A DNA stretch of 24,839 bases. It comes from a virus. This document shows positions 1-24,839 of this stretch, piece by piece. Each line of letters opens with the position of its first letter. Position 1 is the stretch's first letter. The notes below the pieces were generated by a model. That model was given only the letters and a program-made list of their open reading frames with translations, ran no database searches and was not told the origin of the DNA. Position numbers and translations under genes: made by a program. The DNA lies in the IMG/VR virus record IMGVR_UViG_3300027244_000018, positions 1 through 24,839 of that record; one strand, written 5' to 3'.

Positions 1-1184
1 ATCATACCATCAGCGGCTAGGTTGAAATCACCACCACCGTCTTCATACATAAATCTATTGTATGGGATTTTAGAAACGTGCTTTAGTTTATCTGAGAAGT
101 ACTTTAGTGCTTCAACATCAGATAGGTCTGGACCGTCACCGCCAAGTGTTTCAATTTCTGGCGTCTCACCGTCCTTAGAAGGTAACCAGTATTCTCTAGA
201 GAACTGAAGCATTGGCTTACCGTCTGTCATTAGAGAACCAGATTCCCAATCAAAATCAACTACCTCTTTGTAGTTGTGCATTAATTGTGCAAGAGATTGT
301 TTTGCTCTTGTCTTAGACTTACCACCCATTGGGATGACAAACTTCATACGGAATGAAGCATTAGTCACTGCCCAAATAACACGTGTATGTTCCATGATTC
401 TAAGCAAGTTAAACGCTCTAATAAGACGCTCAACATAAGAAACCCTTGAAACCGTTGTGATTGATGAATAAGAAATATAAAGAATCTGTGAATCGTATAG
501 GACCCTTTCTTTAATTGGCTGGTCCTTAAACTGAATCCAAACCTTTTTACCGTCTTCTTTATTAAAGCCCGGCATTAGTGTGATAGGATCTATTTCCTTA
601 AAACCAATAATCTCATCCTGATTTTCATTGTAAATAATTTCAAATGATAGATAACCATCAATAAGAAACTTACGGAAAAAGTACCAAGCTGATTGATCGC
701 CATTAAAACCAAAGTATTGGTAGATTTGGCGGAAAGCTCTTTTAAAATAATTGTCAACCTCATCTGAAACATCTAGACCAATAATGTCTGGATAACAGAA
801 GAAGTTTTTATCATCATATACAATTGTCTCATCACAAAGAATGTCAAGGATATCCTCAATCTCATCATGTAATGCAAACCTTCTAAGTTCGTCTCTCTTA
901 GATGGGTAATCCCTATCAAATAGAGGGATTGACTTTCGCATATTGGTGTCAGTCATTGACAACGCCGCGAATGCACCATAAATATCATCATTGTCAAGAC
1001 CCATCATATTCATCTGACCATACCCTAGGGCATCCTCAGTTGGACCGATGGCCTGAGACTGACGCAGTACCATGTCGTCGTAGTACATACCAAACGACGA
1101 TAAGCTCTTAAGAGCGGTACTTAATGTGAATGGCCTCTTACCATAAGAAAGAGGTCCATTTTTATCATTTACAAAACCTGCCAT
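1..1184 (-). CDS. gp20: Portal vertex protein of head (gp20), C-terminus cut off by window edge
   Basis: T4 gp20 family portal: the dodecameric ring at the packaging vertex through which DNA enters and to which the neck and tail attach. About 394 residues are visible from ATG at 1184; the frame is open to position 1, so the C-terminus is missing (the T4 protein is about 520 residues). By hand translation the N-terminal part reads as a portal clip/wing region. The diagnostic stretch near residues 285-394 includes a MKFVIPMGGKSKTRAKQSL segment, FDWESGSLMTDG, SREYWLPSKDG, ETLGGDGPDLSDVEALKYF and SKIPYNRF, matching the T4 layout (EDYWLQRRDG, then a TLPG-type segment, then RVPLSR). It is the last gene of the late block gp55-gp4-201 aa-gp20 and starts 19 bases after the upstream stop. 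An ATATATAA box (1202-1219) precedes it. Very likely correct; no frame damage seen. Confidence 0.93.
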   Translation of the reverse strand, partial: MAGFVNDKNGPLSYGKRPFTLSTALKSLSSFGMYYDDMVLRQSQAIGPTEDALGYGQMNMMGLDNDDIYGAFAALSMTDTNMRKSIPLFDRDYPSKRDELRRFALHDEIEDILDILCDETIVYDDKNFFCYPDIIGLDVSDEVDNYFKRAFRQIYQYFGFNGDQSAWYFFRKFLIDGYLSFEIIYNENQDEIIGFKEIDPITLMPGFNKEDGKKVWIQFKDQPIKERVLYDSQILYISYSSITTVSRVSYVERLIRAFNLLRIMEHTRVIWAVTNASFRMKFVIPMGGKSKTRAKQSLAQLMHNYKEVVDFDWESGSLMTDGKPMLQFSREYWLPSKDGETPEIETLGGDGPDLSDVEALKYFSDKLKHVSKIPYNRFMYEDGGGDFNLAADGM

Positions 1185-1201
1185 TTAACTGCTTTAAATT
1201 T

Positions 1202-1219
1202 CTTTATATATTCTTACTC
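1202..1219 (-). promoter_or_regulatory. Candidate late promoter box upstream of gp20
   Basis: Read on the minus strand this is GAGTAAGAATATATAAAG, ending about 17 bases before the portal start codon. Nearly the same string lies before the 254-residue gene (4080-4096) and the gp15-like gene (4925-4942). T4 late promoters recognised by gp55 consist only of a TATAAATA-like -10 box, so a shared ATATATAA box before probable structural genes is a reasonable late-promoter candidate. It overlaps the end of the upstream coding region, and AT-rich DNA makes such boxes common. Confidence 0.35.
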
Positions 1220-1809
1220 TTATAATACTTTTTGTAGAGCGATTCTAACTGTTCTTTAGTAATACCTTGTAGGTCAGCAAAGTCGCACAACACAATGTTT
1301 GCCCAGTTTTCATAAGACACCACGGCTTGTTTCTTTTTTATGCCGGGGATATATTGTCTAATTGCAAAACCAAATCCATACTTATCGAGATAACGCTTAG
1401 CACCTTCATAAGAAAGTCTTAATTGTCCTTGCGCTTTGGCGTTTTCTGCGGCACGAGTTTCATTGGTTTTAATCTGGCCATTTAATCTTATATGCACATC
1501 ATCGAGTAATGTTTCTTTTAGCTTCTGTGGAAGCAGATTAAGATTAATGCCAACATCGTTGTTATTATAAGGATCGAGCGCCAATACAACAGGGTTCTTA
1601 TCCCACCATTGTAAAGTCTCTGTTACCGGATTGTCGTACCTAAATACATATATTTTACCAGGTACAAATCTGCCGCCATCTTTTGCAACAGATTTATCTA
1701 AGAAAGTTTTGAGTGCTGTTGAATACCAATCAGTGGCACCTTTAATTGCCTTTGATTTAGAACCAGCTGTTTTTATTTTATCAGCAATGTCTTTCTTAAT
1801 TTGACCCAT
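1204..1809 (-). CDS. Conserved T4-like protein next to gp4; possibly gp2-like DNA end protector
   Basis: This is a 201-residue protein. The frame can be extended to a TTG at 1848, but ATG at 1809 overlaps the gp4 stop by one base (TAATG), the same coupling used by its neighbours, so 1809 is chosen. The central signature, GKIYVFRYDNPVTETLQWWD followed by KNPVVLALDPYNNNDVGINL and NLLPQKLKETLL, belongs to a type widespread in marine T4-like phages (a small beta domain with Y-x-F-x-Y-D, a W/Y-D-x-x-P-x-V segment and G-x-N-L-x-x-LP). Residues before it are Lys-rich and helical. T4 places the DNA end protector gene 2 beside gene 4, so a gp2-like role at the packaged DNA end is possible, but this is inferred from position and weak resemblance. 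It is translated with gp4 and gp20, so it is most likely a head or neck component. Confidence 0.6.
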   Translation of the reverse strand: MGQIKKDIADKIKTAGSKSKAIKGATDWYSTALKTFLDKSVAKDGGRFVPGKIYVFRYDNPVTETLQWWDKNPVVLALDPYNNNDVGINLNLLPQKLKETLLDDVHIRLNGQIKTNETRAAENAKAQGQLRLSYEGAKRYLDKYGFGFAIRQYIPGIKKKQAVVSYENWANIVLCDFADLQGITKEQLESLYKKYYKSKNI

Positions 1810-2285
1810 TACTTCAGAGATTTTTCTGTCATTACGGCGAATTTCCAACCACGTTCATTAGCAAACTGTTGTGCCGCAATATATTTATCCCTATTAATTA
1901 CATACTGTTCTGCAAGGAACTTATAGTTCTTAAGCGCTTTTTGACTATTAGTTGTCGGTGGCTTTGGTTTTTTAATTTGGGCCTCTGGTTTGATTTCAAT
2001 AATCATGTGCCCAATTGAACCATCGTTCTTAAGTATCTTTATATAAAAGTCTGGGAAGTAATTACGTTGCTTATTATGGAGCTTTGACCAGTATGGTATC
2101 TGTATAGGTTCGCTGGACCACATAATTACATTTTCATTTCGGTCGCACCACATCATAAACTTACGTTCCCATGATGACCTATAAATAATTGGCTGTGGAC
2201 CAACGTATTTTGCTAAATTAGTTGGCGTAAAATAACCCTGTACAAATCCGGATTTTTGGGTTGGCTTTATTCTTTTAATTGACAT
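1809..2285 (-). CDS. gp4: Head completion nuclease-fold protein (gp4)
   Basis: A 158-residue protein matching T4 gp4 (gp50/65), needed to finish DNA-filled heads before tails join. The family has a TnsA/restriction-endonuclease-like fold. Visible landmarks are YRSSWERKFMMWCDRNENV (residues about 35-53), WSSEPIQIPYW, then NYFPDFYIKI and MIIEIKPEAQ, which supply the D-x(n)-E-x-K core of the fold (D79 region and E-I-K near residue 98). The end, NERGWKFAVMTEKSL, is the usual C-terminus. Length is close to T4 (150). ATG at 2285 overlaps the gp55 stop (TAATG), and its own stop overlaps the next start in the same way, so gp55, gp4 and the 201-residue protein are translationally coupled. Confident. 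Confidence 0.92.
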   Translation of the reverse strand: MSIKRIKPTQKSGFVQGYFTPTNLAKYVGPQPIIYRSSWERKFMMWCDRNENVIMWSSEPIQIPYWSKLHNKQRNYFPDFYIKILKNDGSIGHMIIEIKPEAQIKKPKPPTTNSQKALKNYKFLAEQYVINRDKYIAAQQFANERGWKFAVMTEKSLK

Positions 2286-2659
2286 TAGATTGAAAACAAT
2301 CCACCGTCTTCGCCACTGTTAGCTCCAGCTCTATCGATGGACATTGTGTCTTTGTATTTTACTGGATGTAGTTTGTTCCATCCTTTAGCATAACCACGCT
2401 TGGCGATTTCTGTAAAGTATGCAAATGCATTTGGATAATCTGGATTAAAGTTCTTCCAGTATTTCAAAAGATCTAGCAATGCAAATTGAAGGCAATCCTC
2501 GCGGTCTTCGTCATAGACATAAGACATTTTACGGATAGCACGCTCAGCAAGAAGCATAAGCATCTTTTCGGCAGTTGGCGTTAATTTACCCTGCTCTTTA
2601 GATTTAACAATCTCATTGTATAAATCTTTATTGTTTAAATAATTTTTAGGTTTAGCCAC
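2285..2659 (-). CDS. gp55: Late-transcription sigma factor (gp55)
   Basis: A 124-residue homologue of T4 gp55, the small sigma-70-family factor that directs host RNA polymerase to late promoters. NYLNNKDLYNEIVKSKEQGK (residues 6-25) aligns with the T4 N-terminus. The region YDEDREDCLQFALLDLLKYW and NPDYPNAFAYFTEIAKRGYA (about residues 49-89) corresponds to sigma region 2. The last residues, GGLFSI, form a hydrophobic tail like the sliding-clamp-binding end of T4 gp55. It is about 60 residues shorter than the T4 protein, mostly in the linker before the tail. The start is GTG at 2659, chosen because the conserved N-terminus begins just after it and no upstream ATG exists. It is the first gene after a strong terminator, so it heads its own unit with gp4, the 201-residue protein and gp20. 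Confidence 0.9.
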   Translation of the reverse strand: MAKPKNYLNNKDLYNEIVKSKEQGKLTPTAEKMLMLLAERAIRKMSYVYDEDREDCLQFALLDLLKYWKNFNPDYPNAFAYFTEIAKRGYAKGWNKLHPVKYKDTMSIDRAGANSGEDGGLFSI

Positions 2660-2713
2660 CTGTGATATATTGTTTTTTAACGTAGTGTATCAAATAATAC
2701 TTATTATACAATA

Positions 2714-2745
2714 AAAAGGTCGCATTGTTTATAATGCGACCTTTT
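2714..2745 (-). terminator. Strong rho-independent terminator before the gp55 unit
   Basis: A perfect 13-bp stem (2714-2726 with 2733-2745) with a 6-base loop. On the minus strand the stem core is GGTCGCATT/AATGCGACC and runs into a TTTTTAT tract. It lies 25 bases after the stop of the 175-residue gene and about 55 bases before the gp55 GTG, so it would end transcripts from the gp46/gp15-like side and separate them from the late gp55-gp20 unit. The arms also give AAAA/TTTT ends, so some activity on the other strand is possible. Confidence 0.85.
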
Positions 2746-2769
2746 CATATTAAAAATATTTGAGCAGTA

Positions 2770-3297
2770 TTAAATGCCTTCGCCCTGTTCGAGCTCTAGT
2801 TTTGATTTTGGAACCCTTAGAAGATCTTCATCTTCAGAGTTTAGAAAACAAACTACAAGGTCATCATTTCCTGCTTGAGAATAACCCAACGCGTCGATTG
2901 CCAATTCAGTACCTTCAGGCATACCTTCCCATTCAAATGATAGGTAACCTGGTACATAGCCGTCAGAACGCGATGTATCTTCTTCTTTGATCATAAACTG
3001 CTCAAATGCTTTAATGTGAACAAATTTTCTAGTTTTAAACATAGATTCTTCCTTTATAGAAGTGTGTGATTCTTTAATACCGTGTTTGTTTAGCCACTTA
3101 GTCCAATCTTTATCAGACCAGTTCATTCTATCCTTTGCACCTAAATCCCAATAAGAATTAAAAACCTCAATTGAAAGATCTTGATCCCAACCAAATTCGT
3201 CATTCATATAATCGGCGAATTGAGTTTCGTCCATGTATTCCATTGAATTAACTAGGACGTCAATGATGATTTTAATATTTTTACCTTCGAGAATCAT
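2770..3297 (-). CDS. Unknown 175-residue protein with an embedded leader-like peptide
   Basis: I do not recognise this protein. ATG at 3297 overlaps the stop of the 254-residue gene (TAATG). The N-terminal half is acidic and rich in Trp and Asp (FADYMNDEFGWDQDL, MNWSDKDWTKWLNKHG). The C-terminal half from about residue 112 looks like a small beta domain (GYVPGYLSFEWEGMPEGTEL, DDLVVCFLNSEDEDLLRVP). Between them, residues 94-105 read HIKAFEQFMIKE, resembling the IP-type head-targeting leader seen at the start of the protein at 22069. Met86 (ATG at 3042-3040) sits just before it and is preceded by AAAGGAAGAATCT, one of the few Shine-Dalgarno-like stretches in the window, so an additional 90-residue product from 3042 is plausible. 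It is last in its transcription unit, before the terminator. Function unknown; a structural or head-packaged role is a guess. Confidence 0.75.
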   Translation of the reverse strand: MILEGKNIKIIIDVLVNSMEYMDETQFADYMNDEFGWDQDLSIEVFNSYWDLGAKDRMNWSDKDWTKWLNKHGIKESHTSIKEESMFKTRKFVHIKAFEQFMIKEEDTSRSDGYVPGYLSFEWEGMPEGTELAIDALGYSQAGNDDLVVCFLNSEDEDLLRVPKSKLELEQGEGI

Positions 3298-4061
3298 TAT
3301 AGAGAAGCTTTTAATTCTTTAATATCGTTTGTGAACTTTTCAATCTCACCCTCAATTAGAGCGTCAGCTGATTTAATTTCTGTAATAGCTCTATCAGCAT
3401 CAGCTAATAGATTTCTTTGATCCTTTAGGAATGAAATCATTTCTTCAATCTTTTCAATCTTAGAAAGTGTTGATAGTCTAGCTACTGCATCACCTTCTAG
3501 AAGGTCTGCAACAAAAGTAGAGATATCAGTATTTGTCTTTTCATTAACGTAATCAACAAGCTCGTTTGCATTTTTAGCTTGGAAGAAGTTATACAACTTA
3601 GCTGTTTCATTTATTCTTGAAACAAATAGATTGTCACCCATTCTCATAACGTTAATTAAGTTGTTGTTTTCTTTAATCGTTTTAACAAAATCAAGATCAA
3701 CAAACTTATCAATATTTTTTGCAGCATTTACAAATGCTTCTGCAACTGGCTTCTCGTCGTATCTAATAACACCCGCTGCCATAATATAGTTTACAAAACC
3801 TTCATCAAGAACTTGAGCATTGCCCATATAAAATGCATTTTCAGAAATGCTGTAATACATTTTATAGATACCCTTATACCATGTAATAGCATCGCTCGAA
3901 AAGCTAAAGTTTTCAACTGCCCATGCAAGTGGCATTAGTTCATTTGAAATTGTTTCGTTTTCAACAATTGTATTTTCTGTAGTATTGGCTGTAAATGATT
4001 TGCCGCTTAGGTAGAATTCTACAGAAGATTCGTCAATAATTCTAATTGGTGAAAGATTCAT
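3297..4061 (-). CDS. Unknown 254-residue protein with C-terminal coiled coil
   Basis: Not recognised. The first 20 or so residues (PIRIIDESSVEFYLSGKSF) look like a beta-rich start. The middle is mixed and helical, with several aromatic stretches (MPLAWAVENFSF, ITWYKGIYKMYYSI). Residues from about 195 to the end form a long amphipathic, Lys/Glu-rich helix typical of a coiled coil (KIEKIEEMISFLKDQRN, then ALIEGEIEKFTNDIKELK). There is no signal peptide, membrane span or catalytic signature. The ATG at 4061 is the first start in the frame and lies 29 bases after the gp15-like stop, preceded by a candidate late box (4080-4096). The gene is coupled to the 175-residue gene by TAATG. Its place between a tail-completion protein and a late-gene terminator suggests a virion or assembly role, but that is inference only. 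Confidence 0.75.
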   Translation of the reverse strand: MNLSPIRIIDESSVEFYLSGKSFTANTTENTIVENETISNELMPLAWAVENFSFSSDAITWYKGIYKMYYSISENAFYMGNAQVLDEGFVNYIMAAGVIRYDEKPVAEAFVNAAKNIDKFVDLDFVKTIKENNNLINVMRMGDNLFVSRINETAKLYNFFQAKNANELVDYVNEKTNTDISTFVADLLEGDAVARLSTLSKIEKIEEMISFLKDQRNLLADADRAITEIKSADALIEGEIEKFTNDIKELKASL

Positions 4062-4079
4062 AATTTATATCTTTTGTTT

Positions 4080-4096
4080 TTTTATATATCTTACTC
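4080..4096 (-). promoter_or_regulatory. Candidate late promoter box before the 254-residue gene
   Basis: The minus strand reads GAGTAAGATATATAAAA; its TAA is the stop codon of the gp15-like gene. The ATATATAA core lies about 20 bases before the start codon at 4061. It matches the boxes at 1202-1219 and 4925-4942. No -35 element is evident, as expected for gp55-type promoters. Confidence 0.35.
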
Positions 4097-4921
4097 TACA
4101 ATGCGTTTTGGATTATCATCAGATGTTCTGTCAAAATCCTTTGGATCCGTAGATGTTGGTTGTGTATGAATTTGGAACATTCTATTACCAGCATGCATCT
4201 CTGTGTCCCATTCAAACGAAGGAACGAATGAATTAATCTCAAGTGAGAACGTAACTTTATACCCCTCTTTTGAATCAAATGAAAATTCCATTGGGCGCTC
4301 TGTTGTATAATCTTCAGGCATTGCATAATATGAAGGCAATCTATATGAACCTTCATTCAAGTCACCAACTTCAACGTTGTATTGATTTGATTTATAAAGA
4401 CGCTTAATAATGCGCTCAGTAATTTTGAAATTATCTAATTGCGATGATGTGATAATTTCAACATCAACATTAATATTAATTGGAATCATTTCAAATTCAG
4501 CAGTATAACCCTGCATTGAACCGTTATCATCCATTTTTGTATATGCACCTCTAATACGTTTATTGACTAGTTTACCAGAATCAACAGACATGCCAGTAAA
4601 ATTAACAACGCCACGTGGAACCCTATCATAATTACCATCAGCTTTTACTGAATCCGGTTCACATCTCAAACCATCCTTAGTTAAGAACAAGAAGTTATCC
4701 TTTAAGAAATCTTCATCTCCAGCAATAGCATAATAGAATGGCACATCAACCTCAACCCTACCCGGTTGTTGAACAACGGTACCGTCTGGTTGGATTTCAG
4801 TTCCACCATTACCAAGTTGGCGGTAGAAATAAACTTTGTTATTTAAGTCGGCTAAAAGACCGATAATAATCTGTCTAACGACACTATCGTCTTTGTTCCA
4901 TTTTACGTTATAAGTTGCCAT
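4091..4921 (-). CDS. gp15: Tail sheath stabilizer and completion protein (gp15-like)
   Basis: A 276-residue protein whose layout follows T4 gp15 (272 residues), which caps the tail tube and sheath and joins the tail to the head. Matching blocks in order are: an N-terminal helix plus partner strand, RQIIIGLLADLNNKVYFYRQ; a segment with EVDVPFYYAIAGDEDFLKDN (T4 has RVPITYASKEHFMMK); PRGVVNFTGMSVDSGKLVNK (T4 LPRINLHLVDFSYN); FEMIPININVDVEIITSSQL followed by the ITERIIKRLY helix (T4 IYELSIFTRYEDD and QIVEQILPYF); and YKVTFSLEINSFVPSFEWD near the C-terminus (T4 LTFEVNGWMYPP). The alignment is by eye and identity is low. It sits directly after gp46, away from other tail genes, with a candidate late box in front. 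Structural role likely; exact orthology fairly likely. Confidence 0.68.
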   Translation of the reverse strand: MATYNVKWNKDDSVVRQIIIGLLADLNNKVYFYRQLGNGGTEIQPDGTVVQQPGRVEVDVPFYYAIAGDEDFLKDNFLFLTKDGLRCEPDSVKADGNYDRVPRGVVNFTGMSVDSGKLVNKRIRGAYTKMDDNGSMQGYTAEFEMIPININVDVEIITSSQLDNFKITERIIKRLYKSNQYNVEVGDLNEGSYRLPSYYAMPEDYTTERPMEFSFDSKEGYKVTFSLEINSFVPSFEWDTEMHAGNRMFQIHTQPTSTDPKDFDRTSDDNPKRIVE

Positions 4922-4924
4922 AGA

Positions 4925-4942
4925 TATTATATATCCTTATTC
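4925..4942 (-). promoter_or_regulatory. Candidate late promoter box before the gp15-like gene
   Basis: The minus strand reads GAATAAGGATATATAATA and includes the gp46 stop codon. It shares AAG-x-ATATATAA with the boxes before gp20 and the 254-residue gene. Only a few bases separate it from the start codon at 4921, so transcripts from it would have almost no leader; it may instead be a translation-start context. A similar string lies before the start at 19200 (19202-19222). Confidence 0.28.
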
Positions 4943-6610
4943 TATGGTCTCAATCTCAAACTTAGAAAAGCCGTTATCACGATAGATTTGAATCTTTTTA
5001 TCAAATATTTCGTGGGGTAAAACTGAGTGGTTAATGACAAAGGTATTGATTTTGTTTTCTTTAATAACCTGGTTTAGGATTTTAAGAATGTTATATACAC
5101 CGTCTGAATCAACTGATGACAAAAGCTCATCCAAGAATAATAGGTTCAACTGTGGGAAGCGAAGCTTAAGAATCTTAATGATTGCAATGATGATAATAAA
5201 ATCTGCGGCTTTGCGTTCTCCAGTTGATAATGTCATTGGATTGATCTCTTCACCCAAGTGGTTAATGATGCAATTAAATTTATCATCAAAACGGATATGG
5301 AATGGCAAGTGCATTGTGTTAATCATTGCTGCAATATTTGCATTCAATCCTGGAAGGATTGTTTTAACCGCCATGTTCTTAACGCCATCTTCACCAAGAA
5401 TCGCCTCAATTGTTTCAAGGAAGTAGTAGTCATTTGAAATCTTTGACTTCTCTACTGTTTTTGTATCTTCTTGTTCCTTGAATTGATTAATAATAGTTTC
5501 AAGATGCTTGAATTGCTCTGCATTACCAGATGCGCTTTGAATCTTAACCAGTTCATTTTTGAGAACCTGCATGTTTGTTTTAAGTGAAGATACCTTATCG
5601 CGAATCGCACCCTCTTTTTCTTTTGCAGATTGGATTGATGACTTGATAGATGCAACATCATCTTCGATTGCCGTCATTTTACCAGGGATTGCTTGAGCTG
5701 ATTCCATGTATTCCTGCTTTTTGTGCTGGTGAAATTCAGTGTCGAGTGGTGTTTCACATGTTGGGCATGCATTTTTCTCGTATAGCGCAAGTTTCTTTTT
5801 AAGTGTTTGCAATTCATATTGCAAATTAGAATAAGAAACATTCTTTGTAGACAACTGGTCTTCAAATGTACCAAGCTTTTCTTTAATAGACGATTGGGCT
5901 TCTTCTAGCTTAATACGCGTATCATTAAACTTTGTAAGTTTATCCTTTAATCGCTGAATTTCATCTTTGTTCTTTTCTTCACTTTCTGCTTGCAAAACAT
6001 TTAATTGCATCTTTACGCGAAGAATCGATTCATTGATTTGTGTAAGTTCTGATTCAAAAGAATCTAGGTCGGTCTTAAGTGTCTTGCGTTCTTCTTTAAC
6101 CAAACGCTGCATATCATTTAAGACAGAGAACCCAAACATCTTATCAATGATTTGCTTCTTATCAGCTGGTGTCATTGTTAAGAATGATTTGAAATCATTA
6201 ATTGATAGGATAATAATATTCTTAAATACATGGTATGGGATACCATATACTTCATCTTCGAGATAATCCTGAACTGACCTCTTACCGGCTTTGTCATATT
6301 CAACACCGTTAATAGTTACATTGAATTTACTCGGTGCCAATCCACGTTCAACTACAACATCCATTGTACCACAACGCACGTGGACCTTAACCCACAATTC
6401 CTTATTGATTCTATTAGGAAGGTCGCTCAGCTTAACGCCCTCAACCTTACCATATAGACCAAATACAATAGCATTGGCAATGGTTGTCTTACCATATCCA
6501 TTCTTACCCAATGTCAAATAAAGTTCTGCTGAATCTTCTGAAAATTCAAGCTTCTGCTTTTTGTTGCCGTAAGATGCGATATTTTTAAATTCTACTGATA
6601 TAATTTTCAT
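4937..6610 (-). CDS. gp46: Recombination endonuclease subunit gp46 (Rad50/SbcC-like ATPase)
   Basis: A 557-residue SMC-type ATPase that pairs with gp47 to resect DNA ends for recombination-dependent replication and to help degrade host DNA. Walker A is GKNGYGKTT at residues 35-43. Long coiled coils (about 165-275 and 300-395) flank a zinc hook, CPTC, at residues 282-285. The ABC signature LSTGER is at 461-466, Walker B LLFLDE at 490-495, with a D-loop SSVD just after and the switch His in FVINHS near 524-529. Length is near T4 gp46 (560). ATG at 6610 overlaps the gp47 stop (TAATG), the usual arrangement for the two subunits. All motifs are intact. Confident. Confidence 0.97.
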   Translation of the reverse strand: MKIISVEFKNIASYGNKKQKLEFSEDSAELYLTLGKNGYGKTTIANAIVFGLYGKVEGVKLSDLPNRINKELWVKVHVRCGTMDVVVERGLAPSKFNVTINGVEYDKAGKRSVQDYLEDEVYGIPYHVFKNIIILSINDFKSFLTMTPADKKQIIDKMFGFSVLNDMQRLVKEERKTLKTDLDSFESELTQINESILRVKMQLNVLQAESEEKNKDEIQRLKDKLTKFNDTRIKLEEAQSSIKEKLGTFEDQLSTKNVSYSNLQYELQTLKKKLALYEKNACPTCETPLDTEFHQHKKQEYMESAQAIPGKMTAIEDDVASIKSSIQSAKEKEGAIRDKVSSLKTNMQVLKNELVKIQSASGNAEQFKHLETIINQFKEQEDTKTVEKSKISNDYYFLETIEAILGEDGVKNMAVKTILPGLNANIAAMINTMHLPFHIRFDDKFNCIINHLGEEINPMTLSTGERKAADFIIIIAIIKILKLRFPQLNLLFLDELLSSVDSDGVYNILKILNQVIKENKINTFVINHSVLPHEIFDKKIQIYRDNGFSKFEIETIE

Positions 6611-7722
6611 TATTCGGTATCGTAGTTGTTAATACTCTTTTCGTATATCTTTTTTAGTTCGCTTTTTATATTTTGTTTCATATCAGTATCGACTGACATT
6701 CCCTCAACATACGAATCAAAAAGATGCAGGATATTATAGCTTTTAAATTCACCCTCGATTTCTCCCATATCATGTAGGTCTTTATCGATAATATCCTGCT
6801 CTTGATAGATATTTGGTTCAATTTTACGGGCTACTCTCTGTACTCTATTGATTAAGGCACTTAAGGACGCGTTTGTGGCTATTTTACTCGGAATGAATAG
6901 GTCTACGAAGTTATTCTCAATCTCTCGCTTAAAGTCGCCCAATGGCGTATTATAAAGCATTGCCAGATTATACTTAACAAACTTAGGTGAAACCGTATTC
7001 TTAAAGAATGTTTCTTCCATAGTTGTAAGGTCAACCAAATCAAATCCTTTTGTATTGCCTGAATCAGATCGTGTCAATTCATATGGGGTGCCAACCATTC
7101 TAAGTTGACCTTTACGCTGACGGTAGTGGATGTGACCAGAGTATACAGCATCGTAGCGGTCAAATGTATTAGCATCTGAACCGTGCATATTTTTAACTTT
7201 GGCATTAAGCGCAATACCTCTAACTTCTGAATGGCAGAACACGATGTTTGTTGATGGGAATTCAGAAAGCGTTTCAGCTTCGTGTTGCGGATCACGGCGC
7301 CATGGCATCATAAGAATATTCTTATCGTGCCATTGCATTAATTCAGGTTCTTTGTAAATCTGAACATTCGGAATCCATTTGAGTGAGTCGATTGATGTAA
7401 TCTCATTTGACTTCTTTGCCCAAATATCATGATTGCCACAGATAATGTGGACTGGTAGAATTTCACCCAGGCGCTCAAATAAGTCTACGGCATAACTTAA
7501 GACTTTTAGATTGATTGATTGACGATTATCAAAAGCGTCGCCAACCTGAACCAATACATCACCATCTTGGACATGCTCCTTAAGAGTTGGTATGAATTGG
7601 TTTTCATAAAAATCTTGTTGTATTTCAAGCCATTCATTTGAGTTCGAGCGAATACCTAAGTGCATATCACCAAGAACCCAGACACGCTTAACCGGCTTGT
7701 CCTTTATTTCTTGTGAAATCAT
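6610..7722 (-). CDS. gp47: Recombination endonuclease subunit gp47 (Mre11/SbcD-like nuclease)
   Basis: A 370-residue calcineurin-like metallophosphoesterase, the nuclease partner of gp46. The phosphoesterase motifs appear in order: GDMHLG (D19, H21), QVGDAFDNR (D62), CGNHDI (N97, H98), then IVFCHSEVRG and YSGHIHYRQ further on. The C-terminal third (residues about 250-370) is the capping and gp46-binding region. T4 gp47 is 339 residues, so this version is slightly longer. It starts at ATG 7722, overlapping the stop of the 148-residue gene, and ends overlapping gp46. All metal-ligand motifs are present, so it should be active. Confident. Confidence 0.97.
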   Translation of the reverse strand: MISQEIKDKPVKRVWVLGDMHLGIRSNSNEWLEIQQDFYENQFIPTLKEHVQDGDVLVQVGDAFDNRQSINLKVLSYAVDLFERLGEILPVHIICGNHDIWAKKSNEITSIDSLKWIPNVQIYKEPELMQWHDKNILMMPWRRDPQHEAETLSEFPSTNIVFCHSEVRGIALNAKVKNMHGSDANTFDRYDAVYSGHIHYRQRKGQLRMVGTPYELTRSDSGNTKGFDLVDLTTMEETFFKNTVSPKFVKYNLAMLYNTPLGDFKREIENNFVDLFIPSKIATNASLSALINRVQRVARKIEPNIYQEQDIIDKDLHDMGEIEGEFKSYNILHLFDSYVEGMSVDTDMKQNIKSELKKIYEKSINNYDTE

Positions 7723-8168
7723 TAGAACAATCTATTAATGTTTCTACTTTTTAGTACACCTGTTTTCTTATCTAATTCCTCAATTAAACTTTCCTTAAAT
7801 GAGTTTGAAAGTGAACTGTAAAATTTGCTTGGATTAATATTAAAATAATCCGATAATTCACTAAAAATATCTATACAACTATATTTGTTAGAAATCTCAC
7901 AGTAAATGAATTCATAAACCTCATTGATATCGCTCTTTTTCAACTTTGTTGTATCTGCAAAATCATCTAGTTTATTAAATACATTAAATCTGCTTTTTTC
8001 AATCAGTTCATGAATATTCTTTTGAAGTGCAGCTTGTTCAATCTTATCTTCTTCAGGACGATCATCAGAATATTGTGGGCTAACAGTAAATGTTAAATTA
8101 CCATTTAATTCAAACTCAGTGCTTTCAAAAGAGTTATCAAAAATCTTATCTGTTCTTGTACGTGCCAT
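7722..8168 (-). CDS. Small protein between gp41 and gp47; possible gp33-like late co-activator
   Basis: A 148-residue protein of uncertain identity. The C-terminal half (residues about 82-140) is helical: YEFIYCEISNKY, then CIDIFSELSDYFNINPSKFY, then SFKESLIEELDKKTG. The order and spacing resemble T4 gp33 (a helix, a short helix-turn segment, a PxTQF/NPSKFY-like turn and a last helix), and it ends in a short hydrophobic tail, NRLF, where T4 gp33 has its clamp-binding tail. The N-terminal half is low-complexity and acidic (PQYSDDRPEEDKIEQ), probably flexible. gp33 bridges RNA polymerase and the sliding clamp during late transcription. The match is by eye and the tail is not a clear clamp motif, so an unrelated replication-associated protein remains possible. 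It is coupled to gp47 by TAATG and starts one base after the gp41 stop. Confidence 0.6.
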   Translation of the reverse strand: MARTRTDKIFDNSFESTEFELNGNLTFTVSPQYSDDRPEEDKIEQAALQKNIHELIEKSRFNVFNKLDDFADTTKLKKSDINEVYEFIYCEISNKYSCIDIFSELSDYFNINPSKFYSSLSNSFKESLIEELDKKTGVLKSRNINRLF

Positions 8169-8169
8169 A

Positions 8170-9483
8170 TTATAAAGCGTGTATATTTGATCCCGTAATA
8201 TCGTCGGTCTCTGTTAGGCGCATATAATTATAATTAATCTGTAGACGGCATTTCATACCCTTTCCTTCACCGTCACGAATCTTAAGAATCTTTAGCCAGT
8301 ATTCATGGTTGGCATGCATCAATTCATCCTGAATAATACCAAGCATAACGTCGGCCGTGTGTGATAGACCCGCAGATTCTGCAATGTCTGTTAGTGAAAT
8401 ATCTGAAGCATTATAACCAGATCGTGTGATCTGAGTTGCCGTAATAATCAACCAGTTGTTACGAACACCCATAGCGCGTAGGTCTTCAGCAATCTGTTTG
8501 ATTTTCATATATGTGTTTTCTGTGTTTTGATTACGATGGTTTGCAAGGATGTTAATATAGTCAATAACAACAACATCCATTTTAATGCGGCGCTCCTCTT
8601 CAATTTGTTGTAAATAAGCTTCAATATCCAGAACTGTTGCCTGTGATGTTGGGAATTGCTTAACAAATAGATTCCCAGGTGGTGTCAAACCATTACCAAC
8701 AGCTTCAAGCTTACGCTTGATTAGGTCTTTGTTCCTTGCCTTCTCTTGGTATTCATTGATTGGAATTGTCAATAGGTTTGAACCAAGACGCTTTACAAAT
8801 TTATGTGCTGCCATCTCTGCGGTGATTACCGCAGTATTGTGTCCCATCTTAACTGCAGTTGCAGCATCGTTTGCTAAGAATATTGATTTACCAATATTCT
8901 GCTCACCGGCATATACAACAAGGTTACCACCTTTATCATAACCACCATTAAGTGCATGGTCAATGAAATTGTAACCTGAACTTACTTTTTCAGTTTCATG
9001 CTGATCGTGTGCATCAGCATTAAAAAAGTCAAGACCTAAATCAGTATTAAATGTAAGTGAGTTTCTATCATTAATAAGCATTTTAACCTTACCAATAATT
9101 GCCTCAACATTCTCTGGACTAACTTCTGTTGATTTAATAAATTCAACAGTATCAATAAGTGAGATATCAAATGTTCTCCACTTAATCCATGATTCTGCAG
9201 TATTTGTCAACCACTCTTCATCATATTCATTAAGATTAACGTCAAATATCATGTCGATAATATTTGATTCAATCTTGTTTGCAGACTTTGAGCGTTGTGC
9301 TAAAAGTTTAGTCTGTTCTTTAGATGGTGTTTCGTGGTACTTTTCATAAAACTTAAAAGCAAGACGCGATAGAATATCAATTTCGTCGGACGTATAAAAG
9401 CCCGTCTTGATTGATTCTAGATATTTTGGTTTCTTAAGTGAAAGTCTAAAGAAAATCTTTTCAAAATCTTGCGTGAATTGCAT
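8170..9483 (-). CDS. gp41: Replicative DNA helicase (gp41, DnaB-like)
   Basis: A 437-residue hexameric 5'-3' helicase of the replisome that travels on the lagging strand with primase gp61. The N-terminal helical domain (to about 150) is followed by a RecA-like core with Walker A GEQNIGKS at residues 193-200, the SYN-type start YNFIDHALNGG at 171-180, Walker B VVVIDYINIL near 302-311 and the ITATQITRSG / LTDIAESAG segment with the arginine-finger and sensor region typical of DnaB. It ends with the usual KIRDGEGKGM strand pair. T4 gp41 is 475 residues, so it is slightly compact. ATG at 9483 is the first start; the stop lies one base before the next gene. It sits in a recombination/replication cluster with uvsX, gp46 and gp47. 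Confident. Confidence 0.96.
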   Translation of the reverse strand: MQFTQDFEKIFFRLSLKKPKYLESIKTGFYTSDEIDILSRLAFKFYEKYHETPSKEQTKLLAQRSKSANKIESNIIDMIFDVNLNEYDEEWLTNTAESWIKWRTFDISLIDTVEFIKSTEVSPENVEAIIGKVKMLINDRNSLTFNTDLGLDFFNADAHDQHETEKVSSGYNFIDHALNGGYDKGGNLVVYAGEQNIGKSIFLANDAATAVKMGHNTAVITAEMAAHKFVKRLGSNLLTIPINEYQEKARNKDLIKRKLEAVGNGLTPPGNLFVKQFPTSQATVLDIEAYLQQIEEERRIKMDVVVIDYINILANHRNQNTENTYMKIKQIAEDLRAMGVRNNWLIITATQITRSGYNASDISLTDIAESAGLSHTADVMLGIIQDELMHANHEYWLKILKIRDGEGKGMKCRLQINYNYMRLTETDDITGSNIHAL

Positions 9484-9502
9484 ATTTTATTTTTTAATAA
9501 TA

Positions 9503-9526
9503 CTTATACCCTTAATTGGTTATAAG
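9503..9526. repeat. Imperfect inverted repeat upstream of gp41
   Basis: CTTATACCC and GGTTATAAG form an 8-of-9-bp stem with a 6-base loop in the 62-base gap between the oxygenase stop and the gp41 start. No T-tract follows on the minus strand beyond TATTATT, so it is a poor terminator. It could be an operator or a 5' leader hairpin of gp41 mRNA. Function not shown. Confidence 0.4.
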
Positions 9527-9545
9527 TTTCGGATGATACATTTAA

Positions 9546-10121
9546 TTATTCGATTGAAAACGAACCAACCGTTTGTGCGTATGGAATATTAGTCCATAGA
9601 TTTACAGCAATAGCTTTACGCGTTCCCGAAGTAACCGGTGCTACTTCATGTACAACAGTACCTGCATCAAAAATAATCATTCTGTTTGGAAGTGCTTTAA
9701 TAACTTCTGGTGCTTTATCTGCACCCTCAGTATAAATTAAAAGCTCACCACCTTCAAATGTTTCATCTACAATTGGATAGTACACAGTTCCTATAACTGG
9801 ACTTACGATCTCACCTGTCTTATCAAACCAAGCTTCGTCTTTGTCAAAATGTCTAACTAAATGGTTTTTATGACCACTTTCAACCACTGCAGTCTGAATG
9901 CCAGTCCAATATTCAACACCCGAGATTTTGTAACCATGATACAATGGTGAATTATATCTCCACATCTGTTCAATAAGTACTTTCTTAGTCGTATCAGCTG
10001 GTGAATTCCACCAACCATCCCACCAATAGTATACACCTGGGTCTGCGAAGAACTTCTTGTCTTCTTTAATGCTTCTAATAAGATTCTCATCTTTTAGAAA
10101 GTTGTCAATTACTACAATCAT
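9546..10121 (-). CDS. 2-oxoglutarate/Fe(II)-dependent dioxygenase (prolyl 4-hydroxylase-like)
   Basis: A 191-residue non-haem iron oxygenase. The iron facial triad is visible as H91-x-D93 (VRHFDKDE) and H158 (GTVVHEVAPV), and the 2-oxoglutarate-binding Arg is R168 (SGTRKAIAVNLW). The double-stranded beta-helix strands lie between (VIGTVYYPI, GGELLIYT, NRMIIFDAG). P4H-like proteins of this size are frequent in marine T4-like phages; the substrate (protein, DNA base or other) is not known. The ATG at 10121 overlaps the preceding stop (ATGA), and the gene lies between uvsX and gp41, so it is expressed with replication genes. No signal peptide, so cytoplasmic. Family assignment is firm, substrate open. 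Confidence 0.88.
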   Translation of the reverse strand: MIVVIDNFLKDENLIRSIKEDKKFFADPGVYYWWDGWWNSPADTTKKVLIEQMWRYNSPLYHGYKISGVEYWTGIQTAVVESGHKNHLVRHFDKDEAWFDKTGEIVSPVIGTVYYPIVDETFEGGELLIYTEGADKAPEVIKALPNRMIIFDAGTVVHEVAPVTSGTRKAIAVNLWTNIPYAQTVGSFSIE

Positions 10122-10423
10122 TCGAATGGATTTATTATAATTTTATATGATTCTTTACCAGGCGTGGTGTTTGTTTGAAGCACGTAACCCATTTGTGTAA
10201 GCTTGCTAATTGATTCGTCAATAATATTTGGATCACTGTCCTTGAACCAATACGTAATACAGTGATGTCTTGTAAATGTGCCTTTATACCTATGTGGATT
10301 TCTTACAGATAGGTCAATTGCATAATATAAGATATCGAGTGGATCTGGATAACCATCCAGACCTCGCTCAATACCTAAAATATATTTGATTGGAATGCGA
10401 TCTTCATTAATCGTTAAAATCAT
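10118..10423 (-). CDS. Unknown 101-residue protein, possible winged-helix fold
   Basis: Not recognised. The frame extends to a TTG at 10441, but ATG at 10423 is preferred; it still overlaps the acidic tail of uvsX by 17 bases. The protein starts MILTINEDRIPIKYILGIE, has a helix-rich centre (DPLDILYYAIDLSVRNPHRY) and ends with IDESISKLTQMGYVL, a short gap and SYKIIINPFE, the helix-then-beta-hairpin pattern of winged-helix domains. That suggests nucleic-acid binding, on secondary-structure reasoning only. Its stop overlaps the oxygenase start (ATGA), so it is part of the uvsX-oxygenase-gp41 transcript. Confidence 0.72.
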   Translation of the reverse strand: MILTINEDRIPIKYILGIERGLDGYPDPLDILYYAIDLSVRNPHRYKGTFTRHHCITYWFKDSDPNIIDESISKLTQMGYVLQTNTTPGKESYKIIINPFE

Positions 10424-11534
10424 AATCGCTGTCGTCTTCAATTATAGAATCATAATCAACACCCATAGATGTATTGTAATTGAATAGCGGTTTAACTTTC
10501 TCTTCAATTTTTTGTAAGATCTCTTTTGTAAATACCTTATCTGTAAAGAATTCATTATTAGGTACCGTTTCATCGAGGTGTTTGCAAATCCAATTACGTG
10601 CAGTTTTCTTAGGAATCTTTTCGCCCTTTTCAATAATACCACGTGTAATACCGATGCTTTCCCAGTCAATATAGTTTTCAAGACCAACGTATCGGTTCAT
10701 ACCTTCCGTATAGTGTAGATGGAACTTGATCGGATTTGGTTTTGCAAATCTGTTTTTATTTGGTTTAGCCGTAACAATGATACCTGCTTTATCGCCAGCA
10801 GAATCTTTCAACTGTGCCTTATTTAAGAATAAGACAATTGATGCAGCATATTCTGGACCTGTACCGCCACCTGCAACTTGACGTGAAATAAAGTCTTGTG
10901 TTTGGTATGTGTGGTTTGTAAATAGGAATGGAATCTTCAAGTCAGCCATTGGCGTCATAATGATACGGAAGATTGACTTCAAGATTTTTGAACGTGTCAT
11001 ATCTGATTTCTCAGAACCTGAACGTGCGTCTTCAATTTCTTTGGCAGTTGCAAGGTTACCCGCAGAATCAAGGATAATCATAATCTTAGGTACTTCACCA
11101 CCAGCACGCTTTACTTCTTGCATTTTACCCGTGATTGTTGTAATAGAAGTACGGAAGTCTTGTACTGTGTTTACTGGTTGGTAATTAACCTTAGATACAT
11201 CGATACCAAACTTCATCATCAAGTCTTTATCAACCGCTGCTTCTGAATCATAAAATACAACATTGTATCCCATTCGAATTGCTTCACGGACCGAGTTAAG
11301 AATCAAGAAAGTCTTACCAGTACCAGACGGTCCGGCGATTGAACATGAACGGTTGTTTGGCCATCCGCCAAATAGTGAACCTGAAACACATGCATTTAAA
11401 TGATAATTGCCGGTGTCAATCCACTCGGTAACATCTGAAAATGTTGATTGTTCCATCACTGAACCCAATGGATTGATATTACTCAATTCAGCATTAAGGT
11501 CTTCAAATGTAAAAGATTTATTAGATTTCGCCAT
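10407..11534 (-). CDS. uvsX: RecA-like recombinase UvsX
   Basis: A 375-residue strand-exchange protein of recombination-dependent replication and repair (T4 UvsX is 391). Walker A is GPSGTGKT at residues 68-75, the Walker B strand KIMIILDSAGNLA is near 149-161, and the PAESGSEK-type loop (DARSGSEKSDMTR) and TNHTYQTQ segment are UvsX hallmarks. The C-terminus is acidic (IIEDDSDYDFND), as in T4, where it tunes DNA binding. The open frame extends to a TTG at 11579, but the ATG at 11534 gives the normal UvsX N-terminus (MAKSNKSFTFEDLNAEL) and overlaps the stop of the 64-residue gene by 14 bases. Confident. Confidence 0.96.
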   Translation of the reverse strand: MAKSNKSFTFEDLNAELSNINPLGSVMEQSTFSDVTEWIDTGNYHLNACVSGSLFGGWPNNRSCSIAGPSGTGKTFLILNSVREAIRMGYNVVFYDSEAAVDKDLMMKFGIDVSKVNYQPVNTVQDFRTSITTITGKMQEVKRAGGEVPKIMIILDSAGNLATAKEIEDARSGSEKSDMTRSKILKSIFRIIMTPMADLKIPFLFTNHTYQTQDFISRQVAGGGTGPEYAASIVLFLNKAQLKDSAGDKAGIIVTAKPNKNRFAKPNPIKFHLHYTEGMNRYVGLENYIDWESIGITRGIIEKGEKIPKKTARNWICKHLDETVPNNEFFTDKVFTKEILQKIEEKVKPLFNYNTSMGVDYDSIIEDDSDYDFND

Positions 11535-11715
11535 CTTTTTCTGTTTGTCTATATTGTTCTTTTTTACGCAATTCTTCAAGCTCTCTTAGCAGTTTTGCCG
11601 TAGCTTCTTCAAGCGTATTCATGTCATTTTGTAAACGATTAATCTCACCATAGATAAAGTGGTATCGCTCTACATAATACTTTTCTGCCGGGGTTAGATT
11701 CTCGTTATTATCCAT
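11521..11715 (-). CDS. Small unknown 64-residue protein with coiled-coil tail
   Basis: Starts with ATG at 11715, one base after the stop of the 50-residue gene (TGATATG); longer frame starts at 11778/11772 lie inside that gene and are rejected. Residues 1-20 include NENLTPAEKYYVERY. The rest is a charged amphipathic helix (EINRLQNDMNTLEEATAKLL and onwards) ending in KEQYRQTEKDGEI. It overlaps uvsX by 14 bases. Could be a small regulator or a partner of the replication proteins; no function can be assigned. Confidence 0.7.
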   Translation of the reverse strand: MDNNENLTPAEKYYVERYHFIYGEINRLQNDMNTLEEATAKLLRELEELRKKEQYRQTEKDGEI

Positions 11716-11716
11716 A

Positions 11717-11869
11717 TCAGTAAGCTGGACTATTTTGTTGAATGTATTCCCAAACCAATTTACGAACTTCATTACCAAATGTCATATCGTTTGGATTTTC
11801 TGAATGAAGTTTCAAAAGCTTTTGCATAAGCTCATTTTCTTGTTTATTCATAGCGTTATAAATTTGCAT
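11717..11869 (-). CDS. Small unknown 50-residue protein
   Basis: A short frame read directly from the sequence: ATG at 11869, stop TGA at 11719-11717. The product begins MQIYNAMNKQENELMQKLLK and ends VRKLVWEYIQQNSPAY. It is predominantly helical and charged. An in-frame ATG at 11851 would give 44 residues. Support comes from the tight packing: it fills the gap between gp43B and the 64-residue gene and ends one base before that gene's ATG. No family recognised. Confidence 0.6.
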   Translation of the reverse strand: MQIYNAMNKQENELMQKLLKLHSENPNDMTFGNEVRKLVWEYIQQNSPAY

Positions 11870-11900
11870 TATTAATTATACGAGTTAATCTTGGCTTTGT

Positions 11901-13118
11901 TTAAAAAAGCGCGGTGGAGTAAATAAGGTTCCTATCAATGTTGTGTAGACCAACAGCAGTTAACACCCTATTCATTGGATCGATAATACATTTTTCAAAT
12001 TGTGTCTCATAGTCAACTGGTGGTGCAATCTCATATGGATGATCACCTGGAAGATACGCAAACATATCTGATAAGTTATTTGGATCAATTGAATGATAAA
12101 TCTTTAGCTTTTCGCCATTGCCAATCATTCTGTATTTTGATTTATACTTCGTGTTATTATTGAGTAAGAAGTTATAATAACCCGCCGCTTTAACGTTTGG
12201 TGGACATTTCAATCCAAACTGGAATTCAATGTGGTCGTCAACAATGTATTTCTCAAGGTTGTTTGTACGACGGTTAAATGAAATATCATCCAGCTTAGCT
12301 AACTTAAACTCTTTCTTTGCATTCTTCAAAAACTTAACTAGTTTTTCTAATGTTTCAGCAGTTGGACCAGTTGGCTCCGTAAAGATAATCTTGAGTGCCT
12401 CGGCCAATTTCTTACGAGCAAATGTTGGGGTTGACGACTGGATAGTGTCAAATCCGATGGTCTTTACTCGGCTTAGAGGTTTGTGTCGCTGTGTCTTTGG
12501 AAGCTTATCATCCCATGCAATGTCTTGAATGTATTTCTTTTTAGACATCCAGATACCACCGTATGCAACTGTTTCAAGTTCAAATACAAGGAAGTTATCG
12601 GTGTTATTAGAATCTGCATATTTTTGCATTGCTTTTGTAATGTAATCATTCAAACGGGATTCATACAATGCTAAAATAAATGTATCAATAGATGGTGCAT
12701 TTTCTGGATCTTTCCAAACAATAGTATTGTACAATTCATCAAACTGTACATAACAAGAATCTGTATCAATATAGATTACCGCGGGTTGGTGGCATTGTCC
12801 CTTAATTGATTGCACACCGAGTTGTTCATGGATTTGACGGTCTTTATGCCAGAAATCTTGAACATATTTGTTCAAGATTTGCTCTGAATATAAAATAGCG
12901 TTCTGACTTTGGAGGGTAATAGATTCGGCAATATCAATGTTAAAGAAGTGAAACCACTTATTACCAAATGCACCATAGATTGAGTTGAGGGTTACCTTTA
13001 CGGCTTGCTCATAAGCAGTGTACTTGGCAGACATTGTTTCATAATGTTCCGCCAAGCGCTGCAGATCTTCTTTACTTAGTGAATCAATTGGAGCTTCTTG
13101 TAATTGCTCTATTGTCAT
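11901..13118 (-). CDS. gp43B: DNA polymerase gp43, C-terminal fragment (fingers, palm motifs B and C, thumb)
   Basis: A 405-residue stand-alone C-terminal part of family B DNA polymerase. It opens with about 35 helical residues corresponding to the second fingers helix, then motif B KVTLNSIYGAFGN (residues 41-53) and motif C YIDTDS (116-121, catalytic Asp pair region). KKKY in GGIWMSKKKYIQDI is the conserved KKxY element, and the rest is thumb, ending ALF, a possible clamp-binding tail. Motif A and the exonuclease are absent; they lie in gp43A (16963-18366), 3.8 kb upstream in transcription order. ATG at 13118 overlaps the sliding-clamp stop (TAATG), so it is translated right after its partner gp45. 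Both parts together (872 residues) equal a T4-size enzyme (898), so they presumably assemble into one polymerase. Confidence 0.93.
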   Translation of the reverse strand: MTIEQLQEAPIDSLSKEDLQRLAEHYETMSAKYTAYEQAVKVTLNSIYGAFGNKWFHFFNIDIAESITLQSQNAILYSEQILNKYVQDFWHKDRQIHEQLGVQSIKGQCHQPAVIYIDTDSCYVQFDELYNTIVWKDPENAPSIDTFILALYESRLNDYITKAMQKYADSNNTDNFLVFELETVAYGGIWMSKKKYIQDIAWDDKLPKTQRHKPLSRVKTIGFDTIQSSTPTFARKKLAEALKIIFTEPTGPTAETLEKLVKFLKNAKKEFKLAKLDDISFNRRTNNLEKYIVDDHIEFQFGLKCPPNVKAAGYYNFLLNNNTKYKSKYRMIGNGEKLKIYHSIDPNNLSDMFAYLPGDHPYEIAPPVDYETQFEKCIIDPMNRVLTAVGLHNIDRNLIYSTALF

Positions 13119-13867
13119 TATTCAGCTGTTTGACAGGTTGCAATTGTGAGGAAGGTGTTAGAGTCATTTGACTTCATAACAACTTTATTGCCTGAAACAT
13201 AAACACAGTATTCTTCGCGATCAAGTAGGTTCAAGTACTTCTTGTAAAGAGTTGCCTCTGAAGCAGAACCGTTAAAGCTTTGATTCGCCTGGTAATTATA
13301 AGTCTTACCTTTTACGCGGACTTCACTGTTAGATGCAGTGATTGAGAATGTTTCTTCTTTGTCAAGAGAGAATAGTGATTTGATTTTGCCAAGTGTATAT
13401 GTGTCAAGTACAAAATCAAAGTCTGAACCTTCACGGTCAAAGATAGTTTGCAACTGTGCGTCAGTTAGGTCTTTGAAACCAAGTGATGGGTCTGAACACG
13501 CCAATGTGATTTCGAGTTCATTATTGAATAGACGCATTGAAGAGCACACAAAGTCTTCTTCATTTTCTTGGAATTCCATAACGGCTTGTACCTGGTCTGC
13601 ATTAAACATTTTCAATGCATCAAGAACTTTGTTTGCATCAAAGAACGCAACTTTCAATTCTTTACCTTCTGGGAGTGCCTGAGAAATAGAGAAGATGTCT
13701 TTAATCTCTACTGTGTGCAATTTGACAGCATCACGTTGTGGTAGATAAACTGCAGAGGTAACTGCACCCGTGCGAAGTTTGAAATACAAAAACGTGTCAA
13801 TAGCTTTTAGGCGGTTGATAAAATCAACAAAGCTATTTTGGTCAATGCGATTAATTTCTAATTTCAT
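13118..13867 (-). CDS. gp45: Sliding clamp (gp45)
   Basis: A 249-residue PCNA/gp45-type clamp that tethers DNA polymerase to DNA and also serves late transcription through gp55/gp33. The two-domain pattern is visible: an N-terminal strand-helix unit (SFVDFINRLKAIDTFLYFKL), connecting region near 85-110 (FFDANKVLDALKMFNADQ), then the second repeat (DFDFVLDTYTLGKIKSLFSL) and C-terminal beta strands (EEYCVYVSGNKVVMKSNDSN). T4 gp45 is 228 residues. Sequence identity to T4 is low, but the position (directly before a polymerase piece) and fold pattern support the call. The ATG at 13867 is preceded by a candidate promoter and a terminator, so gp45-gp43B begin a new transcription unit. Confidence 0.88.
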   Translation of the reverse strand: MKLEINRIDQNSFVDFINRLKAIDTFLYFKLRTGAVTSAVYLPQRDAVKLHTVEIKDIFSISQALPEGKELKVAFFDANKVLDALKMFNADQVQAVMEFQENEEDFVCSSMRLFNNELEITLACSDPSLGFKDLTDAQLQTIFDREGSDFDFVLDTYTLGKIKSLFSLDKEETFSITASNSEVRVKGKTYNYQANQSFNGSASEATLYKKYLNLLDREEYCVYVSGNKVVMKSNDSNTFLTIATCQTAE

Positions 13868-13881
13868 GTGGTATTTTTTTA

Positions 13882-13912
13882 AGTATAGTTATTGTATGTA
13901 AATAAATGTAAA
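13882..13912 (-). promoter_or_regulatory. Candidate promoter for gp45-gp43B
   Basis: On the minus strand a TATACT -10 (13882-13887) lies 14 bases before the gp45 start, with TTTACA (13907-13912) as a -35 at a long 19-base spacing. It lies just after the terminator at 13919-13954, where a new promoter would be expected. Weak by sequence alone. Confidence 0.35.
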
Positions 13913-13913
13913 T
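13896..13913. repeat. Paired direct repeat ATGTAAAT upstream of gp45
   Basis: ATGTAAAT occurs at 13896-13903 and 13906-13913, start points 10 bases apart, so both copies face the same side of the helix. This could be a pair of sites for a DNA-binding regulator overlapping the candidate promoter. In AT-rich DNA chance duplication is possible. Confidence 0.4.
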
Positions 13914-13918
13914 GTTTC

Positions 13919-13954
13919 AAAAAAAGCGAAGCCGGGAAGTAGCGAACCCCCGGC
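13919..13954 (-). terminator. Rho-independent terminator after nrdA
   Basis: GCCGGG (13931-13936) pairs with CCCGGC (13949-13954) around a 12-base loop; on the minus strand the stem is followed by TTCGC and a run of seven T (13925-13919). It would end nrdB-nrdA transcripts before gp45. Its loop contains GTAGCGAA on the plus strand, a piece of the same conserved 23S rRNA segment as the neighbouring element. Confidence 0.8.
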
Positions 13955-13983
13955 CTCTTCCGTTAACTATAACGGTCCTAAGG
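13937..13983. other. 23S rRNA helix 69-like / antisense element in nrdA-gp45 gap
   Basis: On the plus strand 13964-13983 reads TAACTATAACGGTCCTAAGG, identical to the universally conserved 23S rRNA stretch that forms the loop and 3' side of helix 69 plus its flank (the core of the I-CeuI site). In rRNA the next bases are TAGCGAA; here GTAGCGAA instead lies upstream at 13939-13946, inside the terminator loop, so the two halves appear in swapped order. 13960-13975 (CCGTTAACTATAACGG) can fold into a 6-bp stem with loop ACTA, like helix 69. All local genes are read from the minus strand, so the expected RNA would be complementary to rRNA rather than a mimic. No reading frame covers it. Match seen directly; function unknown. 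Confidence 0.75.
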
Positions 13984-14005
13984 GTGGCCATCACAGCCAC
14001 ACCCT
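13981..14005 (-). other. Hairpin directly after the nrdA stop
   Basis: AGGGTG (13981-13986) pairs with CACCCT (14000-14005), with further G-C pairing inside (GGC/GCC) and a loop around CATCACA. It lies two bases beyond the nrdA stop and is the first of three consecutive hairpins in 13919-14005. It lacks a T-tract, so it is more likely an mRNA 3'-end stabiliser or part of a structured RNA than a terminator itself. Confidence 0.55.
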
Positions 14006-14007
14006 CT

Positions 14008-15813
14008 TTATCCGTCGCAGCTTAAGCAATCTGGATCTGTTGCTCTCGTTGCAATATCACCTCTCAGTACAGATTCTGTTCGCATATAGTAAAGTGTTTT
14101 TACACCTTGCTTGTACGCTTCCAAGTGTACTTGGTTGATGAATTTCGGAGTTGCTTCTGTTGGGAATGCCAAATTCAATGAAACTGACTGGTCAATGTAT
14201 TGTTGTCTAATACCAGCTTGACGAACAAGTTCCATTTGATTTAGTTCCTTGAATGTTAAAAATACATTCTTGATTGGCGTCCACTCATCCTTTTGAATGT
14301 CTGTTAGTTTAGCCCATTCTTTAGCATCAATATAAACACCCTTAGTTGAATACTTACCGTACCATTTATCAAGTGCTTCTATATCCTGGACTGAACCACC
14401 GTCAATAAGGATTTGATCCCAAATTTCTTTTGTATTAATACCTGCATGCGTCAAGAAATCTTCAAGAGTTGGATTCTTACGGATGAAAGTACCTTTAGCT
14501 GTTTGCTCAGTGAATACGTTAGCAGCCCATGGTTCAATACCCGGTGAAACGTTACCAGATAGTTTTGAGTTTGATACCGTTGGTGCAATAGCACGTAGGT
14601 GTGTATTTCTCATACCTGTCCCAACACACCAAAGTGGTTCACCAAATTCAGTGGCCATGTCTCTCGAGGCGCGTTCTGATTCAACTTTGATTTGTGAGAA
14701 AATCTTGCGAGTTTCAAACTGAGCACCCATTGAATCAAATGGAATATTACGTTCTTGTAAGTATGTATGCCATCCTAAAACACCAAGACCAAGCGCTCTA
14801 CCTTTTTCAGCTGAGCGGACAGAGTTCTCAAACCCACGCATATATTTTGCACGAGTGATGAATTCTTCTAGCACACCGTCTAGGAACCAAGTTGCAGTAT
14901 AAACAAGATCGGTATCTTTCCACTCGTCATACTTTGCAAGGTTGATTGAAGACAAGCAACAAACAAATGAGTGATTCTCATCAGTGTGAAGTGTAATCTC
15001 AGAACAAATATTAGTCATGTAAACTTTAAGACCATTGTTCTTGTATGCATCCGGATTTGCGCGGTTGATATTACCCTTGAACATAATGTATGGTTCGCCA
15101 GTCGCTCTACGCTTACGAAGAACCGCAGCCCAACGCTTACGTGCTTCTTTATCACCAGCTTCAAGCTTTTGCATAAAACCATCTGATACAACAATTGATT
15201 GGTGCATATTCAAGGATTGGCGGTTCACATCACCCTTAGGTTCACGAATCTCAAGCCATTCCCAGAAGTCACCGTGTTCAATATCAATATTAACAGCTGC
15301 TGCACCTCTACGTACAGAACCCTGGTTTGTTGCAAGGATTGATGAATCGTAGATTTTGATAAATGGTACAACACCGTCTGATGTACCATTCTGTGTAATC
15401 TTAGAACCCGCTGGTCTAATTTGATTTACACCAATACCCACACCACCGCCGTGTTTAGCAAGTAGCATCATCTCAAGATTCTTTGTACCAATCTCATGGA
15501 TTGAATCACCAACGTCAATACCAAAACAAGAAATAGGTAAACCACGTTCAGTACCTGTATTTGAGAATACTGGAGTTGCAAGATTTAACCAACCTCTCCA
15601 AATATAATCATAAAACTTGCTAGCTAATTCTGGTCTACCAAGTCTTTTGGCTACTGTTGTTGCGACGCGCCAATAAGCGTCTTTTGGTGTTTCATCTTTA
15701 AGTAAATATCCTTTAGATACTGTCTTAACGTAGATTTCGGTATTACCCCAAATAGGGAAATCAACACCTAGTTCCCAGCCAAGCTCAGCACCGTAATTAT
15801 GTATATCTGTCAT
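14008..15813 (-). CDS. nrdA: Ribonucleotide reductase large subunit NrdA (class I, no ATP cone)
   Basis: A 601-residue alpha subunit that reduces ribonucleoside diphosphates to deoxy forms. Visible active-site elements: C96 (GLPISCFG), the N-x-C-x-E loop with N268, C270, E272 (MTNICSEITL), the partner cysteine in SFVCCLSSINLA (C285/C286), the paired radical-transfer tyrosines in LYYMRT near the end, and the C-terminal redox pair C596/C599 (DCLSC). It starts directly at the catalytic domain, without the roughly 90-residue N-terminal ATP-cone of T4 NrdA (754 residues), so dATP feedback through that domain should be absent, as in other marine phage NrdAs. ATG at 15813 lies 10 bases after the nrdB stop; an in-frame GTG at 15864 inside nrdB is rejected. 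No intron or inserted endonuclease. Confidence 0.96.
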   Translation of the reverse strand: MTDIHNYGAELGWELGVDFPIWGNTEIYVKTVSKGYLLKDETPKDAYWRVATTVAKRLGRPELASKFYDYIWRGWLNLATPVFSNTGTERGLPISCFGIDVGDSIHEIGTKNLEMMLLAKHGGGVGIGVNQIRPAGSKITQNGTSDGVVPFIKIYDSSILATNQGSVRRGAAAVNIDIEHGDFWEWLEIREPKGDVNRQSLNMHQSIVVSDGFMQKLEAGDKEARKRWAAVLRKRRATGEPYIMFKGNINRANPDAYKNNGLKVYMTNICSEITLHTDENHSFVCCLSSINLAKYDEWKDTDLVYTATWFLDGVLEEFITRAKYMRGFENSVRSAEKGRALGLGVLGWHTYLQERNIPFDSMGAQFETRKIFSQIKVESERASRDMATEFGEPLWCVGTGMRNTHLRAIAPTVSNSKLSGNVSPGIEPWAANVFTEQTAKGTFIRKNPTLEDFLTHAGINTKEIWDQILIDGGSVQDIEALDKWYGKYSTKGVYIDAKEWAKLTDIQKDEWTPIKNVFLTFKELNQMELVRQAGIRQQYIDQSVSLNLAFPTEATPKFINQVHLEAYKQGVKTLYYMRTESVLRGDIATRATDPDCLSCDG

Positions 15814-15823
15814 AGTCTTTATA

Positions 15824-16828
15824 TTAATCGAACAAATCGTCTTCGTCCCAGTTTTCGCCTTCACCAGCTTTAGAGTAGTCGGTTGGTCTTACCGCAAAGA
15901 AGTCAGTGTGTGTATGACCTCCAGTCAAATGGTAGAACCAATCAAGCGCTGCAGCTTGGTCTTCATTATAGTCAAAAACAGGATCAATGTTTAGCTCTGC
16001 AAGCTTTTCATTTGCTCTTTTTTTAATAAAATGTTTTAGGTCGTCCGCCTTCATATTTTCAAGATCGCCTAGCTCGAACATTTTATCAATATAGTTCATT
16101 TCCATTTCAACCATAAGCTTTGCAGCTTCAACCACTTCGTGCTTTACCTCACCTAAAAGTTCAGGATATTCTTCACACATATGGCGGAAAAGTTGGCAAC
16201 CCATCTTTGAGTGTAGTGATTCGTCACGTACAGACCACTTCATTTGCTGACCAATGCCCTTAAGCATATTGCGCATTTGAAATGAATAAAGTACAGCAAA
16301 CGATGAATACAATGCAACGCCTTCAGCAAATGCTGAAAAGATAGCTAATGAACGTGCGACCTGTCTACGTGCTCTTGCACTTGTTTGAAGATCTTCCCAT
16401 GTCCAATCAGCTTCTGTATTCATCAAGAATTCAAATCTTGCAGCAGTTGATGGTTCATGTAAGAATGCTTTAAAATCTTCAAGTCCTAACGTTTCATTTA
16501 AGTATGAATAAGCAGTTGCGTGAATTGTTTCTTGTGAACCAAACATCATTGCCATTTGCTTAATCTCGTGTTTAGGAAACCATTTAGTTACCATACCAGT
16601 CCAATAATCAGATACCGCACATTCAGTCTGTGCAAAACCCAATAGGATATTACCCACAAGATTCTTTTCTTCTTTTGTCAATGCCTCATTCCAATCTTTG
16701 ACATCACCCTGCATTGAAATCTCAGTGTGTAGCCAAAATGCTTGTGCTTGCTTCAACCAACCTTCATTATAATAAACCGGATATTCAAACGGTTTATATT
16801 CTATTCTTTCTTCAAATAATTTTGACAT
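15824..16828 (-). CDS. nrdB: Ribonucleotide reductase small subunit NrdB
   Basis: A 334-residue beta subunit that stores the radical for NrdA. Metal ligands can be placed: E100 and H103 (SQETIHATAY), the Glu of FAEGVALYSSF, and E/H in VRDESLHSKM. The radical tyrosine equivalent of E. coli Y122 is Y107 (E+7). The first ligand, Asp84 in E. coli, falls at E69 (FAQTECAVSDYW) by spacing of 31 residues to E100, so a Glu replaces the common Asp. The C-terminus is acidic with a Phe (DEDDLFD), the usual NrdA-binding tail. ATG at 16828 is preferred to a TTG two codons earlier. The gene follows a terminator and begins the nrdB-nrdA unit. Confidence 0.95.
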   Translation of the reverse strand: MSKLFEERIEYKPFEYPVYYNEGWLKQAQAFWLHTEISMQGDVKDWNEALTKEEKNLVGNILLGFAQTECAVSDYWTGMVTKWFPKHEIKQMAMMFGSQETIHATAYSYLNETLGLEDFKAFLHEPSTAARFEFLMNTEADWTWEDLQTSARARRQVARSLAIFSAFAEGVALYSSFAVLYSFQMRNMLKGIGQQMKWSVRDESLHSKMGCQLFRHMCEEYPELLGEVKHEVVEAAKLMVEMEMNYIDKMFELGDLENMKADDLKHFIKKRANEKLAELNIDPVFDYNEDQAAALDWFYHLTGGHTHTDFFAVRPTDYSKAGEGENWDEDDLFD

Positions 16829-16872
16829 TTTCAAAAATATTGTTTTTTTAAAAAACCTCTTTAGACGACAAA

Positions 16873-16903
16873 CGGGTCTTAGATTTTTGAAGATCTAGAC
16901 CCG
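16873..16903 (-). terminator. Terminator hairpin between gp43A and nrdB
   Basis: CGGGTC plus TAGAT pair with ATCTA plus GACCCG, 11 bp with one bulged T, and an 8-base loop. On the minus strand it is followed by only TTTGTCG, a weak T-tract. It lies 60 bases beyond the gp43A stop and 45 bases before nrdB, so it probably limits read-through from the td-gp56-gp43A unit. Confidence 0.6.
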
Positions 16904-16962
16904 CTTGGTTTTAATAAATTATATATTCACGGGATTCAAAAAACACAAATTAGTGTATCACA

Positions 16963-18366
16963 CTATAATTTAGCTAATCTATCTTTTACCTCTTTTGCCT
17001 TTGTATAATACTCATAAGAAGTCTTCTTATAATCTTTACGCTGGCCATAAAGGTCACTTAAGATTTGCTTAAGAATAGAATCCTTTTTATCATATACAAC
17101 GCCATTACTGCATACAATTTCATCCTTATTCTTTTTGCGTTCTGGAATCTGTGAAATTGGAATAATTTCTTTATATGAATCAGGCGAAATATTAAATTGT
17201 CGCATGATTGATGGGTATAGAGACGCAAAGTCAAATGCAGATACACCTTGATAGAAACCAACCTTTGGTTGCTTTACATATGCACCAGCAAACTTACCGT
17301 CTTTTTCACCACCTTCTTTACCTTCAGAAGCAACACGCCTGTTTTGTTCCGCGAGTTTACGGGCGATGAGTGCTTCAGTCACTGATACCGGAGACGCTGC
17401 TTTATATAGTGGCATCTTGGTAATCGAAGCTAGTGTAAGAAGTACTTCCATTGATTTTAGCTTCTGGTCAATATAGTAAACCAGAATAGAGTCAACTACG
17501 TTATAGTAGATGTACTTAACAAAATCTTGCTCATAAAGGTCTTGTAGCGACCCCTGGAACTTAATCTTATTTAGATTAAGAACCTGACCCGATACATAAT
17601 CAAGTGAGTTTGATTCCTTAACTTTAACAGAACGGTCGTACTTATCATACAACTGCATATAGTCGAGAATACCCATATGAAGTGGTCGACTGTCTGTTCT
17701 GTCAAGCTCTTTTGTTTTGGCCGCTTGGGTAATATCAATCTGAAGGCGCTTGCATCGATTTACAATGTACTGCCAGTCATAGTTGATAAAGTTCCAACCC
17801 GTCATCATTGGAAACTTAGTCATGAAACGATTGATGAATGTAAACACCATATCGTATTCTGTTTCAAACTTGCGGTAATCAAATGTCCAATCCTGATCCA
17901 ATGATTTAAAATATTCATTGGTATCGTTCTGGATTTTCTGCATCTTCTCCTGCGGCATATCTTCTAGACCAAGAACGATTGCCTTACGGTCTGGTGTAAT
18001 GATAGAGAATGACAGGATGCGCGTCTTAGCTTCTTCTGGCTTTGGGAAACCATCAATAATCTCAGTCTCAATATCGACAAAGTACGTCTTTGGCATTGTT
18101 GGCTCAAAGATAATATCTTTATCGGTTTGAGGTAAATTGTCAAGAAATGAAATAAGTGAAAACTTATTGTATTGACGGGCGTTACCTTCTTTGATTGGGC
18201 GACCGTCCCAATTACGTAGGGTTTCGTGTTTGTATCTATCGTTCTCTTCTGTGATGTACCAGTTTTTGTATTGTTCAACCGGATAACGGCGGAACTTAAC
18301 CTGGCCCTCTGTGTCGTAATAGGAAACAATAATTTCTTTTTGTCTTTGCTCTACGTCTAATAGCAT
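16963..18366 (-). CDS. gp43A: DNA polymerase gp43, N-terminal fragment (exonuclease, motif A)
   Basis: A 467-residue N-terminal part of family B DNA polymerase. The proofreading exonuclease is intact: Exo I D98-x-E100 (YFVDIETE), Exo II N193...D197 (GWNFINYDWQ), Exo III Y288-x3-D292 (YYNVVDSI). Polymerase motif A follows at D379 (DFASLYPSIMRQFNISPDS). The protein continues into the first fingers helix (GQRKDYKK, 441-448) and stops at TAG after DRLAKL. Motifs B and C are absent and are encoded by gp43B (11901-13118), so the break falls at the tip of the fingers. ATG at 18366 overlaps the gp56 stop (TAATG). Downstream are a terminator and nrdB, not the second half, so this is a real split rather than a single frameshift. 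Confidence 0.94.
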   Translation of the reverse strand: MLLDVEQRQKEIIVSYYDTEGQVKFRRYPVEQYKNWYITEENDRYKHETLRNWDGRPIKEGNARQYNKFSLISFLDNLPQTDKDIIFEPTMPKTYFVDIETEIIDGFPKPEEAKTRILSFSIITPDRKAIVLGLEDMPQEKMQKIQNDTNEYFKSLDQDWTFDYRKFETEYDMVFTFINRFMTKFPMMTGWNFINYDWQYIVNRCKRLQIDITQAAKTKELDRTDSRPLHMGILDYMQLYDKYDRSVKVKESNSLDYVSGQVLNLNKIKFQGSLQDLYEQDFVKYIYYNVVDSILVYYIDQKLKSMEVLLTLASITKMPLYKAASPVSVTEALIARKLAEQNRRVASEGKEGGEKDGKFAGAYVKQPKVGFYQGVSAFDFASLYPSIMRQFNISPDSYKEIIPISQIPERKKNKDEIVCSNGVVYDKKDSILKQILSDLYGQRKDYKKTSYEYYTKAKEVKDRLAKL

Positions 18367-18833
18367 TAGTAACCTCGTTTTTGACGGTTCTTATTCTCTT
18401 CTGCCTTTGCAAAGTAATAGTTGTATGCTGTTTGTGCATCAAGACCAATTGACGCGGCGTAGTTCATAAAGAAATGCAAGATATCAACCCACTCCATATA
18501 GAGTTCCTTCTTATCACCTTCAGACAGGTCAGCTACTTTCATCGTATCGTATTTTGCAAAGTCTTTCTTCCAAGTCTTCCATACTGCACTACCCGATCCA
18601 TCTTGGATACCGCCAAGTGCATCTGTCATCTCGTGAATCTCATCAATAATAGCATGTGTATTTACATGCCAAAAGCTCATGATTTCACGGATAGTCATAT
18701 TGTCAAAATTGATACCGTAAGTTTTCTCTTGCATCTCTTTCTGATGCTCCATGATGTCTGCCAAGTGCGTTGAAGATTCTATATAGAAATCTTTAACTTC
18801 AAGGTCTTTACATTGATTATCTGCGTTTGCCAT
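18366..18833 (-). CDS. gp56: dCTP/dUTP pyrophosphatase (gp56)
   Basis: A 155-residue all-alpha NTP pyrophosphatase of the dimeric dUTPase/MazG superfamily that matches T4 gp56 (171 residues). Features: IIDEIHEMTDALGG with the first metal-binding E-x-x-E, SAVWKTWKKDF (T4 SAVWKKWKARY), ELYMEWVDILHFFMN with the second E-x-x-D, and the C-terminal NYYFAKAEENKNRQKRGY (T4 YYLKNAENFARQDRGY). T4 gp56 converts dCTP and dUTP to monophosphates, feeding dTMP synthesis and keeping dC/dU out of DNA. The frame extends to a TTG at 18884, but ATG at 18833 lies one base after the upstream stop (TAATATG) and is chosen. Coupled to gp43A and near td. Confident in family; whether dCTP, dUTP or both are substrates is not visible. 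Confidence 0.92.
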   Translation of the reverse strand: MANADNQCKDLEVKDFYIESSTHLADIMEHQKEMQEKTYGINFDNMTIREIMSFWHVNTHAIIDEIHEMTDALGGIQDGSGSAVWKTWKKDFAKYDTMKVADLSEGDKKELYMEWVDILHFFMNYAASIGLDAQTAYNYYFAKAEENKNRQKRGY

Positions 18834-18834
18834 A

Positions 18835-19200
18835 TTATTCTGTTGTAAAAGGTAGCTTACCATTCCACTTTGGATTGCGTGCAATGTGTAAGTCGTATGT
18901 GTTATTCTTAGTGACGAATTGGATTAATGTTTCTGAATCTTGAATGATTTCTTCAACCGGCTCTGACAAGTACTTGTAAGCTGATTTACTACGCACTTTG
19001 GCATAGTCCGTATTTACAAGTGCTAACAGTTCATGCAATGACAGTGTTTGAAAGTCAAGTACCAAACTTCTTCCAAGTTGAACATCATCATGAGCATCCT
19101 CAATACCGCCGCCGCCGTCTTGGCTCCATGTAACCCAGCTAATTTTATCAGCTAAGATTTCTTCTGTACCGTTTTTAACTAATTTAAAATTTGTTTCCAT
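18835..19200 (-). CDS. Unknown 121-residue protein
   Basis: Not recognised. It begins METNFKLVKNGTEEILADKI and has a beta-like N-terminal part with ISWVTWSQDGGGGIEDAHDD, where a run of four glycines is followed by acidic residues, then a helical centre (TLSLHELLALVNTDYAKVR, KSAYKYLSEPVEEIIQD) and a C-terminal strand pair (TLIQFVTKNNTYDLHIARNP). No membrane span or catalytic motif. ATG at 19200 is preceded by GAATAA and a CATATAATAG box similar to that before the gp15-like gene. It ends one base before gp56, so it is co-expressed with nucleotide metabolism and the polymerase. Confidence 0.72.
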   Translation of the reverse strand: METNFKLVKNGTEEILADKISWVTWSQDGGGGIEDAHDDVQLGRSLVLDFQTLSLHELLALVNTDYAKVRSKSAYKYLSEPVEEIIQDSETLIQFVTKNNTYDLHIARNPKWNGKLPFTTE

Positions 19201-19215
19201 AGCTATTATATGGTT

Positions 19216-19452
19216 TTATTCGTTTTTGTTTTTTGAACTACTAATGATCATGGCAATCAAGTTGAACAAAAAGTGTGGCCATGCCATTACAATATATAGT
19301 CGCTCACCGAAACTATATTCAGTCAAAGATTTCAAATCTTTATCGTCTTGTTGTTCCGCAACTTTACGAACAACAATCATTGACAGATCAAGCATCAGCA
19401 TTAAGAATGTACCGATTACTAGATAAATTGTTAAATAATTAAAAATATTCAT
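19216..19452 (-). CDS. Small membrane protein, two predicted spans
   Basis: A 78-residue protein with two hydrophobic segments: residues about 5-28 (YLTIYLVIGTFLMLMLDLSM) and about 52-71 (LYIVMAWPHFLFNLIAMII), joined by a charged loop (RKVAEQQDDKDLKS) and ending with a short Lys/Asn tail. It is likely a hairpin in the host inner membrane. Its ATG overlaps the td stop (TGATG). Small membrane proteins of this kind in T4-like phages often modify host functions, but no family is recognised. Confidence 0.72.
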   Translation of the reverse strand: MNIFNYLTIYLVIGTFLMLMLDLSMIVVRKVAEQQDDKDLKSLTEYSFGERLYIVMAWPHFLFNLIAMIISSSKNKNE

Positions 19453-20399
19453 CAGTTGCTAAGTGGTGCTTTAATTGCTGGCCATGGATCGTAATACTCA
19501 ATTGTATAATCAAAGTCACCTTCAAGTACACTGCCCGTAAGCTTTGTCAATTTTGGAAGTGTTCTTGGTTGACGTGCCAATTGTTCTTTAACCTGTAATT
19601 TATGGTCATTGTAAATATGTACATCACCTAGATTACCAATAAGTTCATCGGCAATCATACCAACCTCTCTTGCTATCAATTCTAGCAATAGCCCGTATGA
19701 CGCGATATTAAATGGAAGCCCCAAAAATGTATCTACCGAGCGTTGGTTCCACATTAGAGAAATATAGCGCTTACCATCTCTTTCTTGAGTATAAACCTGA
19801 AATCCATAATGGCATGGCGGTAATACCATGTCATCAAGTTGTTCAATATTCCAGGCACTAACCATTAGTCGACGAGAATCTGGATTTGATTTTATTTCGT
19901 CAATAAGATTTTTAAGCTGGTCAATACCCGGCTTTACACGCTTTGTTTCACCAAGAATATAATTTGTTTCATATCTTGCACCCCATTCGCGCCATTGCTT
20001 ACCATAGATAGCACCTAACTCACCCCACTTTTGAGCAAACTCATCATTGGTTTTGATTTCGTTGATGAACTCATCCATAGTGTACGGGGTAAATTGCCAA
20101 GGTGTGGGTTCAAAATTATTTCTATAATTCTTATATGCATCACCATTCCAAATATTACAACCATTATCAACAAGAAACTTGATGTTGGTATCGCCGCGTA
20201 AGAACCACTTTAATTCTGTAGCAATGCCATTGGTATACATGCGCTTAGTTGTTAGCAGTGGGAAGCCATCGCGCATATTGTGACGAATCTGACGACCAAA
20301 CACAGACACTGTGCCAGTACCAGTTCTATCGCTTTTTTGGACACCATTCGCTTGGATATCCTTTAATAGATTTTGATAATCTTTATCAAGCTTATTCAT
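19452..20399 (-). CDS. td: Thymidylate synthase (Td/ThyA)
   Basis: A 315-residue enzyme converting dUMP to dTMP with methylene-tetrahydrofolate. The catalytic cysteine is C196 (LPPCHYGFQ); phosphate-binding arginines are in SDRTGTGT and SRRLMVSAWN; N231 in GLPFNIASYG is the dUMP-specific asparagine, which distinguishes it from the related dCMP hydroxymethylase gp42 (Asp there). It ends with the family C-terminus (YDPWPAIKAPLSN) in slightly extended form. Length is a little above T4 Td (286). No intron, unlike T4 td. The start is ATG 20399, which overlaps the end of the 53-residue gene by 8 bases. Confident. Confidence 0.97.
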   Translation of the reverse strand: MNKLDKDYQNLLKDIQANGVQKSDRTGTGTVSVFGRQIRHNMRDGFPLLTTKRMYTNGIATELKWFLRGDTNIKFLVDNGCNIWNGDAYKNYRNNFEPTPWQFTPYTMDEFINEIKTNDEFAQKWGELGAIYGKQWREWGARYETNYILGETKRVKPGIDQLKNLIDEIKSNPDSRRLMVSAWNIEQLDDMVLPPCHYGFQVYTQERDGKRYISLMWNQRSVDTFLGLPFNIASYGLLLELIAREVGMIADELIGNLGDVHIYNDHKLQVKEQLARQPRTLPKLTKLTGSVLEGDFDYTIEYYDPWPAIKAPLSN

Positions 20400-20553
20400 T
20401 GCAAACTAAATTAAATGCCCGCTCAAATGATTCAATTCGAGTTATATGCATATTAATCTCTCTCAGGTCAGCGGCTTTTTGTAATACTTCTGCCCGTAGG
20501 CCGCGGGCTGAAGCTTCAATTAGAATTTCTTCGATGTGTGCTTCGTCTGTCAT
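20392..20553 (-). CDS. Small unknown 53-residue helical protein before td
   Basis: Short frame read directly: ATG at 20553, TAA at 20394-20392. The product begins MTDEAHIEEILIEASARGL and ends ESFERAFNLVCNE; it is charged and helical throughout. Support: its ATG overlaps the preceding TGA (ATGA) and its stop overlaps the td start by 8 bases, exactly filling the gap. Function unknown. Confidence 0.68.
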   Translation of the reverse strand: MTDEAHIEEILIEASARGLRAEVLQKAADLREINMHITRIESFERAFNLVCNE

Positions 20554-20801
20554 AATTTTACCGTTTTACGTTTTTCACGTAACGTTTTAATAAGCATCCA
20601 TACGGCCATGTCATGGTCGTACTTATTATTTTTATCACTAATAATTGGAATTTCGCCAGAACCCTTAAAGTAATTGATATTATACTCGCGATGACCATCA
20701 AAGATATCAATGCATCGACGAGCAGTTTCAAGATGATTATAAGTCTTACAAGACCTAATTATCTTGGCAATCTTATTAAAGTAAGCGTTTGGACTAATCA
20801 T
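20550..20801 (-). CDS. Unknown 83-residue basic protein
   Basis: Not recognised. It begins MISPNAYFNKIAKIIRSCKT, then has a helix (NHLETARRCIDIFDGHREYN), a turn with FKGSGEIPIISDK, and a C-terminal basic helix (MAVWMLIKTLREKRKTVKL). Net basic, possibly nucleic-acid binding. ATG at 20801 lies inside a perfect 7-bp inverted repeat (20799-20815), so its translation start could be sequestered. Coupled to the 53-residue gene by ATGA. Confidence 0.68.
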   Translation of the reverse strand: MISPNAYFNKIAKIIRSCKTYNHLETARRCIDIFDGHREYNINYFKGSGEIPIISDKNNKYDHDMAVWMLIKTLREKRKTVKL

Positions 20802-20815
20802 GTATTTTATACATG
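20799..20815. repeat. Perfect inverted repeat covering a start codon
   Basis: CATGTAT-TTT-ATACATG; the right-hand arm on the minus strand contains the ATG of the 83-residue gene. In mRNA a 7-bp hairpin would bury that start codon; as DNA it could be an operator. Lies in the 30-base gap after the DUF3008-like gene. Confidence 0.5.
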
Positions 20816-20831
20816 ACTAACATAAAATGTT

Positions 20832-21701
20832 TCAGATTCTATTTGCGAATTGGCTGAACGTGATAACATTTGCTGCAGCTCTGTGTCTTGCAGCTTGTTG
20901 TGCCATTTCCTGGTCTGGATCATTTGCAGAACCTTTTTCATATTCGCCTTCGCCCAGTGCTTCACCCTCACCCTGTTCAGGTTCAAATGGCTTAATCTGC
21001 TTTTGCTCTTGAATGAAGTCTTCAACACTCATAAGCTTCTTTCTTTTCTTAGCTTTACCAGGACCTGCTGGAACATCACCAGAACCTATTGCATCACCAT
21101 TTGGTAAGCTGACATCACCCATACCACCAAGCATTGCAGGTGTAACCGCAGATAGATTTTCATTCTTTAGTTCATGGTAGTTATCGTTCGCCTGCTTGAT
21201 ATAGTTGTATGACTGTGAGATATGGTCTTGAATCCAACCTGGTAAATCTTTTTCTTGTGTACCAATCTTTTCTTCTAGATCCATTGCGGCATTGATAATA
21301 GATTCTAATTGACCAAGTGCCATACCAACTTCATGGTCATTTGCCTCAACAATAATATCGTGTTTTACAAGTACTGCTGCAACTGCCGCTTTGATTTCTT
21401 CTCTTAATTCTGCCTTGATTTGTGGATCTCTACTAAAACCAAATTGCTTCATGATTTTATGCATGAGTGGATCGATAAGCATCTTTAGTGCTTCGTTTAC
21501 ATAAGATTCTTTTACCTCTTCCGGTAAATCTTCATGTGGTGTTGAAGCAAAATCCTTAAGGTCTTTAAGAGTCATACCGTTGACTAGTTCCTCAACTTTG
21601 TCTCTATATGCATTATCAACATCAGACAGTTGCATATCGCCGGATTTAACAGCATATGCAACACCCATTAGACGTTGTTGTGATTTACTAGTGCTTGGCA
21701 T
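20832..21701 (-). CDS. DUF3008-like protein, probable internal or structural head protein
   Basis: A 289-residue protein. Residues 1-62 (SKSQQRLMGVAYAVKSGDMQ, then LKDLKDFASTPHEDLPEEV) match the DUF3008 type found in many phages. YVNE/A at residues 68-71 looks like a T4 gp21 prohead-protease site (hydrophobic-x-E). The middle (75-180) is helical with DLPGWIQDHISQSYNYIKQA, a segment seen in phage head-associated proteins. The C-terminal part is low complexity: Gly/Pro-rich, then KKRKK, LMSVEDFIQEQ (leader-like) and an acidic EGEGEALGEGEYE stretch, ending ITFSQFANRI. ATG 21701 overlaps the preceding stop (TAATG). Together with its two upstream neighbours it suggests a head-internal protein cluster; function not established. 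Confidence 0.75.
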   Translation of the reverse strand: MPSTSKSQQRLMGVAYAVKSGDMQLSDVDNAYRDKVEELVNGMTLKDLKDFASTPHEDLPEEVKESYVNEALKMLIDPLMHKIMKQFGFSRDPQIKAELREEIKAAVAAVLVKHDIIVEANDHEVGMALGQLESIINAAMDLEEKIGTQEKDLPGWIQDHISQSYNYIKQANDNYHELKNENLSAVTPAMLGGMGDVSLPNGDAIGSGDVPAGPGKAKKRKKLMSVEDFIQEQKQIKPFEPEQGEGEALGEGEYEKGSANDPDQEMAQQAARHRAAANVITFSQFANRI

Positions 21702-22069
21702 TATAATTCAATCTTTAATAGTTTAACTACATCATTAAGTGTAGACTTATCATATTTGTAACCACGTACAGTCTTATCACCTAGTACTAAATCTGCATCA
21801 TCTGTATAAACTGAATCACCGGCCAATGGGGCAAGAACTGCACTGATGTGCATTGCTTTAGTTGGACCTGCAAAACCTCTTGGTAGCTTTGCACCATATT
21901 CATCTTGAATGGCTTCTCTATCGTTGATAGAAAGATATACCTCTTCACTGAATTTGTAATCACCGTCCTTTTGGATAAGTTTTCTAAGAGTGATTTCTGC
22001 TAAATTATTATCTAGTTCCAAATCTTTAGCTTCATTAATAAAAGCTTCAAATAGTTTAATATATTTCAT
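21701..22069 (-). CDS. Probable internal head protein with IP-type leader
   Basis: A 122-residue protein beginning MKYIKLFEAFINEAKD. T4 internal proteins IPI-III begin MKTYQEFIAEA and are cut by prohead protease gp21 after the Glu; here FINE/A fits the same rule (hydrophobic-x-Glu). The mature remainder (about 109 residues) is mixed alpha/beta with EEVYLSINDREAIQDEYGAK and a beta-like end (YKYDKSTLNDVVKLLKIEL). The leader recurs almost exactly inside the upstream giant protein (residues 526-540). Internal proteins are packed in the head and injected with DNA, often to protect it or act on the host. ATG 22069 has no Shine-Dalgarno. Role inferred from the leader only. Confidence 0.72.
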   Translation of the reverse strand: MKYIKLFEAFINEAKDLELDNNLAEITLRKLIQKDGDYKFSEEVYLSINDREAIQDEYGAKLPRGFAGPTKAMHISAVLAPLAGDSVYTDDADLVLGDKTVRGYKYDKSTLNDVVKLLKIEL

Positions 22070-22088
22070 AATTATTATTTTTGATTTA

Positions 22089-24839
22089 TTACCAGGCGTA
22101 ATCTAGATTAGAAATCTTAGATACTCTGTCTTTAACATCCTTGGCGTATACCGCAGCTTCTTTCTTATAATAAGAACCTGATTCTGGTTCTTTTTTTAAT
22201 TTATTTACATATTCAACATATCTTGAATATGAATCTAGGATATTTGCCATATGGTTTGATGCATCTCTCAGTTTAACTTCCTGACCCTTTGGAGAAGTAC
22301 CGATTAAAAGATCGCCGTATCTACCCATTTCCATTTTCTTAGTAGCTGTCTTGATTTGATCTGCAAGTTCATTAACTGCATTTTCAACCATACCATCAAT
22401 ATCATCATTCATGGCTCTAGTCTGAAGGATTTCTCTATATCTCTTAGTGTTTTCAGCTTTAAAATCTTTGTCAGACATAAATGCAGTTGCACCTGCTTTT
22501 GCAGCATTTCTTTCACGTCTCATATCTAATGTAGACGGTAGAATATCTGGGTTGAACATCAACACTCTATCAGCCACTTCAGCAATTCTCTTTACATTGT
22601 AAAGACCAGATGCCTCGTAACCAGAATATCTTTTATCAACGCCGATAGTATCACTAGCACTATTCGTAGATGACATATTAATATCTTGACCATTCTTAGA
22701 CCAATATCTTGAATAAGTTATACCTAAGAAATCATTTGAACCCGTTGCAACTGCAAGAAGTGTATTACCAGAAAGTTGTCTAACATATTTAGACGTGGCA
22801 TATGGATTATCCTTTGGATTGTCTAGGATATAGAAGTAGATACCTTTCACCTTACTTTTATATGCTTCCATTGGATGAAGCTCGACAATTTGATCATCCG
22901 TAATCTGATCAAGCTTTACTTTTGTATAATTGTAAAGCGCCTTCATTGTTCTAGAATTAAAACCAGAAAGATTAAGCAGTGATGCTAATTTAGAAGACTG
23001 GAATGCCTCTGTAACAAGACCTTCATTAAATGCATATCCATCAACCTCTAGTCTATCCCATTCGCTTTTTGGCATAATACCAACGCCATCTTTAGTGTGG
23101 AGTGCATTAGTTTTAAGCATGATTTCCATCATCTTTTCCGCTGACTTCATTGAAGTGTGTTCGCTATAGAAGTGCATTTTCATTGTGCCTTCTTTCCAGT
23201 AGCATACGTAAGTTTCTTTTGCCTCATTAATAAATGATTCAAATGATTCGTAAATAAATCTCATTGGTTTGTTTTCAATTTGTTTAGTTTCATTAACAGA
23301 TGCTTGTGGCTTTGCTGGTAATTGGGCTAGTGCTCTTTTACCAAACTTTGAAAGTGCAACACCATCTTCAGAAACATTAAAATACTGTGCATTTGCTTTC
23401 ATCCATCTTTTACCATCCGCTGAGAATTCAGAAAGAAGGGCGTCAAACTGTTCTTGTGTTAGTCTACCATCTGCAATAGCATCTAGCATTTTGTTTCTAA
23501 CAATTGCTGTCTTACCAGCTGTTTTTGCTGGATAATTTTCTGTGTATTTTCTCTTAAGAGTAATGTGGCGTTCGTTGAGTTCATCGTAAGATTCAACGAC
23601 TGATTCAATTGGGTTAAATGATTCACCAACTAATTCAGCATCAGCATCCTTAAGACCAACTGCATCGTTTAATTCAGCTTCCAGCTTTTTCTTTTGAGCA
23701 GTTAAATCTTTTAATTTAGCAAGTAAATCTTCTTTATCTTTACCTTCAGCTGCCTTCCACATATCTACTGTATCCTTCATATCGGCTGTTATTTTACCCC
23801 AATCCTTTTGAATTTTATTAATTGAACGAGCTTCATTCATATCTTCAGTTTGATATTCATTGTAAACCTGCTTGAATTCCTTAAGATTACTAACCGGTTC
23901 ATCGTACAATTCAACTGTTTCGTCTTCAACGTTAATGCGAATAGCTGAATCTTGATATTTAATATCTAAAATTAGTGTACCGTAGTCCTTTCCAATAGCT
24001 GTACCACCACTGATTCTCTTGCCTACCTTTTCAACCCAACCAGCTACAGTATTAACTAGAGAAGTAATACCTTTTCTTTTAGCAAAGTCTTTAATATTTG
24101 AAGGAACATATCCTTCGTTTACTGATTCGTTAGTTGGCTTCATTGGGTCAAATTGTTTGATGGTATTGTGTTTAGCATTTGTTGGAAAGTCCATTGCAGT
24201 TACGATGGTATCAGCCAATTTAGCCATCTCTCTTGCACCAGTTCTTGTGAATTCTAAATCAGTATCAGCTGCCTTAAACCAAACCCAAACTTTACCCTCT
24301 CTGATTGAGAATTGAACAATCCCTGGAATTTTATGGCCTTTGTAACCTGCAAATTTTACAGGCGCTGACCAACCACCCCAATTATCTGGAAGTTGGAACT
24401 CAACATTCATATTGAAATGAGCTTCATCCGAACCAAATACTTTAGTATCGTCATACATGAGTGAACCCTCGCCAGTAAATGTCATTAGCACTTGGTTGAT
24501 ATAACTCATAGAACTACCTCTATAAAGGGCTTTGGTTACATCGTTCATTGAACCTTTAACCTCAAATGATTTGCCGGCAAGTTCTTTAGCAATTTCTTTA
24601 CCAAATGACTGAAGTGCTTTCATTGCAAGAGAGTTACCCCTTGAATCACCTCTCTGAAGAGCGGCTTTAACAGTGTTCTTATACGTATCCCCAGATAGTT
24701 CATTGATTACATCTTCGTTTACCGATTCTCTCATTAGATCTCTAACCTCATCGTTGAATTGACCATCATTAGATTTGTGGATAACATATGTTTCTTTATC
24801 CTTATCAAGGACCTGCTTCATTTTCTTAGCAGATTCCAA
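22089..24839 (-). CDS. Giant multi-domain internal-protein-like polyprotein, N-terminus outside window
   Basis: At least 916 residues; the frame runs off the window edge, so the true start is not visible. Modules are separated by short motifs ending in Asn-Glu: SVNE (39-42), VINE (44-47), SVNE (239-242), DMNE (333-336), DELNE (419-423), SVNE (514-517), FINE (536-539), AFNE (603-606), all fitting the gp21 cleavage rule loosely. Residues 526-540 (MRFIYESFESFINEA) repeat the leader of the downstream protein and start with Met, as if a separate gene had been fused in frame. The segment 243-330 is alpha/beta (GTAIGKDYGTLILDIKYQDS), 340-400 is a coiled coil, and 607-916 is a long helical domain with FLGITYSRYWSKNG. 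No enzymatic motif recognised. It looks like a head-packaged polyprotein cut during maturation; this is inference. Confidence 0.75.
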   Translation of the reverse strand: MESAKKMKQVLDKDKETYVIHKSNDGQFNDEVRDLMRESVNEDVINELSGDTYKNTVKAALQRGDSRGNSLAMKALQSFGKEIAKELAGKSFEVKGSMNDVTKALYRGSSMSYINQVLMTFTGEGSLMYDDTKVFGSDEAHFNMNVEFQLPDNWGGWSAPVKFAGYKGHKIPGIVQFSIREGKVWVWFKAADTDLEFTRTGAREMAKLADTIVTAMDFPTNAKHNTIKQFDPMKPTNESVNEGYVPSNIKDFAKRKGITSLVNTVAGWVEKVGKRISGGTAIGKDYGTLILDIKYQDSAIRINVEDETVELYDEPVSNLKEFKQVYNEYQTEDMNEARSINKIQKDWGKITADMKDTVDMWKAAEGKDKEDLLAKLKDLTAQKKKLEAELNDAVGLKDADAELVGESFNPIESVVESYDELNERHITLKRKYTENYPAKTAGKTAIVRNKMLDAIADGRLTQEQFDALLSEFSADGKRWMKANAQYFNVSEDGVALSKFGKRALAQLPAKPQASVNETKQIENKPMRFIYESFESFINEAKETYVCYWKEGTMKMHFYSEHTSMKSAEKMMEIMLKTNALHTKDGVGIMPKSEWDRLEVDGYAFNEGLVTEAFQSSKLASLLNLSGFNSRTMKALYNYTKVKLDQITDDQIVELHPMEAYKSKVKGIYFYILDNPKDNPYATSKYVRQLSGNTLLAVATGSNDFLGITYSRYWSKNGQDINMSSTNSASDTIGVDKRYSGYEASGLYNVKRIAEVADRVLMFNPDILPSTLDMRRERNAAKAGATAFMSDKDFKAENTKRYREILQTRAMNDDIDGMVENAVNELADQIKTATKKMEMGRYGDLLIGTSPKGQEVKLRDASNHMANILDSYSRYVEYVNKLKKEPESGSYYKKEAAVYAKDVKDRVSKISNLDYAW

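Follow-up and report, generated by a model that had tools for sequence, protein, structure and literature searches.

A phage RNA family with two conserved words antisense to the helix 69 region of 23S rRNA

The element behind nrdA

The window analyzed here is a stretch of 24,839 nucleotides (positions 1 to 24,839 of IMG/VR virus record IMGVR_UViG_3300027244_000018). It contains a family A DNA polymerase that is split into two minus-strand ORFs, 11901-13118 and 16963-18366 (N-half and C-half); in G008 (L561), the family A polymerase is intact. Between the two halves lie nrdB, nrdA, the element described below, and an ORF of 249 aa, and the same order was found in the relatives that were checked. 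The 249-aa ORF after the element (13118-13867, minus strand) has no match in PHROGs or Pfam, yet it is conserved in relatives. An ORF of 916 aa that reaches the window end (22089-24839, minus strand) has no PHROGs match.

The nrdA gene encodes the large subunit of a class Ia ribonucleotide reductase (14008-15864, minus strand; phrog_84, E 2e-160), and its 3'UTR bears the element. The plus strand at 13964-13983, TAACTATAACGGTCCTAAGG, is identical to E. coli 23S rRNA positions 1911-1930. This exact match of 20 bases, on which the original prediction was built, was confirmed and did not occur in any of 100 shuffles. The rRNA bases that come next, TAGCGAA, had been described as displaced into the loop of the nrdA terminator, and they are indeed found there, at plus-strand positions 13940-13946.

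Read as minus-strand RNA, the sequence 3' of the nrdA stop codon (14008-14010) forms a series of three hairpins, namely P1, P2, and the P3 terminator (-40 kcal/mol; z = -3.7 versus shuffles). P1 (13981-14004, minus strand) lies just 3' of the stop codon, and its stem is kept with changes in alignment A1. Word 1, UUAGGACCG (13973-13981, minus strand), is antisense to 23S positions 1920-1928 and is invariant or nearly so in the loci found through protein homology; its UUAGGA is unpaired and sits between P1 and P2. P2 (13960-13975, minus strand) is a covarying helix, CCGUUA-UAGU-UAACGG, whose loop in the window is antisense to the loop of helix 69 (H69; 23S 1912-1916). P3 (13928-13957, minus strand) is the stem of the nrdA intrinsic terminator in the window lineage. 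Its loop holds word 2, UUCGCUAC (13939-13946, minus strand), which is antisense to 23S 1930-1937 and kept in nearly all protein-homology loci. The sequence of the terminator includes a tract of seven U residues (13919-13925, minus strand).

An identical element is present in two further metagenome assemblies (L001 and L002), so the copy in the window is not an assembly chimera, an artifact that the original prediction had allowed for. The sole other exact copy of the 20-mer in IMG/VR belongs to a genuine 23S gene (L003). In its full length, the 20-mer is limited to the window lineage, because the P2 stem of this lineage (CCGTTA/TAACGG) happens to be the same as the rRNA sequence. Relatives conserve instead a word of 9 bases, TTAGGACCG, together with the displaced word of the P3 loop, TTCGCTAC, and, in the nrdA lineage, the P2 loop TAGTT.

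Conservation and fold

Relatives were fetched by protein homology and not by motif. Among the nrdA homologues, many lineages have the same three-hairpin element directly 3' of nrdA, while others have a plain terminator or another gene there; half-decayed elements were not seen among these loci. In an alignment of 41 rows, the stems vary, and the columns that never change are TTAGG, CCG, TCGCTAC, and, within the TAGTT loop, the G. Next to P2, relatives keep the word UUAGG(A/G)(C/U)C, and in their P3 loop they keep UCGCUAC(U/C), and the stems change with compensation. Loss of the element or free drift of its rRNA-matching bases had been named as outcomes that would speak against the prediction; the relatives gave the opposite outcome, with the element kept, the words fixed, and the stems drifting. 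In L102 and L104, the nrdA is merely 39-40% identical to that of the window and of a different type, and the element occupies the same place. In L007, L009, and L090, the nrdA is 84% identical and a plain terminator is found where the element would be. The L007/L009 lineage is close to the window and shares its gene order, and the 170 kb record of L009 has no copy of the element; we count this absence against the explanation that we favor below.

Further loci were collected independently of the motif through homology to the 249-aa ORF, a second type of nrdA, a protein of 493 aa, and two unrelated upstream proteins (185 aa and 229 aa). A loose search of the protein-homology loci, allowing up to 3 and up to 2 mismatches in the words, had a two-peaked outcome: either the words were perfect or 1-2 bases off and accompanied by good stems, or the hits were chance matches in coding DNA. 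Inside UUAGG and UCGCUAC, this search added just two variants (T to C in L437 and A to C in L394). In 94 representatives that differ pairwise by more than 6 bases, every position of UUAGG and UCGCUAC carries 2.0 bits, a value that arises by construction, as the pattern behind the representatives fixes TTAGG and TCGCTAC, and for which the loose search is the test; the arms of P3 are near or below 1.1 bits.

The helices were compared with shuffled sequences. P2 has 95.6% of its cells paired versus 77.6% in shuffles, and the P3 stems of the representatives measure 8.0 bp versus 4.1. RNAalifold, applied to the whole class 1 alignment, recovered P2 alone, because P1 and P3 differ in length; P3 was then analyzed by anchoring the sequences on its loop. 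Aligned in this way, 53 distinct elements have 86% of P3 positions paired versus 47%, with a covariation score of 0.97 versus 0.23; double changes occur at 7 of 7 P3 pairs (alignment A2), and slid controls fail. In the minus-strand reading, the helices contain 28 G-U against 5 A-C combinations, a count that comes from related sequences and is not a probability. This excess indicates that the RNA is the minus strand of the window, and the element follows the stop codons of genes on that same strand. The suggestion that the plus strand might be transcribed as an rRNA mimic was therefore rejected.

At least two RNA architectures, class 1 and class 2, were recognized, and the two words are all that they have in common. 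Class 1 elements, that of the window included, have the stem and following U-tract of an intrinsic terminator; class 2 elements have no U-tract. The loop of an intrinsic terminator would be expected to vary freely, but here the UCGCUAC loop word is kept in nearly all protein-homology loci while the stems vary. In class 2, a hairpin loop pairs with the 3' tail in a covarying pseudoknot, with GCU/AGC as the usual loop/tail pairs and GGU/ACC and GCC/GGC found once each. A class 2 word, GGCUGCUGG (for example in L149, about 4402-4514), comes close to an antisense of the 530 loop in 16S rRNA (517-528). We rejected the class 2 loop GGCUGCU as a 530 loop antisense and judged it to be structural, since it pairs with the 3' tail and is variable at its middle base. 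The elements are about 75-110 nt long.

Number and genomic position

A pattern scan of IMG/VR together with the nrdA loci yielded at least 119 distinct elements, and among the distinct elements listed, 106 start shortly after a stop codon that ends an ORF on their own strand. At most loci, the element begins 5-38 nt 3' of the stop codon. More than 30 unrelated groups are represented among the upstream proteins; the few that can be named are nrdA, ferritin-like, and SNase-like, and most belong to no known family. Exactly one copy was found in 22 of 24 and in 24 of 30 large records (one record is common to both sets) and in G020, and never two; in other words, all 46 large virus records that hold the element, up to 524 kb in size, hold it once. 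In G033 and G046, the usual neighbor lacks the element and the sole copy lies elsewhere, that is, it has relocated. Copies in L190, L213, and L133 are free-standing, with no co-directional gene directly upstream, and in L171, L187, and L535 the element follows a terminator. In these last three, a tRNA-like 3' end precedes that terminator, and ARAGORN calls no tRNA there.

The element is thus a covarying, conserved, minus-strand RNA with two fixed unpaired words, single in each genome and able to change place. The single copy, the changing neighbors, and the free-standing copies argue for a trans-acting RNA gene, and they give the element the independence expected of a trans-acting base-pairing small RNA. 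The original placement in the nrdA 3'UTR holds for the window; elsewhere, the same single-copy RNA follows many unrelated genes or stands alone.

A stricter pattern had no match in 257 Gb of bacterial and archaeal genomes, and a looser one had 33 matches there, none of them with stems; together with the absence of the 20-mer from the shuffles, this speaks against a chance origin, which we rejected. The element does not reach the gathering threshold of any Rfam 15 family, the only match being the 23S gene of L003, and a permissive search of Rfam 15 gave only chance-level matches. A pattern search of 11 cultured phages, including immuto, MaF61, phi14:2, T4, and phiKZ, found no copy, and HTVC008M had one chance match to the pattern without stems. 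BLAST of the element against INPHARED returned only 23S contamination and chance matches, and tblastn searches with three upstream proteins led to no copy in cultured phages. The nearest cultured nrdA relatives are in phages of Flavobacterium and Cellulophaga. That these loci form a phage RNA family is well supported, and the window element looks like one copy of this undescribed family.

The match to 23S rRNA and its interpretation

The antisense words of the elements concentrate at 23S positions 1912-1937, which for the pattern-found loci is partly so by construction. Taken together, the two words are the antisense of the contiguous segment 1921-1936, and 23S is invariant at the target segment. 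By our own estimate, the chance that both words match E. coli rRNA within 2 nt of each other is about 5e-5. In 216 of 218 elements, word 2 is followed by U or C, either of which can pair with G1929. Where the core letters vary, with A/G opposite U1923 and C/U opposite G1921, G1922, and G1929, a G-U or Watson-Crick pair is always retained; the chance that all four preserve pairs is about 0.07 by position, a weak bias. This pairing-preserving variation lends weak support to pairing with 23S and does not prove it. The two variants from the loose search would break pairs, opposite A1928 in L437 and opposite U1931 in L394, as would a G to A change opposite C1920, which is repaired inside P2. When duplex energies were calculated over tiled rRNA for 16 elements, ignoring folding, the 23S site ranked first in most but not all. 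The order of the two words is permuted relative to 23S, which counts against pairing and means that both words would have to bind as a clamp. Both words recur even between classes that have no P1, P2, or tail in common, which is best explained by a fixed outside partner. From complementarity, 23S rRNA is probably that partner.

A different reading, which we consider unlikely though worth weighing, accepts a trans-acting RNA and takes the words to be part of a tertiary fold or a binding site for a phage or host protein, the 23S match being coincidental. Loops that do not vary typically mark RNA-protein or tertiary contacts, class 2 does have a pseudoknot, and the permitted variation favors 23S pairing only weakly. 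Against it, two independent words lie exactly side by side in the most conserved 23S stretch, they are kept across architectures that have no other feature in common, and the nrdA lineage adds UAGUU, the complement of the H69 loop.

The position of most loci just behind a stop codon, and the use of class 1 P3 as a terminator with a U-tract, would also suit a cis element of the upstream mRNA, either a terminator and 3' stabilizer or a tether for termination-reinitiation that pairs with the 23S of post-termination subunits. Such an element would hardly be expected once per genome of up to 524 kb, behind unrelated genes, in free-standing and moved copies, and, in class 2, lacking the U-tract; we regard this reading as quite improbable. 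Still more doubtful is a guide or decoy, in which the RNA would lead a nuclease or modification enzyme to 23S or shield the site from a toxin of host defense. The antisense words with their fixed target, and the single accessory copy that is present or absent between close relatives, would fit this role, but no nuclease gene is linked to the element, its neighbors differ everywhere, and the order of its words presumably does not fit box H/ACA guides.

A feature of the DNA itself (a LAGLIDADG site of the I-CeuI type, a decoy for such a nuclease, a scrap of rRNA captured for recombination, or a chimera) can be set aside almost entirely: the 20 bases of the I-CeuI core occur in the window lineage only, most members have other P2 stems and a contiguous match of about 9-11 bp with the remainder displaced and permuted, the stems are kept by compensation and covary as RNA with G-U over A-C, as would not be expected of a scrap, and identical copies exist in separate assemblies. 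A homing site of the I-CeuI type should keep about 20 contiguous bp or more in relatives, and we rejected it for this reason.

The reading that we prefer, and think somewhat better than even, is that the element is a phage-encoded, trans-acting, small structured RNA that would pair with host 23S rRNA and slow ribosome production or subunit joining. Minus-strand hairpins displaying the complement of the host ribosome were among the original proposals, and this is the one that the relatives best support. The broader statement, that a widespread phage RNA family binds the subunit-interface core of host 23S through a two-part antisense clamp and works on the ribosome or its precursor, seems to us evenly balanced.

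Under the preferred reading, the RNA would either form the 3' end of an mRNA, nrdBA in the window, or be transcribed from a gene of its own, and it would display two short single-stranded words: next to P2, UUAGGACC, and in the loop of P3, UCGCUACY. These may pair with about 16-17 contiguous nucleotides of host 23S (about 1920-1937; H69 and its 3' flank), and in the nrdA lineage the P2 loop UAGUU could additionally touch the H69 loop. The pairing would keep this segment open, either in precursors of the 50S subunit or in free 50S subunits, so that H69/H71 folding and bridge B2a would be blocked and host ribosome production or subunit joining slowed during infection. The target segment is partly buried in mature 50S subunits and 70S ribosomes, and for this reason our guess is that the RNA acts on precursors or free subunits; a lytic phage needs ribosomes, and blocking mature ones would be odd. 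An effect on assembly or subunit joining is likewise a guess.

Relation to known systems and significance

No natural RNA, whether from a virus or from a cell, is known to us to target the 23S H69 core by complementarity, and our literature search found no earlier description of such an RNA or of the element. Fremin and colleagues reportedly surveyed candidate structured RNAs in viruses and phages in about 2023, and the element may be listed there without a label. In having short, invariant, unpaired seeds on hairpins and, in class 1, a U-tract terminator, the element resembles the trans-acting base-pairing small RNAs of bacteria and phages, above all those derived from 3'UTRs, which are likewise located at mRNA 3' ends or encoded by their own genes; the phage RNA is a predicted one. 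It differs from them in that its apparent target is the rRNA core and not an mRNA, and in that two seeds address one contiguous site.

Peptide nucleic acids against H69 (Kulik et al. 2017, as cited in PMC7038079) are antisense to the same 23S helix and are reported there to inhibit the growth of E. coli, which implies that pairing at this site can hurt the ribosome. Unlike these synthetic, unstructured molecules, the phage RNA is structured and also covers the 3' flank to position 1937. GOLLD and other large phage-associated non-coding RNAs (PMC12286853) are similarly structured and come from phages and metagenomes; they are, however, hundreds of bases long and form oligomers, in contrast to an element of about 75-110 nt with rRNA-complementary words. 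The sites of I-CeuI and of group I introns (23S about 1917-1931) lie in the same 23S stretch, but the RNA of the element is the opposite strand, permuted and interrupted, with no intron and no nuclease gene.

Should its partner be another molecule, the element would still represent a phage RNA family that is compact, widespread, present in single copy, and missing from Rfam 15. Real pairing with 23S would mean that phages employ RNA to influence ribosomes or ribosome assembly. Nearly all bacteria share this target, so the RNA would be workable in ordinary laboratory strains, and it may become a tool for H69 and late 50S assembly.

Follow-up and report, generated by a model that had tools for sequence, protein, structure and literature searches.

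The large minus-strand reading frame at the right end of the analysed stretch, a 24,839-base virus record with T4-type genes (the window), probably encodes part of a polyprotein that is packaged as cargo into the head of a T4-related phage and cut by the prohead protease, with the freed domains injected. As read from the sequences, the protein is a row of cassettes that are gained, lost and moved at short motifs, and one module occurs both as a free leader gene and as part of a polyprotein. The same reading yields a leader core common to the internal proteins IPII and IPIII of T4, and genes for gp21 and gp23 in relatives. Targeting, cleavage, packaging and injection of the chain we infer from its similarity to T4, in which, according to the available excerpts of the papers cited here and below, the leader drives packaging and is removed by gp21 (PMC9958956, PMC7411985), Alt is cut at ITE and LTE (PMC5694885), and Ip1-3 are injected inhibitors (PMC12373910).

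The visible part of the gene, the 3' part of what we call polyprotein A, comprises 916 codons (22089-24839, minus strand) and is open at its 5' end at the right window edge, the TTG at 24839 being merely the first codon available; at the left edge the window cuts a gene for a T4-like portal protein (PF07230, E 2.7e-45). The first-pass annotation had asked for an extension past 24839 to find the true start, and this was supplied by a related, overlapping contig of 19,883 bases, L003. Its bases 1-2766 correspond to window 21363-24128 (99.86% match) and its bases 2751-2877 to window 24713-24839 (100% match). There the gene is complete (L002:7584-10151, 855 aa, ATG start), and window residue 1 equals residue 140 of the homologue, so that the start lies a further 139 residues away. 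At its N-terminus, MRKVLNIDEWYNSIEKASVEVHE, the L003 protein is degenerate and contains no clean leader. The window contig stops exactly 127 bases past its fork with L003 (24713-24839), a length that is presumably a common assembler k-mer; judged from the behaviour of assemblers, this end suggests that both cassette forms were present in one sample.

The two forms differ by a single cassette. L003 is nearly identical to the window yet lacks 200 residues exactly between two ESVNE motifs (window residues 38-237, or 43-242, which is equivalent). Near-identical 16-base repeats, GAATC[G/A]GTAAACGAAG, code for the two motifs: copy 1, GAATCGGTAAACGAAG, lies at 24713-24728 and copy 2, GAATCAGTAAACGAAG, at 24113-24128, both on the minus strand. 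All motifs that the first-pass annotation had named as separators of modules were found, namely SVNE ending at residues 42, 242 and 517, DMNE at 336, ELNE at 423, FINE at 539 and AFNE at 606, and they delimit the following minus-strand cassettes. Residues 1-42 (24714-24839) form the C-terminal end of module M2, which ends in ESVNE and is present as a whole 76-aa module in L003. M3 (residues 43-242, 24114-24713) is the cassette precisely missing from L003, and no relative of it was found in viral_contigs. M4 (residues 243-336, 23832-24113), whose start is the L003 cassette breakpoint, ends in DMNE and showed no homologue besides L003 among the ORFs compared. The helical M5 (residues 337-423, 23571-23831) ends in ELNE and has homologues in a second type of chain, polyprotein B, while M6 (residues 424-517, 23289-23570), ending in ASVNE, directly follows the N-terminal leader in L019, L116, L140, L158 and L190. 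An embedded leader, MRFIYESFESFINE (residues 526-539, 23223-23264), is preceded by an A-rich stretch and followed by M7 (residues 540-606, 23022-23222), which ends in AFNE and again showed no homologue besides L003 among the ORFs compared. The C-terminal module (residues 612-916, 22089-23006) exists as a free-standing protein with its own leader in L009, as two paralogues, and in L131.

A proposed likeness of residues 2-13 to residues 564-576 turned out not to be significant, since M2 and M7, the modules containing these stretches, fail p<0.03 against shuffles, and the second copy of module 540-606 that was thought to extend past the edge is likewise unsupported, M2 of L003 failing the same threshold against M7. 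Among 36 module pairs compared, the sole match was M5 with an L009 cassette (p=0.008), as expected by chance.

The motifs are more frequent than the composition of the protein predicts. Asn-Glu dipeptides occur 11 times (4.2 expected, p=0.002) and [ILVMFA]-Asn-Glu 9 times (1.39 expected; p=2e-4, the lowest value that 5000 shuffles allow). Taking every hydrophobic-x-Glu as a site was rejected, as this loose rule shows no enrichment in the window protein (22 vs 17.3 expected, p=0.12). The Asn-Glu at residue 824 was also discarded as a site or boundary because it lies inside a high-confidence predicted helix and the relatives that align at this point do not retain its Glu. DMNE falls within a predicted helix as well, in a model that is weak overall (pLDDT 52.8).

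Gain and loss of cassettes were surveyed in the window/L003 pair and in the four relatives in which polyproteins A and B can be aligned (L005, L014, L017, L018); more distant relatives, 13 loci, were retrieved with the C-terminal module as query. The survey gave 37 indels of at least 25 residues. Eight were dropped because their flanks are not alike; by eye, these are mostly non-homologous cassettes substituting for each other. The other 29 reduce to 15 events under our key; a visual count gives some 11 distinct cassettes. Of the 15 events, 9 have the strict motif [ILVM][NTSDYA]E close to both of their ends and all have it close to at least one, whereas in 5000 trials of random placement the number with it at both ends averaged 1.12 of 15 and never exceeded 7 (p=2e-4). 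Cassettes also move between chains: M5 is part of polyprotein A in the window and of polyprotein B in L005, L014, L017 and L018 (58-60% identity), and a small repeat module sits in A of L019 and in B of other relatives. A YNDQF cassette is tandemly duplicated within the L116 polyprotein. The claim that distinct modules are separated by Asn-Glu-type motifs is thus borne out by cassette gain and loss at these points, and this large phage protein is a beads-on-a-string array of swappable small domains, joined by putative head-protease sites.

The same exchanges could be read without any proteolysis, the motifs being recombination linkers in a multidomain chain that is never cut, so that the motif would recur because the DNA repeat is a recombination site and the Asn-Glu ends would be a by-product. 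T4 recombines at short homologies (excerpt of PMC9391042), and cassette exchange at short repeats fits recombination of this type. An identical 18-base junction, GAATCAGTAGTTAATGAA, recurs in L014.A (257 and 335), L014.B (683) and L018.B (589 and 779). Moreover, the junction Glu is no better conserved than other Glu, neither in close pairs (51/53 vs 711/788, p=0.22) nor in distant pairs (9/21 vs 147/323). Against this, the junctions vary in both DNA and residues (ESVVNE, ESTITE, ESLNE, VSEA) and keep hydrophobic-x-Glu throughout, and the motif also ends free N-terminal leaders with the T4 core, where there is no cassette junction. We therefore consider uncut linkers unlikely and retain cleavage at the junctions as the preferred reading.

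The leader itself is found in free and embedded form. Next to polyprotein A lies the gene of a free-standing leader protein of 122 aa (21701-22069, minus strand), which starts MKYIKLFEAFINEA and whose leader, MKYIKLFEAFINE, is encoded at 22031-22069; as had been noticed before, residues 526-539 of the window protein start with Met and resemble this leader. A leader regex picks 15 of 173 ORFs in record G003 and 25 of 316 in record G005, compared with means of 0.3 and 0.5 for shuffled N-termini. Around the putative cut, 38 of these 40 leaders have I, L or V at P3, 25 have N at P2, and 30 have A, K or S at P1'.

The module behind the window's embedded leader forms part of a free 338-residue protein in L131, MNKIHTTFESFVNESLEVNEAFKSS... 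(53% identity over 327 columns), and L009 has the module as two free leader proteins. The L174 polyprotein, 651 residues long, terminates in ...QENINNTI-MKHVKLFEAFVNE-KAYRMTGPY..., where an entire leader gene is joined on in frame. The earlier proposal that a free-standing leader protein was fused into the chain in frame is upheld by these two cases, the free C-terminal module with its leader and the fused gene in L174. Such sharing is not confined to them: among the matches listed, for 21 of 309 unique leader ORFs shorter than 380 residues, half or more of the body recurs within one of 25 polyprotein-like ORFs (one phage is counted twice, L136 being L005; the window and L003 fall below that regex and are left out). 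Four of these 21 ORFs extend beyond the edge of their locus (L013, L150, L177, L181) and L135 is, on inspection, a two-cassette protein, which leaves 16 single leader proteins with four bodies: the C-terminal module (3), a KAYRMT type (9), a GTRxQFGK type (3) and a YNDQF type (1).

The 24 bases before the embedded-leader ATGs have an A fraction of 0.54 to 0.71 in seven cases, compared with an average of 0.41 (s.d. 0.10) upstream of 224 in-frame internal ATGs, the embedded ones included, and 0.53 upstream of 40 free leader genes. The A-rich stretch, which looks like a former intergenic spacer, precedes the ATG at 23264 (minus strand) in the window and those in L005, L009, L014, L017, L018 and L019. 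It fits a fusion scar, and judged from these letters an internal translation start at the embedded ATG is possible. Three further arrangements were observed around leaders. The DUF3008 protein of the window (20832-21701) has a counterpart in L005 (L005:12058-13197) with an added C-terminal cassette after an embedded, leader-like FKSFEEFISEA. In the 462-kb uncultured phage LR756500, two leader genes (L069:30972-31730 and 48758-49531) have bodies that, by our reading of the letters, resemble leucine-rich repeats. The leader protein L042:9149-10432 looks ligase-like, again by our reading; in Microcystis phage Mel-JY01 (PP395634 11243-13162) it forms one fused protein with a cytidylyltransferase-like domain.

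The leaders resemble those of T4. IPII and IPIII of T4 begin with MKTYQEFIAE-A and IPI with MKTFKEFTSTTTPVSTITE-A, the hyphens marking what we take to be the cut positions. T4 gp23 contains FLTE-A, its cut being placed on the basis of the 65-residue propeptide described in the excerpts of PMC9958956 and PMC5694885. The shared leader core, [FY]-x-[EQDASN]-[FY]-[ILVT]-x-E located near the start, is matched by 2 of the 76 T4 ORFs, ipII and ipIII only; IPI misses the short core. It is found in 1 of 29 ORFs in the window, 5 of 21 in L003, 6 of 34 in the G002 stretches, 8 of 173 in G003 and 26 of 316 in G005, as well as in 6 of 152 in part of LR756500, and it stands at the N-terminus of the neighbour (21701-22069) and of the L005 homologue of polyprotein A. 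The nearest cultured capsid relatives are the Tenacibaculum phages PTm1 and PTm5, a kinship that hints at a Bacteroidota host; PTm1 shows no clear leaders (core pattern in 1 of 320 ORFs), and neither does Mel-JY01 within its first 33 kb (1 of 35 in the part scanned), a phage that shares a neighbour gene.

Of 10 relative records, 6 contain a T4-type prohead protease (gp21, PF03420) scoring above the cut-off, and these 6 also carry gp23 (PF07068). In G003 and G009 the protease is encoded between the portal and capsid genes, as a fusion with a region of repeated [IL]AE motifs. The window, L003 and L005 records, all short fragments, contain no prohead protease gene. The gp21 and gp23 genes of relatives and the T4-like leader core support the assignment, made from sequence, of the window polyprotein to phages with a T4-type head-protease system. 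At L035:5308-7368 and L037:7386-9308 the [IL]AE-repeat region fused to the protease is long and scaffold-like, and the annotation of PTm1 shows the same kind of fusion. A second short PF03420 match (G005:C1:36115-36369, a 132 aa frame) is present in addition to the gp21 gene in the three 234-236 kb records.

Alternatively, the polyproteins could be scaffold-like proteins of the prohead core, whose leader and motifs act in core assembly and whose chain the protease breaks down into peptides that are lost from the head, in the manner of T4 gp22, gp67 and gp68; T4 core proteins bear multiple gp21 sites and get degraded (excerpts of PMC9958956 and PMC5694885), and polyprotein B has a helical-looking N-terminal region common to relatives and many charged repeats. 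Yet a scaffold-like region is already fused to gp21 next to the capsid gene. Polyproteins A and B do not lie beside portal, protease and capsid, where the genes of a T4-type core would be; they adjoin helicase, ligase-like and cytidylyltransferase-like genes instead, and the block beside the capsid gene holds other proteins. In addition, their cassettes vary between close relatives and also occur as free leader genes, unlike a structural core. Hence a role as degraded core is rather unlikely, and packaged cargo remains the favoured role.

A leader precedes a homologue of the anti-CBASS protein Acb1 (L051:16674-17237; 31.2 bits, cut-off 27) and one of the anti-Thoeris protein Tad3 (77.5 bits, cut-off 27). 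The Tad3 ORFs (L171:4615-5370, L193-L195) bear the leader on all three records that have Tad3, out of 47 searched. Since these homologues carry the packaging leader, the inhibitors may be delivered with the DNA. Other leader proteins with known relatives are a Zeta-toxin/AAA kinase, a GNAT and ATP-grasp proteins. Among 80 representatives, the longest of 90 clusters from 216 complete strict-leader proteins among the matches listed, 9 Pfam families were found with one member each, and most had no match; as the contigs came from a scan with a leader pattern (at least 120 stretches), such counts show variety and not enrichment. PADLOC returned nothing strong. Effector cargo is made likely by the Acb1, Tad3 and kinase homologues under the same leader, as judged by sequence similarity, and the window's own cassettes may also have an anti-defence role. 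That most leader proteins are without assigned function leaves room for the view that the leader is no capsid-targeting signal and guides proteins to some other site or complex within infected cells. This is very unlikely, as the leader core has the residues and spacing of the T4 capsid-targeting sequence, with its selective hits in T4, and a small gene in the interval between portal and protease also bears the leader (L035:4913-5251).

Neither the window protein (P0001) nor five polyproteins of relatives (L116, L174, L134, L190, L089) has a convincing Pfam match, no peptidase domain was found in any of them, and PHROGs gave only chance-level matches to P0001. A search of 50,697 phage records returned no match for the window protein, both L005 polyproteins, a free C-terminal protein, a free leader protein or a repeat module. 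The second polyprotein of L003 (L003:7806-9539) matches 97 phage records, among the matches listed through its C-terminal cassette only (aa 458-567); these are hypothetical proteins, mostly of cyanophages and Streptococcus phages. Of the domain-by-domain structure and profile searches proposed earlier, those with the C-terminal module gave a model (pLDDT 73.2, pTM 0.49) that had no PDB or BFVD match with E up to 0.001, and a profile of the module gave one chance-level match against PDB sequences. The weak full-length model noted above does not permit domain borders to be set.

Taken with the T4 precedents, the N-terminal and embedded leaders, as equivalents of the T4 capsid-targeting sequence, would draw the chain into the prohead core, where the prohead protease would cut after the Glu of [V/I/L]-[N/T]-Glu junctions; the freed domains, of about 60-300 residues, would pass into the host along with the DNA. 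Many leader proteins that stand alone would do likewise one at a time, some of them, such as the Acb1 and Tad3 homologues, in anti-defence.

Like IPI, IPII, IPIII and Alt of T4, these proteins have a short N-terminal leader, with a core ending in x-Glu that is shared with IPII and IPIII; many unrelated bodies stand behind one leader, relatives encode a gp21-type protease, and anti-defence homologues occur in the cargo. Unlike in the T4 internal proteins, leaders are also embedded within multi-cassette chains, and leader genes number 15 (G003) to 25 (G005) per record, compared with three IPs and Alt in T4 (excerpt of PMC7411985). The polyvalent proteins of phages and conjugative elements are multidomain and are predicted to be packaged and injected and to offer several counter-defences at once (excerpt of PMC5512222). 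The present chain is alike in its several distinct domains, as evidenced by cassette gain, loss and movement, and in being a predicted packaged and injected protein that would offer several counter-defences. Polyvalent proteins are released by embedded peptidase domains (same excerpt), whereas the sites here fit a separate head protease; P0001 and the five polyproteins of relatives showed no known polyvalent domain or embedded peptidase in the Pfam scans, and the cassettes are small and mostly without known relatives. The ejection proteins of the giant phages SPN3US and phiKZ, inner head proteins whose propeptides are cut after x-Glu by the prohead protease, resemble what is predicted here, but their propeptides often exceed 100 residues, the motif in SPN3US is A-X-E, and the excerpt of PMC5694885 does not describe a cassette chain. 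We file the polyprotein within the T4 internal-protein kind, as a protein that would work like a polyvalent one while lacking the known polyvalent domains. Its parts are known, namely the T4 capsid-targeting sequence, the prohead protease and, from PMC5512222, polyvalent proteins; a literature search, with subscription papers and bioRxiv largely outside it, returned no description of a polyprotein chain with embedded leaders that a prohead protease cuts.

As a tentative extension, the chain may be a counter-defence cassette array at the protein level. The DNA repeat that encodes the protease site would double as a recombination point, and we propose that any cassette inserted there would automatically be packaged, freed and injected. 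Free leader genes would be absorbed by in-frame fusion, while their internal ATG may still start translation, and cassette turnover in a population, of the kind that separates the window from L003, would adapt the set of injected proteins to the defences of local hosts.

If the packaging and cleavage model is true, a phage head protease is able to act as a polyprotein-processing enzyme for injected effectors, and phages have a natural way to load several proteins into one head as a chain. The leader would then be a sequence tag for finding many injected anti-defence proteins in uncultured phages. As it is already present on homologues of the inhibitors Acb1 and Tad3, the neighbouring uncharacterised leader proteins and cassettes are direct candidate inhibitors.
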